This document shows, piece by piece, positions 1 to 64,000 of a DNA stretch of 64,000 nucleotides; within the stretch, counting starts at the first letter, position 1, and each line of letters starts with the position of its first letter. The stretch lies in contig NZ_KE383991.1 of NCBI RefSeq assembly GCF_000423225.1, positions 444,217 to 508,216 on the forward strand, in the 5' to 3' direction. Source of the stretch: Kaistia adipata DSM 17808. Its GTDB lineage: Bacteria; Pseudomonadota; Alphaproteobacteria; Rhizobiales; Kaistiaceae. The translations under genes were made by a program, and so were the position numbers. Under the pieces are notes generated by a model. That model was not told the origin of the DNA. It worked only from the letters and a program-made list of their open reading frames with translations, and made no database searches.

Positions 1-542
1 AAGAAGACCGAGATGATGAGCACAACGAAAGGGATCGCCTTCACGGCATGGACGAAAATGATCCCGAGCTTGGAGCCCAGCAGCCCCATCGCCTCGATCG
101 TCATGTAGATCGGCGTCACCAGCGCCACGGTCGGAACCAGCGGACTGAGGATCAGGAACATGAAGGTGAGCTTTTTCCCGCGGAAGGCCACGCGCGCATA
201 CATATAGGCTGCGGGCGTCGCGAGTAACAACGCGAGGAGAGCGGCCGAGAACGAGATCTGAACCGAGTTGACGAGAGCGAAAGGAACCTGCCGCGCCGTC
301 TGGGAGATCATGGCTCGGTTGGCGCCAGCCTGCTGATAGCTGTCCGGCAATTCGCCGGTGAAGATGTAGCGGTAGTTGTCGAAGCGGATACCCTCGTCAA
401 GAAGGCCCTTGTTCTCGTCGAACAGGACCCGATCCGGAACCAGGCTGCCCGTCAGCGACATCAGCACCGGGCCTCCCGTGAAGAGGAGGATCAGCATGGC
501 GCCGGCAAAGGTGCCGAGCCGGCCGGCAAGCGTGCGGAGCAT
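1..542 (-). CDS. Sugar ABC transporter permease, MalG/CUT1 type (partial, C-terminus off the window)
   Basis: Reading leftward from an ATG at 542, an open frame runs to the window edge, giving about 180 residues. It begins MLRTLAGRLG, has an N-terminal membrane segment and, after a ~90-residue periplasmic stretch, further hydrophobic helices (AALLALLLATPAAYMYAR, then LTFMFLILSPLVPTVALV). This is the layout of MalG-type inner-membrane permeases of CUT1 importers. The conserved EAA loop lies beyond the edge. The ATG overlaps the region of the preceding permease's stop (544) with only one base between, so the two are translationally coupled. It is the last visible gene of the binding protein - permease - permease operon. 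Substrate is unknown. Confidence 0.85.
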   Translation of the reverse strand, partial: MLRTLAGRLGTFAGAMLILLFTGGPVLMSLTGSLVPDRVLFDENKGLLDEGIRFDNYRYIFTGELPDSYQQAGANRAMISQTARQVPFALVNSVQISFSAALLALLLATPAAYMYARVAFRGKKLTFMFLILSPLVPTVALVTPIYMTIEAMGLLGSKLGIIFVHAVKAIPFVVLIISVF

Positions 543-543
543 G

Positions 544-1422
544 TCAGGCTTCCTCGAACAGATCGGACGGCATCGCCTTGGAAATCGCCAGGATCAGCAG
601 TGCCGAGATGGCAACGACGATGAAGGCGACAGCCGAACCAGCGCCGAAATCATACATCGAGAAGCTCTCGCGCCAGATCTGGAAGGCCAGCAGGGTCGTC
701 GCGGTGCCGGGACCGCCGCCCGTCATCGCATAGACCAGGTCATAGGCCGTGAAGGCGGTCAAAGCGTTGTAGATCAAGAGAACGACGATCATCGCCTTGA
801 TCTGCGGAAAGGTGATGAAGCGGAAGCGCTGCAGCGCATTGGCCCCGTCGATCTTCGCCGCCTCGATCGCCTCCTCATTGGTTGCCGACAGCGCCGCCAT
901 CACGAGGACCACGGCAAACGGAACCTGCGTCCAGACATGAGCCGCAACGATCGAGACGAAGACGAGATTGACGTCGATGAGCCAGGGAATCGAGCGCTCG
1001 ATCAATCCGAGCGATTTCAGCAGGCCGTTGAGCACGCCGAAGCTCGGATGAAACACCCACACCCACAGAACTGCGCTGATGGCGCCGGGCAGCACCCAAG
1101 GCAGCAACACGACGGACCGGACGATACCCGCTCCAAAGAACGGGCGGCGCAGGAACAGCGCCACGGCGGTGCCGATGATCACGACCAGAGGTGCGCAGAA
1201 CAGCACGAAGAGCAGCGAATTGCGCAACGCGTCGGCGAAGTAGTCGCCGAAGATCACGGTTTTGTAGTTCTCCAGCCCGACAAAGGGCTGGTCCGGCATC
1301 AGCACCATGACCTGGTGCAGGCTGGTCCAGAGCGCCTCGGCGACCGGATAGATTGTGAAGAGGGCGACGGGTATCAACGTCGGCAACACCCAGGCGGCCG
1401 GAAAGCGTTCGATGGTCGACAT
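544..1422 (-). CDS. Sugar ABC transporter permease, MalF/UgpA-like
   Basis: 292 residues, six predicted membrane helices. Residues about 182-205 carry the EAA loop (EEAIEAAKIDGANALQRF) that docks on the ATPase, and TGGGPGTATT follows, a typical CUT1 signature. It forms the heterodimeric channel with the permease downstream (1-542). It lies 86 bases after the binding-protein gene, the gap holding a perfect hairpin. No ATPase gene is visible; it must lie left of the window or be shared with another operon. Family assignment is firm, substrate unknown. Confidence 0.9.
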   Translation of the reverse strand: MSTIERFPAAWVLPTLIPVALFTIYPVAEALWTSLHQVMVLMPDQPFVGLENYKTVIFGDYFADALRNSLLFVLFCAPLVVIIGTAVALFLRRPFFGAGIVRSVVLLPWVLPGAISAVLWVWVFHPSFGVLNGLLKSLGLIERSIPWLIDVNLVFVSIVAAHVWTQVPFAVVLVMAALSATNEEAIEAAKIDGANALQRFRFITFPQIKAMIVVLLIYNALTAFTAYDLVYAMTGGGPGTATTLLAFQIWRESFSMYDFGAGSAVAFIVVAISALLILAISKAMPSDLFEEA

Positions 1423-1470
1423 TATCGGGGAAACCCTGAAGAGCCGTCCGGATCAACCGGAACGAAAGGA

Positions 1471-1496
1471 CCGGGTCCACGATATCGCGGACCCGG
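1471..1496. terminator. Intercistronic stem-loop after binding-protein gene
   Basis: Perfect 8-bp inverted repeat CCGGGTCC / GGACCCGG with a 10-base spacer that itself contains CGATATCG. It lies 13 bases past the stop of the binding-protein gene (minus strand) and before the permease. No T-run follows, so an mRNA-stabilising or partial-attenuation role is more likely than full termination. Confidence 0.45.
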
Positions 1497-1508
1497 CACG
1501 TCGTCAGA

Positions 1509-2789
1509 TCACTTCGCGAAACGCGCCTGCATCATGTTCCAGCGCTCGGCGCCCGCCTTCATCGTCTCGGCAACGCTCGCCTCGCCGACCATGGCCTTGG
1601 CCAGCAGCGGCCGGAAATAGGCAGACCAGATCACCGTCCACTCGGTCCAGGTGCCCGCCCTGGCGGATGCGACCTGCTTCTCCAGCGTCGGCACGTCGAC
1701 CCATTTCTGCCAGGCGTCGATGACGTCCTTGTTCTGGAACAGCGGCATCTGGCCAAAACCCAGGCCCTTCTCCGCCGCCCAGCGCTCGGCCACCTTGTAG
1801 GGCTTGCCGGCCATGAAGTTGACGAACTTCCACGCCGCTTCCGCCCGCTCGGCGTCCGCCGCCGTCTTCGCCGTGACGGCATAGAACTTGGTGAAGCCGA
1901 GCGTCGACTGCGCCGAGCCCGGCATCGGCGCCAGCGCGAACTGGCCGGCGAGCGCCTGCTCTCCCGGCGTGTTCATCGCCGCCAGGACATAGTTGTAGAC
2001 GATGGTGAAGGCGTGCTTGCCGGTGTTCATCGCCGGAATGATCTTGGATTCATGCGTTTCCGGCTGGACCAGCCCCTTGGCGAAGGCGTCGGCGAGCCAC
2101 TGCAGTTGCTGATACGCCGCGTTCTCCGGATTGTCGAAGATCGCCTTCTTGTCCGCATCGAAGAGATCGCCGCCGCGGGAATAGGTCTGCGCGACGAAGG
2201 CATCGAAGAAGTTCGGCAGCTCCTGATTGTATTCATAGACGATCGGCCGCTCCATGCCGTCCGCCTTCAGCTTCTCCGAAGCCGCCATTACCTCATCCCA
2301 GGTCGTCGGCACCGGGATGCCCTTCTCTTCGAGAATCTTCTTGTTGTAGAGGAAGGATATGGTGTCGGCATAATAGGGCAGACCGTAGAGCTTGCCCTTG
2401 TAGGTCATGTCGCTGAGCGCGAAGCCGGCGATGTCCTTCTTGAGCGCATCCAGCGTCTCGGCCGGAGCAATGTCCTCCAGCGGCGCAAGATAACCGGCTG
2501 CGGCCCAGGCGGGCAGCCAATCCTGACCACCATAGACGACGTCCGTCTGCGTGCCGCCGCGGAAGCGCAACAGCAAACTGTCCTGGTAGTCCGGCCAGGT
2601 ATAGTCGGTCAGATTGACGGTGATGCCGGGGTTCTCGGCTTCGAACTTCTTGATGTTGTCCTGGATCGTGTCGATCGAATAGTTCCAGACGACAAACTCC
2701 AGTTTGACATCGGCCAGGGCCGGCTGAGCGGTCAGGGCCGTGCCGGCGATCGCCAGCGCGCCAAACCATGCCTTCATGCGCGGTTTCAT
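1509..2789 (-). CDS. Extracellular sugar-binding protein of CUT1 ABC importer
   Basis: 426 residues from the chosen ATG at 2789. The start is set by GGAGG at 2800-2804, which sits 10 bases upstream; an in-frame ATG at 2798 is only one base from that site. The N-terminus (KPRMKAWFGALAIAGTALTA) is a Sec signal peptide cleaved near ALA-DVK. The mature part has the fold and motifs of family 1 binding proteins (EFVVWN near the start, FEAENPGITVNL, TYKGKLYGLPYYAD), as in MalE/UgpB relatives. It captures a sugar or sugar-derivative in the periplasm for the two permeases that follow. The adjacent divergent dehydrogenase and oxidoreductase genes suggest that the substrate is oxidised after uptake. Confidence 0.9.
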   Translation of the reverse strand: MKPRMKAWFGALAIAGTALTAQPALADVKLEFVVWNYSIDTIQDNIKKFEAENPGITVNLTDYTWPDYQDSLLLRFRGGTQTDVVYGGQDWLPAWAAAGYLAPLEDIAPAETLDALKKDIAGFALSDMTYKGKLYGLPYYADTISFLYNKKILEEKGIPVPTTWDEVMAASEKLKADGMERPIVYEYNQELPNFFDAFVAQTYSRGGDLFDADKKAIFDNPENAAYQQLQWLADAFAKGLVQPETHESKIIPAMNTGKHAFTIVYNYVLAAMNTPGEQALAGQFALAPMPGSAQSTLGFTKFYAVTAKTAADAERAEAAWKFVNFMAGKPYKVAERWAAEKGLGFGQMPLFQNKDVIDAWQKWVDVPTLEKQVASARAGTWTEWTVIWSAYFRPLLAKAMVGEASVAETMKAGAERWNMMQARFAK

Positions 2790-2851
2790 TGTCGCCATCC
2801 CTCCATAAACGACAAGTGGATCCGATTTCCGGTGCGGCCTTCCCATGAGCG

Positions 2852-2904
2852 TTGACAGGATGGCCGATCCGCAGACTATAAGAACTGCCTGAAACCAATA
2901 TCAA
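2852..2904. promoter_or_regulatory. Back-to-back divergent sigma70-like promoters sharing one -10 region
   Basis: Minus strand: TTGATA (2904-2899), 17-base spacer, TTATAG (2881-2876), pointing at the binding-protein operon. Plus strand: TTGACA (2852-2857), 18-base spacer, CTATAA (2876-2881), pointing at the aldehyde dehydrogenase operon. The two -10 boxes are the same six base pairs read on opposite strands, so the polymerases should compete. The GntR-type regulator encoded at 6235 is the natural candidate to control it; I see no clean palindromic operator here. Confidence 0.5.
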
Positions 2905-2930
2905 CCACTTTCACGCGCTTTGGTGCACTC

Positions 2931-4367
2931 ATGAACGCTGACAATTTCATCGACGGGGTCTGGCGTCCCTCGCTGGACGGCGAGACGCGGCCCGCCCACA
3001 GCCCCATCGACGGCGCCGTCATCGGATCGATTGCCTGGAGCGACCGGGCAACGGCCATCCTCGCGATCGAGGCGGCGCGCCGCGCGCAGCCCCGCTGGCG
3101 CGCCGTGTCCCTGTGGGAGCGGGCCCGGATCTGCCGACGCATCGCCGAAGCGATCCGGTCCGAGGCAGCGCCCCTCGCCGGCCTGCTCTGTCTGGAGCAG
3201 GGCAAGCCCATCGCCGAGGCGCGCTTTGAGGTCGGCAAGGCCGCCGACGGCTTCGATCTCGCCGCCGACCTCGTTCGCTTCATCGAAGGCGCCACGATCC
3301 CTACCGAGGATCCGCGCAAGCGCGTTATGACCTTCTACCAGCCGCGCGGCGTCTACGCGGTCATCACCCCCTGGAACTTCCCGGTCAACATTCCGGTCGA
3401 GTATCTCGCTCCCGGCATCGCGGCCGGCAACACCGTCGTCTGGGTGCCGGCGCCGACGACCTCGCTGGTCGCCGTCGGGCTGGCCAGGATTCTCGAACAA
3501 GCGGACCTTCCGCCCGGCGTGATCAACCTCGTCACCGGTGCCGGCGCGGTTGTGGGCGATGAAATCGTCGCCCATCGCGGCACCGACGCGGTCGGGTTCA
3601 CCGGCAGCCCGGTGACCGGCCGTCGCATCTGCGAACGCGCCGCCGGCAAGCCGCTGCTCATGGAAATGGGCGGCAATGGTCCAGTGATCATCCTTCCCGA
3701 CGCCGATCTCGAAGCGGCGGCGGCGGCGACAGCCTCGGGCTGCTTCGTCAATGCCGGCCAAGTCTGCTCCTCGTCGGAGCGCATCATCGTGCACCAGGCC
3801 ATCCACGACGAATTCGCCGAGCGCATGGTGGCGGCGGCGCGCGAGGTGAAGCTCGGAGATCCGCGCCAGTCCGGCATCACGATGGGCCCGCTCAACAATC
3901 CGGGCGTGGCGGAGAAGGTCGCGCTCCATGTCGACGACGCGCTTGCCCGCGGCGCCCGCGCCCTGACCGGCGGCGGGGCGGCGACCGACATGCCGAGCCC
4001 CCTCTACTTCCAGCCGACAGTCCTCGACCGCGTGCCGGCCGACAGCCTGATCAACCGCGAGGAAACCTTCGGACCGGTGGCACCGCTCGTCGCCGTCGCC
4101 GACGACGATCAAGCGATCCGTCTGGCCCACGACAACCCGTACGGTCTGGTATCCTCCGTCTTCACCCGCGATCTCGACCGCGCGTTCCGTTTTGTCGAGA
4201 CCTTGCCGACCGGCATCGTCAACATCAACGACACCAGCAACTACTGGGAACTCCACATCCCCTTCGGCGGCATCTCGGGCAAGGAAAGCGGCATCGGCCG
4301 CATCGGCGGCAAGCACAGCCTCATCGCCATGTCCGACCTGAAGACCGCCACGTTCACGGTGAAATGA
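2931..4367 (+). CDS. NAD(P)-dependent aldehyde dehydrogenase
   Basis: 478 residues, full length for the ALDH superfamily. Visible motifs are TPWNFPVN (Rossmann entry), GFTGSPVTGRRI, EMGGNGPVI with the general-base Glu, and NAGQVCSSSERI with the catalytic Cys near residue 280; the C-terminus has PFGGISGKESG. It oxidises an aldehyde to the acid in the cytoplasm. Odd feature: the segment that usually reads K-P-x-E, whose Lys contacts the cofactor ribose, reads WVPAPTTS here, so the Lys is replaced by Val. It is first in an operon with the creatininase-fold protein (one base between stop and ATG), an oxidoreductase and a GntR regulator. Exact substrate is not predictable. Confidence 0.9.
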   Translation: MNADNFIDGVWRPSLDGETRPAHSPIDGAVIGSIAWSDRATAILAIEAARRAQPRWRAVSLWERARICRRIAEAIRSEAAPLAGLLCLEQGKPIAEARFEVGKAADGFDLAADLVRFIEGATIPTEDPRKRVMTFYQPRGVYAVITPWNFPVNIPVEYLAPGIAAGNTVVWVPAPTTSLVAVGLARILEQADLPPGVINLVTGAGAVVGDEIVAHRGTDAVGFTGSPVTGRRICERAAGKPLLMEMGGNGPVIILPDADLEAAAAATASGCFVNAGQVCSSSERIIVHQAIHDEFAERMVAAAREVKLGDPRQSGITMGPLNNPGVAEKVALHVDDALARGARALTGGGAATDMPSPLYFQPTVLDRVPADSLINREETFGPVAPLVAVADDDQAIRLAHDNPYGLVSSVFTRDLDRAFRFVETLPTGIVNINDTSNYWELHIPFGGISGKESGIGRIGGKHSLIAMSDLKTATFTVK

Positions 4368-4368
4368 C

Positions 4369-5139
4369 ATGCGCTACGAGGAACTGAGTTCGCCGGAGAT
4401 CGATGCACTCGATCGCGACAGGACCGTGTTCGTCCTGCCGATCGGCTCGGTCGAGCAGCACGGCCGGCACATGCCCGTCGGCACCGACACCATGCTGGCG
4501 GAAAGCGTCGCGCTGGGCGCGGCAGCGCGGCTGGCCGGCCGGGCGGTGGTGATGCCGCCGCCCTGGTACGGCTTCTCCGCGCACCACATGCGCTTCCCCG
4601 GGACCGTGACCCTCCGCGCCGAGACGCTGATGGCGCTGGTTGGCGACATCGTCGGCAGCCTGGTCGAGCATGGTTTCCGGCGCATCCTCGTCGTCAACGG
4701 ACATGGCGGCAATGGCGGCGTCATCGACGTTCTCGGCTCGACGCTCGGCCATCGCTTCCACGGCAAGGCGCGGATCGCCTGCCTCACCTATTTCCAGCTC
4801 GCCCGCGAAGCCATCGCGCGGTTGCGCGAATCCGGTCCGGGCGGAATGGGGCACGCCTGCGAGTTCGAGACGGCGATGATGATGGCAGTGCGCGAGGATC
4901 TCGTTCATCTCGACAGGGCCGTCGCCGCCTATCCGGATCCAGGCTCGTCCTACCTGACCACCGATCTTCTCGGCGGCTCTGCCATTCGGACCTATCACGA
5001 CTTCGCAGACCTTTCGGAGACGGGCACCTTTGGCGACCCGATGCTCGCATCGCCCGGCAAGGGCAGCGATTTCCACGCCGCCGTGGTCAACGAACTGGTG
5101 CGCTTCATTGACGATTTCGCCGGCTGGCGGATGGGCTAG
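4369..5139 (+). CDS. Creatininase-family metal-dependent amidohydrolase
   Basis: 256 residues, the usual length of the family. The metal-binding pattern is present: E29 and H31 (SVEQHGRH), D40 (VGTD), the VNGHGGN loop and a later Glu in GHACEFETA. Relatives hydrolyse cyclic or linear amides (creatinine, formylamides) or act in riboflavin/F420 and mycofactocin pathways. The start follows the aldehyde dehydrogenase stop by one base, so the two are co-translated. In a sugar-uptake operon it may open a lactam or remove an amide group, but this is inference. Confidence 0.85.
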   Translation: MRYEELSSPEIDALDRDRTVFVLPIGSVEQHGRHMPVGTDTMLAESVALGAAARLAGRAVVMPPPWYGFSAHHMRFPGTVTLRAETLMALVGDIVGSLVEHGFRRILVVNGHGGNGGVIDVLGSTLGHRFHGKARIACLTYFQLAREAIARLRESGPGGMGHACEFETAMMMAVREDLVHLDRAVAAYPDPGSSYLTTDLLGGSAIRTYHDFADLSETGTFGDPMLASPGKGSDFHAAVVNELVRFIDDFAGWRMG

Positions 5140-5151
5140 GGAGAGGGAAAC

Positions 5152-6150
5152 ATGAGACAATTGAACGTCGGCGTGATCGGGCTTGGCTATTTCGGCGAAC
5201 GCCACGCGCGGATCTATCATCGCATCCCCAACGCCAGACTGGCGGCGGTCTGCGATCTCGACGCGGACAAGGCCGCAAAGCTCGGCGCCGACCTTGAGGC
5301 CGATGTCTATTCCGACTACCAGGCGCTGCTCGACCGGCCGGATATCGAGGCCGTGTCGCTCACCGTGCCCGATCGAAAGCATGTCGATGTCGCGATCGCG
5401 GCGGCGAAAGCCGGCAAGACAATCCTGCTCGAAAAGCCACTCGCCCATGACGCCGAAAGCGCCCGCCGGATCGTCGACGCCGTCGAAGCCGCCGGCGTCC
5501 GCCTGATGATCGGCCATATCCTGCGCTTCGATCCGCGCTACGTGCAGGTGCACGCCGCCGCCGCCCCCGAGCGCCTCGGCGATCCCATCCATCTGCGCGC
5601 GAAGCGCAATGGCGTCCGCTCGGTGGCGCGCCGGCTCGGCTCCGCGAGTTCGATCCTGTTCTACATGGGCGTGCATGACATCGACGCCATGCAGTGGATC
5701 GCGCGCTCCCGCATCAGCCGCGTCTATGCCCAGAAGCGGCAGGTGCTCGGCACCGGCAACGAAGACGCCCTCTATGCCGTGGTCAATTTCGAGAACGGGG
5801 CCATCGGCAACATCGACTATAGCTGGGCCTGGCCGGACGGGCTGATGAACGGCTACCGCGCCGCGCTCGAAATCGTCGGCACCCGGGCGGCAACCTATCT
5901 CGACTGCGCCGACCAGGGCTTCTACGCGGTCGAGGACAGCACTACGACCGGTGGCGACACGCATCTCTGGCCCGAGATCAACGGCCGGATCGTCGGGGAC
6001 CTAGCCGACGAGCTTGCCCATTTCGTCGATGCCACGATCGCCGGCACGCCCTATCTCCAGCACTATCGCGAGGCGTTCGACGCCATCCCGGTGTTGGACG
6101 CCCTGGCACGGTCGGCCGAGACAGGCCAACCGGAGGACGTCATTCGCTGA
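5152..6150 (+). CDS. Gfo/Idh/MocA-family NAD(P)-dependent oxidoreductase
   Basis: 332 residues. The N-terminal Rossmann motif GVIGLGYFGERHARIY binds the dinucleotide, and EKPLAHDAESARRIVDA carries the family's conserved E-K-P lysine. The C-terminal half is the GFO_IDH_MocA alpha/beta domain, including the MGVHDIDAMQWI segment with the active-site His. Such enzymes oxidise or isomerise sugars, inositols or sugar acids. A clear ribosome site (GGGAGAGGG) precedes the ATG, 12 bases after the creatininase-like gene. It is probably part of the catabolic route fed by the divergent CUT1 importer. Confidence 0.9.
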   Translation: MRQLNVGVIGLGYFGERHARIYHRIPNARLAAVCDLDADKAAKLGADLEADVYSDYQALLDRPDIEAVSLTVPDRKHVDVAIAAAKAGKTILLEKPLAHDAESARRIVDAVEAAGVRLMIGHILRFDPRYVQVHAAAAPERLGDPIHLRAKRNGVRSVARRLGSASSILFYMGVHDIDAMQWIARSRISRVYAQKRQVLGTGNEDALYAVVNFENGAIGNIDYSWAWPDGLMNGYRAALEIVGTRAATYLDCADQGFYAVEDSTTTGGDTHLWPEINGRIVGDLADELAHFVDATIAGTPYLQHYREAFDAIPVLDALARSAETGQPEDVIR

Positions 6151-6234
6151 AGCGCGTCGAATTGCGCGGCAATGGTTGACATTTTTCCGGGATCTCGGCT
6201 TTCTCGCGAACCAAGAAGCCAGTCAGGTTCATCC

Positions 6235-6972
6235 ATGTCGTCCCCAATCGTCATTGCCCCTCTCACCGCCATCTCGACTCATGAGCGGGCAACGCCGTCC
6301 CTCGTCTACCGCTCCCTGCTGAAGAGCATCCATGACGGCCACATGGTTCCGGGAGCCAAGCTCCCGAACGAACGCGACCTCGCCCGCCAGCTCAATACGA
6401 GCCGGACGGCGGTGCGAACGGCGCTGACCATGATGGAACGCGAGGGCCTCATCCACCGGCGCGTCGGCAGCGGGACTTTCCTCGCTGACGACGCGCTCGA
6501 CGTGTTCAGCCGAATGGACCAGACCAGCGTCACGGAGCACAGCTCGGTTCCGAGCTTCGTGGAGATCGTCGAGGGCCGCCTCCTGTTCGAGCCGGCGATG
6601 ATGCATCTCGTCGTCGACCGGATCGATGAGGCGGCCATCGCCGAGATGCGGCAGACATTGCAGGCGATCGTCGTCTCGCCGAGCTGGCGCGACTTCAAGG
6701 AGCAGATCTACGACCTGCACCGTCAGTTCTTCGCCGCGACCAAGAACCGCTTCCTGCTCCAAGTCATGGAGAGCATCGTAACCGACCGACGCGCCGTGCA
6801 GTTCGACGGCAAGGAATTGGAAAAGCAGGCGCCGGAGCTAGTGCGGAAACAGACGAGCAAGGAGCTCGGAGCAATCGTCGAAGCGATCGCCGATCGCAAC
6901 GCCAAGCGTGCCGAGGATCTGATGTCAGAGCACCTCATGCGGATCCTGGCCACGATCAACATCTGGCAGTAG
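6235..6972 (+). CDS. GntR-family (FadR/FCD subfamily) transcriptional regulator
   Basis: 245 residues from ATG 6235. An in-frame ATG at 6172 overlaps a TTGACA box (6176-6181) and is less likely to be the start. The N-terminal winged helix reads PNERDLARQLNTSRTAVRTA, followed by EREGLIHRRVGSGTFLADD. The C-terminal helical FCD domain binds a small organic effector. It closes the catabolic operon, or has its own promoter at the TTGACA, and probably senses a pathway intermediate to control the divergent promoters near 2876. Confidence 0.88.
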   Translation: MSSPIVIAPLTAISTHERATPSLVYRSLLKSIHDGHMVPGAKLPNERDLARQLNTSRTAVRTALTMMEREGLIHRRVGSGTFLADDALDVFSRMDQTSVTEHSSVPSFVEIVEGRLLFEPAMMHLVVDRIDEAAIAEMRQTLQAIVVSPSWRDFKEQIYDLHRQFFAATKNRFLLQVMESIVTDRRAVQFDGKELEKQAPELVRKQTSKELGAIVEAIADRNAKRAEDLMSEHLMRILATINIWQ

Positions 6973-7241
6973 GCGCGCGAGGCGCGTCCCATGCGGAAAC
7001 CGCGCCCCGATTGAAGCATTGGTCGGACCGTATCGAACCAGCCAAACCGCCGCTGTCAGGCGACGCGAGCCGCCTGCGTCGAACGCCGGAAGCGATCGAG
7101 CGCGACGCCTGGCCATTTCCTCCGTCGTGCCGAGAGCGTCCTCAGACGAGTTGATCAGCGGTTCGCGCGAAGGAAAGCGCTAGCGTACGTCGATGTGCCG
7201 CTTGACTGGTTGATGTTACTCGCACCAAGTAGAGGCCGAAT

Positions 7242-8357
7242 CTAACTTCGCAACCAGCTCTTAGTTGCTACTCGACCCATGAGTGCTACTAATTCAGCCT
7301 GTCTGCTCGTCTCTGTCTTGCTGAAGATCGAGCGCAAGTGTGTTCGCACAGTCTCGTAAGTGATCGACTTTGCCTCCGCGATATTGCGCAAGCTTTGGCC
7401 CTTGCCGAGCATGATCACGATGTCCGTTTCGGCAGGGGTCAGGCCGAAAACCTGTCTGAGTATTCCCGGTTCGGATCTTGGCGTCGCTTCTGGATCCTCC
7501 ACGAGGCAAACACCGACAGAATGCGAGAAGAAGTCAGGGAGACTTCCGCCTAGCCTTTGAATGCGAACAACCAGCGGGCGCGCTCCATCGCGCGCGACAA
7601 AAATCGGTCCGCTGGAACGATCCGGTCGCAGCCAGTGTTCGCTCAAGATTGACTGCATCTGCTTGTTGATATTCGCGGTTTCGCTGTGCCGTCGGGAACG
7701 CAACTGTCTGTCGGTGACCTGCAAGTCCCTGCCGAGCAGACGAGACGCCAGGTCATTCATCATGGTTACCTTGCCAAAGCGATCAAAGAAGATCGCTGCA
7801 ACATCGGTCATTTCAAAAGCCTCGGCCATACCCGAAGCCCTCTGTTTGGATGCGCTGCGCATGATGATGGATGACGTCATGAGGCGGTCCCTCATGGCCC
7901 GGAAGATGGCAATTTCATCATCCGCGAAGAAGTCGTGCTCCAGCCTTCGGTGGAGCGTGAGCACCAACATGTCCTCTGGCGTAGAGAAGTTGACCATGCA
8001 GGTGCGGCCGATGCCATGCTTGGCCTGAAATCGGTAGTAGGCCTGACGCTCGAAATCGTCTCGCGATGTGTACTGCTGATCGCAAGCTGTCCCTTGCCTC
8101 AGCAAGAACGGAATTGCGCGTAGTCGCCACTCGTTCTCATGCCAGCCGTCATTGAAGTAGTCCTCAAGCGGTCGGTTCATGCTCTCGGTCGCAATCACCA
8201 GTCCTGGTGCTCGTTTGCTCGCCGGGATGATGTTTGCCCCAAACGAACCCGTCACATTTGCCAGGCCTTGAAGAACGCTTGGCCATAGCGAGTGATCGAC
8301 CGCCGCCTCCAATGCTCTATCAAGAGCTTGATCGAGCTTGGCGAAATCAATGCGCAT
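7242..8357 (-). CDS. LuxR-type HTH transcriptional regulator
   Basis: 371 residues from an ATG at 8357 (MRIDFAKLDQALDRALEAAV, the usual N-terminus of this alphaproteobacterial group); the frame stays open to 8432. The first ~190 residues resemble a sensory (PAS/GAF-like) region with no recognised ligand motif. The C-terminal LuxR HTH spans about the last 65 residues (GLTPAETDIVIMLGKGQSL, then SITYETVRTHLRSIFSKTET). It lies alone between the GntR gene and the insertion sequence, with no partner kinase. Base composition appears less GC-rich than its neighbours, consistent with an acquired pocket. Target genes are unknown; the adjacent lsr locus has its own regulator. Confidence 0.8.
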   Translation of the reverse strand: MRIDFAKLDQALDRALEAAVDHSLWPSVLQGLANVTGSFGANIIPASKRAPGLVIATESMNRPLEDYFNDGWHENEWRLRAIPFLLRQGTACDQQYTSRDDFERQAYYRFQAKHGIGRTCMVNFSTPEDMLVLTLHRRLEHDFFADDEIAIFRAMRDRLMTSSIIMRSASKQRASGMAEAFEMTDVAAIFFDRFGKVTMMNDLASRLLGRDLQVTDRQLRSRRHSETANINKQMQSILSEHWLRPDRSSGPIFVARDGARPLVVRIQRLGGSLPDFFSHSVGVCLVEDPEATPRSEPGILRQVFGLTPAETDIVIMLGKGQSLRNIAEAKSITYETVRTHLRSIFSKTETSRQAELVALMGRVATKSWLRS

Positions 8358-8583
8358 TTTGCCGAGAAGCCCCAAAGGAAACCTGGCGGTAAATAGCATG
8401 CATTGGTTAGCTTTGGGTAGGCTGCGTAGCATCTAATAGATTTGGAGCTGGAGCCTCCGGCAAACCAGGTGCAATACACTCGCATCCGGCCAAGAGGGGG
8501 GCGTTCGTCGCGACGTCAGAGCGGATGCCGTGTTACACGAGGCCCGCTCGCTATACGTTTTGCCTACAAGCTATTGGGCCTAG

Positions 8584-9424
8584 GGTCTGGCCTCAATTGA
8601 GCCAGTAGGCGCGGATTGCGGCCAGGGGCACGCCGGAGAGGTAGTTCCTGGTCAGCTTGTCGTATCGGGTAGCGACGCGGCGGAAGTCCTTGAGTCTGCA
8701 CCACATGCGTTCGACGCGGTTTCGATCCTTGTAGGCGATGGTGTCGTAAGGGATGGGTTCCCGTCGCGAAGCGGTGGACGCGATCACTGCCTCTGTGCTC
8801 TGGGCGGCCAGGCGCCGCCTGAGGTGGTTGGCGTCATAGCCTTTGTCGGCCAACAACAGCCGGATCGGCCCTGCCGCCTGGATCAGCGCCTCCGCCATGC
8901 TGATATCGTTGATATTCCCGGCGCTGAGCAGGAGGACGCACGGCCGGCCACGGTCGTCCACCAACTCGTGAACCTTGGTGCTCCGCCCTCCACGCGAGCG
9001 GCCTATGGCGTGGGCGAAGGCCCCCCCTTTTGCGCCTGCGGCGGAGCGATGCGCCTTGACGTGGGTGGCGTCGATCGCCGCGCCGTCGAAGATGCCGCTG
9101 TGCCCGGTCAGCGCTTCGAACATCCGCAACCAGAGCCCCTGTCGGCTCCAGCGATTGAAGCGGTTGTAGACCGTCGTGTACGGGCCAAACTCCGATGGAC
9201 AGGCGCCATCGGGATCCGCTCTTCAGCATATGGACGATGCCCGAGATCACGCGCCGGTCGTCAACACGATGAGCGCCCTTGCGCCCACGCGGCAGCAAGG
9301 GCTCGATCCGACTCCACTCATCGTCACTAAGCCACTGAACCTGCTTCGTCATATTCAAGGCTCCCTTCCAGAAGCCTTGAATCAGAAATACTCCTGCGTC
9401 GCCAGACCTTATTGAGTACCGACC
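8584..9424 (-). mobile_element. IS5-family insertion sequence, IS427-like (about 841 bp)
   Basis: The element holds one broken transposase gene. Its ends are imperfect inverted repeats: the left end starts GGTCTGGCCTCAAT and the right end, read inward, GGTCGGTACTCAAT (12 of 18 positions match). The tetranucleotide CTAG flanks both ends (8580-8583 and 9425-9428), which fits the CTAG/TNA target preference and duplication of this group. The length is typical. It lies 58 bases beyond the last gene of the lsrRKG arm, so it may mark the edge of a mobile or rearranged block. Confidence 0.8.
8593..9352 (-). pseudogene. IS5-family DDE transposase, disrupted by frameshift
   Basis: The N-terminal part starts at ATG 9352 (MTKQVQWLSDDEWSRIEPLL) and loses frame at 9202/9203; the C-terminal part continues to 8593. 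If two bases are restored after the TGG-CGC codons, the text becomes W-R-D-C-P-S-E-F-G-P-Y-T-T-V-Y, the usual family sequence, so a 2-nt deletion is the simplest explanation. The catalytic residues survive: IDATHVKAH (first D), LLADKGYD (second D), and Y-x2-R-x3-E-x6-K in YKDRNRVERMWCRLK. The spot lacks the A- or T-rich slippery run used for programmed shifting in this group, so I read it as decay. The element can probably only move with help in trans. Confidence 0.8.
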
Positions 9425-9486
9425 CTAGCCGGCCCGCCGTTGGGGCCGTTCAGCTTCCTATCCGTGCGCGCTCTCCATGCGCGGGT

Positions 9487-9807
9487 CTAGCCCTCGGTCA
9501 CGGCATCGGCCAGGAAGTCCGCCATCTCGGCATGGTAGAAGACCTTGGTGCGAGGGCCGGTCTGGATCGGCTCGAGCAGGCTGACGCATTTCTGGTAGTG
9601 CGGGGTGCGGCGGTGCTCCTCGAGCGCGGCGGCGGACTTGAACACCTCGTAGATCAGGAACTTGTTGGCATCATCCGGATCGCGCAGGACGTCGAAGCGC
9701 AAATTGCCCGGCTCCTGGCGCGTGCCTTCGTAGTTGATACGGAAGGCCTCGATGAAGTCGTCGGCATGGCCCGGCTTGACCATGATGGTCACCATCTGGA
9801 TGAGCAT
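9487..9807 (-). CDS. lsrG: Phospho-AI-2 isomerase/degrading protein LsrG
   Basis: 106 residues, ABM (antibiotic biosynthesis monooxygenase) fold. It matches enteric LsrG closely by eye: EPGNLRFDVLRDPDD, TPHYQKCV and the TGPR turn are all present. LsrG isomerises phosphorylated autoinducer-2 (phospho-DPD) to the ketopentose phosphate that is then cleaved. The start is ATG 9807, five bases after AAGGAG; an in-frame GTG at 9813 overlaps that site. It is the last gene of the leftward lsrR-lsrK-lsrG arm, 57 bases after lsrK, and borders the insertion sequence. Confidence 0.9.
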   Translation of the reverse strand: MLIQMVTIMVKPGHADDFIEAFRINYEGTRQEPGNLRFDVLRDPDDANKFLIYEVFKSAAALEEHRRTPHYQKCVSLLEPIQTGPRTKVFYHAEMADFLADAVTEG

Positions 9808-9864
9808 GTTCACTCCTTTTCAATCAGGTCGCGGCCGCGCCAGCGACGCGGCCAAGTCTCGAGA

Positions 9865-11430
9865 TCAGAGGCCAGGCGCCTTCCACATCGCGGTGGTGAC
9901 GCCCTCGTCGACGAGCTGGCGCTGCAGCGCATAGGCGCGCGCCCAGCGCTCGCCGGCCTCGTCGTAGATTGCCTTGTGCGCGGTCTCCGGCTCGAAATGG
10001 CGGTCCCAGCGCACCCAGCTTTCGGCGGTCGAGACGAAGTCGCGCTGCAGCCCGGCGCCGATCGCGGCGGCCGCGGCGCAGCCGAGCGCCGTCGCCTCCT
10101 TCACCACCGGCGTCACCACGGGCAAACCCGTCGCGCTCGACAGGATCTGGGCCCAGTGCGCGGACTTGGCGGCGCCGGCGGCGAAGACGATCCGCTTCGG
10201 CGTCACGCCGGAGAGCGCGAAGATCGCGGCCAGATTGCGCGCCGCGACGATCGCCGCGTTTTCCTGCAGCGCGCGGAAGATCGCGGCCTTGCCGGATTTT
10301 TCCGGGTCGATCGAGAGGTTCAGGAGCGAGGGCGCGGCGTGGTACCACTTGCCGTAGCGCATCACGTCGGAGAACACCGGAATGATGCCATAGGCGCCCG
10401 GCGGGATATGCGCCGACTGCGCCTCGAGCCGCGCATAGGCATCGCCCCCGTCGGCATCGGCCGCCGCCACCTCCGCCGCGCCAAAACTGTCGCGGAACCA
10501 GCGCATGACGACGCCGACGAAGAAGCTGATCGCCTCGGCCTGGTTGAGGCCGGCGACGACATGCGGATTGATGCGGAGATTCATGGAAGGATCGGTCAGC
10601 GTCTGCTCGACATTGACGATCTGCTGCCAGAACGTGCCGCCGAGCACGGCGCAATCGCCCTTGTTGACGACGCCGAGGCCAGCCGTGCCGATCTGGCAGT
10701 CGCCGCCGCCGGCGACGACGCGGGTGCCGGCCCGGAGCCCGGTCGCCTCGGCCGCCGCCGCGGTCACATGGCCGATCACCGCGCCGGGCTCGACCGTCTC
10801 GGGGAAGATGTCGTCGCGCATGCCGGCCCAGCGCATCGCCTCCGGCATCCATTGCCGCTCGCGAAGATCGAACAGGCCCGTCGTGCCGGCATTGGAGGGC
10901 TCGCTGGCGAGAACGCCCGAGAGCCGCGCAAGCACCCAGTCCGACAGCATGCTGATCCGGTGCATCCGGTCGTAGACTTCCGGCAGATTGCGCTTCAGCC
11001 AGAGCAGGCGCGGCAGCGCGCCGAGCGCGAAGGTCTGGCCGGTGTGCCCGTAGAGCCGCGCCTCGAGCTCCGGGAATTGCTGCTTCAGCTCGCGCACTTC
11101 GCTGTTCGAGCGGCTGTCGACATTGGCGCAGGCCCAGATCTCGCGGCCCTCGGCGTCATAGACGACCAGCGCCTCGCGCATGCTGGTGGCGCTGACGGCG
11201 GCGATGTCGGCAGCCGAAATGCCGGCGCTGGCGATCGCCTGGCGGATGGCGCGGGCGAGATGGGCCCAGTTGCCCTCGATGTCGAAATCCATCGAGCCTT
11301 CGAAGCGCGGATCGGGCTTGTGCCACCATTCATGCTGCGCGGCCGCGACCTGGTTGCCCGCCGCGTCGAAGACGACCGCACGGCCGCTCCCGGTTCCGGC
11401 ATCGACCGCCAGAAGATACGTCCCCGCCAT
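9865..11430 (-). CDS. lsrK: Autoinducer-2 kinase LsrK (FGGY family)
   Basis: 521 residues, close to enteric LsrK in length. The ATP site reads LAVDAGTGSGRAVVFD at the N-terminus. Segments such as SMREALVVYD, IWACANVDSRS, PSNAGTTGLFDL, LGGTFWQQIVN, MNLRINPHVV, WYHAAPSLLNLSIDP and the C-terminal WKAPGL resemble LsrK far more than xylulose or glycerol kinases. It phosphorylates imported AI-2 (DPD) in the cytoplasm, trapping it and creating the inducer of LsrR. ATG 11430 has GGGAGAGGG upstream and follows lsrR by 10 bases, so the two are one transcript. Confidence 0.93.
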   Translation of the reverse strand: MAGTYLLAVDAGTGSGRAVVFDAAGNQVAAAQHEWWHKPDPRFEGSMDFDIEGNWAHLARAIRQAIASAGISAADIAAVSATSMREALVVYDAEGREIWACANVDSRSNSEVRELKQQFPELEARLYGHTGQTFALGALPRLLWLKRNLPEVYDRMHRISMLSDWVLARLSGVLASEPSNAGTTGLFDLRERQWMPEAMRWAGMRDDIFPETVEPGAVIGHVTAAAAEATGLRAGTRVVAGGGDCQIGTAGLGVVNKGDCAVLGGTFWQQIVNVEQTLTDPSMNLRINPHVVAGLNQAEAISFFVGVVMRWFRDSFGAAEVAAADADGGDAYARLEAQSAHIPPGAYGIIPVFSDVMRYGKWYHAAPSLLNLSIDPEKSGKAAIFRALQENAAIVAARNLAAIFALSGVTPKRIVFAAGAAKSAHWAQILSSATGLPVVTPVVKEATALGCAAAAAIGAGLQRDFVSTAESWVRWDRHFEPETAHKAIYDEAGERWARAYALQRQLVDEGVTTAMWKAPGL

Positions 11431-11440
11431 AACCCTCTCC

Positions 11441-12388
11441 CTAGTCCTTGAGGTCCATCAGACCCAGCGCCGTCGTTTCATCGGTGATCAGGATGCCGAC
11501 GAACTTCCCCTTGAGCGCGGCGTGGATGGCCGGCACCTTTTCCAGGCCGCCGGCCGTCGCGACGACCTTCTCGGCGCGCGACAGCGCCGCGAGCTTCACG
11601 CCGATGACGCGGTCGTGCAGCTGCAGGTCGAGCACTTCGCCCCTGTCGCTGAAGAACTGGCAGAGGATGTCGCCGACAGCGCCCTTGCGGCGCAGCGGCT
11701 CGATCTCGTCCGGCGTCACATAGCCGGAACGCACCACAGTCGACGTTCCGGAAAGCTCGCCGATGCCGACCAGCTGGTAGGAAGCGTTCAGCGCCATGTC
11801 GAGCAGGTTGGCGACGGCGGGCTCGGAGGAGAGGTTCCTGGCGACGTCCGGGTCGCGCACGACCAGCGGGGCCGGCACGAGATGGACGCTGCTGCCCCAG
11901 TTCGCGGTGCGCATGCCGTCGACATAGGTGCCGACGCCGCCGGTCAGGCTGACCAGGCCGATATTGCGCTCATTGGCGAGATGGCCGAGGCGCTGGATGG
12001 CGTTGCTGACGGTGGCGCCCCAGCCGACGGCGAGAAGGTCGTCCGGTTGCAGCCGCTGCATCAGGAACTGCGCCGCCGCCTGGCCGAGCCGGTCGCTGGC
12101 GCTCTGCTCCGGCAGTTCCGGCACGACATAGGCCTCGAGCAGGCCGTAGCGGCTCTTGATCTCGCGCTCGAGCGACAGGCAGCCCTGGTAGCGCGAGTTG
12201 ATGCGGACCTGGATGATGCCGGACCGGCGGCCGCTCTCGAGCAGGCGCGACACCTTGATGCGCGACATGCTCAGCTTTTCGCCGATCTCGTTCTGCGTCA
12301 GGCCGTCGTTGTAATAGTACCAGGCGATGCGCGTGAGGATCTCCTCGTCGGCATCGCCATAGCTCCACTCGTTGCTGTCCAAGGCCAT
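11441..12388 (-). CDS. lsrR: LsrR, SorC-family repressor of the lsr operon
   Basis: 315 residues from ATG 12388; the frame is open further upstream, but that part crosses the promoter region. The N-terminal HTH reads IAWYYYNDGLTQNEIGEKLS and MSRIKVSRLLESGRRSGII. The C-terminal sugar-phosphate-binding domain has SLTGGVGTYVDG, VRSGYVTPDEIE and RKGAVGDI, as in LsrR. Family knowledge: LsrR represses lsr transcription and is released by phospho-AI-2. It is divergent from lsrA, with a 242-bp shared control region, the same arrangement as in enteric bacteria. Confidence 0.92.
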   Translation of the reverse strand: MALDSNEWSYGDADEEILTRIAWYYYNDGLTQNEIGEKLSMSRIKVSRLLESGRRSGIIQVRINSRYQGCLSLEREIKSRYGLLEAYVVPELPEQSASDRLGQAAAQFLMQRLQPDDLLAVGWGATVSNAIQRLGHLANERNIGLVSLTGGVGTYVDGMRTANWGSSVHLVPAPLVVRDPDVARNLSSEPAVANLLDMALNASYQLVGIGELSGTSTVVRSGYVTPDEIEPLRRKGAVGDILCQFFSDRGEVLDLQLHDRVIGVKLAALSRAEKVVATAGGLEKVPAIHAALKGKFVGILITDETTALGLMDLKD

Positions 12389-12410
12389 TCGGCGAGCTTC
12401 CTTCTCTCGC

Positions 12411-12600
12411 GAGACGTGATCATATCGATATCGCAAAAACATTTGATCCGTCAACAGCGCAAGCTCGACATGTGTCACGCTACCCGGCACAACCGAAAAA
12501 GCTCCGAAAATCCCCACACTGAAGCGCAAAATGCCTGAACCGTCGCAACACCCCCGATTCCGAGCATATTGACGCCGTCCGAATCTTGTGATCACTTGAA
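12411..12600. promoter_or_regulatory. lsrR-lsrA divergent control region with candidate operators
   Basis: On the minus strand TTGACG (12454-12449) is followed after 17 bases by ATATCG, inside the perfect palindrome ATATCGATAT (12422-12431); this could be the lsrR promoter. On the plus strand TTGACG (12569-12574) lies ahead of lsrA, and the perfect palindrome GTGATCAC (12588-12595) falls where its -10 would be. The heptamer GTGATCA occurs on both sides (12416-12422 and 12588-12594), so it may be a shared LsrR or CRP-like half-site. The -10 matches are weak and this is a hypothesis. Confidence 0.35.
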
Positions 12601-12630
12601 AACAACAAGAGACATCTGAACAGGTGCGGA

Positions 12631-14127
12631 ATGACTGCGGAGATCGTGGCCGGGAGGGCCGCACAGCTCACCGGAATATGGAAATCCTACGGTTCCGTGC
12701 CGGTCCTGAAGGGGGTCTCGCTCGCCCTGCAAAAGGGCGAGGTGCATGCGCTCCTCGGCGGCAATGGCGCCGGCAAGTCGACGCTGATGAAGATCATGTC
12801 CGGTCTCGTGCCGGCCAATGCAGGCTCGATCGAGATCAACGGCGAGCCGCTGACCCACGCCTCGCCGGCGCTGGCGCAGCAGCTCGGCCTCTATCTGGTG
12901 CCGCAGGAAGCGCACATCCTCGGCAACCAGTCGGTGCTGGAGAACATCTGCCTCGGCCTGCGCCCGTCACCGCGCACGCTGCGCAAGCGGGTCGAGCAGC
13001 TGATCGCCGAACTCTCGGTGACGCTCGACCTCGACGCGCAGGCGGCGACGCTGGAAATCGCCGAACGCCAGATCGTCGAGATCCTGCGCGGCCTGATCCG
13101 CGAGGCGCGCGTCCTGATCCTCGACGAGCCGACCTCGGCGCTGACGCCGTTCGAGGTGCACGCGCTCTTCCAGCGCGTCCGCAAGCTCCAGGCCCAGGGC
13201 GTCGGCATCTTCTTCATCTCGCACAAGCTGCGCGAGATCCGCGAGATCTGCGGCACGATCAGCGTGCTGCGCGACGGCGTCGTGGTGCTCAGCGGGCCGC
13301 TCGACACCTATAGCGACGCCAAGATCATCGATGCGATGAGCCGCGTCGCCACCGGCGCCACGCCCGTTGTCGCCGAACGATCGGCCCGCGAAGGCGGCGC
13401 CGTGCGCCTGTCGGTGCGCAAGCTGAGCGGCGAAGGGTTCCGCGACATCAGCCTGCAGGTCCGCGCCGGCGAAGTGCTGGGGCTCGCCGGCGTCGTCGGC
13501 GCCGGCCGCACGGAATTCTCGGAGACCCTGTTCGGGCTGCGCCGCCAAAGCGCCGGTTCCGTCACGCTCGACGGCGTCGAGCTTTCCAGCCGCTCACCGC
13601 GCCGCTGCATCGACGCCGGCCTCGTCTACCTGCCGGAGGACCGCCAGCAGAACGGCCTGTTCCTCGACGCGCCGCTCTACTGGAACACCTCGTCCTACCT
13701 GATCCACCGCCTGCCCTTCTTCCTGCGGCCGGGCCGCGAGCGCGGCCTCTTCAACGGCTTCCGCCAGAGGATGGGCATCAAGTGCACCGGCCCCGGCCAG
13801 TCGGCGAAGGCGCTTTCGGGCGGCAATCAGCAGAAGGTGCTGATGTCGAAGTGCTTGTCGGCCAAGCCCAAGGTGCTCGTGCTGGATGAACCGACCCGCG
13901 GCGTCGACGTGGCGGCGCGCAACGACATCTACGCCCTTATCCGCCAGCTGGCGGCCGACGGCGTCGCCGTCATCCTGATCTCGTCCGATTTCGACGAGAT
14001 CGAGCTGCTCGCCGACCGCGTCACGGTCATGGCCTTCGGCCAGCTCGGCGGCGAACTCACAGAGAACATCAGCGTCGACGCGATTGCCCGCCTGGCATTC
14101 GGCGCGGGGGAGCAGGCCCATGCTTAA
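12631..14127 (+). CDS. lsrA: AI-2 importer ATPase LsrA
   Basis: 498 residues with two nucleotide-binding domains. NBD1 has Walker A GGNGAGKST near residue 45 and LILDEPTSAL. NBD2 has the degenerate GVVGAGRTEF loop usual for sugar importers of the CUT2/Lsr type, then LSGGNQQK and LVLDEPTRGVD. It powers LsrCD-mediated uptake of AI-2. The order lsrA-lsrC-lsrD-lsrB and the close identity of LsrB decide the name. The stop overlaps the lsrC start by 8 bases. Confidence 0.92.
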   Translation: MTAEIVAGRAAQLTGIWKSYGSVPVLKGVSLALQKGEVHALLGGNGAGKSTLMKIMSGLVPANAGSIEINGEPLTHASPALAQQLGLYLVPQEAHILGNQSVLENICLGLRPSPRTLRKRVEQLIAELSVTLDLDAQAATLEIAERQIVEILRGLIREARVLILDEPTSALTPFEVHALFQRVRKLQAQGVGIFFISHKLREIREICGTISVLRDGVVVLSGPLDTYSDAKIIDAMSRVATGATPVVAERSAREGGAVRLSVRKLSGEGFRDISLQVRAGEVLGLAGVVGAGRTEFSETLFGLRRQSAGSVTLDGVELSSRSPRRCIDAGLVYLPEDRQQNGLFLDAPLYWNTSSYLIHRLPFFLRPGRERGLFNGFRQRMGIKCTGPGQSAKALSGGNQQKVLMSKCLSAKPKVLVLDEPTRGVDVAARNDIYALIRQLAADGVAVILISSDFDEIELLADRVTVMAFGQLGGELTENISVDAIARLAFGAGEQAHA

Positions 14128-15175
14128 TCTCGTCGCGCGCAACCGCGTCATCATGCTGGTGCTGGTGATGGCGGTCGCCTGCCTGGCGCTCGGCGTCGCC
14201 GCGCCCGGCTACCTCTCGGGCGCGACCGCCTCGGTGATCCTGTCGAACAGCCTCGTGCTGCTCCTGATCTCGCTCGGCACCATGCTGGTGATCCTGACCC
14301 GCAACATCGACGTTTCCAGCGGCTCCATCCTGGGCCTCAGCGCCGCGACGCTGGGCCTTTCGTTGAACGCCGGCGTCAGCCTGCCGCTGGCGATCGCGCT
14401 CTGCATCCTGACCGGCGTCGTCGCCGGCGCTATCAACGGCCTGCTCGTCGCCTATCTGCGCATCCCCTCGATCGTCGCCACGCTCGGCACGCTCGGCCTC
14501 TATCGCGGCATCATGCTGATCCAGACCGGCGGACGCTGGATCGAGGGCCTGCCACAGGATCTGAAGGCGCTGGCGGGAAGCATCGGCTTCGGCGTCTCCG
14601 TGCTGACCATCACCGTGCTGGCGCTGTTCGTGCTCGCCTGGATCTTCCTGCGCCGGACCCGGTTCGGCCGTTATTTCTACGCCGTCGGCGACAACCGCGA
14701 CGCCGCCCATCATCTCGGCGTGCCGGTCCGGCGCGTGCAGTTCACCGCCTTCGTGGCGTCCGGCGCTTGTGCTGCGATCGCCGGCCTGATCTTCGCGGCG
14801 CAGATCGGCTTCATCCCGAACCAGGCCGGCAACGGCATCGAGCTGAAGGCGATCGCCGTCAACGTGCTCGGCGGCGTCAGCCTGCTCGGCGGCAGCGGCT
14901 CGGTCGCCGGCGTCTTCACCGCCGCGATCTTCCTGACCTCGATCGACAGCGCGCTGGTGTTCCTGAAGATCCCGGCGTTCTGGAACGACTTCATCGCCGG
15001 CGCGATCCTCCTGATTGTGCTGCTACTCGACGGACGCATCCGCCTCCTGATCGATCGCCGTATCCGCGCCCGCCGCTACGCCGTCCATGACCGCGCGCCG
15101 CAAGCCGGCGAGGCGGTCGGCAGGAGCCCGGAGAAGATCGCCGAAAATGCCCTGCTGGCGGAGGCAAGCCGATGA
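14120..15175 (+). CDS. lsrC: AI-2 importer permease LsrC
   Basis: 351 residues; ATG 14120 (MLNLVARNRVIMLVL) is preceded by GGGGGAG at good spacing. It has about ten hydrophobic segments, the CUT2 motif TRNIDVSSGSILGLS and the YAVGDNRDAAHHLG loop. It is an inner-membrane channel subunit pairing with LsrD. It overlaps lsrA by 8 bases and lsrD by ATGA, so it is translationally coupled on both sides. The C-terminal ~40 residues are charged and cytoplasmic, slightly longer than enteric LsrC (about 342). Confidence 0.92.
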   Translation: MLNLVARNRVIMLVLVMAVACLALGVAAPGYLSGATASVILSNSLVLLLISLGTMLVILTRNIDVSSGSILGLSAATLGLSLNAGVSLPLAIALCILTGVVAGAINGLLVAYLRIPSIVATLGTLGLYRGIMLIQTGGRWIEGLPQDLKALAGSIGFGVSVLTITVLALFVLAWIFLRRTRFGRYFYAVGDNRDAAHHLGVPVRRVQFTAFVASGACAAIAGLIFAAQIGFIPNQAGNGIELKAIAVNVLGGVSLLGGSGSVAGVFTAAIFLTSIDSALVFLKIPAFWNDFIAGAILLIVLLLDGRIRLLIDRRIRARRYAVHDRAPQAGEAVGRSPEKIAENALLAEASR

Positions 15176-16173
15176 AAAACCTGCTCTTCCGCTGGGAAGC
15201 GGCGCTGTTCCTGATGCTCGTCGCCGAGCTCGCCGTGTTCGGCTACATCAACCCGCGCTTCCTGAACGTCGGCAACCTCGTCTACGGCACGTCGGACTTC
15301 GTCCAGATCGGCATCGTGGCGCTGCCGCTGACGCTGGTCATCATCGCCGGCGGCATCGACGTCTCCTTCGCCTCGGCGATCGGCCTTTGCGCCATCGTCT
15401 TCGGCGTCTCCAACTTCTTCGGCCTGCCGTTGCCGCTGGCGATCGGTCTCTCGCTCGTCGCCGGTGCGCTCGCCGGCCTGCTCAACGCCACCGTCATCCA
15501 CCTGTCGAAGATCCAGCCGCTCGTGGTCACGCTCGGCAGCCTCTATCTGTTCCAGGGCGCGGCGACGGTGCTGTCCGGCGTCGTCGGCGCCGGCGGCTAT
15601 GAGGGCATCGGCAACTTTCCGGCGAGCTTCACCTCCTTCGGCTATGCCGAGTTCCTCGGCCTGCCGGCGCCGCTCGCCGTCTTCCTCGGCCTCGCCGCCG
15701 TGCTCGTCGTGCTGCTGCACTTCACCCGCTTCGGCCGCGCCGTGTTCCTCGTCGGCCAGTCGGCCGAGGCAGCGCGCTATTCCGGCCTGTCGGTCGTGAC
15801 AACGCAGACGATCACCTATGTCATCACCGGCGTCTGCGCCGCGATCGCCGGCCTCGTGATGTCGGCCTATTTCGGCTCGGCCCGCGTCGATCTCGGCGCC
15901 TCGACGCTGCTGCCGGCGGTCACGGCCGCCGTGCTCGGCGGCGCCTCGATCTATGGCGGCCAGGGCTCGATCCTCGGCACGCTGCTCGCGACCTTCGTCA
16001 TCGGCTACCTGCAGCAGGGCCTGCAGGCGAGCGGGGTTCCGAGCCAGATTTCCAGCGCACTTTCGGGAGGATTGCTGGTCGCGGCGGTCGCACTGCGCCA
16101 CGGGAGCGCATTGCTGGCCGATTTCATCGCTGTCGCCCGACAGAAACGAAACGATCGGGCCATGGCATCTTGA
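15172..16173 (+). CDS. lsrD: AI-2 importer permease LsrD
   Basis: 333 residues, matching enteric LsrD in length. Hydrophobic throughout, with [16 protein letters not shown] and [16 protein letters not shown] as the CUT2 permease landmarks. It forms the heterodimeric AI-2 channel with LsrC. It starts within the lsrC stop (ATGA) and ends 14 bases before lsrB; the lsrB ribosome site begins right at its stop codon. Confidence 0.92.
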
Positions 16174-16187
16174 GGAGGAAAACGGAA

Positions 16188-17219
16188 ATGACGATGAAGT
16201 TCCTGAAGTCCGGCCTGATGGCGGCGACCCTGCTGGCGGGCACGATGTTCGCCTCGGGCGCGGCGCAGGCCGAATCCCAGATCGCCTTCATTCCGAAGCT
16301 GGTCGGCGTCGGCTTCTTCACCAGCGGCGGCGCCGGCGCGGTCAAGGCCGGCGAGGAAGTCGGCGCCAAGGTGACCTATGACGGCCCGACCGAGCCGAGC
16401 GTCTCGGCCCAGGTCCAGTTCATCAACAACTACGTCAACCAGGGCTACAACGCGATCGTCGTGTCGTCGGTGTCGCCCGACGGCCTCTGCCCGGCCCTGA
16501 AGCGCGCCATGGATCGCGGCGTGCTGGTCATGACCTGGGACAGCGACGTCAATCCGGACTGCCGCAGCTACTACATCAACCAGGGCACGCCGGATCAGCT
16601 CGGCGGTCTGCTGGTCGACATGGCGGCCGAGGGCGTGACCAAGGAGAAGGCCAAGGTCGCGTTCTTCTATTCGAGCCCGACCGTGACCGACCAGAATGCC
16701 TGGGCGGAAGCCGCCAAGGCGAAGATCGCCAAGGAGCATCCGGGCTGGGAGATCGTCACCACCCAGTACGGCTACAATGACGCGCAGAAGTCGCTGCAGA
16801 CGGCCGAGAGCATCCTGCAGACCTACCCCGACCTCGACATCATCATCGCGCCCGACGCCAACGCCCTGCCGGCAGCGGCCCAGGCGGCCGAGAACCTGAA
16901 GCGCGCCGATGGCGTCAACATCGTCGGCTTCTCGACGCCGAACGTCATGCGCCCCTATGTCGAGCGCGGCACGATCAAGCGCTTCGGCCTCTGGGACGTC
17001 ACCCAGCAGGGCAAGATCTCGGTCCATGTCGCCGAGCACGTGCTGAAGAACGGCAAGATGAAGGTCGGCGACAAGCTCGACATCCCGGGCATCGGCACCA
17101 TCGAAGTCTCGCCGAACAGCGTCCAGGGCTACGAGTTCGAGGCCGACGGCAACGGCATTGTCCTGCTGCCGGAGCGGACCGTGTTCACCAAGGAAAACAT
17201 CGGCAACTTCGACTTCTGA
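16188..17219 (+). CDS. lsrB: AI-2 binding protein LsrB
   Basis: 343 residues; ATG 16188 follows GAGGAGG by about 9 bases. A signal peptide ends near AQA-ES. The mature protein is very close to enteric LsrB ([69 protein letters not shown]). All six residues known to contact AI-2 in Salmonella LsrB (K35, D116, D166, Q167, P220, A222) are present at a constant offset of two: K37, D118, D168, Q169, P222, A224. It therefore very probably binds genuine (R)-THMF-type AI-2 in the periplasm. A 10-bp hairpin follows. Confidence 0.96.
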
Positions 17220-17234
17220 TCGAACGACCAGCGC

Positions 17235-17257
17235 GGGCGGCTCCTCCGGAGCCGCCC
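17235..17257. terminator. Stem-loop between lsrB and the aldolase gene
   Basis: Perfect 10-bp inverted repeat GGGCGGCTCC / GGAGCCGCCC with a 3-base loop, starting 16 bases after the lsrB stop. No U-run follows, so it may stabilise the lsrB message and reduce read-through into the aldolase rather than end transcription. Confidence 0.55.
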
Positions 17258-17291
17258 GATCCATTTCTCCAGAACAGACGGATCCTGACCC

Positions 17292-18539
17292 ATGCAAAGC
17301 CGCTGGAACGGCGACGAGGCCAATCGTTTCATTGAGGCAGCCCTTGCCGCCGGCCAGAGCGAGGCGCTCGGGCTGCGCATCTATACGTCGCGCATTATCG
17401 GCCAGGATCCCGATCTCGTCCTGCATGGCGGCGGCAACACCTCGGCCAAGGTGACCGGCGCCGACGGCCAAGAGATCATGCACATCAAGGGCAGCGGCTG
17501 GGACCTCGACACCATCGAGGCGCCGGGCCTGCCGGCCGTGCGGATGGAACCGCTCCTCGCTGCGCGCGACGGCGGCAAGCTTTCGGATCCCGAGATGGTG
17601 GCGCTGCTGCGTTCCGCACTGCTCGACCCGGCTTCGCCCAATCCCTCGGTCGAGGCGCTGCTGCACGCCTTCCTGCCGTTCCGCTTCGTCGACCATACGC
17701 ACGCGACGGCGGCGCTGGCGCTCGCCAACCAGCCCGACATGCGCGAGACCGTGAAGCGCATCTATGGCGACCGGCTCGCCTGGGTCCCCTATGTCATGCC
17801 CGGCTTCGATCTCTCGATCGAGGGCGACAAGGTCTATCGCGACCATCCCGGCTGCGAGGGTCTCTGGCTCGAGAACCACGGCCTGTTCAGCTTCGCCGAT
17901 ACGGCCGAGGGCGCCTATGAGCTGATGATCGAATTCGCAACGCTCGCCGAGCAGGAGCTCGCCCGCGCCGGCGTGACGCTGGAAGGCCCGCAGGCAAGCG
18001 ACCGCGACGCCGACCCGGCGCTGGTCGAGCGGCTGACCGCCGCCCTCACCCGCGCCGGCTCGCCCTTCGCCAAGGGCCTTGCGCTCGACTACCGCTCGAC
18101 GCCGGCGATCCGCCGCCACGTGTCCAAGCCGGATGTCCAGGCGATCGCATCGCGCGGCACGGTCACGCCCGACCACGTCATCCGCATCAAGCCGTTCCCG
18201 TTGATCCTCAATGCCGGGGCTTCCGAGGCGGATATCGACAAGGCGCTCGCCGGCTATATCGAGCGCTACACGGCCTATTTCGAGCGCAACGCCGCCAAGG
18301 CCGCCGAGCCGAAGACGATGCTCGACGCCTATCCGCGCGTCGTGATCGTGCGTGGCGAGGGCATGTTCGGCCTCGGCGCCAATGCCAAGGCGGCGAAGAT
18401 CGCCGGCGACCTGATCGAGCAGTCGACCCGCGTCATGAACGCCGCCGAAGCCTATGGCCGCTTCACGCCGATCTCGGAAGCGGACCTCTTCGACATGGAA
18501 TACTGGTCGCTCGAGCAGGCCAAGCTGAAATCGGCCTGA
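17292..18539 (+). CDS. Class II aldolase/adducin-family protein in the lsr operon
   Basis: 415 residues. The zinc/substrate pattern of class II aldolases is visible: GGGNTSAK at 46-53, E121, DHTH with H135 and H137, and ENHG with H196. It is longer than FucA/RhaD (about 215-275) and resembles the aldolase half of the bifunctional aldolase/dehydrogenases, but lacks the C-terminal dehydrogenase. It follows lsrB on the same strand after 72 bases, where enteric operons have lsrF. The inference is that it cleaves the LsrG product, a phosphorylated trihydroxypentanone, by a retro-aldol route instead of LsrF's CoA-dependent thiolysis. An unrelated sugar-phosphate role is possible. Confidence 0.85.
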   Translation: MQSRWNGDEANRFIEAALAAGQSEALGLRIYTSRIIGQDPDLVLHGGGNTSAKVTGADGQEIMHIKGSGWDLDTIEAPGLPAVRMEPLLAARDGGKLSDPEMVALLRSALLDPASPNPSVEALLHAFLPFRFVDHTHATAALALANQPDMRETVKRIYGDRLAWVPYVMPGFDLSIEGDKVYRDHPGCEGLWLENHGLFSFADTAEGAYELMIEFATLAEQELARAGVTLEGPQASDRDADPALVERLTAALTRAGSPFAKGLALDYRSTPAIRRHVSKPDVQAIASRGTVTPDHVIRIKPFPLILNAGASEADIDKALAGYIERYTAYFERNAAKAAEPKTMLDAYPRVVIVRGEGMFGLGANAKAAKIAGDLIEQSTRVMNAAEAYGRFTPISEADLFDMEYWSLEQAKLKSA

Positions 18540-18682
18540 GACAAATCGGCGTTGCGCGCCATGGCCCCTAGCCGGCAGCGCGCGCAACCAAGACGGCCTG
18601 ACCAAAGGGATGGCCGCGGCCATCAGGCTGATTGAAGAGCGCATCTCTGCGGGCGGGCCGGCGGCGCGCCAAGGGCCCGCCA

Positions 18683-18706
18683 GCCGGGATATCGCTCGAT
18701 CCCGGC
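18683..18706. terminator. Candidate bidirectional hairpin between convergent genes
   Basis: Perfect 8-bp inverted repeat GCCGGGAT / ATCCCGGC with an 8-base loop, in the 247-base gap between the aldolase (plus) and the phosphodiesterase (minus). A second GC-rich repeat (GGCGGGCC ... GGCCCGCC) lies just left of it. The position suits a two-way terminator. The rest of the gap shows no gene. Confidence 0.4.
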
Positions 18707-18786
18707 CGGCCAGGCTTCGGCGCGCCCGGATCGAGGCGGACCTTGCCTGGCCGGCCGGAAACCGAGACTCTGCGGCCGAACCGGCG

Positions 18787-19587
18787 CTACAGGGCGGCGT
18801 CGCGGAACTTGCGGAGCCAATCGACATCGTCGCCCGAAAGCGTGTCGATCAGGCCCGCCTTGAGCCAGGCCGCCAGATCGTCGGTCCAGCCAAGTCCTGC
18901 GCGGATCGACATGTCGATCGTCGCCGGACTGTAGGCATGACAGCGAATGGCGATGCCGGCCTCGTGCAGGCGCTTGGCGTGCTCGGGGTCGAACACCGAC
19001 AGGTCGATGCACAGTTCGTCGAGGTCAGCCGCCCGCGCGACCGCCACCGGATCAGCCAGACGTTCGTGGACGATGCCGCCGGTGCGGACATGCGGGATCG
19101 CCGCCTTGACCTCCTTCAGATGCGCGTGGTCGAACGAGATCATCATGACCCGCCCGCAGTCGCGCGGATCCGCCAGCACCGGCTTGAGCGCCTCGATATA
19201 GGCGGCGGGATTGAGCTTCTCCTTGATCTCGGCCTCGATCACCAGATCGAGCTCATGCGCCTTGGCGATCACCTCACGCAGGGTCGGAACCCGCTCGCCC
19301 GCGAACTCGGCACCGAACCAGGAGCCGGCGTCGAGCTTGGCGATCTCCGCCGCCGTCATGTCCTTGACGGCACCCGTGCCGTTGGTCGTCCGGTCGACGA
19401 GCAGGTCATGCAGGACGACGATCTCGTTGTCCTTGGTGAGGACGGTGTCGATCTCGATACTGGTGCCGCCGAGATCCCGCGTCGCCTTGAAGGCGGCGAT
19501 GGTGTTCTCCGGGGCGCCGTCGCTGTGGCCCCGATGCCCGCAGACGTGGACGAAACCGTTCTCGGCGGCGAAGTAGCTTTTTCTCAC
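18787..19587 (-). CDS. Glycerophosphodiester phosphodiesterase (GDPD family)
   Basis: 266 residues. The catalytic signature is complete: HRG (H18, R19), PENT with E28, IEID (E45, D47) and LHD (H60). It hydrolyses glycerophosphodiesters to sn-glycerol 3-phosphate and an alcohol in a metal-dependent reaction. No signal peptide is seen, so it should act in the cytoplasm on imported substrate, like UgpQ. The start is GTG 19587 with AAGGA 8 bases upstream. It is the last gene of the LacI-regulated importer operon, 20 bases after the permease, which strongly suggests that the importer brings in a phosphodiester. Confidence 0.92.
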   Translation of the reverse strand: MRKSYFAAENGFVHVCGHRGHSDGAPENTIAAFKATRDLGGTSIEIDTVLTKDNEIVVLHDLLVDRTTNGTGAVKDMTAAEIAKLDAGSWFGAEFAGERVPTLREVIAKAHELDLVIEAEIKEKLNPAAYIEALKPVLADPRDCGRVMMISFDHAHLKEVKAAIPHVRTGGIVHERLADPVAVARAADLDELCIDLSVFDPEHAKRLHEAGIAIRCHAYSPATIDMSIRAGLGWTDDLAAWLKAGLIDTLSGDDVDWLRKFRDAAL

Positions 19588-19607
19588 AAGCGTATTCCTT
19601 GTTGGGA

Positions 19608-20447
19608 CTAGAGTTTACCCAGGCCCGAAGCCATCACGTCTTCCTTCAGCATGCGCTCTGCGATGAAGAAGATGACGAGCATGGGAACGAGCAGGATGAA
19701 GGTGACGACCGCTGCGGTCGGCAAAACCAGGACGGCACCGCCCAGATAGCTCCAGAGCCGCACGGCGAGCGTCTGCACCTGCGGTGCCCCGACCATGAAG
19801 CTCTTCTCGAACTCCTCGAACGAGGCGATGAAGTTGAGCAGGCCCGCCGCGAAGAAGCCGGGCCACGCCAGCGGCAGCGCGATGCGCCGCACGGCCGTCC
19901 GCTGGGAAGCTCCGAGCGTCCGCGCCGCCAGGATCAGCTCCTTCGGGATACCCTCCAGGGTGGCGGTCAGGATGCGGATCATCAGCGGCAGGGTGCCGAT
20001 GGTCTGCACCAGGATCACGCCGAGCACCGTTCCGGACAGGCCGAACGAGAAGAATACCTCGCCAAGGCTGACGGCCACGACGATGCCCGGGACGATCAGC
20101 GGCGCGAGGACGAAGACCTCCACCGCGCGCTTCAGCTTGAACGGAAACTGCGCCAGCGCCCAGGCCGTCGGAAAGGCGAGCAAGCCCGTCAGGACGGTCA
20201 CCACCGTCGAGACGAACAGGCTGAGCATCGCCGACGGAAGGATCTGGCGGTCGGACAGGACCTCGCGCCAGGCCGAGACGGAAAACGAACGCGGAACGAT
20301 GTTGGGCGGAAACCAGCCGACCTTGGGATCGTAGAAGGCCCACATGGCGATGACGGCCAGTGGCAGGAAAAGGGTGATGGCGAGATAGAGATAAAGACTG
20401 CAGCCAACCCAGAGCTGGGTGCGCCTGTTGTGTGTCGATACGCTCAT
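19608..20447 (-). CDS. ABC transporter permease, PotC-like
   Basis: 279 residues, six membrane helices; the EAA loop reads KELILAARTLGASQRTAVRRIALP near residue 175. PotC/PhnV/ThiP-type topology. It pairs with the permease at 20457-21329. There is a 9-base gap to that gene and 20 bases to the phosphodiesterase. It belongs to the polyamine/iron/phosphonate class of importers, which is biochemically broad, so context rather than sequence hints at a phosphate-ester substrate. Confidence 0.88.
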   Translation of the reverse strand: MSVSTHNRRTQLWVGCSLYLYLAITLFLPLAVIAMWAFYDPKVGWFPPNIVPRSFSVSAWREVLSDRQILPSAMLSLFVSTVVTVLTGLLAFPTAWALAQFPFKLKRAVEVFVLAPLIVPGIVVAVSLGEVFFSFGLSGTVLGVILVQTIGTLPLMIRILTATLEGIPKELILAARTLGASQRTAVRRIALPLAWPGFFAAGLLNFIASFEEFEKSFMVGAPQVQTLAVRLWSYLGGAVLVLPTAAVVTFILLVPMLVIFFIAERMLKEDVMASGLGKL

Positions 20448-20456
20448 CGGGGCGCC

Positions 20457-21329
20457 TCAGCTGTCGCGCTTCGAAAGGGGCTGGGAGCGACCGGTTGAGC
20501 CGACGATCGCGTAGTAGACGAGAAGGATGCCGATCGCGACGACGCTCAGCAGCGTGCCCATCGCGTAGACCATCGGCCAGTTCCCGTTCTGGAAGCCTTC
20601 CCTGTACATGCTCACGCTGAGCGGCAGCGGATAAGCGGGACCGAGCAGGCTCGGGATGACGAAGGAACCGAGCGAGCCGATAAAGCTCAGCAGCACCGCG
20701 GCGGTGATGCCCGGCTTCGCCAGCGGCATCTGCACGCGCCAGAAGATGGTCACCCGGCCGGCGCCCAGCGTTCGCGCCGCCGACAGGACCTCCTTGTTGA
20801 TGGACGCCATGGCGCCCGAGATGATCAGGGTCATGAAGGGGATCGACTTCCACGACGAGGCGATGATGGCGCCAAGGCCCCATTCGTCGCGCACGAGACG
20901 CGGAAGGGTCAGTCCAAGCGGGGCCGCGAGACGCGCGGCCATGCCGCCGCGATCGAGGATGACGAGAACCAGGAACCCGGCGACGATGCCAGGAACCACC
21001 AGAGGCACCCGGTACAAGGCGCCGAACAGCTTCCGGCTTCGTTCATTGGCCAGCATCAGGGCCGACAGCGGCAGGCTGACCAAAAGGCTGAGGACCGTGG
21101 GAGCGAGCCCGAGCCAGATCGAGAACCAAAGGCCATCGAGATAGACCGGCGTGGCGAACAGCGTCGCCCAGGTATCAAGCGTCGGAAACGACTCGCCGGG
21201 CTTGTTGCTGGAGAAGCTTCCCACCAGAACCCGCACGAGCGGCACGCCGAAGAATACGGTCAGGTAGCCGACGCCCGGAAGCAGGCAGAGCAGGAGAACG
21301 GGCGTCCGGACCCGCGTCGCCTCGTTCAT
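20457..21329 (-). CDS. ABC transporter permease, PotB-like
   Basis: 290 residues, six helices. The EAA-type loop NKEVLSAARTLGAGRVTIFWRVQMP lies near residue 185. The start overlaps the ATPase stop (ATGA at 21326-21329), so ATPase and permease are translationally coupled. It forms the membrane channel with the PotC-like partner downstream. Confidence 0.88.
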   Translation of the reverse strand: MNEATRVRTPVLLLCLLPGVGYLTVFFGVPLVRVLVGSFSSNKPGESFPTLDTWATLFATPVYLDGLWFSIWLGLAPTVLSLLVSLPLSALMLANERSRKLFGALYRVPLVVPGIVAGFLVLVILDRGGMAARLAAPLGLTLPRLVRDEWGLGAIIASSWKSIPFMTLIISGAMASINKEVLSAARTLGAGRVTIFWRVQMPLAKPGITAAVLLSFIGSLGSFVIPSLLGPAYPLPLSVSMYREGFQNGNWPMVYAMGTLLSVVAIGILLVYYAIVGSTGRSQPLSKRDS

Positions 21330-22384
21330 GACACCGCCCCCGGCGAAGGCTGGAAGCTCCGGAGCAGATGCAGGCTCGGAGGGGCCGTCAGCTTCACCTT
21401 CTGGCCGTTGTCGAGCACCGCGGTATGTCCGCCGGTCGCAATCGAGCGCAGGGTCTTGCCGCCCACGGAGATCCAGTAATGCGTCGCCGCTCCCATGAAC
21501 ATCGATTGCTCAATGACGCCGTCGGCCTCGCCGTCGGTCGACTCGATCGAAAGGTCTTCGGGACGGATCGCAATGCCCTCGACATTCCTTTCGTCGGGAT
21601 TCTCGACCGGCCGCACCGCGCCCCACGGCAATCGGCACTCTCCTGCCCTCACCTCGGCGTCGATGACGTTGGTCATTCCCAGGAACTCCGCCGTGAAGCG
21701 GAAGGCAGGGCGGCGGTAGAGATCGACCGGCGTGCCGCGCTCGACAATCTCGCCGTCCTTCATCACCACGATCTCGTCCGCAAGCGCCATCGCCTCCGTC
21801 TGGTCGTGGGTGACATAGATCGAGGTGATGCCAAGCTTCTGCTGGAGCGTCCGGAGGTCTTCCCGCAGGCTGTCGCGCAGCTTGGCGTCCAGATTGGACA
21901 GCGGTTCATCGAACAGAAGAACGTTCGGCTCGATGACGATGGCGCGTGCCAGCGCAACCCGCTGCTGCTGGCCGCCCGACAATTGGCGCGGCAGGCGCCG
22001 GGCGTGCTGCCCGAGGCCGACGAGATCGAGCGCGGCCGCGACGCGACGCGCGATATCCGGCTTGGCAACGCGGCGCATCTCGAGCCCGAACGCCACGTTC
22101 CTCTCGATGCTCATATGGGGAAATAGCGCGTAGGTCTGGAAAACCATGCCGAAATTGCGCTTTTCGGGTGCGACCCCATCAATGCGGCGATGGCCGAGCC
22201 AGATCTCGCCGGAGGTCGGATCGGAAATGCCGGCGACGGACCGCAAGAGCGTGGTCTTTCCGCAACCCGACGGCCCGAGCAGCGTGACGAAGCGGCCCGC
22301 GGAAATATTCAGGTCCAGCCCCTTGAGAACGCGCGTCGAACCGAAGTCCTTGATGAGATTGCGAATGGATATCGAACAGTCCAT
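21326..22384 (-). CDS. ABC transporter ATPase, PotA/UgpC-like with TOBE domain
   Basis: 352 residues. Walker [10 protein letters not shown] at about 37-45, signature [14 protein letters not shown], Walker [17 protein letters not shown], then a C-terminal TOBE regulatory region (about 240-352). Single-NBD importer ATPases of this type work as homodimers. The gene follows the binding-protein gene after a 62-base gap that holds a hairpin, and overlaps the next permease by four bases. Confidence 0.92.
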
Positions 22385-22404
22385 GTCTGCTTTCCTTCTG
22401 GAGG

Positions 22405-22431
22405 GGTGGCGGCACAGTTTGCGCCGCCACC
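22405..22431. terminator. Intercistronic stem-loop after binding-protein gene
   Basis: Perfect 9-bp inverted repeat GGTGGCGGC / GCCGCCACC with a 9-base loop, 16 bases past the binding-protein stop and 20 bases ahead of the ATPase start on the minus strand. Same position and style as the stem-loops at 1471, 17235, 35244 and 55263. Confidence 0.5.
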
Positions 22432-22446
22432 GCTTGGCGTCGGCGG

Positions 22447-23691
22447 TTACTTGCGCAGCAGGTTCGCGACGAAGTAGGCGCTGAGCGCGTTGTTCAGCGG
22501 CGCGGGCATGCTTTCGCGAGCGCGGGTGGCGAACTGGTCATTGGGGATCAGGCGGGCAACCTGGTCCGACGTGAACGTCGCCGCCGGATCGAGGTCGGTG
22601 CGCGCCGAACGCGAGCCGTTTCGCTGCAGCTTCTCGAGCTGGACGTCCTTGCTGACCAGGAAGTCGATGAACAGCAGCCCGCCGGCAGGCGCCTTGCCGT
22701 TGACGGGGAGGAACACGCCGTCGCCGCCGCCGACCTGGCCTTCCACGAGCAGTTGCTGGCGCACCGTCGGAGGCAGAAGTCCACGGCCGGAGAAGTCGTA
22801 GGCCATGTCTTCCCAGGCGGTGCCGATGGCCCCGCCGCCGTTGGCAATCAGGTTCAGCGTGTCGGAGTTGCCGTTCGTGACTTCGACGGCCGGCAGGAGT
22901 TCCTTGTAGTAGTCCCAGACGGGGTTCATGCAGCTGCTGGCCGCGAAGGCCGTCGCCTCGTCCTTGCTGATCTTGTAGTTGCTGAACGCGGCGCGGCATT
23001 CCGGATCGGTGACCTTGGCGAAGGCGATCGACTGCAGGAAGCCGCTGCCCGAGCCGCCACCGCCCGGCGACGTGACGATGAACTTGCCCGGATTGGCCTT
23101 GGCCCAGGCAAGCAGGGCATCGAGGTCGGTCGGCACCGAATCCGCGGGGAACGCGCCGGAGTCATAGACGATGCTGGTCTGGTTGCGGTGGAACGGCACA
23201 TAGGAGCCGCCATGCTCGATCCCGCCGGAGACCGTCGCGATCTTCGGGTCAAGCGCCTTGCCGTTCGGCAGCAGCGTGTTGAGCGGCACATTGGCGATCG
23301 TGCCCGCATCGCGCAGCAGACCGAGCTTGCCGGAGCTGACGAAATAGGCGTCGGCCGGAGACTTGGCGCCGGCATTGCGAGCCGCCACGAGCTGCTGCGC
23401 CGAGGCGTCGCCCTCGCCGCGCACATACTCGACCTTGAGCCCGTACTTGGCTTCGAACTCGGGGATCAGGTGCTCGTTGAACAGCGGACCGAAGGAGTCG
23501 CTGAAATCGTAGAAGGTGACCGTGCCTTCCTTCTTCGCCAGCGGCACGATAACGTCATAGAAGTTGTCGGCCGTCAGCGTCGCCAGGTCGAAACCCGGAT
23601 CGGTGTTGAACTTGTCCGAACCGACCGGTTCGGCCGCGAACGCCGCGGTGCTGAGAAGGGCAGCGAGAGATGCTGCGACAAGGGCTTTCAT
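22447..23691 (-). CDS. Periplasmic binding protein of PotABCD-type importer
   Basis: 414 residues from ATG 23691 (MKALVAASLAALLSTAAFA signal peptide), with GGAGA seven bases upstream. An earlier ATG at 23760 overlaps the preceding stop but would add a charged stretch before the signal peptide. The mature part resembles iron/phosphonate/polyamine-class binding proteins (FYDFSDSFGPLFNEHLIPEFEAK, VRGEGDASAQQLVAAR, SPADAYFVSSGKLG). It lies between an inositol-monophosphatase-like gene and the ATPase. Ligand is unknown; context suggests a phosphate ester such as a glycerophosphodiester or inositol phosphate. Confidence 0.87.
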   Translation of the reverse strand: MKALVAASLAALLSTAAFAAEPVGSDKFNTDPGFDLATLTADNFYDVIVPLAKKEGTVTFYDFSDSFGPLFNEHLIPEFEAKYGLKVEYVRGEGDASAQQLVAARNAGAKSPADAYFVSSGKLGLLRDAGTIANVPLNTLLPNGKALDPKIATVSGGIEHGGSYVPFHRNQTSIVYDSGAFPADSVPTDLDALLAWAKANPGKFIVTSPGGGGSGSGFLQSIAFAKVTDPECRAAFSNYKISKDEATAFAASSCMNPVWDYYKELLPAVEVTNGNSDTLNLIANGGGAIGTAWEDMAYDFSGRGLLPPTVRQQLLVEGQVGGGDGVFLPVNGKAPAGGLLFIDFLVSKDVQLEKLQRNGSRSARTDLDPAATFTSDQVARLIPNDQFATRARESMPAPLNNALSAYFVANLLRK

Positions 23692-23756
23692 TGAGATGTC
23701 TCCAAGTTGACCGAGAGGATCGCGATCGGGTCGCAACTTCACCGGAACGCCGCTGG

Positions 23757-24569
23757 TCATTTCTGCCGAAGTAGCGGAGAGCCGGAGAACGGAGCCGGCA
23801 GCAGGCCGAGCAATTGATCGGAAATCACGGGTGCCGCGGCATAGGCCGGCGCGCCGTGGCGGAGCCCATCCATCGACACGTAGTCGATGATGACGGCCCC
23901 CGCGCAGGACGCGATATAGAGCCCGCCAACGGCATCCCAGGCGTTCATGTGCGGCTCGACATAGGCGTCGAGGCGACCGGCGGCGACATGCGCCAGCGAC
24001 AGGGCTCCAGCCCCGAGCCGCCGGTTTTCGGCGCCCGCCTCGAACAGCCTTGCGACGATGATGCCGCCCAGGTCGTTCTGATGGCGTGGGGAGAAGCCGA
24101 GGCCGACCACCGCCTCCGCGAAATCGGACGGCGAGGCGCAGCGCATCGGCGCGCCATTGAGAAAGGCGTTGCCTTCGGCATCGGCCGAGAAGAGCTCATC
24201 CAGCACCGGATCGAGGACCCAGGCCGCGATCGGCCCGCCATCCTTGAGCAAGGCGATGGAGATGCAGAAATAACTGAGCTTGCGGGCGAAGTTCACGGTG
24301 CCATCGACGGGGTCGATGAGCCAGGTGAAGCCATCGGCGGATGCCGCGCCGCCAAACTCCTCGCCGATCACGCCGTCTTCGGGATAGGCGTCGAGCACCG
24401 CCGCCCGCACCATCTTCTCGATGGCAAGGTCCGCCTCGCTGACGACATCGCCGGGCCCCTTGCTGTCGACGCGGAGCGCGGGATTTCGGAAGGCGGCCAG
24501 CGCGAGGCGGCCGGCTTCGTGGGCGAGGTGCTGGCCAAGCGCGAGCCGGCCGGCAATGGCGTCGTTCAT
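23757..24569 (-). CDS. Inositol monophosphatase-family phosphatase
   Basis: 270 residues from ATG 24569, which overlaps the LacI stop as ATGA; the frame is open upstream but that part is antisense overlap with the LacI gene. Metal-site motifs are complete: GEEFGG (E70/E71), WLIDPVDGTVNF (D86, D89) and NAWDAVGG. It removes phosphate from inositol phosphates or related compounds (SuhB, CysQ and FBPase-like relatives exist), using Mg2+. It is co-transcribed with the LacI regulator and importer, so it is probably part of the same catabolic pathway rather than housekeeping. Confidence 0.9.
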   Translation of the reverse strand: MNDAIAGRLALGQHLAHEAGRLALAAFRNPALRVDSKGPGDVVSEADLAIEKMVRAAVLDAYPEDGVIGEEFGGAASADGFTWLIDPVDGTVNFARKLSYFCISIALLKDGGPIAAWVLDPVLDELFSADAEGNAFLNGAPMRCASPSDFAEAVVGLGFSPRHQNDLGGIIVARLFEAGAENRRLGAGALSLAHVAAGRLDAYVEPHMNAWDAVGGLYIASCAGAVIIDYVSMDGLRHGAPAYAAAPVISDQLLGLLPAPFSGSPLLRQK

Positions 24570-25633
24570 TCTGTTACTCCGGAAGTTGACCGCACGATCA
24601 GGCGCGGCGGGCAGTACAGGACCCCGTCCGTGCCGGCGCACCAGGACGAGCCATCCGAACCCGTCGAGGCGGTGTTCCTGCTCTGCTGGTGCGTTTCGAC
24701 ATGGTCGAGGACGCGGCTGACCATGTCGTCGAGCGGCTGCTCGAAGGTCGTCAGCTGATAGGGCGTCCAGGAGGACGCGGGGAGGTTGTCGAAGCCGACG
24801 ACGGCCACGTCGCGAGGGATCGAAATGCCCGAGGGACGCAGTCCGTCGATGAAACCGAGCGCCATGGCGTCGTTCGTCGAAAACACCGCATCCGGCCGCT
24901 CGGCCGGCGGCATGGCGAGAAACCGCTCGGCGCACGCCTTGCCGGCCTCGATCGACATGACCGGATTGCTCCACACCGAGGGAGCGATGCCGCGCTCCAG
25001 CATGGCATCGAGGAACCCCTGGGTTCGCAGACCGTTCGCCCAGCCACCCTGCGGACCGCCCAGGACGACGAAGCGACGGCGCCCATCGGCGACGAGGAGC
25101 GACGCCGCCATCGCGCCGCCGAGCGGATTGTCGGTGGCAACGGAGAAGGCGCCAGAATGGTTGGCCGGACGATTAAGCGCAGCCAGGAACTGGCCGCGCG
25201 ACAGGATCGCGTCGGCGCGCTCGCGGCCAATCACCCCTGCCGTGACGATAACGCCACGGGTCCGCCAGCTGATGGTCTCGCCAAGCAGCCGATCCACCTG
25301 GTCGTCATTCTCGGCGTAGAACAGGATGGGCTTGAGGTGCCACTCCTCAAAGGCCTTGAGAAGGCGCGACAGAACCCGGGCGCGCCAGTCAAAGTGCAGG
25401 CGCGTGGTGATGACGGCCACCAGCGGCGCGTCCCCCGTGACCATGCCCGCCGCCAGCGCATTGGGCTGCCAGCCGATCTCGGCAGCCACGGCTAGGATGC
25501 GCTCGCGCGTTTCAGGGGCGATGCGGCCCTTGCCGGAGAAGGCGCGGCTCACCAAGGCCTGGGAAACATTCGCCGCCCTCGCCACATCCCGCGATGTCAC
25601 GGCGCTGATGCCGTTCGCCTTGACGGGGGCCAT
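24566..25633 (-). CDS. LacI-family transcriptional regulator
   Basis: 355 residues from ATG 25633 (a GTG lies one codon earlier). The HTH reads TSRDVARAANVSQALVSRAFSG, followed by the hinge RERILAVAAEIGWQPNALA. The C-terminal domain is a periplasmic-binding-protein fold with FSTNDAMALGFIDGLR and DVAVVGFDNLP. It heads the leftward operon phosphatase - binding protein - ATPase - permeases - phosphodiesterase and presumably represses it until the imported compound or a product binds. A palindrome 28 bases upstream of the start is a candidate operator. Confidence 0.92.
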   Translation of the reverse strand: MAPVKANGISAVTSRDVARAANVSQALVSRAFSGKGRIAPETRERILAVAAEIGWQPNALAAGMVTGDAPLVAVITTRLHFDWRARVLSRLLKAFEEWHLKPILFYAENDDQVDRLLGETISWRTRGVIVTAGVIGRERADAILSRGQFLAALNRPANHSGAFSVATDNPLGGAMAASLLVADGRRRFVVLGGPQGGWANGLRTQGFLDAMLERGIAPSVWSNPVMSIEAGKACAERFLAMPPAERPDAVFSTNDAMALGFIDGLRPSGISIPRDVAVVGFDNLPASSWTPYQLTTFEQPLDDMVSRVLDHVETHQQSRNTASTGSDGSSWCAGTDGVLYCPPRLIVRSTSGVTE

Positions 25634-25636
25634 CAC

Positions 25637-26041
25637 CAGGCCCCGCCCGTCAGTACGGTCATACGTATTACCAGCGAGAACATCTTGCAGGGGCCAATCA
25701 CGTTCGGTGTCCGGCGGGTCTTGAATGCCCCTGTTCTAGGAGGCCTTCATGACGCCCGGATTTCACCCACGTGACAGTTCCATGATCATTCGGGGCGGGC
25801 CGACATGCCTCCGGGCAGCCGGTCCCGCATCGACATCTGCCGCGCGTCGCACCGCTCGTTCGACCACTGGGAACGAGCGATCGCTCCCAGCCCCGCTCCT
25901 GCCTCCGGCGGCGCAACCCCGCAACATCCCAACCCGCCAAGCCCAGCGGTCGGCAGACGCTCTCGCCTCGAAGGTCCTGGCCTCCGCCACGCCGGCCCTC
26001 CCCCGCCAGGCTCCTGAGGGGCTAGGATGGCGACCGCCGCC
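25637..26041. other. Intergenic region, LacI operon control side
   Basis: About 400 bases between the LacI gene start and the P-type ATPase 3' end. The left part holds the candidate operator ATACGTAT (25661-25668). The rest is GC-rich with short open frames on both strands that show no protein-like composition or ribosome site. I see no gene and no convincing terminator for the ATPase. Confidence 0.5.
25661..25668. promoter_or_regulatory. Candidate LacI-family operator
   Basis: Perfect palindrome ATACGTAT with partial symmetry beyond it (TC-ATACGTAT-TA), 28 bases upstream of the LacI start. LacI-family operators are short palindromes with a central CG, which this has. The position would allow autorepression and control of the whole operon. 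Not verified. Confidence 0.4.
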
Positions 26042-28777
26042 CTAGCGACTGGTGGCGGCGTGCTGTAGCAGGGGGATCGACCGGATGATGAGCTTCTCCG
26101 CCTCCACCGCAAGGAAGAAGAGGATGCCTCCTCCCCAGAGCCAGAGCCATGCATAGAGCGGCGGCGCCTCGGTATCGAAGACCGCGTGGAACGGCGGCGC
26201 GTAGGTGAACAGGAACTGCAGCACGAAGACGCCCGCAACGCCGTACCAGAGATAGGGATTGCCCAGATGGGCCCGGACCGACAGCGATGAATCAACCAGA
26301 TAGCGGCTGTTGAGAAGATAGAAGACCTGGCCGAGCGTGATGGCGTTGACGGCCACGGTTCGCGCCATCGGGTCGGACGCGCCCTGCCCCTTCATCCAGA
26401 AGAAGGTGGCGAGCGTGTAGAGCACCAGCGCTGCCCCGACGAAGAGAATGCGCCAGAGACCGAAGCCGGTCACGATCGGGCGGTCGATGGCGCGGGGCGG
26501 TCGCCGCATCACATCCGCCTCATGCGGCTCGAACGAAATGACGAGTCCGAGGGCGACGGATGTCACCATATTGACCCAGAGGACCTGCGGCGCGGTGATG
26601 GGCAGCGTGAAGCCGAACAGGATGGCGATCGCGATCACCGCGCCCTGGGCGATGTTGGTCGGCAGCAGGAACAGCATCGCCTTCTCGATGTTGTTGTAGA
26701 CGGTGCGCCCTTCCTTCACGGCCGCCGAGATCGACGCAAAGTTGTCGTCGGCGAGGATCATGCTCGCCGCCTCCTTCGTCACCTCCGTGCCCTTGATGCC
26801 CATGGCGACGCCGATATCCGCCTTCTTGAGCGCGGGCGCATCATTGACGCCGTCCCCGGTCATGGCGACGATCTGCCGGTTGGCTTGCATCGCCTTGACG
26901 AGCCGGAGCTTGTGCTCGGGGCTGGCGCGGGCGAACACATCGACGTCGCGCACGCATTCCTGCAGCGCGGCATCGTTCATGGCCTCGATCTCGGTGCCCG
27001 CCACCGCGGTCTTGCCATCGCCGATGCCGAGCATCTTGGCGATCGCCGCGGCCGTGATCTTGTGATCGCCGGTGATCATCGTCACGCGGATGCCGCCGCC
27101 ATGGCACTCCCGCACGGCCTCGACCGCCTCCTTGCGCGGCGGATCCATCAAGCCGACGAGGCCAAGGAGAACCAGATTCCCTGGCAGGTCCTCCGGCCCG
27201 AGGCTGCCGGCCTCCAGGCCCGGATTCGCAAGCCACGCCAGCCCCAGCACCCGCTCCCCCTGCGCGGCGAGCCGGTCGCCCTCCCGCACGAAGTGGTCGC
27301 GGTCGAGCGGCGCCGGGCCGGCCGCCGATTGCTGCCGGTCGCAATGCTCGAGGATCACCTCCGGCGCCCCCTTCACCAGCAGGATCTCGCCATCCGCCGT
27401 CCGGTTCAGCGTCGCCATGAACTTGTGCTCGGACTCGAAGGGAATGGCATCGAGCCGCGGCGCGGCGCCCACCACTTCGGCGCGATCCAGGCCGAGCTTG
27501 GTCGCAAAGGGGTAGAGCGCGCCTTCCGTAGGATCGCCCTCCACCGTCCACTTGCCGTCGTCCTGAAACAGCCCCGCATCATTGCACAGCACCGACACCC
27601 GGCCCATCAGCGCGAGCACCTCGGGCGTCGCGCCGATCGGCTTGCCGGCCGCCCTCACCTCGCCCTCCGGGGCATAGCCGTCGCCGGAGACCTCGTAGGC
27701 AGCCTCCGCCGTCACGGCGGAGGTGACCATCATCTCCATCAGCGTCAGCGTACCGGTCTTGTCCGAGCAGATGCGCGAGACGGAGCCCAGCGTCTCCACC
27801 GCCGGCAGGCGGCGGATAATCGCGTTTCGCTGCGCCATGCGCTGCACGCCAATCGCGAGCGTGATCGTGATCAACGCCGGCAACCCCTCGGGGATCATTG
27901 AAACGGCGATACCGACGACCGCCTGGAACAGCTCGACGAAAGTCATGCGCCCGAGCCAGTGCCCCCAGGCGAAAAGCAGCAGGCTGATGATGGCGATGGC
28001 GATGGTGATGACGTAACCAAACCTCTTGATCTGCCGCAGCAGCGGCGTCTCCAGCGCGCTGACCTCGGCCAGCATCTGGTTGATGCGGCCGAGCTCGGTG
28101 GCACTGCCGGTGGCCACGACCACACCGGTCGCCCTGCCGGAGACCACCATCGTGCCGGAGAACCCCATGTTCTGCCGGTCCCCGACGGTCGCCTTTTCCT
28201 GAACGGGCGCCGTTGCCTTCTCGGCGGGAACCGACTCGCCGGTCAACGCCGCTTCCTCCGTGCGCAGGTTCTTGGCATCAATCAGGCGCAGATCGGCGGG
28301 AATCCTGTCGCCGGATTCGAGGAGGACGATATCGCCCGGAACCAGGTCCTCGGCCGGGATCAGCCGCGTCTCCCCGTCGCGCAGCACCCGCGCCTCGGCC
28401 GACAGCATGTTGCGGATCGAATCGAGCGCCTTCTCGGCCCGCCCCTCCTGCAGAAAGCCGAGCAGCGAGTTGAGAATGACCACGGCGAAAATGATCGATG
28501 CGTCGAGCCACAGGCTCAGCATCAGCTTGACGAAGCCGGCGACGAGCAGAACGTAGATGAGGATGTTGTTGAACTGGGCGAGGAACCGCATCAGCGGGCT
28601 CTTGGCCTTCCCTTGGGGCAGACGATTCTGCCCGAAGGTCCTCAGGCGCGCCGCCACCTCCGCCGCGTCCAGCCCGCGCACCGGATCGACGCGCAACTGT
28701 CCCTCGACTTGCTCCGCGGACCAGGCATGCCAGGGCGCGCTCTCTGCGCCGGATGTGGTGACCCCTTGCACGCTCAT
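26042..28777 (-). CDS. P-type cation-transporting ATPase (type II-like, altered metal ligands)
   Basis: 911 residues from ATG 28777, preceded by GAGGG; the frame stays open to 28948 but lacks a ribosome site there. Order: N-terminal cation-ATPase domain (WHAWSAEQVEGQL), actuator TGES (179-182), PEGLP in M4 (296-300), phosphorylation DKTGT (D339), then TGDGVNDAPALKKADIGVAMG, and a C-terminal four-helix region. In M5 the Ca2+-ATPase pattern N-x-x-E appears as NIAQ, and in M6 the usual N-x-x-T-D reads NMVTS, so two carboxylate ligands of SERCA-type pumps are missing. It is an ion pump of the inner membrane, but probably not a classical Ca2+ pump. PPK2 is encoded just upstream on the same strand. 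Confidence 0.88.
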   Translation of the reverse strand: MSVQGVTTSGAESAPWHAWSAEQVEGQLRVDPVRGLDAAEVAARLRTFGQNRLPQGKAKSPLMRFLAQFNNILIYVLLVAGFVKLMLSLWLDASIIFAVVILNSLLGFLQEGRAEKALDSIRNMLSAEARVLRDGETRLIPAEDLVPGDIVLLESGDRIPADLRLIDAKNLRTEEAALTGESVPAEKATAPVQEKATVGDRQNMGFSGTMVVSGRATGVVVATGSATELGRINQMLAEVSALETPLLRQIKRFGYVITIAIAIISLLLFAWGHWLGRMTFVELFQAVVGIAVSMIPEGLPALITITLAIGVQRMAQRNAIIRRLPAVETLGSVSRICSDKTGTLTLMEMMVTSAVTAEAAYEVSGDGYAPEGEVRAAGKPIGATPEVLALMGRVSVLCNDAGLFQDDGKWTVEGDPTEGALYPFATKLGLDRAEVVGAAPRLDAIPFESEHKFMATLNRTADGEILLVKGAPEVILEHCDRQQSAAGPAPLDRDHFVREGDRLAAQGERVLGLAWLANPGLEAGSLGPEDLPGNLVLLGLVGLMDPPRKEAVEAVRECHGGGIRVTMITGDHKITAAAIAKMLGIGDGKTAVAGTEIEAMNDAALQECVRDVDVFARASPEHKLRLVKAMQANRQIVAMTGDGVNDAPALKKADIGVAMGIKGTEVTKEAASMILADDNFASISAAVKEGRTVYNNIEKAMLFLLPTNIAQGAVIAIAILFGFTLPITAPQVLWVNMVTSVALGLVISFEPHEADVMRRPPRAIDRPIVTGFGLWRILFVGAALVLYTLATFFWMKGQGASDPMARTVAVNAITLGQVFYLLNSRYLVDSSLSVRAHLGNPYLWYGVAGVFVLQFLFTYAPPFHAVFDTEAPPLYAWLWLWGGGILFFLAVEAEKLIIRSIPLLQHAATSR

Positions 28778-28959
28778 ACGGATCCCTCGCCGTGTCTGCC
28801 GATTTCTGTCGTCCGTCCGGATCGCCGGGCCTTGCACGATCGAGGACCGCGGCGCGCCGCTCCCTGCGCCAACAGTCCCCGACGACAGGCCCGGGCGATT
28901 TCGTCTCCTGTCGCCAGGGATCGCGAGCATCGCCGCCATGCGCGGCAACCCGCTTCTTC

Positions 28960-29859
28960 CTATTGCTGCTCAAGCTCGCGCCGCGCCGCCGCGAGATCCT
29001 TCCGCTGTTCCGACGAGACCTTGGGATATTCGAGGTCAAGCTTCTCGACCGCCTCGACGATCGCCGCCGCCACGACGAGACGCGTGAACCATTTGTTGTC
29101 GGCCGGCACGACGAACCATGGGGCGCTCTTCGAGGCCGTGGCTCGGATCGCCTCGTCATAGGCCTTCATGTAGTCGCCCCAATACCGGCGCTCACGAACG
29201 TCGCTCGCGGAGAACTTCCAGTTCTTCTCCGGCGTGTCGAGGCGGCTCATGAAGCGTCTCTTCTGTTCCTCATAGGACAGGTTCAGGTAGAACTTCAAAA
29301 TGATGACGCCTTGCCGCGTGAGGTAATCCTCGAAACGGGCGATATCGGCGAGGCGCTCTTCCCAGATGTTCTTCCCGACCAGTTGCGGCGGGATCTTCTG
29401 CGCCTTGAGGAGTTCCTGATGCGTGCGCACCACGAGGACCTCTTCGTAATAGGATCGGTTGAAGATGCCGATGCGCCCGCGCTGCGGCACCTTCATCGCG
29501 TAGCGCCACAGAAAGTCACGCGACAGTTCTTCGTCCGATGGCTGCTTGAACGAAAAAACATCGCAGCCCTGCGGATTGACGCCAGACAGGACGTGCTTGA
29601 TCGTCCCGTCCTTTCCGGCCGCATCCATGGCCTGGAACACAAGCAGCACGGACCAGGAATCCTGCGCATAGAGCATGTCCTGCTCCATCGCCAGCCATGC
29701 CGATCCGCGACGGAGCAGTTCGGCGGCCTGCTTCTTGTCGATTTTCAGCCCCTGCGTATCACCGGGATCGAAATCGGCCAGCCGGAAGCCCTTCCCCTTT
29801 GTTACCCGGAACGGCTTTGTATATTTTTCGATATATTCCAGAATTTCTCTTCGAGACAT
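28960..29859 (-). CDS. ppk2: Polyphosphate kinase 2 family protein
   Basis: 299 residues from ATG 29859, with GAGG five bases upstream; an earlier frame start at 29925 lacks a site. Single-domain PPK2: Walker A AMDAAGKDGT (about 78-87), KQPSDEEL, Walker B-like RIGIFNRSYYEEVLVVR (about 129-145), and the lid DTPEKNWKFSASDVRER. PPK2 enzymes move phosphate between polyphosphate and nucleotides, often regenerating ADP/ATP or GDP/GTP. It is cytoplasmic. It precedes the P-type ATPase by 182 bases on the same strand, so polyphosphate-driven nucleotide supply to the pump is conceivable. Confidence 0.93.
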   Translation of the reverse strand: MSRREILEYIEKYTKPFRVTKGKGFRLADFDPGDTQGLKIDKKQAAELLRRGSAWLAMEQDMLYAQDSWSVLLVFQAMDAAGKDGTIKHVLSGVNPQGCDVFSFKQPSDEELSRDFLWRYAMKVPQRGRIGIFNRSYYEEVLVVRTHQELLKAQKIPPQLVGKNIWEERLADIARFEDYLTRQGVIILKFYLNLSYEEQKRRFMSRLDTPEKNWKFSASDVRERRYWGDYMKAYDEAIRATASKSAPWFVVPADNKWFTRLVVAAAIVEAVEKLDLEYPKVSSEQRKDLAAARRELEQQ

Positions 29860-30271
29860 GGAAACCTCGAATACAATTCGTCGGACTATCTTGAATATGC
29901 CATCAACGGACGACCCCGACGACATCCTGCGGAGCCGTAATTCCTAGCGCCTCCGGCGAGCGAGGCATCGGCCAGTCGCCACGGATATCTCTTCAGACAT
30001 CATGCCAAGAAGAGGTCCTCCCGGGCTCATCCTCTGGACACAGTCCGAACGTGCCTCACCTCTTCTGCATGGCCGCAAGACTATCCAGCCCGGAACAGGC
30101 GATGGCAAGTGGCAATGAAGACAGACTGAAACGAGATCCCTGGCGACCAGGCCCGCCACGCCAGCCGGCGAAGTCATTTGCCCCGACCGACCGGGGGCAT
30201 CGCGTCTGCTGGCTTTCGGGACCACCTCGGCTATGGTGCTGGAAAGACTACCGATTGGGGGGAACCAAGAC
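29860..30271. other. Intergenic region between ppk2 and aminotransferase
   Basis: About 410 bases between divergently oriented genes. It should contain both promoters. I find no convincing -35/-10 pair, palindrome or terminator. Short frames here lack ribosome sites. The only strong signal is the GGGGGG ribosome site at the right end that sets the aminotransferase start. Confidence 0.5.
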
Positions 30272-31630
30272 GTGACGGCCACACGATCCAATGCCGACGA
30301 ACTGACCAAGCTCGCGTTCGAGAACTGCCTCTTCCCGGTGATCGACCAGGAGACGGTGCGGCGGGAGGGGCCGCGCATCTATTTGAAGGGCGACGGCATC
30401 GAGCTCACCGACCTCGCCGGCAACACGATGCTCGACATGATGGGCTCGCACACGCGCGCGAATTCGCTCGGCTACGGCAATCGCGAGATCGCCCAGGCGG
30501 TGTTCGACCAGATGACGGCGGTCCACTATGTCGGCACCACCAGCCATTTCGCCGAGCCGACCATCCGCCTCGCGGCCAGCCTGGCGGAGCTGACGCCGGG
30601 CGCGCTCAAGCGCGTCGCCTTCACCTCGGGCGGCTCGGAATCGGTCGAGACGGCGCTGAAGCTCGCCAAGCAGTACCAGCGCGAAAGCGGCAACAAGCCC
30701 CGCGCCTACAAGACCATCTCGCGCTGGAACGCCTATCACGGCTCCAGCATGGGGGCGCTGTCGGTCACCGACTGGCTGGCGGTGCGCGAGATCTTCGAGC
30801 CGCGCGTGCCGGGGCACAGCTTTATCCCGAACCCGACCCGCTACCGCAATCCGTTCGGCATGGAGGAGGAGGCGTATTTCGAGCTCTGCGCCACCTATCT
30901 TGAGCGCGAGATCGAGCTGCAGGGGCCCGACACGGTCTCGGCCTTCATCGGCGAGCCGGTGATGCAGGCGAACGGCGTGCAGGTGCCGAGCCGCCACTAT
31001 TGGGAGCGCGTGCGCGAGATCTGCGACAAGCACGGCGTGCTCTTGATCGCCGACGAGGTGATCACCGGCTTCGGCCGCACCGGCACCTGGTTCGCCTGCG
31101 AGCATTTCGGGCTCGAGCCGGACATCCTGACCATGGCCAAGGCGCTGAGTGGTGGCTATGCGCCGATCGGCGCCGTCATCACGTCAGATGCGATCGCCGA
31201 CGCGATCCCGATGCTGCGCCATGTCCACACCTTCGCGGGACACGCCAGCGCCGCGGCGGCGGCCAATGCGGCGATCACCATCAAGCGCCGCGACGGGTTG
31301 ATCGACGACGCGCGCGAGAACGGCGCCTATTTCGGCGCCGAGCTCAAGGCGGCGCTCGAATCCCATCCGATCGTCGGGCAGGTGCGCGGCCTCGGCCTCT
31401 GGCATTGCGTCGACTTCACCGCCGATCGCGCCACCAAGGCCAAGTTCGAGGATGACACCGTCTCGGTCATCGTCGAGCGGATGCGCGCCCATGGCGTGCT
31501 CGCCTGCCGGATCGGCACGGCGCTCGAAATGTCGCCGCCGCTGATCACGACGCGGTCGCAGCTCGACACCGCGGTCGAGGTCTGCGCCCGCGCCGTCCAC
31601 GAAGTGGCGCGCGAGCGCGGTCTCGCCTGA
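30272..31630 (+). CDS. Class III (omega) aminotransferase
   Basis: 452 residues from GTG 30272, chosen because GGGGGG lies nine bases upstream; an ATG at 30233 has no site. Fold-type I PLP enzyme: TSGGSESVETALKLA (phosphate loop), YHGSSMGALS, IADEVITGFGRTG with the PLP-pyridine Asp (about D261) and MAKALSGGYAPIGA with the Schiff-base Lys (about K290). It transfers amino groups between an omega-amino compound or amino acid and a keto acid in the cytoplasm. Likely relatives are beta-alanine, taurine or aromatic amine transaminases; the substrate cannot be chosen. It is monocistronic and convergent with the rhamnose-type importer. Confidence 0.9.
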   Translation: MTATRSNADELTKLAFENCLFPVIDQETVRREGPRIYLKGDGIELTDLAGNTMLDMMGSHTRANSLGYGNREIAQAVFDQMTAVHYVGTTSHFAEPTIRLAASLAELTPGALKRVAFTSGGSESVETALKLAKQYQRESGNKPRAYKTISRWNAYHGSSMGALSVTDWLAVREIFEPRVPGHSFIPNPTRYRNPFGMEEEAYFELCATYLEREIELQGPDTVSAFIGEPVMQANGVQVPSRHYWERVREICDKHGVLLIADEVITGFGRTGTWFACEHFGLEPDILTMAKALSGGYAPIGAVITSDAIADAIPMLRHVHTFAGHASAAAAANAAITIKRRDGLIDDARENGAYFGAELKAALESHPIVGQVRGLGLWHCVDFTADRATKAKFEDDTVSVIVERMRAHGVLACRIGTALEMSPPLITTRSQLDTAVEVCARAVHEVARERGLA

Positions 31631-31635
31631 CAATC

Positions 31636-31674
31636 GCCAGGCCTGGCGCCCTCCCGGGCGTCAGGCCAGCCTGG
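31636..31674. terminator. Convergent terminator hairpin
   Basis: Long imperfect inverted repeat beginning GCCAGGC and ending GCCTGGC, with an inner GGCGCCC / GGGCGTC stem around TCCC. It starts 5 bases past the aminotransferase stop and reaches into the last codons of the facing permease. It suits termination in both directions. Confidence 0.45.
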
Positions 31675-32686
31675 CGTGCCTCCGGTTCCGCAGCCTGCGG
31701 AACAGGATCGGCAGGGCGATGACGACGATCAGCAGCGTGCCGGTGAAGATCGACATCACGATGCCCGGCACGTTGAGCAGGCCGAGGCCGAAGGTCATCA
31801 GCCCCATGATGAAGGCGGCCAGCACCACGCCGAGGATGCCGCCGGCGCCGCCGAGGATGTTGACGCCGCCCAGCACCACCATGGTGATGACCTCGAGCTC
31901 CCAGCCCTGGGCGATCGCCGGGCGGGTCGAGCCGAGCCGCGAGGTCAGAAGCACCGCCGCGATGCCCGACATCAGGCCGGTGAGGCAGAACAGCATGAAC
32001 TTGATCCGCCCGACGCGCAGTCCGGAGAATTGCGCCGCCACGTGATTGTTGCCGATGGCGAAGATGCGCCGGCCGAAACTGGTGCGGTGCAGCAGGAAAT
32101 AGTAGAGCGCCGCCGCCGCCAGGAAGAGCGCCAGTTCGAACGAGATCACCCAGAACACGTAGCCCTGGCCGAAATAGCCGAAGCTGGCCGGATAGCCCTT
32201 GAACACGCCGTCGCCCAGGATGATGTAGCTGACGCCGCGGAAGAGGCTCATCGTGCCGATGGTGACGACGATCGACGGCAGCCCGAGCCGGGTGACCAGG
32301 AAGCCGTTGAAGGCGCCGCAGAGCAAGCCGGTGCCGATGCCGATGGCGACGAGGCCGGGCGTGCCGACGCCGTATTGCGCGGCGAGACCCATGAAGGTCG
32401 AGCAGAGCGCGATGATCGAGGCGACCGACAGGTCGATCTCGCCGCTGATGATCAGAAGCGCCATCGCCAGCGCGATCAGCGCCTTCTCGGTGAAGTTGAA
32501 GGTGAGGTCCGACAGGCTCCACGCATTGAGGAAATAGGGCGAGGCGAAGCTGTTCGCGACGAAGATCGCCACGGCCACGGCGAGCAGCAGCATTTCCCAG
32601 GACAGGAGGCGCGCGCGCAGCGGGCTCCCCAGCCGGTCGGGAATATGGCGCGGCACGGCGGCGTCGATGGACGTATGCTCGTTCAT
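31661..32686 (-). CDS. CUT2 sugar ABC permease (RbsC/RhaQ-like)
   Basis: 341 residues from ATG 32686 (MNEHTSIDAAVPRH). Landmarks are the CUT2 motif SGEIDLSVASIIALC, the IGNNHVAAQFSGL loop and GGVNILGGAGGILG. About ten membrane helices. The start overlaps the stop of the partner permease as ATGA. It is last in the binding protein - ATPase - permease - permease order. Reading the frame further upstream gives a long spurious N-terminus antisense-like to the partner gene, which I reject. Confidence 0.9.
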   Translation of the reverse strand: MNEHTSIDAAVPRHIPDRLGSPLRARLLSWEMLLLAVAVAIFVANSFASPYFLNAWSLSDLTFNFTEKALIALAMALLIISGEIDLSVASIIALCSTFMGLAAQYGVGTPGLVAIGIGTGLLCGAFNGFLVTRLGLPSIVVTIGTMSLFRGVSYIILGDGVFKGYPASFGYFGQGYVFWVISFELALFLAAAALYYFLLHRTSFGRRIFAIGNNHVAAQFSGLRVGRIKFMLFCLTGLMSGIAAVLLTSRLGSTRPAIAQGWELEVITMVVLGGVNILGGAGGILGVVLAAFIMGLMTFGLGLLNVPGIVMSIFTGTLLIVVIALPILFRRLRNRRHARLA

Positions 32687-33663
32687 GCCGCGTGCTCCGC
32701 CTGCTTGAGAATGATGCGGCCACGCTTGCGTTCGATGCGGGCGTTGAAGATCACGGCGAGCAGGATCGCCAGGCCCGAGATCGCCATCTGCCAGAAGGGC
32801 GAGATGTTGACCACCGGCAGCGCGTTGTTGACGACGCCGAGGAACAGCGCGCCGAGCACCGCGCCGGCAACGGTCCCGATGCCGCCGGCGATCGAGACGC
32901 CGCCGATCACGCAGGCGGCGATGATGGTCAGCTCGAAGCCGCCGGCCACGTCGACATAGGCGACGGCATAGCGGGCGATCCAGAGATAGCCGGCGACGCC
33001 GGAGACCAGGCCCGACACGCAGAAGGCGATGAAGCGCGTCCGCCCCACGTCGATGCCGACATAGGTGGCGGCGGTCGGGTTGATGCCGGTGGCGTAGAAG
33101 GAGCGGCCGAGCGAGGTGCGCGTCATCAGAACGTAGAACAGGCCGACGGCCACGATGGCGAACCAGCTCAGAACCGTGATGCCGCCGAGATCGGCGCGCG
33201 GCAGGGCCTTGAAGGCATCCGTCATCTGGTGGGCGTTGACCCAGGATCCGCCGGCGATGACGAAGATCAGGCCGCGATAGATGGTCAGCGTGCCGAGCGT
33301 GACGACGATCGGCGGGATGTTGAGCTTCCAGACCAGCACGCCGTTGATGGAGCCGAGCAGCGTGCCGAACAGGGCCGCGACCAGCACCAGGACCGGGATC
33401 GGCAGGCCGGGAAGCGCCACGTTGAGCAGCGCCACCACCATGCCGCTCAAGGCCAGGTTGGCGGCCATGGACAGATCGATCGAGCGCGTCAGGATCACGA
33501 CCATCTGGCCGAGCGCCAGCATGATCAGGATCGAGGTGTCGTTGAAGATGTTGGCGAGGCTGGGCAGCTGGATGAAACTCGGTGAGCGTAGCGAAACCAG
33601 CCACACCGCCCCCACGATGACCGCGAGGAGCCAAAACTCGCGCTGTTTCAGCAGCGCCTTCAT
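32683..33663 (-). CDS. CUT2 sugar ABC permease (RbsC/RhaP-like)
   Basis: 326 residues. TRSIDLSMAANLALSG is the CUT2 signature near residue 60; the ATGINPTAATYVGI loop and GGVSIAGGIGTVAG follow. It forms a heterodimeric channel with the permease at 31661-32686, as in the rhizobial RhaPQ pair. It is linked to the ATPase gene by ATGA (33660-33663). Confidence 0.9.
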   Translation of the reverse strand: MKALLKQREFWLLAVIVGAVWLVSLRSPSFIQLPSLANIFNDTSILIMLALGQMVVILTRSIDLSMAANLALSGMVVALLNVALPGLPIPVLVLVAALFGTLLGSINGVLVWKLNIPPIVVTLGTLTIYRGLIFVIAGGSWVNAHQMTDAFKALPRADLGGITVLSWFAIVAVGLFYVLMTRTSLGRSFYATGINPTAATYVGIDVGRTRFIAFCVSGLVSGVAGYLWIARYAVAYVDVAGGFELTIIAACVIGGVSIAGGIGTVAGAVLGALFLGVVNNALPVVNISPFWQMAISGLAILLAVIFNARIERKRGRIILKQAEHAA

Positions 33664-35210
33664 GCGTCTTCTCCCCGGATGCCGGCGGCGGCGCTGACCA
33701 GCGCCTCGGCCGAGAGATCCTTGTTTTCAAGCGTCGTGACCATCCGGCCCTCGCGCATCACGACGATGCGGTCCGACATGCCCATCACCTCGGGCAGCTC
33801 GGAGGAAACCATGATCACGGCCAGGCCCTGCGCCACCAGCTCGCCCATGAACTGGTGCACGGCGGCCTTGGATCCGATGTCGATGCCCTTGGTCGGCTCG
33901 TCGAGGATGATCACCTTCGGGCCCGTCGCCAGCCATTTGGCGATGACCACCTTCTGCTGGTTGCCGCCCGACAGCGTGCCGACGTCCTGGCTCAGCGACG
34001 AGGCGCGCAGGTCGAGCCGCTCGGTATAGGCGCGGGCGAGGTCGAACTCCTCCTTGAGCCGCAGCACGCCATGCAGGCTGGTGCGCTTCAGCGAGGGCAG
34101 CGAGACGTTCTCGAAGATCGGCAGGCCGATGACGACGCCCTGCTTGCCGCGCTCCTCCGGCACATAGACGATGCCGGCATTGACGGCGTCGGCCGGCGAT
34201 TGCGGCGTGATCGCCTGGCCGTCGAGCACGATGCTGCCGCGCGACGGCCGGGTGAGCCCGAACAGCGCCTGCATGACCTCGCTGCGGCCGGCGCCGACGA
34301 GGCCATAGAAGCCGAGGATCTCGCCCCGCCGCAATTCGAAATCGATGCCGTCGAATTCGGTCGGGTGGCTGAGGTCCTCGACCTTCAGCACCGTCTCGCC
34401 GGGCGCGGCGACATGCTTCGGGAAGATCTGGTCGACCGAGCGGCCGACCATCATCTTGACGATCTCCGCCTGCGGCGTTTCCGGCAGCATGCCGGCGCCG
34501 ACCTTCTGGCCGTCGCGGAACACCGCATAGCGGTCGGAGATGCGGTAGATCTCGTCGAACTTGTGGCTGATGAACAGGATGCCCTTGCCGTCGGCCTTCA
34601 GCATCTCGATCAGCGTGAACAGCTCGCCGATCTCCTTGTAGGAGAGCGCGGCCGTCGGTTCGTCCATGATGACGATGCGCGCGTCGATCGACAACGCGCG
34701 GGCGACACCGACAAGGTGCTTGTTGGCGATCGAGAGTTCCTTGAGCCGCGTTTCCGGCGCGATGTGCCCGGCGCCCATCGAAGCGAGGACCTTGCGGGCC
34801 CCGCCGCGGATGGCGCCCCAGTCGATCAGGCCCAGGCGGGTGCGCGGGGCATGGCCGAGGTGGATGTTTTCCGCCACCGAGATCTCGTCGAACAGGACGG
34901 TCTCCTGGTGGATAGCGGTGATGCCCTGCTGCGCCGCGCGGTGGGGCGATCCGAACTCGACCGGCCGGCCGTCGATGGCGATCTCGCCGGCATCCGGCTG
35001 GTAGATGCCGGTCAGGATCTTCACCAGAGTCGACTTGCCGGCGCCGTTTTCGCCGATCAGCGCCGTCACCTGGCCCGGATAGATCTCCAGGCTCACATCG
35101 TCGAGGGCGCGCACGCCCGGGAAACTCTTCGAAATCCCGCGCAGCGTCAGCAGCGGCGCGACCGCTGTGGGCGACGCGGGCGCATCGTGGCTCGTGGCGA
35201 CGTCTGTCAT
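33660..35210 (-). CDS. CUT2 sugar ABC ATPase (RbsA/RhaT-like)
   Basis: 516 residues from ATG 35210. NBD1: GENGAGKST and IVIMDEPTAAL. NBD2: degenerate GLVGAGRSEV, LSGGNQQKVV and IILDEPTKGID. Two fused ATPase domains, as in all CUT2 importers. It follows the binding protein after a 76-base gap with a 12-bp hairpin, so its expression may be damped relative to the binding protein. Confidence 0.92.
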   Translation of the reverse strand: MTDVATSHDAPASPTAVAPLLTLRGISKSFPGVRALDDVSLEIYPGQVTALIGENGAGKSTLVKILTGIYQPDAGEIAIDGRPVEFGSPHRAAQQGITAIHQETVLFDEISVAENIHLGHAPRTRLGLIDWGAIRGGARKVLASMGAGHIAPETRLKELSIANKHLVGVARALSIDARIVIMDEPTAALSYKEIGELFTLIEMLKADGKGILFISHKFDEIYRISDRYAVFRDGQKVGAGMLPETPQAEIVKMMVGRSVDQIFPKHVAAPGETVLKVEDLSHPTEFDGIDFELRRGEILGFYGLVGAGRSEVMQALFGLTRPSRGSIVLDGQAITPQSPADAVNAGIVYVPEERGKQGVVIGLPIFENVSLPSLKRTSLHGVLRLKEEFDLARAYTERLDLRASSLSQDVGTLSGGNQQKVVIAKWLATGPKVIILDEPTKGIDIGSKAAVHQFMGELVAQGLAVIMVSSELPEVMGMSDRIVVMREGRMVTTLENKDLSAEALVSAAAGIRGEDA

Positions 35211-35243
35211 GGGCTGTCTTCTGATCGAAACCGCAACAAAGAA

Positions 35244-35270
35244 GGGCCGCCGGCAAGCTGCCGGCGGCCC
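35244..35270. terminator. Intercistronic stem-loop after binding-protein gene
   Basis: Perfect 12-bp inverted repeat GGGCCGCCGGCA / TGCCGGCGGCCC with a 3-base loop, 16 bases past the binding-protein stop on the minus strand. It is one of the strongest hairpins in the window. The minus-strand tail carries TTC TTT shortly after, so partial termination is plausible. Confidence 0.6.
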
Positions 35271-35286
35271 CACGATGGCTGTCGCC

Positions 35287-36288
35287 TTAGAATATCGACG
35301 AGAACTGGTCGATGTTCGAGGCGTCGTAGGTGAACGGGTCGCTCATCGCGGCCGAACGGTTGTCGTCCAGCGTGATCTTGCCGACGCGGCCGATCGAGAT
35401 CTCGGCGCCCGGCTCCGCCTTGGCGGTGCCCTTGATCAGGCTGTTGGCGATCATGGTCGCCGAATAGCCGAGGTCGATCGGGTTCCAGATGGCGAAGGAC
35501 TTGGACGCGCCCGACTTGATGTGGGCGGCCATTTCCGACGGCAGGGCGAGGCCGGTGACGTTGATCTTGCCGATCTTGCCGGCGTCGGTCACGGCCTGCG
35601 CCGCGGCGACGATGCCGACGGTGGTCGGCGCCGAGATCGCGACGAGGTCGGGATGGGTCGAGATCAGGCCCTGGGCCTCGCGATACGACTTGTCGAACAG
35701 GTCGTCGCCATAGACGGTCGCCACGACTTCAACGCCGGGGAAATCGGCGTAGTGCTCCTTGGCGGCGGCCAGCCAGGCGTTCTGGTTGGTGGCGGTGGCG
35801 GTACCCGACAGGAAGGCCATCTTGCCCTTGCCGTCCGGCATGTTGTCGGCCGCCAGCTTGATGATCGTCTTGCCGATCAGGTCGATCGACGACGGGTCGA
35901 GCTGCACGTCGCGGCCTTCCGGCGCCACGCCGGAATCGAACGAGACGACGGTGATGCCGCGCTGCTTGGCCTTCTGAAGGGCCGGAACCAGGGCGTCGGG
36001 GTCATTGGCCGAGATGACGATCGCGTTGACCTGCTGGGCGATCAGGGCGTTGATCACCTCGATCTGGCCTTCGGCGGTCGGCTCGGTCGGGCCGGTGAAG
36101 ATGATCTTCGTGTCGCCGATTTCCTTGGCCGCCTCTTCGGCGCCCTTGCCGGCTGCCACGAAGAAGCCGTTGCCGATATCCTTGGCCACCACGGCGATGC
36201 GGGTCTCGGCGACGGCGGCCGAAACGGTCGAAAGCATCAGCCCGGCAACCAGGGCCGAACCGAGGCCCAAAATCTTAGCTCTTGTCAC
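35287..36288 (-). CDS. RhaS/LsrB-like sugar-binding protein
   Basis: 333 residues; the start is GTG 36288 with AGGAGG five bases upstream. Signal peptide (KILGLGSALVAGLML) cleaved near AVAE-TRI. The mature protein belongs to the LsrB/RhaS branch: VAKDIGNGFFVAAGKG, FTGPTEPTAEGQIEVIN, VSFDSGVAPEGRDVQLD and TNQNAW. Compared with LsrB it has changes at the ligand site (S-F-D instead of T-W-D, NQN instead of DQN, APTT instead of PDAN), so it should not bind AI-2. By similarity to rhizobial RhaS, rhamnose or another deoxysugar is the best guess. No rhamnose catabolic genes are next to it. Confidence 0.88.
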   Translation of the reverse strand: MTRAKILGLGSALVAGLMLSTVSAAVAETRIAVVAKDIGNGFFVAAGKGAEEAAKEIGDTKIIFTGPTEPTAEGQIEVINALIAQQVNAIVISANDPDALVPALQKAKQRGITVVSFDSGVAPEGRDVQLDPSSIDLIGKTIIKLAADNMPDGKGKMAFLSGTATATNQNAWLAAAKEHYADFPGVEVVATVYGDDLFDKSYREAQGLISTHPDLVAISAPTTVGIVAAAQAVTDAGKIGKINVTGLALPSEMAAHIKSGASKSFAIWNPIDLGYSATMIANSLIKGTAKAEPGAEISIGRVGKITLDDNRSAAMSDPFTYDASNIDQFSSIF

Positions 36289-36391
36289 GTGTCCCTCCTA
36301 AACAATGCGACAGATTGTCAGGCTACCATGCCAATCGCATAAGTCGAGGGTTTCGGCCTGACACTTTATGGGTGTCGCGGACCTTCCCCAA

Positions 36392-36405
36392 GGTTCTGCG
36401 GAACC
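36392..36405. promoter_or_regulatory. Near-perfect palindrome upstream of the RhaS-like operon
   Basis: GGTTCTGCGGAACC is symmetric at 12 of 14 positions (form GGTTC-Y-GC-R-GAACC), 104 bases upstream of the binding-protein start. It could be an operator for an unlinked LacI/GntR-type regulator, since no regulator gene lies in this operon. It could also be a short RNA hairpin. Unverified. Confidence 0.3.
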
Positions 36406-36478
36406 ACCGACCCTCGATCGCTCACGCGTCGTCCGGCAGATCGAAGGCCGGACGGCGGCCTAGCCGCACTTGACATGG

Positions 36479-36509
36479 AAAGGGCCCCGGCCGACGGTCG
36501 GAGCCCCTT
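36479..36509 (-). terminator. Terminator after CUT2 binding-protein gene
   Basis: Imperfect inverted repeat, read on the minus strand as AAGGGGCTCCGACC, GTC, then GGCCGGGGCCCTT followed by TCC. It starts about 21 bases past the stop of the 36530 gene, which is the last gene of its operon, and separates it from the promoter of the next importer. Confidence 0.5.
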
Positions 36510-36529
36510 CGGATCAGCGTCGGTCCGCC

Positions 36530-37657
36530 CTACTTGGCGCCCCACTGCTCCGGGTAGCCGGGCAGGTCCTGGCAGCCACAGAGGCTGTAGTGCAGCGCCG
36601 GCATGCGCTCGTCGATGTAGCTCGCCAGCGTCTCCTGGGTGATCGCCGGCTGCGGCAGGTTCCATTCCGGGCCGGGGACCGACTTGCCGTCAAGGATGTC
36701 CAGCGCCGCGATGATCGGCGTGCGCCACTGGTAGGTCGGATAGGACGGCGCGATAGCGACCAGGTTTTCCTTCTGCCACTTGCGCAGGAAGTCCTGCTGG
36801 TCCTCGCCGCTGATCACCGGATAGGGCAGACCAGCGTCCTCGAAGGCCTCGAGAGCGGCCGTTGCCGTATCGCCGGCGTCCATCCAGATCGCGTCGATCT
36901 TCTGGCCACGGTTGATGTAGTCCTCGACCACCGACTTCGTCTTGGCGCGGTCGCTGCCGGTGAATTCCGAACCGATCACGTTGATGCCGGCCTCGTCGAA
37001 GATCGACTTGGCGGCCGAATAGCGGGTCTCGAGCACGTCGACGCCGGGGACGATGCGGATCGCCAGGACGTTGGAGCCCTTCGGCAGCTTGCTGGCGATG
37101 AACTCGGCCGACGTAATGCCGAAGCCGTAGCCGCCGACCGGATGGATGTAGGTCACCGGGCACTTCGTGTTGACGCCGCGGTCGAACACGATGACCGGCA
37201 GCTTCTCGCAGGCAGCCTCGACGGCCGGCGTCAGCGCGGCGGTCGTGGTCGGCGAGACGATCAGCACGTCGCACTTGCCGCCGTCGAGCAGCGACTGGAT
37301 GTCGGAGATCTGCTTGTCGTCCTTGCCCTCGGCGTCGAGGATGACCAGCTCCTGGATCCGGTCCTTCTGCAGGGCGGCCTCGCCCTTCATGTTGTTGAGG
37401 CCGACGACGCGCCAGGGATTGAAGACACCGGCGTTCGAGAAGCAGATCGTGTGCTTGCCGTCCTTCTTGAACTTGGCCGTATCGACCATTGCGCCGCCGA
37501 GATGCTGCTCCCAGGGCTTGCCCTCTGGGCCCTCGGCCTTGGTCGACAGCAGCTCGCGCTGCTTCTTGAATTCGGCCGGGTCGTTGAATTCCTGGGCGTA
37601 GGCCGTGGTCGAGAACGCAACCGCCAGCGTCGCCGCCAAGATCGATTTCACGTGCAT
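36530..37657 (-). CDS. CUT2 sugar-binding protein
   Basis: 375 residues from ATG 37657 (MHVKSILAATLAVAFSTTAYA signal peptide), with AGGAGA seven bases upstream. The mature domain has HTICFSNAGVFNPWRVVGLN near the start, ILDAEGKDDKQISDIQSLLDGGKCD, IVFDRGVN and GEDQQDFLRKW, typical of type 1 (ribose/galactose) binding proteins. It is longer than RbsB (about 295) with extra N- and C-terminal stretches, including CGCQ near the end. Unusually it is the last gene of the operon, after the isomerase, ATPase and two permeases. Ligand unknown. Confidence 0.9.
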   Translation of the reverse strand: MHVKSILAATLAVAFSTTAYAQEFNDPAEFKKQRELLSTKAEGPEGKPWEQHLGGAMVDTAKFKKDGKHTICFSNAGVFNPWRVVGLNNMKGEAALQKDRIQELVILDAEGKDDKQISDIQSLLDGGKCDVLIVSPTTTAALTPAVEAACEKLPVIVFDRGVNTKCPVTYIHPVGGYGFGITSAEFIASKLPKGSNVLAIRIVPGVDVLETRYSAAKSIFDEAGINVIGSEFTGSDRAKTKSVVEDYINRGQKIDAIWMDAGDTATAALEAFEDAGLPYPVISGEDQQDFLRKWQKENLVAIAPSYPTYQWRTPIIAALDILDGKSVPGPEWNLPQPAITQETLASYIDERMPALHYSLCGCQDLPGYPEQWGAK

Positions 37658-37713
37658 CTGTCGTCTCCTCTCCATTGACGAATTGTTCGTTGAATTGCCG
37701 CCACAGCGGACAA

Positions 37714-38697
37714 TCAGGTTGAGCGGCGATGGCGCAGGACGCTTGCCCCCACGGCCGCAATCAGGATCACGCCCTGCAGGCTGTCGCGCAGCGCCTGCGG
37801 CAGGCCGAGCAGGTTGAGCAGGGTGAACAGCGCGAACAGGCTGAGCGAACCGAACAGCGCACCGGCGACAGAGCCGCGGCCGCCGAGCAGCTGGGCGCCG
37901 CCGATGACGCAGGCGGCGATCGCCTGCAGCTCGAGCCCGCGCCCGGCATTGACGGAGACGCCGGAGAAGCCGCCAATCAGGATGCCGGCCGTGACCGCCG
38001 CGAGCGCCGAGACGACGAAAGCGGAAATGCGCGTCGGCTTCACCGGCACGCCGGCGAGTTCGGCGGCGCGCGGATTGTCGCCAACAGCGAGCAGCCGCTT
38101 TCCATAGGCCGTCCTGTGCAGGCCCCATCCCGCCAACAGCGTCGCGCCCACCAGGATGATGACGGCAACCGGCAGCGTCCCCACCAGCGGCACATCGCGC
38201 AGCACGAGCCGGCCGAGATTGCGGAAATTGTCCGGCAGATCGCCACGCGGCGCCCCGCCCGACCACGCCAGCGCCAGCCCGTTGACGAGCAGCATCGTGC
38301 CGAGCGTGGCGATGATCGACGGCACCTTGAGGAAGGCGACGATCGCTCCGTTGGCGAGGCCCACCGCCAGTCCCATCGCATAGAGGGCGACGATGACGGG
38401 CCAGGTCATCGCCGGGTCGCCACCGATCAGCATCGAGGCGGCCAGCACCACCAGCGTGACGACGGCCCCCATCGACAGGTCGAAGCCGCCAGACAGGATG
38501 ACGTAGAGCTGCCCGCAGGCCAGGATCACCAGCGGCGCGGCCCGGCGCAGGAAGTTCATGAACAGCCCTGCTTCGAGATAGTTCGGCTGCAGGACCGCGA
38601 TCATCGCGTAGAGCACGACGAAGATCAGCAGCGCAAAGTTGAGGCCGCGGATCGAAACGCGCCGCGACGGGCGTACCGTGTCGGGAATGGCCGTCAT
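37714..38697 (-). CDS. CUT2 sugar ABC permease
   Basis: 327 residues from ATG 38697. SGGFDLSMGAVVTLVVL is the CUT2 signature; AVGDNPRAAELAGVPV and GGAQLLGGRGSVAG follow. About ten helices, N-terminus in the cytoplasm. It begins inside the stop of the partner permease (ATGA) and is followed after 56 bases by the binding-protein gene. Confidence 0.9.
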   Translation of the reverse strand: MTAIPDTVRPSRRVSIRGLNFALLIFVVLYAMIAVLQPNYLEAGLFMNFLRRAAPLVILACGQLYVILSGGFDLSMGAVVTLVVLAASMLIGGDPAMTWPVIVALYAMGLAVGLANGAIVAFLKVPSIIATLGTMLLVNGLALAWSGGAPRGDLPDNFRNLGRLVLRDVPLVGTLPVAVIILVGATLLAGWGLHRTAYGKRLLAVGDNPRAAELAGVPVKPTRISAFVVSALAAVTAGILIGGFSGVSVNAGRGLELQAIAACVIGGAQLLGGRGSVAGALFGSLSLFALFTLLNLLGLPQALRDSLQGVILIAAVGASVLRHRRST

Positions 38698-39680
38698 GCG
38701 ACATGCCCCTTGTTGCGAACCGCGTAGACGGCCACGGCGGCGATGACGATCGCGCCACGCAGGACCTGCTTGAGGAAGGCGTCGACGCCGAACATGTTGA
38801 AGCTGGCGTCGAGGCTGGCGAACAGCAGCACGCCAGCGAGGGTTCCGAGCACGCCGCCCTTGCCACCCGAAAGCGCGGTGCCGCCGATGACGACGATCGC
38901 GATCGATTCCAGATCGTAGACGCCGTCGCGACCGATCCAGGGCGTGCCGGATTGCAGGCGTGCCGCGAGATAAAGGCCGGCGACGCAGGCGCCCAGACTG
39001 GCGATGACATGCGCCGCGAGGACGAAACGCTCGACGCGCAGCCCGGCGAGCTTCGCGCCGTCCGGGTTGCCGCCGACGGCATAGAGATGCGCGCCGAAGC
39101 GGGTCTTCGCCAGCACGAACCAGGCAACGATCGCCAGCACCGCCAGGAGCAGGACCGGCAGCGGCACCCCGAAAGGCGCCTGATAGGCCAGCGCCTGGAA
39201 CTCGGGCGCGACGCGCCCGCCGAGATAGGTGAAGCCGGCCGCCAGCGCACCCTGCAGGATCAGCCCCGTCGACAGGGTCGCGATGAGCGGGTTGATGCCC
39301 CAACAGGCGACCAGCCCGCCATTGATCACGCCGACGACCAGCGCCAGCACGAGGCAGGCGAGGATGGCCGGAACGATCATGCCGGCGTCGCCCTGCATCA
39401 GATAGGAGGCCAACACGGCGACAGTGCTGATCAGCGCCGCGACCGACAGGTCGATCGAGCCGACCAGGATCGCGAAGGTCTGGCCGAGGCCGACGAGCCC
39501 CAGTGCGACGGTCCGCTGCAACAGGCCGCTGAGGCCGGTGAGCGATATCTGGTTGGCCTGCCCGGTCGCGAGCGCCGCGGTCACGTAGATGAAGGCCGCA
39601 AGCGCAATGACGACGAGCGGCACCGGCAGATCGCGAAAGCCCCGCCTCGTCCGGCCGGAGGAAAGCGTATCGACACTCAT
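38694..39680 (-). CDS. CUT2 sugar ABC permease
   Basis: 328 residues. VGSIDLSVAALISTVAVLA marks the CUT2 family, then AVGGNPDGAKLAGLRV and GGTALSGGKGGVLG. It pairs with the next permease as a heterodimer. It overlaps the ATPase stop by four bases (39677-39680) and the next permease by four bases, so the whole operon is translationally coupled. Confidence 0.9.
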   Translation of the reverse strand: MSVDTLSSGRTRRGFRDLPVPLVVIALAAFIYVTAALATGQANQISLTGLSGLLQRTVALGLVGLGQTFAILVGSIDLSVAALISTVAVLASYLMQGDAGMIVPAILACLVLALVVGVINGGLVACWGINPLIATLSTGLILQGALAAGFTYLGGRVAPEFQALAYQAPFGVPLPVLLLAVLAIVAWFVLAKTRFGAHLYAVGGNPDGAKLAGLRVERFVLAAHVIASLGACVAGLYLAARLQSGTPWIGRDGVYDLESIAIVVIGGTALSGGKGGVLGTLAGVLLFASLDASFNMFGVDAFLKQVLRGAIVIAAVAVYAVRNKGHVA

Positions 39681-41191
39681 GACGCCATCTCCCCGGCAAC
39701 TGTGGCGGCGGCGACGCCGAGCGCCAGTCGCATGACTGCGCCCTCCTCCGCGCCGGCCGGCAGTTCACCTGCGATACGGCCCTGGTGCATGACGAGGATG
39801 CGGTCGCTCACGCCGATGATCTCCGGAAGGTCGGACGAAACCATCACGATGGCCCGGCCTGAATTGGCGAGCGCCCGCATCGTCTCGTAGATCGCGGCCT
39901 TGGCGGCGACGTCGATGCCTCGCGTGGGCTCGACGAAGACGAACACGCGCGGCTCCTGCATCAGCCAGCGCGCGATGATTGCCTTCTGCTGGTTGCCGCC
40001 CGAGAGCGTCGCGATCTCCTGGCCGAAATCGCCGGCGCGCACATCCATGTCGTTGAGGCTCTGGTCGACCTCCGGCCGTGACCGCGCGCCGCCCTGCGGC
40101 GACGAGAGCACGGGAGCCATCGCCTGCAGCGTCAGCAGCGCGTTGTCACGCACCGATTGCCGCGGCGCGATGCCTTCACGCTTGCGGTCGCCGGGCAGGT
40201 AGCCGATCCCCACCGCGGCCGCTTCGCGCGGGGAGCGGAGCCGGGCGGGCTGGCCGTCGATCCGGACCTGCCCGGCCGTGAACGGCGCGTCGCCGAACAG
40301 CGCCTGCGCCAGGACGCTCTTTCGCGAGTCCTCGAGCCCGGCGACCCCGACGATCTCGCCGGCGCGGGCCACGAAGTCGATGTCGCGCAGCTGTGCGTTG
40401 CCGCCACCGCGAACTTCGAGCACCGGCGAGCCTGGTGCCGTGGGGCTGCGAGCCGGATAGAAGTCCTGCAGCTCGCGGCCAACCATGGCGGTGACGATCG
40501 CATTGACGGTCACGTCGGCGCGGTCGCGGGTCCAGACTCGGCGCCCGTCCTTCAGCACGGTGACCCGATCGGCGATCGCCATCACCTCGGGCATGCGATG
40601 CGAAATATAGATGATCGCCACGCCCTCGGCCTTCATCCGCAGGACGAGATCGAGCAGCGAACGGGCATCGCGATCGTCCAGCGCCGCCGTCGGTTCGTCC
40701 ATCACCAGAACCTTGGCGTCGACCAGCATCGCCTTCGCGATCTCGACGAGCTGTTGCTCGGCGATCGACAGATCGGCGACCAGCGCGTCGGGCCGGATCG
40801 CGGAGCCGAGCCGTTGCAGCAGCGCGCGGGCGCGATCCTGCATCCGCGGGCGATCGAGCAGACCCCAGCGCGTCGGCTCCATGCCGGTGAAGATGTTTTC
40901 GGCGACCGTGCGGAACGGCAGCAAGCTGAGTTCCTGATGCACGATCGAGATGCCCGCCGCGCGGGCCTCGCGCGGATGCAGGAAGCGGACGGATTTTCCG
41001 TCCAACAGCACCTCGCCGGCATCCGGGCGGTAGCTGCCGCCCAGAACCTTCATCAGCGTCGACTTGCCCGCACCGTTCTCGCCGCAGATGACATGCACCT
41101 CGCCGGCGCGGCAGTCGAAATCGACCGCATCCAGCGCCGCGACGGCGTTGAACGCCTTGCCGATCCCGCGCATCTCCAGCACGGCGGTCAT
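39677..41191 (-). CDS. CUT2 sugar ABC ATPase with degenerate second Walker B
   Basis: 504 residues from ATG 41191. NBD1 is canonical: GENGAGKST, LSIAEQQLVEIAKA and LVMDEPTAAL. NBD2 has GLEDSRKSVLAQ in place of the usual GLVGAGRTE loop, keeps LSGGNQQKAI, but its Walker B reads VFVFVEPTRGID, with Val where Asp should be. The second site is therefore probably non-hydrolytic, an exaggeration of the asymmetry already usual in this family. The start overlaps the isomerase stop (ATGA). Confidence 0.9.
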   Translation of the reverse strand: MTAVLEMRGIGKAFNAVAALDAVDFDCRAGEVHVICGENGAGKSTLMKVLGGSYRPDAGEVLLDGKSVRFLHPREARAAGISIVHQELSLLPFRTVAENIFTGMEPTRWGLLDRPRMQDRARALLQRLGSAIRPDALVADLSIAEQQLVEIAKAMLVDAKVLVMDEPTAALDDRDARSLLDLVLRMKAEGVAIIYISHRMPEVMAIADRVTVLKDGRRVWTRDRADVTVNAIVTAMVGRELQDFYPARSPTAPGSPVLEVRGGGNAQLRDIDFVARAGEIVGVAGLEDSRKSVLAQALFGDAPFTAGQVRIDGQPARLRSPREAAAVGIGYLPGDRKREGIAPRQSVRDNALLTLQAMAPVLSSPQGGARSRPEVDQSLNDMDVRAGDFGQEIATLSGGNQQKAIIARWLMQEPRVFVFVEPTRGIDVAAKAAIYETMRALANSGRAIVMVSSDLPEIIGVSDRILVMHQGRIAGELPAGAEEGAVMRLALGVAAATVAGEMAS

Positions 41192-42066
41192 GCCGGCACT
41201 CCGCCGACCGCGACCCGCTCGCCGGCCGCCTGCCACTCCCGCCGGACGAGCGCGATGCTGTCCGCGAACAGGCGGTCCTGGTCCTCGAACAGATCGCGCC
41301 AGACCCGCGTGGCGCCGGCGAGTTCGGGAACCGCCCTTCCGAAGGCCTCGACCGTCAGCCAGCCGTCGTAGCGGCACCGCCGGAGCGCATCGAAATAGGC
41401 CGCGAACGGCACATGGCCAGTTCCCGGCACACCGCGATCATTCTCGGAAATGTGGAAGTGATTGATCTCGCGGTGGTAAACTTCGTAAGTCGCGACCGGG
41501 TGCTTCTCTTCCAGATTGGCGTGGAAGGTGTCGAACATATAGCCGTAGTTGGGATGAGCGACCTGTCGGCAGATGGCCGAGGCCTGGGCCATGGTCGACA
41601 TGACGTAGCACTCGAACCGATTGACCGCCTCGGCCGAGATCAGGATGCCGGCCGGCGCGGCGTATTCCGCCAGCGACCGCATCGCCTCGACGCACCAGGC
41701 GAGCTCGTCCGAGGTCGGCCCCAGGCCGGTAAAATGGCCGACCGGCGAATGAACCGGCCCCGCGATGATCGTTCCCCCCATCGCATGGGTGCAGTCGACG
41801 AGCCATTTGTGATGGTCGCGCGCGCGCGCCCGCACCGCCGGATCGGCGCTGATCGGGTTGGCTTCCACCGGGACGGTGCCAGCCGTGGCGGCCGACAGAC
41901 CGATGTCGCGCAACAGCGCGCCGAGCGCCGCATAGCGCTTCGTATCGCCGGAAAACACCGGAACTTCGACGCCGCCATAGCCGAGCGCCTTGAGCCGCTC
42001 CAGCGCCGGCCCGTGCTCGGCCGAGATTTCTGCCCCGAGCACGAGCAGATTGAATGCAACCTTCAA
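41188..42066 (-). CDS. Sugar-phosphate isomerase/epimerase-like TIM barrel (AP endonuclease 2 fold)
   Basis: 292 residues, similar to D-allulose/D-tagatose 3-epimerases and xylose-isomerase-like proteins. Metal-ligand positions are visible: AEAVNRFE (Glu), MFDTFHANLEE (Asp/His), HFHISENDRG (His) and TVEAFG (Glu). It would epimerise or isomerise the sugar brought in by the downstream CUT2 importer; it is first in that operon. The promoter lies in the 139-base gap shared with the divergent AraC gene. The precise sugar is unknown, ketohexoses or ketopentoses being likely. Confidence 0.87.
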   Translation of the reverse strand: MKVAFNLLVLGAEISAEHGPALERLKALGYGGVEVPVFSGDTKRYAALGALLRDIGLSAATAGTVPVEANPISADPAVRARARDHHKWLVDCTHAMGGTIIAGPVHSPVGHFTGLGPTSDELAWCVEAMRSLAEYAAPAGILISAEAVNRFECYVMSTMAQASAICRQVAHPNYGYMFDTFHANLEEKHPVATYEVYHREINHFHISENDRGVPGTGHVPFAAYFDALRRCRYDGWLTVEAFGRAVPELAGATRVWRDLFEDQDRLFADSIALVRREWQAAGERVAVGGVPA

Positions 42067-42205
42067 GACCGGTCCCCTCCGGAATCACACATTACGACCG
42101 ACCTCCCAGTCATTTGCCGAAGGTTGCCACATCGGCACGATCCCGGCTTGCGACAAACGAGATTGGTAAATAGCTTAAAACGACACCGGGCTTTGGGAGG
42201 GGACC

Positions 42206-43270
42206 ATGAACAAGCATGTCGGCGCCGATATCGACCCGAGGAACCGGCCGACGGTTTTCCGGCAGCCCGGTTCGCTGATGTATGCCGACAATTGTCGCGA
42301 CCTTCAGATCGCCGCCGGCCGTGGCGAAGTGGAGCTTCGAGCCTGGACGCGTGGCAGCTATCCTGGCACGTCGCTGGGGGAGCGGCTGCCCGGCATCTGC
42401 ACCACCGGTTTCTGGGATGCGAAGTTCCAGCAGAACTGGGGCCTGAAGCGCCACTGCAACGAGGGCTTCAAGATCGCGTTCCTGTCCCGGGGCAGCCTGA
42501 GGCTCATTGTCGACGACACCGAATACGAACTTCAGCAGGGCCAGTTCATCGTCATCCGGCCCTGGCAGCTGCACTCGATCGGCGAGCCCGTGGTCGGCCC
42601 CAGTCGCCTGCTCTGGCTGATCCTCGACGCCGGCCTCCGTCGCCCAAACGAAAGCTGGAGCTGGCCGGAATGGATGGTGTTCTCCGATGAGGAAGCAACG
42701 ACGCTCGGCAAGATCCTGACCCAGAACAACCAGCCCGTCTGGGACGGCAACAGCGAGCTCGGCAACGCCTTCGAGGCCATCGCGTCGATCCTTTCCAGCC
42801 GCACGCCGGAGACCGGCGAGACCCGGCTCAAGGTGGCCCTCAACACCGTCATGCTCGCCCTGATCGATCGCATGCTGGAGCAGGTGCCGGCGCTCGATCC
42901 CAATCTGTCGACGGCCCAGAACACCGTTTCGATCTTCCTCCGTCGCCTGCCGGCCCGCTCCGAAGAAGACTGGACGCTCGAACTGATGGCCGAGGAATGC
43001 GGCCTGTCGCGGACGCGCTTCGCCGACTATTGCAAGCTCCTGACCAACATGAGCCCGTTGCAGTTCCTCCAGCATCTCCGGCTCGAGCGGGCGTCGGTCA
43101 TGCTGCGCGATGCCAAGCGCCCCAGCATCACCGACATCGCGATGGCCTGCGGGTTCAATTCCAGCCAGTACTTCTCCTATGCGTTCCGCAAGCGCTATGG
43201 CTGCACGCCCAGGGCGCTGGCGGCGCAACAATCCGACAGCGGATCGCCGCGTGTCTCGGCCACGGCCTAG
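42206..43270 (+). CDS. AraC-family transcriptional regulator
   Basis: 354 residues. The N-terminal part holds a cupin-like sensing region (GFKIAFLSRGSLRLIVDDTEY, then EYELQQGQFIVIRPWQLHSI). The C-terminal part has two HTHs: LELMAEECGLSRTRFADYCK and ITDIAMACGFNSSQYFSYAFRKRYGCTPRAL. It is divergent from the epimerase-CUT2 operon and most likely activates it in response to the imported sugar. GGGAGGGG precedes the ATG. Confidence 0.92.
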   Translation: MNKHVGADIDPRNRPTVFRQPGSLMYADNCRDLQIAAGRGEVELRAWTRGSYPGTSLGERLPGICTTGFWDAKFQQNWGLKRHCNEGFKIAFLSRGSLRLIVDDTEYELQQGQFIVIRPWQLHSIGEPVVGPSRLLWLILDAGLRRPNESWSWPEWMVFSDEEATTLGKILTQNNQPVWDGNSELGNAFEAIASILSSRTPETGETRLKVALNTVMLALIDRMLEQVPALDPNLSTAQNTVSIFLRRLPARSEEDWTLELMAEECGLSRTRFADYCKLLTNMSPLQFLQHLRLERASVMLRDAKRPSITDIAMACGFNSSQYFSYAFRKRYGCTPRALAAQQSDSGSPRVSATA

Positions 43271-43298
43271 TTCTGATGGCGGCTGGTCGAAACGCGGC

Positions 43299-44840
43299 AT
43301 GATCCAGCAACTCGGACGGATCCTGGAAAGCCCGCTCAAGCGGATCGGCATCCTGTGCCTGCTGCTGGTCGCCGCGGCCGGCGCCCTCGCGGTATTCCAG
43401 CGACACGCCCTCGTGACCGAACTCGAGCAAGAGAGCGCTGTCCTGCAGCGGCTCGTTTCACAGCGCGCGGACCAGCATGACGCGCATCTGACGGCGCTGT
43501 CGGCCATCGCGGTCGCCGCGCAGGGAGCGAGGAACGACCTCTTCCTCGATGTCGCGGCCACCATTTCGCGCTTCTATCCGCGCATCGACGAGGTGCAGCT
43601 CGTTCCATTCGATGCGCAGGACCGGACGATCGGCACCGAACCGCTCTCGCCGGAGACGACGGATCTCATCCGCTCGGCCGCGCAGGCATCCAAGGGACAG
43701 ATCACCCTCCTGCCCCACCCTGACAAGCCGCACCACTATGGAATGGTGAAGCGCAGCCCGAATTCGGACGCCGCGCGCTACGGGCTGATGCTCGGCATCG
43801 ATGCGCGGAAACTACTGGGCGAGGCAACGCCATACTGGTCCCGACCCGGCGTTTCGCTCGGCCTGTCGCTGCCGGACGGGCATTCCCTCCTGAGCGAGGG
43901 CGGAACTCCGACGGAGGCGATCCGGCTGTCCAAGACGCTCGGCAGCGCCTCCCAGCCGCTGGTCCTGAATACCGGAATTCGGATCGGCCTCGCCGACCTC
44001 CTTCCATGGCTCCCGACGATCCTGGTGCTCGCCGCCGTTGCTCTCGGCTATCTCGCCCTGATGGCCGCGCTTCGTCAGCGCATGCGGACGAGCGCCGCGA
44101 TCGAGCAGGCCCGCCTCAGTGCGCTGGAGACGCGCCTCGCCCACGCCTCGCGCGTCAATGCGCTGGGCGAAATGGCCAGCGGCCTGGCGCATGAGCTGAC
44201 GCAGCCGCTCACGGCGATCCTGGCCCAGGCCCAGGCGGGACGACGCATCCTCGGCCAGGGAGAAACGGCCGCGCTCGCGCCGGTGCTCGACGACACCGTC
44301 GCCCAGGCGCGCCGCGCCTCCGACATCCTGAAGCGCTTCCGAAACTGGTCTCGCCCGCAGCGCGCGCCGACGGTGCCGATCGACCTGCGCGACACCCTGC
44401 GCAACGTGCACGCCCTACTCGCTGCGGATGCCGCCGCCCATGGCGTTCAGCTCGCCTTCGAAACGCCTGACGCGCCGGCTCTCGTCAGCGCCGACCCCGT
44501 CGAGATGGAACAGGTCGCGTTCAACCTCCTGCGCAACGCAATCGAGGCGACGAGCGGTTCGGACGGCTCAGGGCGCGTCTCCATTTCCCTGAATCCGAAT
44601 GGAAGCCAGATCGTGCTGGAAATCGCCGACAACGGACCCGGCGTGCCGGAAGACCTGCGTCCGCGCCTGTTCACCCCCTTCACGACGACCCGCGCCGACG
44701 GCACCGGCCTCGGCCTGGCGCTGAGCCAACGTCTGGTCGAACGCGCCGGAGGAGAAATCACATTGGTCGAGCAAGGCCCCGGTGCGACGTTCCGCGTCGT
44801 GCTGCCACGCCACGACGGCCGACCGGAGTCGATGCCATGA
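43299..44840 (+). CDS. Membrane sensor histidine kinase
   Basis: 513 residues from ATG 43299; the frame is open upstream through the end of the AraC gene but that part is not protein-like. TM1 at about 15-33, a ~200-residue periplasmic sensor, TM2 at about 236-257, then a dimerisation helix with phospho-acceptor H298 in LGEMASGLAHELTQPLTAI, and an HATPase domain (NLLRNAIEA, EIADNGPGVPE, PFTTTRADGTGLGLALSQ). The kinase core is FixL/DctB-like. It overlaps the response regulator by four bases. The periplasmic sensor plus the secreted HbpS-like protein two genes on suggests extracytoplasmic sensing. Confidence 0.9.
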   Translation: MIQQLGRILESPLKRIGILCLLLVAAAGALAVFQRHALVTELEQESAVLQRLVSQRADQHDAHLTALSAIAVAAQGARNDLFLDVAATISRFYPRIDEVQLVPFDAQDRTIGTEPLSPETTDLIRSAAQASKGQITLLPHPDKPHHYGMVKRSPNSDAARYGLMLGIDARKLLGEATPYWSRPGVSLGLSLPDGHSLLSEGGTPTEAIRLSKTLGSASQPLVLNTGIRIGLADLLPWLPTILVLAAVALGYLALMAALRQRMRTSAAIEQARLSALETRLAHASRVNALGEMASGLAHELTQPLTAILAQAQAGRRILGQGETAALAPVLDDTVAQARRASDILKRFRNWSRPQRAPTVPIDLRDTLRNVHALLAADAAAHGVQLAFETPDAPALVSADPVEMEQVAFNLLRNAIEATSGSDGSGRVSISLNPNGSQIVLEIADNGPGVPEDLRPRLFTPFTTTRADGTGLGLALSQRLVERAGGEITLVEQGPGATFRVVLPRHDGRPESMP

Positions 44841-45445
44841 ACCGCCCCGTCTACCTGGTCGATGACGACGAGGCCGTGCGCCGCGCGCTTGGGCTGCTTC
44901 TGTCCACGGTCGGCATCGAGGTCGTGAGCTTCGCCGATCCGCAGGCATTCCTGGCCCAGGTTCCGAAACTGGATCCCGGCTGCCTGGTCCTCGACATCCG
45001 CATGCCGGTCATTTCCGGACTGAAGCTGCAGGAACAGCTCGCAGCTCGCGGAATCGATTGGCCGACCATCGTCATTTCGGGCCATGGCGACATCGAGGCC
45101 TGCCGCCGGGCCTTCCGCAACGGGGCGATCGACTTCCTGTCGAAGCCAGTCGACGAGCAGGACCTGATCGACGCCATCCAGAAGGGTCAGGACGCGCTGG
45201 AGCGCGCCTTGCGCCTGCGGGCCGAGAAAGCCGAAACGCAGGCCCTGCTCGCCGGCCTGACACCGCGCGAACGCGAAGTGCTCGGCCGCATCACGGAAGG
45301 CTTCACCACGCGGGAGATCGCCGAGGGCCTCGGCCTGTCGCCGCGCACCGTCGAGAGCCACCGTGCCGCCATCGGCGCCAAGCTCGGCACCACCTCGCAG
45401 GCCGAGATGACGCGGCTATGGCTCGAAGGGCGCGAGGATCCGTAG
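44837..45445 (+). CDS. FixJ/NarL-type response regulator
   Basis: 202 residues. The receiver domain has the acidic DDD at 9-11, phospho-acceptor D53 (LDIRMP), S81 in VISGHGD and K103 in LSKPVD. The LuxR-type HTH at about 138-195 includes LTPREREVLGRITEGFTTRE and SPRTVESHRAAI. It is phosphorylated by the kinase encoded just upstream (ATGA overlap) and probably controls transcription of the HbpS-like gene and other targets. Confidence 0.93.
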   Translation: MNRPVYLVDDDEAVRRALGLLLSTVGIEVVSFADPQAFLAQVPKLDPGCLVLDIRMPVISGLKLQEQLAARGIDWPTIVISGHGDIEACRRAFRNGAIDFLSKPVDEQDLIDAIQKGQDALERALRLRAEKAETQALLAGLTPREREVLGRITEGFTTREIAEGLGLSPRTVESHRAAIGAKLGTTSQAEMTRLWLEGREDP

Positions 45446-45532
45446 AACTACCGAGGCAACCGCAAGCCCTACGAATGCCGCGCTGCGCGGGATCGATCTA
45501 GTTTCCTTCCATCCGCTGGAAAGGAGATCATC

Positions 45533-46018
45533 TTGATCCGCAAGCTCGTTTTCGCAACCGCCCTGCTCGCTCCGCTTGCCGCAACGGCGCAGGAACTGCC
45601 GACCGCCCCCTACCTGCCGCTCGACATGGCAGCCAAGGCGGCCGACGCCGCGCTCAAGGCCTGCGCCGCCGAAGGCCACAATGTCAGCGTCGCCATCGTG
45701 GCCCGCGACGGCGCGACCAAGGTGCTGCTGAAGGCCGATAATTCCGGCCCGCATACCGGGGCGAGCGCCACCGGCAAGGCCTTCACGGCCGCCGCGATGG
45801 GCCGCGACACGGCCGGGCTCGCCGAGTTCATCGCCGGCAAGCCCGCCAATGACGGCCTGCGCGACATGGATACTCGCATGGTGATCCAGGGCGGCGGCCT
45901 GCCGGTCAAGTTTGGCAAGGCGGTGGTCGGCGGCATCGGCGTCGGCGGCGCCCCCTCGGGCGACATCGACGCCAGCTGCGCGGCAGCCGGCCTCAAGGCA
46001 ATCGGCGCGGCCGAGTAG
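45533..46018 (+). CDS. Secreted HbpS/GlcG-type (DUF336) protein
   Basis: 161 residues. The start is TTG 45533, supported by AAGGAG six bases upstream; no ATG fits. The signal peptide (RKLVFATALLAPLAATAQ) directs it to the periplasm. The mature domain is the compact GlcG/HbpS fold: AADAALKACAAEGHNVSVAIV, HTGASATGKAFTAAAMG and GGIGVGGAPSGDIDASCAAAGL. In Streptomyces, HbpS binds haem and modulates the sensor kinase SenS; GlcG relatives sit in glycolate operons. It follows a two-component pair here, so an accessory sensing role is a reasonable inference. A clear terminator follows. Confidence 0.88.
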   Translation: MIRKLVFATALLAPLAATAQELPTAPYLPLDMAAKAADAALKACAAEGHNVSVAIVARDGATKVLLKADNSGPHTGASATGKAFTAAAMGRDTAGLAEFIAGKPANDGLRDMDTRMVIQGGGLPVKFGKAVVGGIGVGGAPSGDIDASCAAAGLKAIGAAE

Positions 46019-46330
46019 GCCCGCCAAGACTGTGATGCGGCCCGCCCGCGGGCCGCATTTCCATCGACGCGATGCCGCGCCGGGACGACTTCCGACAATC
46101 GGCGCGGCCGATCGAGACAAGTTCGCCCGCATCGAACCGGGCGCATCGCGCCCAAAATCCCTTTGTTCGAAAAACAAATCTCCAATCAATCAACGGTATC
46201 GCCAAATCAAAATATCGTCGATATGAATATTTCATTTCGACCACACCTAGTTCAAATATCTAACTATTGACAATTTTATTCAATTTCCCACCCATGACAC
46301 ACCTCCTGAGCACAGATCAGAGGTGAAATT
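46019..46330. other. Intergenic region with an AT-rich leader ahead of the papain-fold gene
   Basis: The left third holds the hairpin terminator of the HbpS-like gene. From about 46160 the composition turns markedly AT-rich against a very GC-rich background (runs such as AAAAACAAATC, AATCAAAATATCG, TATGAATATTTC). A TTGACA box at 46267-46272 lies 59 bases before the ATG, but no good -10 follows at 16-18 bases. The AT stretch could be an UP-element, a silencer-binding (MucR/H-NS-like) region or recently acquired DNA. No gene is seen. Confidence 0.5.
46035..46058 (+). terminator. Terminator after the HbpS-like gene
   Basis: Perfect 9-bp inverted repeat ATGCGGCCC / GGGCCGCAT with a 6-base loop, ending in ATTTCC, 16 bases past the stop. 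It closes the kinase - regulator - HbpS unit. Confidence 0.6.
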
Positions 46331-47284
46331 ATGAATCATTTTCCATATTTCGGCTCCAGCCCCTATTGCTACTCTAATTCATTCGCCATGATGCTTGGCG
46401 ACGCCGCGCCTGCCACGGCGGTGATCGAGTTTGCAACCGGCAGTCCCTTCGGGATGCAGCTCGTCGGCGGCACCCTACCCTTCTTCGATCCCTATGGCTG
46501 GACACCCGAAACCGGGTTCGACACCGCTCTCGAAACCATGGGCTGGGCCTCGACCGTAACGAAGGGCGGGAACGCGCCCGAAGCGCTGGGGCGGCTCCGG
46601 ACCGCTCTCGCAAGTGGCCCGGTCTGGATCGGTCCCGTCGAGATGGGCTGGCTCCGGCATCAACCGGGCAAGGACGGCCCGATCGCCGCGGATCACTACG
46701 TCGTCGTGCTCGCCGTCGAGGGCGGCTGGGTCTGGATGCACGACCCGGAAGGCCATCCTTTCGCCTGCCTGCCGCTCGAAGACTTCATGGAAGCCTGGCG
46801 AGCGGAGACGCTCGACTATGGCGAGCCCTACACCATGCGGACCGGCTTCCGACGCCTGCGCTCGGTTGCCGAGGAGGACATGATCCGAGCCTCGCTCGAT
46901 GCGTCCATGCGCCTGTTGTCGATGGAATGCGAACACCATCTGCCGGAAGGCACCCTCGGCAACGAGGCGGCCGCCAACACCCTCGCGGACAGGATCGAGA
47001 AGGGCTGTGACGATGGCCTTCGCGGCCACCTGATCCAGTTCGCCGTCCGCGTCGGCGCCAGGCGGCTCGCCGACGCGGCGACATGCCTCGCGCGGATCGG
47101 CGCCGTCCGCGCCGCGCGGATCGCTTCCGATCAGGCTCAGCTGGTGGGCGCGCTGCAGTATCTTCTGACGACGGGCCGGGATGCCGAAGCCGCCGCCCGA
47201 CTGAGAAGACTGGCACCGAGCTACGGCCAGCTCCACGCCGCGTTGCGGGAAGAGCAACCGGCTTTGCGAACCGTGTCGACATGA
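46331..47284 (+). CDS. Papain-fold (BtrH_N / C39-like) protein of unknown role
   Basis: 317 residues. GAGGT six bases before the ATG fixes the start. The N-terminal half looks like a papain-fold domain: C13 in SPYCYSNSFAMMLGD, H122 in AADHYVVVLAVEGG and D138 in WMHDPEG form a plausible Cys-His-Asp triad, as in BtrH_N acyltransferases and C39-like peptidases. The C-terminal half (about 170-317) is helical, without motifs I recognise. No signal peptide or membrane segment is seen, so it should be cytoplasmic. It is monocistronic, behind an AT-rich leader. It could be a transacylase, amidase or peptidase; I cannot assign substrate or pathway. Confidence 0.75.
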   Translation: MNHFPYFGSSPYCYSNSFAMMLGDAAPATAVIEFATGSPFGMQLVGGTLPFFDPYGWTPETGFDTALETMGWASTVTKGGNAPEALGRLRTALASGPVWIGPVEMGWLRHQPGKDGPIAADHYVVVLAVEGGWVWMHDPEGHPFACLPLEDFMEAWRAETLDYGEPYTMRTGFRRLRSVAEEDMIRASLDASMRLLSMECEHHLPEGTLGNEAAANTLADRIEKGCDDGLRGHLIQFAVRVGARRLADAATCLARIGAVRAARIASDQAQLVGALQYLLTTGRDAEAAARLRRLAPSYGQLHAALREEQPALRTVST

Positions 47285-47368
47285 CCATTGACGGCCCGCC
47301 GGCCGAAGGCGCGATGAGCCCATGGTGATCAGGCAGGGCGATCCTGCGCCGTCCTGCCATTCGTTCGG

Positions 47369-47393
47369 CCGCGAACCGGGAGCCGGTTCGCGG
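47369..47393. terminator. Bidirectional terminator hairpin after dhaK
   Basis: Perfect 11-bp inverted repeat CCGCGAACCGG / CCGGTTCGCGG with a 3-base loop, 5 bases past the dhaK stop (minus) and 84 bases past the facing papain-fold gene. No T-run on either side, but the stem is very strong. Confidence 0.6.
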
Positions 47394-47398
47394 TTGAG

Positions 47399-48382
47399 CT
47401 ACCAGGTCAGGGCCGAGGTGCGCACCGGCGCATCCCAGAGCGCCGCCAGCTCGTCGTCCAGGACCGTCACGGTCAGCGAGCAGCCTGCCATTTCGAGAGA
47501 GGTGACATAGCTGCCGACCAGGCTGCGCGCAGCCTCAAGCCCCTCGGCCTGCAGGCGACGGCGCGCCGCGTTGTACACGAGATACAACTCGACCGACGGC
47601 GTGCCGCCGAAGCCGTTGACGAACAGCAGGCAGCGCGCACCCGCGGCAGGTCGGAGATCCGCCAGGATCGCATCCATCAGCTCGTTGACGATGGCATCGG
47701 CCGGCGCCATCGGCCCCCGCCGACGGCCGGGCTCGCCATGAATGCCCACGCCGATCTCGATCTCGTTTTCGGCCAGCTGGAACGTGGGCGTACCCGCGGC
47801 CGGCACCGTGCAGGAGCTCAGCGCCACACCCATCGAGCGCGTGGCCGCATTGACCCGCTCGCCCAACGCGACGAGCGTGTCCAGATCTGCACCGCGCTCG
47901 GCGGCGGCGCCGAGGATCTTCTCGACCACCAGCGTTCCCGCCACGCCGCGCCGGCCGATGGTATAGGCAGAATTGTCGACCGCGACGTCGTCGTCGACGA
48001 GAACCCGCGCGACGGGCCCGGAGGCCATCTCCGCCGCCATCTCGAAGTTCATCACGTCGCCTTCGTAGTTCTTGACGATCAGCAGGGTGCCGACATCGCT
48101 GCCGACCGCCTCGATCGCGGCCAGGATGCGATCCGGCGTCGGCGAGGTGAAGATTGCGCCCGGCACCGCGGCATCGAGCATGCCCTGCCCCACGAAGCCC
48201 GCATGCAGCGGCTCGTGACCGGAACCGCCGCCGGAGACCAGCGCGACCTTTCCGGGCGTGACGTTCCGACGTCGCACATAGCGGCGTTCGGCATCCATCT
48301 CGATCAGGTCGGCATGCGCCGCGGCGAAGCCGTCCAGGCTCTCATCCAGCACGTTCGCGACGTCGTTGATCAGCTTCTTCAT
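47399..48382 (-). CDS. dhaK: PTS-dependent dihydroxyacetone kinase, subunit DhaK
   Basis: 327 residues from ATG 48382, with GAGGGGG upstream. Substrate residues are present: GGGSGHEP with H56, NYEGDVMNFEMA with D109 and GVGIHGEPG with H215, the His that binds dihydroxyacetone covalently as a hemiaminal. It presents the triose (or a related short ketose) to DhaL-ATP... in the PTS type, DhaL carries a permanently bound nucleotide recharged by DhaM. It is the last gene of the operon, 20 bases after the small HTH-like gene, and unlike enteric operons is separated from dhaL by four genes. Confidence 0.92.
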   Translation of the reverse strand: MKKLINDVANVLDESLDGFAAAHADLIEMDAERRYVRRRNVTPGKVALVSGGGSGHEPLHAGFVGQGMLDAAVPGAIFTSPTPDRILAAIEAVGSDVGTLLIVKNYEGDVMNFEMAAEMASGPVARVLVDDDVAVDNSAYTIGRRGVAGTLVVEKILGAAAERGADLDTLVALGERVNAATRSMGVALSSCTVPAAGTPTFQLAENEIEIGVGIHGEPGRRRGPMAPADAIVNELMDAILADLRPAAGARCLLFVNGFGGTPSVELYLVYNAARRRLQAEGLEAARSLVGSYVTSLEMAGCSLTVTVLDDELAALWDAPVRTSALTW

Positions 48383-48402
48383 GGACTTCCCCCTCGGTAC
48401 GG

Positions 48403-48810
48403 TCACTTTTCCTGCAGGATGCGGACGATGCTGCGGACCATGTCGTGAACGGCCTCGTCCAGCAACCGGTTGGCCCGCGCGCTGCCCAGATCCGGCAGCG
48501 TGAGCTGGATCGTGCGCTGCCCGGCCCTGGCGTCCGCCGGCTGCCGTTGATCGGGATGCGCGGCATCATAGGCGGCCAGGAACTCGGCCTTCTCGGCTGG
48601 CGAGAAATGGCAGACCTGCATGATGGTTTCGATGTGATGGGTGGGGATCGCCACCCGGTAGCTGGGGCTGCTGATCTGCGACACGAAGGAACGGTTCGTG
48701 CCCAGCGCCGTCGCCAGCCTTTGCCGCGTGCCCGAGGGTCGGCTGTCCAGGACCTGACGCAGCAGTTCCTTGTAGTGCCGGATCGGCTTGGGCACGCGGG
48801 ACGCCGTCAT
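48403..48810 (-). CDS. Small HTH-like protein in the dha operon
   Basis: 135 residues from ATG 48810, which overlaps the Enzyme I stop as ATGA. The middle part (TRQRLATALGTNRSFVSQISSP) has the spacing of an XRE/lambda-repressor-type helix-turn-helix, followed by THHIETIMQVCHFSPAEKAEFL. The C-terminus (LLDEAVHDMVRSIVRILQ) is amphipathic. I do not recognise a characterised family. It may regulate the operon or a step of it; enteric dha operons use an unrelated regulator (DhaR). Its position, embedded between Enzyme I and DhaK, suggests a dedicated role. Confidence 0.75.
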   Translation of the reverse strand: MTASRVPKPIRHYKELLRQVLDSRPSGTRQRLATALGTNRSFVSQISSPSYRVAIPTHHIETIMQVCHFSPAEKAEFLAAYDAAHPDQRQPADARAGQRTIQLTLPDLGSARANRLLDEAVHDMVRSIVRILQEK

Positions 48811-50438
48811 GACGATGGCGCCCCCGGTTCGCCTGACGCGGCCAGGTCGAGCCCGGCGATCACCGCCTTGACCGCCCCCGCCAGGCCCGGCTGCACCGAC
48901 AAAGAGCGGAGCCCGGCGGCCAGCAGCGCCGGCACCATGACCGGATCGCCGCCGGCGTCGCCGCACAGGCTGACCTCGCGCCCGACCTGCCGGCCATGCG
49001 CCGTCACGCGGGCGATCAACGCCAGCACGGACGGATCCGCCGCCGAACCGAGTTGCGCCGAGGCGGCCTCCTCGCGGCTGATGGCGCAGGTGTACTGCAC
49101 CAGATCATTCGATCCGATCGAATAGAAATCGGCGTCGAACCGCTCTGGCGTGATGGCGACGGCGGGAACCTCGACCATGATGCCCAGCGCGGGACGCCCG
49201 TGCGCGACGCCGGACGCGGCCAGCGCCGCGATCTCCGCCTCGAGCAGCGCCCGCGCCGCGGCGACCTCGCCGGGCAGCGTCACCATCGGCAGCATCACCT
49301 TGAGAGGCCCGGTCGCCGCGGCGCGCGCCAGGGCGCGAAGCTGCACGCGGAACACGTCGGGGTGGCGCAGGGACAAACGGATGCCGCGCATGCCAAGGAA
49401 CGGATTGGCCTCGTGCGCCGGCGTGTAGCCCGCGATCGGCTTGTCGCCGCCGGCATCCAGCGTGCGGACCGTGACCGGCCGCCCGCCTGCCCAGGCGAGG
49501 ATGCGCGAATAGGCGGCGAGCTGCCCTTCCTCATCCATCAGCCGCTCGGGGCGATCAAGGAAGAGCTCGGTCCGTACGAGGCCGATGCCGTCGAAGTGCG
49601 CCGGGTCCAGCCCGTCGAGCTCGGCCGGGTCGGCGATCGTCGCCTGCACGGCCACCCGCACGCCGTCGCGGCTGAGCGCCGGTCGCGCGGCAAAGGCGGC
49701 GGCCTCGGCTCGCCCAGCCGTCTCGGAAGCAAGGCGCGCCTTGGCCGTCGCCAGCCGGTGTTCATCCGGCTCGACCACCAGCGTTCCGGCCGCACCGTCC
49801 AGAAGCGCGTCGCCCCGAAGCGCCAGAGCCTCGTCTCCGAGACCGACCACCATCGGAAGCCCACGCCCGCGCGCCAGCATGGCGACATGGCTGGTCGGGC
49901 TGCCCTGGGCCAGGGCGATGCCCGCCCCCGCGCCCCAGCGGGCCGACAGGAACTCGGATGGCCGCAGCTCGGCGGCCAGGAGAATGGCCTGATCCGGCAC
50001 CTCGAGCACCCCGCCCGCGTCGCCCAAGAGAATGGCTAGCACCCGATCGCGGATGTCCTGAAAATCGACGGCCCTCGCGCGGAAATACTCGTCATCCGAC
50101 GCCTGATAAGCGGCGATCTCGGCGTCCATTGCGGCGGTCCAGGCCTCATCGGCCGGCTGGCCTGCTGCGATCGCCTCGAAGGCCGGGCGGGCCAACTCAT
50201 CATCCTCGAGGAAGGCGATCTGCATGCCGACGACCTCGGCCTCGTCGCCGTCGAGACGATCCAGCAACGCGGCAAGCGCCTGGCCCGCAGAGGCGATCGC
50301 GCGGCGAAGCCTCGCCTCGTCATCGCCGGCGGACGCGGGGCCTGCCGTCTGTGACGCAGCCTCGGGTTCGGGTCGCCAGAGACGGCCCGAGACCAATCCC
50401 GGCGACGAGGCGACGCCGACGAGCAGATGCTCAGCCAT
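48807..50438 (-). CDS. Phosphoenolpyruvate-protein phosphotransferase (PTS Enzyme I)
   Basis: 543 residues from ATG 50438. The N-terminal HPr-binding domain carries phospho-His H184 in AQGSPTSHVAMLARGRGLP. The C-terminal PEP-binding TIM barrel has VRTELFLDRPE, NPFLGMRGIRLSLRHP, IMVEVPA, YSIGSNDLVQYT and the active-site Cys in SLCGDAGGDP. It takes phosphate from PEP and passes it to HPr. It is a full-length separate Enzyme I within the dihydroxyacetone-kinase operon, whereas enteric DhaM carries only a fused EI-like domain. It overlaps the HPr gene by 8 bases. Confidence 0.92.
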   Translation of the reverse strand: MAEHLLVGVASSPGLVSGRLWRPEPEAASQTAGPASAGDDEARLRRAIASAGQALAALLDRLDGDEAEVVGMQIAFLEDDELARPAFEAIAAGQPADEAWTAAMDAEIAAYQASDDEYFRARAVDFQDIRDRVLAILLGDAGGVLEVPDQAILLAAELRPSEFLSARWGAGAGIALAQGSPTSHVAMLARGRGLPMVVGLGDEALALRGDALLDGAAGTLVVEPDEHRLATAKARLASETAGRAEAAAFAARPALSRDGVRVAVQATIADPAELDGLDPAHFDGIGLVRTELFLDRPERLMDEEGQLAAYSRILAWAGGRPVTVRTLDAGGDKPIAGYTPAHEANPFLGMRGIRLSLRHPDVFRVQLRALARAAATGPLKVMLPMVTLPGEVAAARALLEAEIAALAASGVAHGRPALGIMVEVPAVAITPERFDADFYSIGSNDLVQYTCAISREEAASAQLGSAADPSVLALIARVTAHGRQVGREVSLCGDAGGDPVMVPALLAAGLRSLSVQPGLAGAVKAVIAGLDLAASGEPGAPSS

Positions 50439-50745
50439 GGCTGCCGCCAACCGTCGTCGCGGCGGGCTCATCGAAATTGCGGGCGACCAGCGACATCACC
50501 TGCTCGAGCGCCTGCTCGGCCCCCTCGCCGGAAGCCCGCATCCACAGCCGCGTGCCCTGCGGCGCTCGAAATCGCATGAGCTTCACCGGGCTCTTGGCGT
50601 CCACCCAAGGGCCCGCCTCATCCGTCGCGACCTCGATCGTCGCGGCGAAGGACTTGGCCAGTTGGGTCAGCTTGACCGAAGGACGGGCGTGCATTCCTGC
50701 CTCGTTGGTGAGGATTGCCGAAGCGACGACATGTTCCTGTGACAT
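50431..50745 (-). CDS. HPr phosphocarrier protein of the dha operon
   Basis: 104 residues, slightly longer than HPr (about 85-90). Phospho-acceptor H19 sits in AGMHARPSVKLTQLAKSF, and the regulatory-site region reads DAKSPVKLMRF. It relays phosphate from the adjacent Enzyme I to the DhaM EIIA protein. It sits between dhaM (9 bases) and the Enzyme I gene (8-base overlap), so the whole phosphorelay is encoded together. Confidence 0.92.
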   Translation of the reverse strand: MSQEHVVASAILTNEAGMHARPSVKLTQLAKSFAATIEVATDEAGPWVDAKSPVKLMRFRAPQGTRLWMRASGEGAEQALEQVMSLVARNFDEPAATTVGGSHG

Positions 50746-50754
50746 CGCTACCCC

Positions 50755-51138
50755 CTATGCCGACAGTTCGTCGGCGACCGCGCGGACCGTCTCCAGCGGC
50801 GATCCGCCGGAGGCCTCGGCCGCGGCGATGACGGCGCCCTCGACGATGGGCGCATTGCAGATGACGACGCGATCCCGGCGTTCCGGGGGCAGCATCTCGA
50901 CCGCCATCTCGCTGTTGGTCTCGGCGCCGCCGAGATCGACCAGGATGGCGACGCCCGCATCGCTCCAGGCGGCGTCGATCGCCTCGAGGATGCGCGGCAC
51001 GCTGGTGCCCAAACCGCCCGCCTCGTCACCACCGGTATAGGCCAGAGGCACGCTGTCACCCACCATCTGCCGCACCATGTCGGCGGCGCCTTCGGCCACC
51101 TTGGATGAATGCGAGACGATCACGATTCCGACGTTCAT
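50755..51138 (-). CDS. dhaM: DhaM EIIA-type phosphotransfer subunit
   Basis: 127 residues from ATG 51138, which overlaps the dhaL stop (ATGA). It is the mannose-EIIA-like domain only: MNVGIVIVSHSSKVAEGA has the phospho-acceptor H10, and AILVDLGGAETNSEMA and ICNAPIVEGAV follow. It transfers phosphate to the DhaL-bound ADP. In E. coli, DhaM is EIIA-HPr-EI in one chain; here the three parts are separate consecutive genes. Confidence 0.92.
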   Translation of the reverse strand: MNVGIVIVSHSSKVAEGAADMVRQMVGDSVPLAYTGGDEAGGLGTSVPRILEAIDAAWSDAGVAILVDLGGAETNSEMAVEMLPPERRDRVVICNAPIVEGAVIAAAEASGGSPLETVRAVADELSA

Positions 51139-51746
51139 CCCGATTTCCCCTCCAGAACGGCACAAACGGCGCCGATGATCAATGATGCCGAGCGCGCCCC
51201 GGGATCCATGTGTCCGACCGAGCGCGGGCCCAGGAAGGCCGCCCTGCCGCGCAGGGCCAGCATCGGCACGGTGGCTTCGGCCGCCTCGGCGGCGACGCGC
51301 GCGATGCCGGCCGATGTTTCGTTCTCCGCCAGCGCCTTGGAAACCGGCGCCAGCACGTCCAGCAGCGTCTTCTGCCCCGGCTCCGACTTGCCGCGCGCGC
51401 CGACCGCCGCCATGGCACGGGCGAATCCGGCAGCAAAGGCCGTCCGGTCGGGGTTCTCGTCGAGCGCCTTGCCCAGTTCCATGAAGAAGGTGCCATAGAG
51501 CGGACCGGAGGCGCCCCCCATGGTCATCACCAACTTCTGGCCGAGGCCACGCAGGCCCGCCGGCAGCGGCTGCTCCGCCAGCTTGTCCGCGTCCGCCAGC
51601 ACCGCGTCGAAGCCGCGCTTCATGCCGGTGCCGTGATCACCGTCGCCGATGGCCTGGTCGAGCTCGGTCAGCTCCTGCCAATGCGCTTCAACCGTGGCGG
51701 CCATCGCCTCGATCAGCTGCCGGCGCAAGGCCTGGTCGATCTGCAT
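51135..51746 (-). CDS. dhaL: PTS-dependent dihydroxyacetone kinase, subunit DhaL
   Basis: 203 residues. The nucleotide/Mg site TELDQAIGDGDHGTGM has D30, D35 and D37, the same three positions as in E. coli DhaL. MGGASGPLYGTFF binds the phosphates. It carries the ADP/ATP coenzyme that phosphorylates the ketose on DhaK. It starts only four bases after livF, so the importer and the kinase are one transcription unit. Confidence 0.93.
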   Translation of the reverse strand: MQIDQALRRQLIEAMAATVEAHWQELTELDQAIGDGDHGTGMKRGFDAVLADADKLAEQPLPAGLRGLGQKLVMTMGGASGPLYGTFFMELGKALDENPDRTAFAAGFARAMAAVGARGKSEPGQKTLLDVLAPVSKALAENETSAGIARVAAEAAEATVPMLALRGRAAFLGPRSVGHMDPGARSASLIIGAVCAVLEGKSG

Positions 51747-51750
51747 GCCC

Positions 51751-52488
51751 TTATCCTCCTAGATAGGCGCGACGCACGTCGTCATTATCCCGGAGCTCGG
51801 CCGCCGAGCCGGTCACGGAGACGTGGCCCTGCTTGAGCACATAGCCCCGGTCGGCGATCGACAGCGCCATGTTGGCGTTCTGCTCGACCATCAGGATGGT
51901 CATGCCGCGCGCCTTCCACTGCGCCAGGATCTCGTAGACCTGATCGACGAACAGCGGCGACAGGCCCATGGACGGCTCGTCGATGCACAGCAGCTTCGGC
52001 CTGCGCATCCAGGCCCGCGCCATGGCCAGCATCTGCTGCTCGCCACCGGACATCGTGCCGGAAACCTGGTTCCGTCGCTCTGCAAGACGCGGAAACATCG
52101 CCAGCGCCTCTTCGATCTGGGCGTCGAGCTCGCCCTTGGACTCGCCACGACGCACGTAGGCACCGAGCTTCAGATTGTCGAGCACCGACATCTCGGAGAA
52201 CATCCGCCGCCCCTCGGGGATCGAACCGAGCCCCCGCTGGATCATCTGGTAGGCCGGCGTTCCGTTCACGCGCTGGCCGTCGAACAGGACGTCGCCGCGC
52301 GCCGCCTTGACCAGCCCCAGCACGGTCTTCACCGTGGTCGACTTGCCGGAGGCGTTGCCGCCGAGAACGACGACCGTCTCTCCCGGCATGACGGTCACAT
52401 TGACGCCGAACAGCGCCTGCACCGGCCCGTAGAACACGTCGATGTCGGTCAGCGAGACCAGCGGCTTGGTATTGAGTGCCTCAGCCAT
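51751..52488 (-). CDS. livF: Branched-chain-amino-acid-type ABC ATPase LivF
   Basis: 245 residues. Walker A GGNASGKSTT (Ala in place of the usual Gly/Glu is common), signature MSGGEQQMLAMARA, Walker B LLCIDEPSMGLSP, C-terminus DDVRRAYLGG. HAAT-class importer ATPase. It overlaps livG by 8 bases and precedes dhaL by four. The symbol is by family; the substrate is unlikely to be an amino acid given the linked ketose kinase. Confidence 0.88.
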   Translation of the reverse strand: MAEALNTKPLVSLTDIDVFYGPVQALFGVNVTVMPGETVVVLGGNASGKSTTVKTVLGLVKAARGDVLFDGQRVNGTPAYQMIQRGLGSIPEGRRMFSEMSVLDNLKLGAYVRRGESKGELDAQIEEALAMFPRLAERRNQVSGTMSGGEQQMLAMARAWMRRPKLLCIDEPSMGLSPLFVDQVYEILAQWKARGMTILMVEQNANMALSIADRGYVLKQGHVSVTGSAAELRDNDDVRRAYLGG

Positions 52489-53353
52489 CTGCGTTCACCT
52501 TTCCAAAGGCCGCAGCCGAGCGCCTCGTGCCCAGATAGGCCTCGATCACACGTGGATCCTCCAGTGCCCCGGCCGGCGTGTCATCGACGATCACCGTGCC
52601 CTGGGCCATGACGATGCAGCGTTCCGCCAGCTGGCGCACGACCTGCAGCTTGTGCTCGACCATGACGATCGTCATGCCGGGCCGGATCCGCCGCAGTTCC
52701 GCGATGATATCGGTCAGCTCGTCGGTCTCGCTGGGGTTCATGCCCGCGGCGGGCTCGTCCAGGAGCAAGATATCGGGATCCTGGACCAGCGCCCGCGCGA
52801 TCTCGAGCCGGCGCCGGTTGGCATAGGACAGCGAAAAGGCCTGGTCGTTCTGGCGCGGCCACAGCCGGTCGCCGAACATCTTCATCACCTCTTCGGCCCG
52901 CGCCTCGGCGGCCGCCACCCGGGCGCGATAGCCGGGCAGCCGCAACAGCGCCGAGATCAGTTCGGTCACCGGGCCGTAGCGGCGCGGCGTGCGCCCGCCA
53001 CCGATCAGCCCGACCTGGGTTCCGACCATGATGCTCTCGCGGATGGTCAGCATCGGGAACACGCGGCTGGTCTGGAAGGTGCGCGAGATGCCGAGCGCGT
53101 TGATCGCCTCGGTATGCAGCCGGTCGATGCGCCGGCCGCCCAGGCGGATCTCGCCTTCCTGGGGGCGGATGACGCCGCTGATCATCTGCAGCAAGGTCGA
53201 CTTGCCGGCCCCGTTCGGCCCCACCACCGCCAGGAACTCGCCCTGGGGAACGGTGAAATCGAGCGCATTGGCCGCCACGACACCGCCGAACCGGCGCGTG
53301 ACCTTGTCGATGATCAGAGCCTCCGGTCGGGCTCTGGTGATGCTCGTGCTCAT
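52481..53353 (-). CDS. livG: Branched-chain-amino-acid-type ABC ATPase LivG
   Basis: 290 residues from ATG 53353. Walker A GPNGAGKSTL, the LivG-typical INALGISRTFQTSRVFPMLT, signature FSLSYANRRRLEIARAL (divergent from LSGG: SLSYAN), Walker B ILLLDEPAAGMNP and C-terminus VIEAYLGTR. It starts inside the stop of the permease gene (ATGA). It forms a heterodimer with LivF. Confidence 0.9.
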   Translation of the reverse strand: MSTSITRARPEALIIDKVTRRFGGVVAANALDFTVPQGEFLAVVGPNGAGKSTLLQMISGVIRPQEGEIRLGGRRIDRLHTEAINALGISRTFQTSRVFPMLTIRESIMVGTQVGLIGGGRTPRRYGPVTELISALLRLPGYRARVAAAEARAEEVMKMFGDRLWPRQNDQAFSLSYANRRRLEIARALVQDPDILLLDEPAAGMNPSETDELTDIIAELRRIRPGMTIVMVEHKLQVVRQLAERCIVMAQGTVIVDDTPAGALEDPRVIEAYLGTRRSAAAFGKVNADG

Positions 53354-55227
53354 CGGGTCCCTGCCAATCCCTGCGGACGGAAGCGCAGCAGAAGAAGGAG
53401 AATGGCGCCATAGGCGACCATGCGGTATTCGGCAAACTCGCGCAGGACCTCCGGCAGCATGGCCAGCAGGACGCCGCCGATCAGCGCGCCGGTGATGTTG
53501 CCGAGCCCGCCCAGCACGATCATCGAGATCAGCACGATCGACGTGTCGATCATGAAGCTCTCCGGGCTGACGAAGTTCTGCAGGAACGCGAACTGCGCGC
53601 CCGCCAGTCCGGCCAGGAAGCCCGACACCAGGAACACCAGCACCAGATATCGCGACACCGGGACACCCGAGGCATGCGCGGCGAGCCGGTCCTCGCGGAT
53701 GGCGCGCCAGGTGCGGCCGATCGGCGAATTGAGCATCGCGAAGGCGATGATCACGGCGATGGCGAGGACCACCAGGGCCTGCCAGTACTGCGCCGTCAGG
53801 CTCTTCATGTCGATCCCCAGCAGCAGCGAGGGCCGCTGCACCCCAGGAATGCCCATCGGCCCGCGCGTGACGTCCACCCAGTTCAGGCAGACCAGGTAGA
53901 CGATCTGGCCGATGGCCAGCGTCGCCAGGCCCACCGTGTGGCCGGACAGGCGGATCGTCGGCCAATACAGAACCGCGGCGAAGACCGCAGCCGCGATGCC
54001 GGCCAGTAGGAACGCCGCCTCGGCCGGGATGCCCCAATTGCGGCCCGCCAGCGCGGCGGCATAGGCGCCGACGCCGAAGAAGGCGGCATGGCCGATCGAG
54101 ATCACGCCAGCCGAACCGGTCAGCAGGGTGAGCGACACCGCGAGCACGGCGTAAATCGCCGCCTGGGTGCCGACCTGCAGCAGGTAGTTGGAGCCACTCA
54201 GCACCGGCAGCAGGGCGAACAACGCGATGACCGCGAGCAAGACCAGCAGGGGCGCCTCGAGGACACGCTGCTTGGTGCGTCCGGTCGCGCCGGCCATCGA
54301 GGCCACGACGGACGTCGTCGGGATTCCGCCCGTGGCACCCGAAGCACCGCCCAGCGCGTCCAGCGACTTGTTGCCGAAGAGGCCGTGCGGCCGCACGATC
54401 AGCACCGCCAGCAGCACGCTGAAGGCGATGACGTCGCGCCAGCCCTCGCCGACATAGCCGGAGGCAAGGCTCTCGAAGATGCCGAGCAGGATGCCGCCGA
54501 CGATGGCGCCGGGGATCGACGACAGGCCGCCCAGCAGCGCCGCGGCGAAGCCCTTGAGCCCGTAGGGGATGCCCATCTGCGGGAAGACGGACATGTAGTA
54601 CATGCCGATCAGGACACCCGCCAGCGCGCCGAGCGCACCGGCGAGGCCGAACGAGAACTGGCGCATCAGCGGCACGTTGATGCCCATCTGCGTCGCCGCC
54701 TCGGGATCCTGGGCGGTGGCGCGGAGGGCCTTGCCCATCCAGCTGCGCGACAGGAACAGCATCAGTCCGGCCATGACGCCGAGGGATACGGCGATGATCA
54801 GGAAATCGACGCCGGTCAGATAGGCCGAGCCGACGAACACCACGTATTTCGAGAGCGGCGAAGGGAAGGCCTGGATCTCCGCCGACCAGATCATCTCGGC
54901 CGCCGCGTCGAAGATGATGGCGATCGCCAGCGTCGACAGCAGCGGCGCGATATAGGGCGCATTCTGCAACGGCCGCAGCGCCAACCGCTCGATCAGCATG
55001 CCGGTGGCCGTGGTAATGACGATCGCGATCGGGATCGCCACCGCGATGGGCGCGCCGAGCCTGACCATGGTGAAGGTCAGGAATGCGCCGAGCATCAACA
55101 GCGCACCTTGCGCGAAGTTGATGATGTTCGCCACCCCGAACACCAGGCTAAAGCCAAGCGCGATGAGGGCATACACGAAGCCGATCACGACCCCGTTGAG
55201 GATCTGACTCAGGAAGAGTTCCAGCAT
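53350..55227 (-). CDS. Fused LivH-LivM permease
   Basis: 625 residues from ATG 55227 (MLELFLSQILNGVVIGFVYALIA). Residues about 1-290 are a complete LivH (GFSLVFGVANIINFAQGALLMLGA, GKALRATAQDPEAA, GLSSIPGAIVGG). A short linker follows, then about 325-625 is a complete LivM (NYLLQVGTQAAIYAVLAVSL, GHAAFFGVGAYAAAL, WRAIREDRLAAHASGV, GGLGNITGALIGG). Both channel halves are thus one polypeptide. A hairpin separates it from the binding-protein gene upstream. Confidence 0.9.
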   Translation of the reverse strand: MLELFLSQILNGVVIGFVYALIALGFSLVFGVANIINFAQGALLMLGAFLTFTMVRLGAPIAVAIPIAIVITTATGMLIERLALRPLQNAPYIAPLLSTLAIAIIFDAAAEMIWSAEIQAFPSPLSKYVVFVGSAYLTGVDFLIIAVSLGVMAGLMLFLSRSWMGKALRATAQDPEAATQMGINVPLMRQFSFGLAGALGALAGVLIGMYYMSVFPQMGIPYGLKGFAAALLGGLSSIPGAIVGGILLGIFESLASGYVGEGWRDVIAFSVLLAVLIVRPHGLFGNKSLDALGGASGATGGIPTTSVVASMAGATGRTKQRVLEAPLLVLLAVIALFALLPVLSGSNYLLQVGTQAAIYAVLAVSLTLLTGSAGVISIGHAAFFGVGAYAAALAGRNWGIPAEAAFLLAGIAAAVFAAVLYWPTIRLSGHTVGLATLAIGQIVYLVCLNWVDVTRGPMGIPGVQRPSLLLGIDMKSLTAQYWQALVVLAIAVIIAFAMLNSPIGRTWRAIREDRLAAHASGVPVSRYLVLVFLVSGFLAGLAGAQFAFLQNFVSPESFMIDTSIVLISMIVLGGLGNITGALIGGVLLAMLPEVLREFAEYRMVAYGAILLLLLRFRPQGLAGTR

Positions 55228-55262
55228 TTTCGGGAAAGCCTTGAAAGATCGCCGCCCGGCTT

Positions 55263-55288
55263 CCGAGGGCCCCGCGTGGGGCCCTCGG
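55263..55288. terminator. Intercistronic stem-loop after binding-protein gene
   Basis: Perfect 11-bp inverted repeat CCGAGGGCCCC / GGGGCCCTCGG with the 4-base loop GCGT, in the 83-base gap between the LivJ-like gene and the LivHM gene. It lacks a T-run, so read-through with mRNA protection of the binding-protein message is likely. Confidence 0.6.
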
Positions 55289-55310
55289 CGCAATCAGGGC
55301 CGGGAAAGGA

Positions 55311-56453
55311 TCACTTCAGCAGCGTGTAGGCGCCGTCGGTGATCTTGAGGATCGTCAGATCCTTGGCGGGCGTGCCGTCGACGAACTTGGTCACGCCGGT
55401 CACACCGTCATAGGGCGGCAGGTCGGCAATCGCGTCGCGCAGCGCTTCGCGCGTGATCGGCTTGCCGGCATCGGCCAGAGCCTTGGCACCGGCGGTCGCG
55501 ATAGCGATCGCGTCATAGGCATAGGCCGCCCAGAGGTCGGGCTCGCGGCCATACTTGGCCTTGTAGGCATCGACGAAAGCAACCTTCGTCGGATCACCCG
55601 GGAAGAAGTAGGTGGTGGTGATGACGCCGTTCGCGGCATCGCCGGCCAGCGTGATCAGCTCGGGATTGTAGAGCGTCTCCGGGCCGACAACGGTCTGCTC
55701 GAGACCCGCCTGCCGCAGCTGCTGCAGGAAGATCGCCGACGGGCCGTAGTGGCTGGCGAGCAGGATGCTGTCGACATTGGCCTGGCGGAGCTTCGTCACC
55801 AGCGGGCGGAAATCGCGGGCGTCGGGAAGCATGGCCTCGAACACCGGAACTTCCGCGCCGTCCTTCTCCAGCGCCGCCTTGGTGGCGTTGCCGACGAAGA
55901 TGCCCCAGTCGTCCTGGAAATAGATCACGGCGACCCGCTTGTGCGGGGCGTTCTCTTCCAGCGCCGAGACATACTTCAGGGACATCGTGTCCTGGGTATT
56001 CGGGATGCGGAACTGGAACTTCGAGATCTTGGTGTAGTCGGGATGCGAGGACGAGGGGCTGACCTGCGGCACGCCTGCGGCGGCGAAGATCTCGCCCGCG
56101 GCGATCGAGTTGCCGCTCGTGAACGAGCCGATGGCCGCGACGACGTCCTTGTTCTCCGAGAGTTTCTGCGCGATCGCGGTCGCCTGCATCGGCTCGCCAC
56201 GATCATCCTCGGTCAGCACCACCAGCGGCTTGCCGCCGATGCCGCCACCCGCATTGGTCTGCTCGACGAACAGGTTGACGGCTTCCTTGAAGCGCTCGCC
56301 ATTGGCGCCGAAGCGGCCGGTCAACGGCGCGAAGAAGCCGAAGGTCACGGAATCCTGCGACTGGGCAACCGCCGGGGAAGCAAGGCCCTGCAGCATTCCG
56401 GCGGCGACGAGGGCAAGGCCGGCACGACCGAGCCAGTTCAAACGACGATTCAT
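55311..56453 (-). CDS. LivJ-like periplasmic binding protein
   Basis: 380 residues. Signal peptide RRLNWLGRAGLALVAAGML cleaved near AVA-QSQ. The mature protein is a type 1 HAAT binding protein: VTFGFFAPLTGRFGANGERF, NAGGGIGGKPLVVLTEDDRGE, AAIGSFTSGNSIAAGEIFAAAG, QVSPSSSHPDYT and YDAIAIATAGAKALADAG. The SSS (S-x-S) contact for alpha-carboxylates is present in part. It feeds the fused permease. The linked dihydroxyacetone kinase suggests a small polyol/ketose-related ligand, but the sequence does not decide this. Confidence 0.9.
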   Translation of the reverse strand: MNRRLNWLGRAGLALVAAGMLQGLASPAVAQSQDSVTFGFFAPLTGRFGANGERFKEAVNLFVEQTNAGGGIGGKPLVVLTEDDRGEPMQATAIAQKLSENKDVVAAIGSFTSGNSIAAGEIFAAAGVPQVSPSSSHPDYTKISKFQFRIPNTQDTMSLKYVSALEENAPHKRVAVIYFQDDWGIFVGNATKAALEKDGAEVPVFEAMLPDARDFRPLVTKLRQANVDSILLASHYGPSAIFLQQLRQAGLEQTVVGPETLYNPELITLAGDAANGVITTTYFFPGDPTKVAFVDAYKAKYGREPDLWAAYAYDAIAIATAGAKALADAGKPITREALRDAIADLPPYDGVTGVTKFVDGTPAKDLTILKITDGAYTLLK

Positions 56454-56490
56454 GATGGTTCCCGATTTTCTGGTTGGTTTTATACGAAAA

Positions 56491-56517
56491 CCCGCGCGTC
56501 CTTTTCGGACGCGCGGG
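56491..56517 (-). terminator. Intrinsic terminator/attenuator between the DUF3830 gene and livJ
   Basis: Perfect 11-bp inverted repeat CCCGCGCGTCC / GGACGCGCGGG with a 5-base loop. On the minus strand it starts 7 bases past the DUF3830 stop and is followed by TTTTCGTATAAAACC, so it has the stem plus U-run of a rho-independent terminator. It may separate the two small upstream genes from the transporter-kinase genes or attenuate them. Confidence 0.65.
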
Positions 56518-56524
56518 GATCAGG

Positions 56525-56947
56525 TCAAGCCAGTCGCAGGGTCAGCGGAACGCCTGGGCTGGTCCAGGTCTTGACGGCGGCCAGCTCCATCTCGGTGTTG
56601 CCCTCGATGATCTCGCCGCAATAGGAGAGTTCGAACGGCTCGGGCGAAACGTCGTCGCCGTAGTAGATGCAGATCTGCTGGCGCGGACCGTAGAAGCAGA
56701 CGGAACCGCCGGCGGTCCCCTTCTCGGCGCGGCGCTGGCGGCAGATTTCCGTCAGCGTCAGCGGCTTCTCGTTCGGCATCACCACCGGCAGGCAGAAGTA
56801 CAGCAGATCGCCGACGATCTTGCCGTGCTGGGCGATGCTGGTCACCGGCAGCACCTTGCGCAGCGCCTCGGCCACGGCCGGGAAACGATCTTCCCAGATC
56901 TCGATGGTGCAGGTGTCGCGGCCATCCATGTTGAGGATCAGTTTCAT
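56525..56947 (-). CDS. DUF3830-type cyclophilin-like protein
   Basis: 140 residues from ATG 56947 (ATGA overlap with the upstream stop). MKLILNMDGRDTCTIEIWEDRFPAVAEAL at the start, HGKIVGDLLYFCLPVVM in the middle and QQICIYYGDD later match the cyclophilin-like DUF3830 family, small beta-barrel proteins often found beside transporter or amidohydrolase genes. No catalytic role is established. It lacks a signal peptide. It is probably cytoplasmic, with a ligand-binding or isomerase-like role in the pathway. Confidence 0.75.
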   Translation of the reverse strand: MKLILNMDGRDTCTIEIWEDRFPAVAEALRKVLPVTSIAQHGKIVGDLLYFCLPVVMPNEKPLTLTEICRQRRAEKGTAGGSVCFYGPRQQICIYYGDDVSPEPFELSYCGEIIEGNTEMELAAVKTWTSPGVPLTLRLA

Positions 56948-57459
56948 TGGCGGCCTCCCTGCTCCAGACCTTCGGCGTTGCGCGTGCCGTAACCCGGACG
57001 CATGAACCCGGTGCAGACACCCCACGGGAAGGCCGCATCCAGCCAGACATGCACGCGGTTGGCATAAGCCAGCGCCGCATCCGTCAGACGACGAAGGTCG
57101 TCCAGGCTCTCGACCGCCTGCGCCTCGGCGATATAGGTGCGGATCAGACCCGAGGCATGCTCGAGACCGAACAGCTCGAAGAAGCCCGCCTTGCGGCCGA
57201 CCATCTCCGAGATGACGACCTTCAGCGTCGCCAGGTCGGTTTCGGGGCGATCACACATCAGGCGGACGACCCACATGGTCTCGTCGGCCAGCGAGCGAGC
57301 CGTGCCCTCGGCGAAGATCAGCGGGGTCAGATACTGACCGCGCGAGCCCACGCCGCGCACGCCTTCGCCGCGCGATAGAATACGAATCTCTTCAGGCTGC
57401 TTCAGCCAGATAGCCTCGCACTCGCGCCCAAACAGCGCGATGGCTTCTTCCAATGCCAT
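56944..57459 (-). CDS. Protein of unknown function heading the liv-dha operon
   Basis: 171 residues from ATG 57459, with GGAGG five bases upstream. I recognise no family. It is mostly helical, with no signal peptide or membrane segment; notable stretches are EEAIALFGRECEAIWLKQPEE, SRGQYLTPLIFAEG, MWVVRLMCDRPETDLATLKVVI and YANRVHVWLDAAFPWGVC. Translationally coupled to the DUF3830 gene (ATGA). It is the first gene after the candidate operator at 57500-57517, so it is probably the leader gene of the operon. Confidence 0.7.
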   Translation of the reverse strand: MALEEAIALFGRECEAIWLKQPEEIRILSRGEGVRGVGSRGQYLTPLIFAEGTARSLADETMWVVRLMCDRPETDLATLKVVISEMVGRKAGFFELFGLEHASGLIRTYIAEAQAVESLDDLRRLTDAALAYANRVHVWLDAAFPWGVCTGFMRPGYGTRNAEGLEQGGRQ

Positions 57460-57783
57460 GGGTCCTCCGTAGCGGCTCAAAACCCCGGGTTTATCCGAGT
57501 TGTTTAGCACTCAACAAATTGCTATCGGAACTCGAAAGCGCTGGCAAGAGCTTGCCCAGTTCATTCAGCCACCAAATAATTGATCGCCCAAACCTTGGCC
57601 GCGAGCTGTACAAGCGGTGATGATGTGCGCCTTTGCATCCCGCGTCGCGGCGGCACGCCCGACCGGGTGAAACGCCTGCACCAGCTATGGAATCGGCAGC
57701 AACCGCCGGCCACCAATCCGCGCTCAACACACTGCGGAGATTGCGCGAGCGGCGCCCCTGCCCTTTCCTGGGACGCGGCGCGA
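57460..57783. other. Intergenic region upstream of the liv-dha operon
   Basis: 324 bases between the operon head (minus) and the 3' end of the dipeptide-importer ATPase (also minus). The left part carries the palindrome and promoter described separately. The right part is GC-rich with no frame I trust. I see no strong terminator for the ATPase operon, so read-through into the liv-dha operon is possible. Confidence 0.5.
57490..57517 (-). promoter_or_regulatory. Promoter with palindromic operator for the liv-dha operon
   Basis: TTGTTTAGCACTCAACAA (57500-57517) is symmetric at 14 of 18 positions (TTGTT-n-AG-nn-CT-n-AACAA). On the minus strand TTGTTG (57517-57512) can serve as a -35, with GATAAA (57495-57490) as the -10 after 16 bases, so a repressor here would block the -35. 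It lies about 41-58 bases upstream of the first start codon. The small HTH protein of the operon is a candidate binder. Confidence 0.45.
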
Positions 57784-58557
57784 TCAGGCGTCGACGGAGA
57801 GCCGAGCCGACAGCAGGCGCTTCGTATAGGGCTGCTGCGGGTCGGCGAGCACGCTCGCGGTCGGGCCTCGCTCGACGATGCTGCCCCGGTACATCACCAG
57901 CACCTCGTCGGCAAAATACTCGACGCTCGCCAGGTCATGGGTGATCATCAGGTAGGTGAGCCCGCGCGCCTTCTGCAGCTTCGCCAGCAGCACGAGCACC
58001 TGAGCCCGCACCGAAAGATCGAGCGACGAGGTCGGTTCGTCGAGGACGACGAGGCTGGGCTCGCCGATCAGCGCCCGGGCGATGCCGATGCGCTGCTGCT
58101 GCCCGCCGGAAAGCGCGCCGGGGTAGCGATCGGCGACGACGGGATCGAGGTCGACCTCGCGTAGCATGGCGGCGACGCGGGCGCGGCGCTCGTCGCGCGA
58201 CAGGCCCGGCTGATGCACGACCAGCGGTTCCTCGATGATCCGCCCGATCGGCATCCGCGGATTGAGCGATTCATAGGGTTCCTGGAAGACGACGCCGATG
58301 CGGGCGCGCAGCTTGCGCATCGCATCCTTGCTCAAGCCGGCTATGTCGACCCCGTCGAAACGAACACTGCCGCCGGCCGTCTTGTAGACGCCGAGGATCA
58401 GCCGCGCGAGCGTCGACTTGCCGGAGCCGCTCTCGCCAATGACCGCGACGGTGCGCCCGCGCGGCACGTCGAGGCTGACATCGTCGATCGCCTTGAGCGT
58501 CGAGCCATCCGGCCGGACGAACAGGCAGGAGACGTTGCGGACTTCAACCAGCGACAA
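57784..58557 (-). CDS. Dipeptide/oligopeptide-type ABC ATPase (DppF-like)
   Basis: About 257 residues from TTG 58557, supported by GGAGG nine bases upstream; an ATG at 58581 has no ribosome site, so the start is uncertain. Walker [49 protein letters not shown], and C-terminus DPQQPYTKRLLSA. It forms the ATPase pair with the DppD-like protein, whose stop it overlaps. Confidence 0.88.
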   Translation of the reverse strand: MSLVEVRNVSCLFVRPDGSTLKAIDDVSLDVPRGRTVAVIGESGSGKSTLARLILGVYKTAGGSVRFDGVDIAGLSKDAMRKLRARIGVVFQEPYESLNPRMPIGRIIEEPLVVHQPGLSRDERRARVAAMLREVDLDPVVADRYPGALSGGQQQRIGIARALIGEPSLVVLDEPTSSLDLSVRAQVLVLLAKLQKARGLTYLMITHDLASVEYFADEVLVMYRGSIVERGPTASVLADPQQPYTKRLLSARLSVDA

Positions 58558-59521
58558 GGGGCGGAACCTCCGTCTCGACATCCAGATGGCAGGCCACCTT
58601 GCGGCCGGGCGATACTTCGCGCAGCGGCGGCGTCACGCTGGCGCAGATGTCCTTGCTCTGCGGGCAGCGATCCCGGAACAGGCAGCCGACTGGCTCGGCA
58701 TTGAGCTTCGGCAGCCTGCCGCCCAGCGTCTCCAGCGACTGCCCGGCGCGCGGCACCGAGCGCAGCAGCGCCAGCGCATAGGGATGGTAGGGCCGGCGGA
58801 ATACCTCCCGGACCGGTCCGTCCTCCATGACGCGGCCGCAATACATCACCACCACTCGGTCGCAATAATTGGCGACGACGCCGAGATCGTGCGTGATGAT
58901 CAGCATCGAGCGCTGACGCTCGCGCACCAGCGCGGCTATCAAATCGAGGATCTGCTTCTGGACCGTGACGTCGAGCGCCGTGGTCGGCTCGTCGGCGACC
59001 ACCAGCGTCGGATCCAGCATTAGCGCGAGCGCGATGACGACGCGCTGCGCCATGCCGCCGGAAAGCTCGTGCGCATAGCCGTCGAGCACGCGCTCCGGCT
59101 GGTGGATGCCGACATGGCCGAGCATGTCGAGCGCCTGGCGCCGGATCGTCTTTCGGTCGATCCGGCGATGCGCGCGGACGACATTCTCGAACTGGCGCGA
59201 CAGGCGCAGCACCGGGTTGAGCGCTCCGAACGGGTTCTGCGCGATGAAGCCGATCTCCGCGCCGCGGATTTTTCGCAACGCGCCGGACCGCATGGCGATG
59301 AGATCGCGTCCGCCAAAAGTCGCGACGCCGCGCGAGATCGTGTTCGGCGCGCGGATCAGCCCGAGAATGGTGTTGATGGTGACCGACTTGCCCGAGCCGC
59401 TCTCGCCGACGATCCCGACCAACTCGCCGTCGCCGACGTCGAAGGAGACGCCGTTGACGGCGTGGATCTCGCCGGACGCCGTCCGGAAGCGGGTTTCGAC
59501 ATCGCGAACATGCAGGCTCAC
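58544..59521 (-). CDS. Dipeptide/oligopeptide-type ABC ATPase (DppD-like)
   Basis: 325 residues from GTG 59521, which overlaps the permease stop as GTGA; the frame upstream is not coding. Walker A GESGSGKSVT, FIAQNPFGALNPVLRL, LSGGMAQRVVIALAL, VVADEPTTALD. The C-terminal extension CLFRDRCPQSKDIC ... PLREVSPGRKVACHL carries the cysteines that bind a 4Fe-4S cluster in DppD/OppD ATPases. Confidence 0.92.
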   Translation of the reverse strand: MSLHVRDVETRFRTASGEIHAVNGVSFDVGDGELVGIVGESGSGKSVTINTILGLIRAPNTISRGVATFGGRDLIAMRSGALRKIRGAEIGFIAQNPFGALNPVLRLSRQFENVVRAHRRIDRKTIRRQALDMLGHVGIHQPERVLDGYAHELSGGMAQRVVIALALMLDPTLVVADEPTTALDVTVQKQILDLIAALVRERQRSMLIITHDLGVVANYCDRVVVMYCGRVMEDGPVREVFRRPYHPYALALLRSVPRAGQSLETLGGRLPKLNAEPVGCLFRDRCPQSKDICASVTPPLREVSPGRKVACHLDVETEVPPLVAG

Positions 59522-60348
59522 CGCACCGACCTTTCCAATATGACGTCGAGGGCGTCGGCGACCATGTTGAGGCTGACGACGACGACAAAGATCGCCAGTC
59601 CCGGGAACAGCGACACCCACCACTGCCCGCCCGTCATCTGGCGGGCCCCGGCCTGGATCATCGCGCCCCAGCTCGGATCCGGCGGCGAAACGCCGATGCC
59701 GAGGAAGCTCAGCGCCGCGACCACCATCAGCGCGTTGGCGGTGGCGATCGAAAGCTGCACGGCGATCACGCCGGATACGTTGGGCAGCAGATGGACGAGC
59801 AGAACGCGCAGCGGCTTGGCACCGATCACCTCCGCCGCCTCGATGAAGCGCGCCTCGCGGATCGCCAGCCCCTCGGCCCGCACCAGGCGCAGGAAGCGGG
59901 GCGCCTCGATGATGATGATGGCGAAGATCACCATCTCCAGCCGGTTGCCGGTCAGCGTGACGATCGCGATCGCCAGGACCAGCAGCGGGAAGGCCTGGAA
60001 GGCGTCGAGCGAGCGCATCAGGAACGCGCTGCCGCGTCCCTTGGTCGTCGACAGCAAGCCGAGGAAAACGCCGATCAGTGCCGCCGCCAGCGCGCCACCG
60101 AAGGCGATCGGCAGGTCGCGGCCGGCCGCCGCGATGGTGCGCGAGAACACGTCGAAGCCGACGCTGTCGGTGCCGAACCAGTGCCGCGCTGATGGCGGTT
60201 GCAGCGTCGCCGCCGCGTCCGGCCGGATCGGGTCATAGGGCAGCGGCAGGAACCAGCTCGCGAGCAAAAGGGCGACGAGGACCAGCGCCCCCGCCACGAG
60301 GCCGAAATGGCGGCCGATCGGCCGGGCCGTCGCGATCAGACTAGCCAT
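59518..60348 (-). CDS. Dipeptide-type ABC permease (DppC-like)
   Basis: 276 residues from ATG 60348, overlapping the DppB-like stop by 8 bases. N-terminal DppC domain, HWFGTDSVGFDVFSRTIAAAGRDL (the DppC signature), and an EAA loop near REARFIEAAEVIGAKPLRVLLVHLLP. Six helices. Inner-membrane channel half. Confidence 0.92.
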   Translation of the reverse strand: MASLIATARPIGRHFGLVAGALVLVALLLASWFLPLPYDPIRPDAAATLQPPSARHWFGTDSVGFDVFSRTIAAAGRDLPIAFGGALAAALIGVFLGLLSTTKGRGSAFLMRSLDAFQAFPLLVLAIAIVTLTGNRLEMVIFAIIIIEAPRFLRLVRAEGLAIREARFIEAAEVIGAKPLRVLLVHLLPNVSGVIAVQLSIATANALMVVAALSFLGIGVSPPDPSWGAMIQAGARQMTGGQWWVSLFPGLAIFVVVVSLNMVADALDVILERSVR

Positions 60349-61438
60349 GCCGGATCCTCGGATCGAGCGCCGCAACGACCAGGTCGAGCACCAGATAGAC
60401 CAGCATGGTGAAGAGGCCGGTGACGATCACGAAGCCCTGGATCGCCGGGATGTCGAGCGCCACGATCGCCTTCAGCCCCCACTGGCCGAGGCCCTGCCAG
60501 GAGAAGATGGTCTCGATGATCGCCGAGCCGCCGACCATCGCGCCGAACAGCATGGCGGTGTAGGTCAGGATCGGCGTCCGCGCCTGCAGCAGCGCGTACT
60601 GGACGACCCGCCACTCCGACAGGCCGCAGGCGCGCGCATACTGGATCTGCTTGGAGCCCATGGCATTGCCGACCGTCGTGCGCGTGATCTTGGCGAAGAG
60701 CGGGATGGCGCCGAGCGCGAGCGTCAGCACGGGCAGCATTGACCTGTGCAGCGCCGAACGAAGTCCGTTCCAGTCTCCCGCGAGGATGAGGTCGACCAGC
60801 AGGAAGCGGGTCACCGGCGGCGGATAGACGTCGATGATGCCCAGCCGCCCGGTCGGCGGCGGCGCCAGCCGCCACAGGAAGAACAGGAAGAAGATCAGGA
60901 GCAGCCCCGCGAGGAAGCCCGGAATGGCCTCCAGACCGGCGATGGCGACGCGGACGGTCCTGTCGGGCGCCCGGCCGCGAAAATAACCGGCGGCTGTACC
61001 GATCGTGATGCCCACCAGCGACGCCACAGCGAGCGCCATCACCACCAACTCGATGCTGGCGGGGAGATATTTGACGATCTCGTCGCGGATCGGCTGGCCA
61101 GTGAAGAAGGAGCGGCCGAAATCGCCCTGCAGGACATCGCCCACATAGGTGATGTAGCGCTCGGAAAGCGACCGATCGAGGCCGAGTTCGCCGCGCACCT
61201 TCGCGACCTCCCGTTCGCTCGCCGTCGAGCCGAGGATGGCCAGAGCCGGGTCGCCCGGCATGATGCTGACCAACAGGAACGAGATGGTGATGACGGCAAA
61301 GAGCGCCAGCGGGATGAAGGCGAGCCGCTTGGCGACCATGCCCCGGAAGGCACGGCCGCGATGCGGGGCGGGCGGCGCGAGGGCTTCTCGCGCCGCGTCG
61401 GCCGGGCCGGTATCCCGCCCGGTTGCGGGAGATGTCAT
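60341..61438 (-). CDS. Dipeptide-type ABC permease (DppB-like)
   Basis: 365 residues from ATG 61438 (a TTG lies four codons earlier). RLAFIPLALFAVITISFLLVSIMPGDP is the DppB first helix; VGDVLQGDFGRSFFTGQPIRDEI follows, and the EAA loop is in KQIQYARACGLSEWRVVQYALLQ. The N-terminal ~40 residues are an extra charged extension. The channel partner is the DppC-like protein. Confidence 0.92.
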   Translation of the reverse strand: MTSPATGRDTGPADAAREALAPPAPHRGRAFRGMVAKRLAFIPLALFAVITISFLLVSIMPGDPALAILGSTASEREVAKVRGELGLDRSLSERYITYVGDVLQGDFGRSFFTGQPIRDEIVKYLPASIELVVMALAVASLVGITIGTAAGYFRGRAPDRTVRVAIAGLEAIPGFLAGLLLIFFLFFLWRLAPPPTGRLGIIDVYPPPVTRFLLVDLILAGDWNGLRSALHRSMLPVLTLALGAIPLFAKITRTTVGNAMGSKQIQYARACGLSEWRVVQYALLQARTPILTYTAMLFGAMVGGSAIIETIFSWQGLGQWGLKAIVALDIPAIQGFVIVTGLFTMLVYLVLDLVVAALDPRIRHG

Positions 61439-61459
61439 GGGCTTGTCCAAGGCCCGCGA

Positions 61460-63112
61460 CTACTGGGTCTTCTTCAGCTTGTAGGCGGTGATGTTGCCGC
61501 CGTTGTGGAGCTGGAACTCCCAGCCGGAGACCTTCTTGCTGCGCGCCAGCGGAATGCCCGTGTCGATCAGATAAACCTGCGGCGGGTTCTCGGCCATGAT
61601 CTCGGACAGCTCGACGAGGATCGCCTGGCGGCGCTCCTTGTCCTCGGCCTTCAGGTGCAGCCCCTCGGTGACCAGCTCGTCATAACGGGCATTGGCGTAT
61701 TTGAACGAGTTCTGGAACGAGCTGCCATGGTTCATCAAGTTGAGGCTGTAGAACGGATCGGCGAAGGCCGGCAGCTCGAGATAGAGCATGGCGTCATACT
61801 CGCCCTTGAAGAAGCGCTCCGAAAAGGTGCTACCGCTGGCGACCAGTTCGATCTCCGCCGTGATGCCGATCTGGCGCAGCATGTCGGCGAGGAACACCGC
61901 TTCCTGCTCGGCATGCGAGCCGGGGCGCGTCGGGCTGATCGTCAGCTTGATCGAGAAGCCCTCGGGATAGCCGGCCTCGGCCATCAGCTTCCGGGCCTTC
62001 TCGACATCGTGGGCGATGTAGGGCTTCAGGCCCTCGATGCCGTAGTCGGCATGAATGCCGGTGACGGCGGGCTTGCCGAAGCCCTTGAACACACCCTGGG
62101 CGATGGCGTCACGGTCGATGGCAAGCGAGATCGCCTGCCGCACCAGCGGGTTGGCGAGCCGTTCGTCCTTGTAGTTCAGCAAGAGCGTGTCGCGCGCGGC
62201 GCTGACGCAGTTGACCACGTCGATCGTGTCGCTGCCCTTCAGGTCGGCATATTCCTCGAACGGCAGCAGCGCGGCGAAATCGATCTCGCCGCTGCGCAGC
62301 AGCTGCGAACGGGTGGCGCTCTCCGGCACGCCGAGCACGACGAGGCTGTTGCCGTTGCCGCGATTGGCGGCGTCCCAGTAGTTCGGGTTCGGCGTCAGCA
62401 TCACGCGGGTGCCGGGGACGAAGCTCTCCTCGGTGATCACCCAGGGACCGAAATCGGCGGAATTCTTGGCCAGCCAGGCAAGCGCCAGCGGGTCCTCCTC
62501 CGTCGCGTGCTTCCGCACTTCGGTGCTGTCGAAGATCTGGAACTGGCTCCAATGGAAGATCACCAGGTCGAAGATCGTCTTCTGGTCGAGGTGCACGCGG
62601 ATCGTATGCGGATCGACGATCTCGATCGGGTCATCCTTGCGGTAGGAATTCATGTCGAAGGCGAGGAAGCGCAGCACGCTCGACTGCTTCAGCCCGCGAT
62701 CCAGGCTCCACTTGACGTCCTCGGCGGTCATCTCGTTGCCGAACGAGCTCTTGACGCCCTTGCGCAGCTTGAACTCGATGAACTTGCCGTCCGGATCGAC
62801 GCTCCAGCTTTCGGCGAGGTTCGGGCGCAGGTTGGTCTGGACGTTGGGCATCTGCCCGCAGCCGCCATTCTCCAGCTCGGCGACGTCGAACTGCAACAGC
62901 GAGGAGGCCTGCTCGTTGGCGATGAAGCTGGAGGTTTCGCCCTCGTATTTCGTCTGGTGGTCGAGCTGCTGGGGAACCGAGGGTACCGCCTTGATGATCG
63001 GGACCGGCGACAGGTCCTGCGCCGCGACGAGCGCGCTGGCCGAAAGCAGGATCCCCACCGAGAGCAACGCCGAAACGGAGGCGCGCGCACAGAATCCGGA
63101 CGTGCGGTTCAT
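61460..63112 (-). CDS. Dipeptide/oligopeptide-type solute-binding protein (DppA-like)
   Basis: 550 residues, family 5 binding protein. Signal peptide ARASVSALLSVGILLSASAL cleaved near VAA-QDL. Landmarks: LNPLL-type region FIANEQASSLLQFDVAELEN, LAESWSVDPDGKFIEFKLRKGVKSS, PNPNYWDAANRGNG, LLNYKDERLANPLVRQAISLAIDRDAIA and FPEEGF-like YPEGFSIKLTIS. The ligand may be a peptide, a glycoside or another amphiphile; DppA relatives in this order are diverse. It heads the operon, about 85 bases after the predicted transcription start. Confidence 0.92.
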   Translation of the reverse strand: MNRTSGFCARASVSALLSVGILLSASALVAAQDLSPVPIIKAVPSVPQQLDHQTKYEGETSSFIANEQASSLLQFDVAELENGGCGQMPNVQTNLRPNLAESWSVDPDGKFIEFKLRKGVKSSFGNEMTAEDVKWSLDRGLKQSSVLRFLAFDMNSYRKDDPIEIVDPHTIRVHLDQKTIFDLVIFHWSQFQIFDSTEVRKHATEEDPLALAWLAKNSADFGPWVITEESFVPGTRVMLTPNPNYWDAANRGNGNSLVVLGVPESATRSQLLRSGEIDFAALLPFEEYADLKGSDTIDVVNCVSAARDTLLLNYKDERLANPLVRQAISLAIDRDAIAQGVFKGFGKPAVTGIHADYGIEGLKPYIAHDVEKARKLMAEAGYPEGFSIKLTISPTRPGSHAEQEAVFLADMLRQIGITAEIELVASGSTFSERFFKGEYDAMLYLELPAFADPFYSLNLMNHGSSFQNSFKYANARYDELVTEGLHLKAEDKERRQAILVELSEIMAENPPQVYLIDTGIPLARSKKVSGWEFQLHNGGNITAYKLKKTQ

Positions 63113-63203
63113 CGTATTTCCCTCTGGTTCTTATTGAGATTTCAAGCCTTGAACCCAGACGGAAAAGCGATCCGACGGACACAGCCTTGCCTCATTGGAA
63201 GCA

Positions 63204-63233
63204 AGTATTTGTCCGGACAAATGTCTTTGTCAA
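63204..63233 (-). promoter_or_regulatory. Promoter with perfect 16-bp palindromic operator (GntR-like)
   Basis: On the minus strand TTGACA (63233-63228) and AATACT (63209-63204) are 18 bases apart. The perfect palindrome ATTTGTCCGGACAAAT (63207-63222) fills the spacer and touches the -10. The core TTGTCCGGACAA has the T-T-G-T ... A-C-A-A form typical of GntR/FadR-subfamily operators. A repressor bound here would block polymerase. The regulator gene is not adjacent; the GntR protein at 6235 is one candidate in the window, an unlinked one is as likely. Confidence 0.65.
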
Positions 63234-63457
63234 CCCGCGTAGCGACATCGATCGCCATCGCCGCCGCCGCTCGGGGAACCGATCGCGCTCACGATTGGCG
63301 AGCGCGAAACGCGGCAGGAAGGGAAGCGGAAGCGAGCCGCAAACGGGCGCGTGGCGGCGGCGCGCGCACGTGCATCGGCATCCGCCATGCGGGGCGTTTC
63401 CGGCCGCGCCGATGGCGGTCAGATCATTGCCGGCCGCGGCCAGAAAGAGGGTTTGAA

Positions 63458-63476
63458 CGCGGCCGGACGGGCCGCG
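63458..63476 (-). terminator. Hairpin after enoyl-CoA hydratase gene
   Basis: Perfect 7-bp inverted repeat CGCGGCC / GGCCGCG with a 5-base loop, 6 bases past the stop on the minus strand, followed by TTCAAACCC. Likely terminator of the gene that enters from the right edge. Confidence 0.45.
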
Positions 63477-63482
63477 CTCGGT

Positions 63483-64000
63483 TCAACGGAAGCGGGGCTT
63501 CCGCTTCTCCATGAAGGACTGGAAGCCCTCCTGAAAGTCGGGGCCGGTGAAGCTCGCATCGGCGATATCAGCCGCCTCGGCGGGCGTACCGGCACCCTGG
63601 TCGACCAGCATGTTGACGATGGCCTTGGCAGCGCGGATCGAGGTCTGCGACAGCGCCGCCAGATCCTCGGCATAGTTCCGCACGACGCCCTCCAGTTCCT
63701 CCGGCGCGACGACCCGGTCGATCAGCCCGATGGCGAGCGCCTCGCCGGCCGGCAGCATGCGGCCGGAGAACAGGATGTCCTTGGCGCGCGCCGGACCGAC
63801 CTTCTCGACCAGCTGCGCCGTATCGGCGTAGCTGTAGGCAAGACCGAGCCGGGCAGGCGTGATGGCGAAACGCGCCGCCGACGAGGCAAAGCGGAGATCG
63901 CAGGCGAGCGCGATGCCGCAACCGCCGCCGACACAGATCCCGTCGACGACCGCGATCACCGGCCGCTGCAGATGGCGTAGCGCCGCCTGCCCTGCCCGCA
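63483..64000 (-). CDS. Enoyl-CoA hydratase/isomerase family protein (partial, N-terminus off the window)
   Basis: The last ~171 residues are visible, and the frame continues through the right edge. Crotonase motifs: RPVIAVVDGICVGGGCGIALACDLRFAS (oxyanion-hole GGG and the helix dipole), FAITPARLGLAYSYADTAQLVEKVGPARAKDILFSG and AIGLIDRVVAPEEL; C-terminus FMEKRKPRF. It acts on an acyl-CoA in the cytoplasm. In the second catalytic region the Glu of canonical hydratases (around A-R-L-G-L) is not obvious, so the reaction (hydratase, isomerase or other) is open. Confidence 0.9.
   Translation of the reverse strand, partial: RAGQAALRHLQRPVIAVVDGICVGGGCGIALACDLRFASSAARFAITPARLGLAYSYADTAQLVEKVGPARAKDILFSGRMLPAGEALAIGLIDRVVAPEELEGVVRNYAEDLAALSQTSIRAAKAIVNMLVDQGAGTPAEAADIADASFTGPDFQEGFQSFMEKRKPRFR

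Follow-up and report, generated by a model that had tools for sequence, protein, structure and literature searches.

An unnamed gene family with a predicted CtaG/CcbD/AziU fold that appears to move among soil bacteria along with a promoter and leader hairpin of its own

The open reading frame at 46331-47284 (+) of the window, the 64,000-nucleotide stretch of Kaistia adipata DSM 17808 analysed here, encodes a protein of 317 amino acids. It has an ATG start with GAGGTG ahead of it, and the product is predicted to comprise a papain-like domain (residues ~1-177) and a helical domain (~178-317). In Pfam and NCBIfam scans the window protein stayed under every cut-off and its relatives gave weak matches only. 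A dN/dS of 0.10-0.19 in six pairs of relatives (the window copy is in none of these pairs) speaks for a coding frame and indicates purifying selection. No signal peptide is apparent by eye and the product is probably a cytosolic enzyme. The initial annotation described the frame as lying behind an AT-rich island without biosynthetic or export neighbours. The frame and the island were both borne out (the 171 bases upstream are 36% GC) and the description of the neighbours holds adjacent to the gene, where an HbpS-like gene lies upstream and a Dak1 kinase gene downstream.

The gene sits in a segment (43231-47386) that has no substantial DNA match in 13 congeners among the matches listed (E to ~8e-24). 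It contains the greater part of a sensor kinase gene together with a response regulator, the HbpS-like protein and the papain-fold gene. It is bounded by the ends of two syntenic blocks, separate from each other and, in the nearest congener (G003), placed on different contigs. Synteny ends at 47387-47402, just past the gene, in the five congeners examined, and 43.23-46.10 kb has no substantial match in the 13 congeners among the matches listed; short matches exist over the response regulator (up to 266 bp at 66-69%). Because synteny stops past the gene and the 43.23-46.10 kb stretch lacks a substantial congener match, the segment looks acquired, with uncertain borders. At 43110-46018 the sensor kinase and response regulator (both assigned by eye) and the HbpS-like gene (PF03928) follow in a row, an order that presumably recalls SenS-SenR-HbpS. 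Elsewhere in the window, a frame at 8593-9129 resembles, by eye, a fragment of an IS5-type transposase.

An AlphaFold2 model built with 28 sequences (pLDDT 86.6, pTM 0.86) agrees with the papain-type fold for which structure prediction had been suggested as a check. In a VIA search with this model the whole-length matches were CtaG (Z 21.9, 281 residues), AziU2-U3 (20.1) and CcbD (19.7), and the next family, PeiR (Z 13.3), matched the N-terminal half only. That half also matched the C39 domains of PCAT1 and ComA at Z about 12-12.7, and the papain half matched the phytochelatin-synthase relative Alr0975 at Z 11.0. Foldseek gave 19 chains at E 1.5e-8 to 1.6e-4, all CtaG, CcbD or AziU2/U3, with AziU3/U2 in the top rows. 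The helical C-terminal half, initially left unexplained, is most simply read as the second domain of this fold: modelled alone (pLDDT 93.6), it found AziU3 first (Z 10.7, 131/140 residues) and CcbD at 9.8. Designed helical bundles reach Z 8.6-10.3 in the same search, near the AziU3 and CcbD values, and CtaG is absent among the best 50 matches listed for the isolated domain. In the full model pLDDT drops below 50 at residues 54-58 and 117-119, though residues 53-60 are invariant in alignment A1.

The proposed Cys-His-Asp set proved to be correctly numbered and invariant in relatives. C13, the predicted nucleophile (codon 46367-46369, +), H122, the predicted general base (46694-46696, +), and D138, the predicted third triad residue (46742-46744, +), are conserved in 28/28 aligned sequences (window included) and in 21/21 of a wider set that includes copies at 20-27% identity. 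The PDB titles of CtaG (9qvj, 9quz, 9qvk and others) carry C11A, H128A and D144N, so that a Cys-His-Asp set is common to CtaG and the window protein, and the spacing of 16 between H122 and D138 equals that between H128 and D144 as numbered in those titles. C13/H122/D138 are probably equivalent to C11/H128/D144 of CtaG, a superposition that we infer.

CtaG, from closthioamide biosynthesis, shares the whole fold with the window protein over the 281 residues (rmsd 4.0) at 10% identity. PMC6772006 proposes that CtaG passes an acyl group from the carrier CtaH to CtaE in its cluster; these partners have no counterpart adjoining the window gene. CcbD and LmbD, the condensing enzymes of celesticetin and lincomycin (7yn1, 7yn2, 9dkr, 9dks), also share the whole fold (291 residues at the Z of 19.7) and have the catalytic Cys and His in common with the window protein at 13% identity. 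Their third catalytic residue is Glu according to PMC12945683, whereas the window protein has Asp, and neither a lincosamide cluster nor a carrier protein adjoins the window gene. That paper describes CcbD as a ping-pong enzyme with a Cys triad that uses an acyl group bound to a carrier, with an amino sugar as the acceptor. AziU3 and AziU2 (azinomycin; 7wuw, 8gs1) share the whole fold at Z 19.9-20.1, but PMC12559475 has them forming an aziridine by sulfate displacement, not by acyl transfer. Their likeness in sequence is a weak profile match with A1 only. When profile A1 was searched against PDB sequences, AziU3/Azi29 alone came below E 0.1 (1.2e-4, residues 81-157), and this link is absent with the broader profile A3. 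The window protein thus has the papain-like N-terminal and helical C-terminal domains of the group in its predicted model and the conserved Cys-His-Asp/Glu set by sequence invariance, and the antibiotic biosynthetic cluster with carrier proteins is missing next to its gene. Among the open-access papers listed, judged by title and the start of the abstract, we found none on the stand-alone family.

Membership of a BtrH_N/C39-like family, as offered in the initial annotation, fell short. BtrH_N (PF14399, the family of butirosin BtrH) is related to C39 according to PMC10318531. The window protein had no BtrH_N match up to E 10 and its own genome had none. Weak profile likeness was seen in 9/21 family members at E up to 0.1 (best 0.0047), and the bit scores reported for members, the window protein having none, all lie under the Pfam gathering cut-off of 29.7 bits. 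For Peptidase C39 (PF03412) the window protein scored 11.2 bits (E 0.33) against a cut-off of 22 bits, and 10/21 members matched at E up to 0.1 (best 6.5e-4). Peptidase C39 domains are typically fused to an ABC exporter and act on substrates with a double-glycine leader; there is no exporter domain within the 317 residues and the flanking genes are the HbpS-like and Dak1 genes. Two further likenesses were set aside. A phmmer search of the PDB gave 269 sequences up to E 10, of which the best 60 listed were all antibody-like (best nanobody match E 1.1e-5, residues 75-120); these matches of ~40 residues were rejected as chance because no such fold occurs among the matches to the model and profile searches do not repeat them. 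The NCBIfam scan of 21 members gave nothing for the window protein and weak rows only for the others, the best being the aminoglycoside phosphotransferase APH(6) (E 0.0029 in 2 members), which we took as chance.

The AT-rich stretch ahead of the gene (46160-46330) stands at 36% GC, whereas the window averages 66% (sd 4.8, 170-base windows). Only 3/6383 sliding windows are as low, these being the stretch itself, and all windows below 45% GC start at 46111-46241. Across 45 loci, a count that includes near-identical strains, the 170 bases upstream of the family gene fall within the most AT-rich 5% of their locus in 21/45 and within the top 1% in 10/45. Reading the stretch as silenced or newly acquired DNA is right in part: acquisition is probable, with the gene in 0/13 congeners, but the last 64 bases are a conserved promoter-hairpin. 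In the window this element comprises a candidate promoter core at 46267-46297 (+), with TTGACA at 46267-46272, an AT-rich spacer and a putative -10-like hexamer, followed by a leader hairpin CACCTC...GAGGTG at 46300-46325 (+) whose 3' arm overlaps the ribosome-binding site (-11.2 kcal/mol; 12/200 shuffles fold at least as well). The remainder (46160-46266) lies outside the conserved element.

Among relatives the element spans ~64 bp, with TTGACA, an AT-rich spacer and a covarying hairpin over the ribosome-binding site. TTGACA lies 55-69 bases before the used start in 28/28 solo proteobacterial copies (the window, L002-L022, L034, L038-L040, L080 and L082). This count leaves out L079 and L081, near-identical strains that both have TTGACA, and L029 and L032, whose genes are already counted as L003 and L014. 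It also leaves out L030 and L031, where a MerR gene is linked and TTGACA is lacking for 110 bases before the enzyme gene. Nor was TTGACA found in the six actinobacterial copies L023-L028 or in L037, L066, L077 and L078. Mean pairwise identity is 67% over the 40 bases from TTGACA against 26% over the 40 bases before it; it is because of this jump that conservation is taken to begin at TTGACA, and the 80 bases preceding it are at background identity. A 19-base spacer leads to a TCTTGT-like hexamer, the presumptive -10. The 5' arm of the hairpin occupies element positions 33-38, its best complement lies 0-16 bases before the start (3-7 in 22/28), and the likely ribosome-binding site falls inside the 3' arm in most rows. 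Pairing averages 5.55/6, compared with 4.85 when arms are redealt (0/2000 reach the observed value) and 4.02 with shuffled regions (0/500), counts that are not probabilities, as the rows are related to each other. Pairs covary, the third one, for example, being C-G in 19 rows and T-A in 8. Single folds, computed for 12/28 copies, are modest: 10 form the hairpin (L009 in the centroid), L010 forms none and L003 folds differently, and only L002 and L013 had no shuffle equally stable.

A 30-base pattern of the element, allowing up to 3 mismatches, has a single site in 16/18 genomes or records (4 of the 18 being plasmid records, not whole genomes), zero sites in G000 and G1032, and 0/18 for the reversed control. 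With one site per genome or record in those 16/18, a regulon of close element matches finds no support. The window's element is among the more diverged copies and the pattern does not detect it. Rfam at its gathering threshold found no leader match in five loci. Because the element precedes 28/28 solo proteobacterial copies and is near-unique per genome, a dedicated promoter-leader appears to move with the gene. Other features were seen in the sequences of family loci. The actinobacterial copies L023, L024, L026 and L065 have a palindrome of the TTTT...GAAAA type a short way ahead of the start; in L077 and L078 the sequence there is CTGACACCGTGTCAGG, which resembles the dyad before the MerR gene of L037; and L014:1070-1169 is the RcsR1 small RNA (Rfam, 76.4 bits).

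The gene was called an orphan, which fits its genomic context and not its sequence, as relatives at 50-75% identity exist. A contig scan by patterns located 27 such loci, with alignments spanning almost the entire protein; they come from Hyphomicrobiales, Inquilinus, Geminicoccus, Phenylobacterium and Actinobacteria. Spread is patchy. The only carrier among 61 genomes of relatives is the window's own; 6/297 genomes of the window's order (own included, one weak at E 4.5e-4), 4/398 of the phylum (own included) and 13/345 of one actinobacterial class (7 strong, 6 at E 5e-6 to 6e-4) have the gene. It is present in Sinorhizobium meliloti 1021, on pSymB. Plasmid records with a match number 79, and in 71 of them the match covers 80% or more; 64 are Sinorhizobium and the rest include Pseudomonas and Streptomyces, with distant copies in the Bacillota Alkalihalophilus (32%) and Enterococcus (26%). 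The Enterococcus faecalis plasmid relative (L036:5581-6534) is annotated as DNA repair protein RadC and has weak C39/BtrH-like matches. Phage records gave no match, nor did peptide patterns in viral contigs. In a tree of 43 rows with 14 unresolved forks, the Pseudomonas plasmid copy groups with Aquamicrobium (98/83*) and the window falls in a starred group of four with these two and Devosia. Since 0/13 congeners carry the gene, it was probably acquired recently in the window's lineage, and the unnamed family appears, from these comparisons, to be mobile between soil bacteria together with its promoter and hairpin.

Neighbours were called by a home-made gene finder in the 45 loci (L012, L014, L027, L032 and L040 are outside this set). 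No partner gene is common to them beyond close relatives, the exception being a MerR-type gene 4-23 bp upstream on the same strand in 4/45 (L030, L031, L066 and L037). These four loci come from two phyla and lack TTGACA before the enzyme gene. L066, from an actinomycete, and L030, from the window's order, share 52% identity in both the MerR and the enzyme gene, while L037, on a Streptomyces plasmid, has another MerR type, whose GyrI-like small-molecule-binding domain scores 21.6 bits, under the 26-bit cut-off. Action of an L030-type MerR in trans on solo copies was not supported: among 13 solo-type genomes (window's included) 11 had partial DNA-binding matches and 2 none. On a Deinococcus deserti plasmid (L126:2959-4652) a related MerR gene (36%) shares 4 bases with a neighbouring transglutaminase-like gene; here too an enzyme of the papain superfamily accompanies a regulator of this kind. 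Homology of that enzyme to the family was not supported (hhalign probability 0.3%).

Most of the 45 loci have no recognised resistance gene adjoining the family gene. In pSDM007, a plasmid treated together with hph in PMC10581066, the family gene lies 172 bp before an AAC(2')-IIa-like gene, a kasugamycin acetyltransferase homologue (394 bits, cut-off 510). Upstream of the family gene come IS26, at about 0.7 kb, and aph genes, at 3.4-5 kb. In L069 a gene for a small kinase that matches CPT above cut-off follows the family gene after 10 bp. A nonribosomal peptide synthetase (NRPS) starts 1.1-1.9 kb downstream in two Nocardia loci. The close same-strand neighbour is dehydrogenase-like in L010 (by eye) and a tetrapyrrole methylase in L028. 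A candidate drug nucleotidyltransferase three genes downstream in L024, picked by eye, had no Pfam or NCBIfam match and was dropped.

The fold, the invariant C13-H122-D138 set, purifying selection, patchy spread and the promoter-hairpin are supported by sequence comparison and the predicted model; substrate, chemistry and regulation we infer. We tentatively propose, at somewhat less than an even chance, that the protein is a mobile Cys-His-Asp enzyme that transfers acyl groups or cleaves amides, and modifies an antibiotic-like compound. C13, activated by H122 and D138, would accept the acyl group of a thioester or amide and, like CcbD, hand it to an amine or water. The target would most likely be a small toxic compound, for example an amino-sugar or peptide antibiotic, and its inactivation would give the mobile gene a role in self-protection. 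By covering the ribosome-binding site, the hairpin would hold translation down until relieved by a signal, and in other lineages a MerR-type sensor would take control instead. This defence reading draws on (i) the whole-length fold match, the invariant triad and the chemistry of CcbD; (ii) the spread of the gene; and (iii) the pSDM007 locus, the MerR pairs and the L069 kinase. Against it, pSDM007 is one case on a mosaic plasmid, most loci have no adjoining resistance gene, the L010 and L028 neighbours are unrelated to defence, and residues 54-58 and 117-119 are modelled at low pLDDT. A bolder form, in which the amide-joining fold of producers has become a new class of mobile antibiotic-inactivating enzyme, a stand-alone one-kilobase defence cassette passed from one bacterium to another with its own promoter and a dedicated RNA hairpin that would sense drug or stalled ribosome and then free translation, we regard as rather unlikely.

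The matched characterised enzymes of the fold, CtaG, CcbD and AziU2/U3, are all biosynthetic. This and the NRPS near the two Nocardia copies speak against defence and for a displaced biosynthetic enzyme, one that would build an amide into a small secondary product from an acyl group bound to CoA or to a carrier protein and provided from another part of the genome. A solo cassette with its own promoter, found on unrelated plasmids and lacking a common partner in the 45 loci apart from the MerR pair, is hard to reconcile with that role, which has a minor but appreciable probability. The AziU3/U2 chemistry of sulfate displacement, likewise a point against the defence reading, raises the prospect of a non-acyl reaction, an elimination or substitution on a sulfated or otherwise activated small molecule. 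With A1 no PDB sequence except AziU3/Azi29 came below E 0.1, and AziU3/U2 head the Foldseek rows, but with the link missing for A3 and an invariant Cys-His-Asp set that suggests covalent acyl chemistry, such a reaction is very improbable.

Two other explanations start from the papain half. The matches of the N-terminal half to PeiR and to the PCAT1 and ComA C39 domains, together with the weak Peptidase_C39 profile matches in members, would suit a C39-like or pseudomurein-endoisopeptidase-like enzyme, a peptidase or amidase with a peptide or cell-wall substrate; the full-length matches point to the CtaG/CcbD/AziU group instead, and with a C39 score at half the cut-off, no transporter domain and no visible signal peptide we consider this quite unlikely. 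A part in thiol or general stress metabolism, such as the glutathione handling of phytochelatin synthase rather than antibiotic defence, would accord with the Alr0975 match and with the many hosts that are soil and root bacteria. That likeness is confined to the papain half, however, and a patchy, partly plasmid-borne spread points to an accessory trait, making a metabolic role improbable.

If the proposed self-protection function is true, a recently recognised biosynthetic fold would also be encoded by a mobile gene that is widespread among bacteria of soil and roots and has so far gone unannotated. The cis-element is conserved about as strongly as the gene and is near-unique per genome, which makes its regulation directly testable. 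The identity of the substrate would show whether catalogues of resistance genes miss a class.
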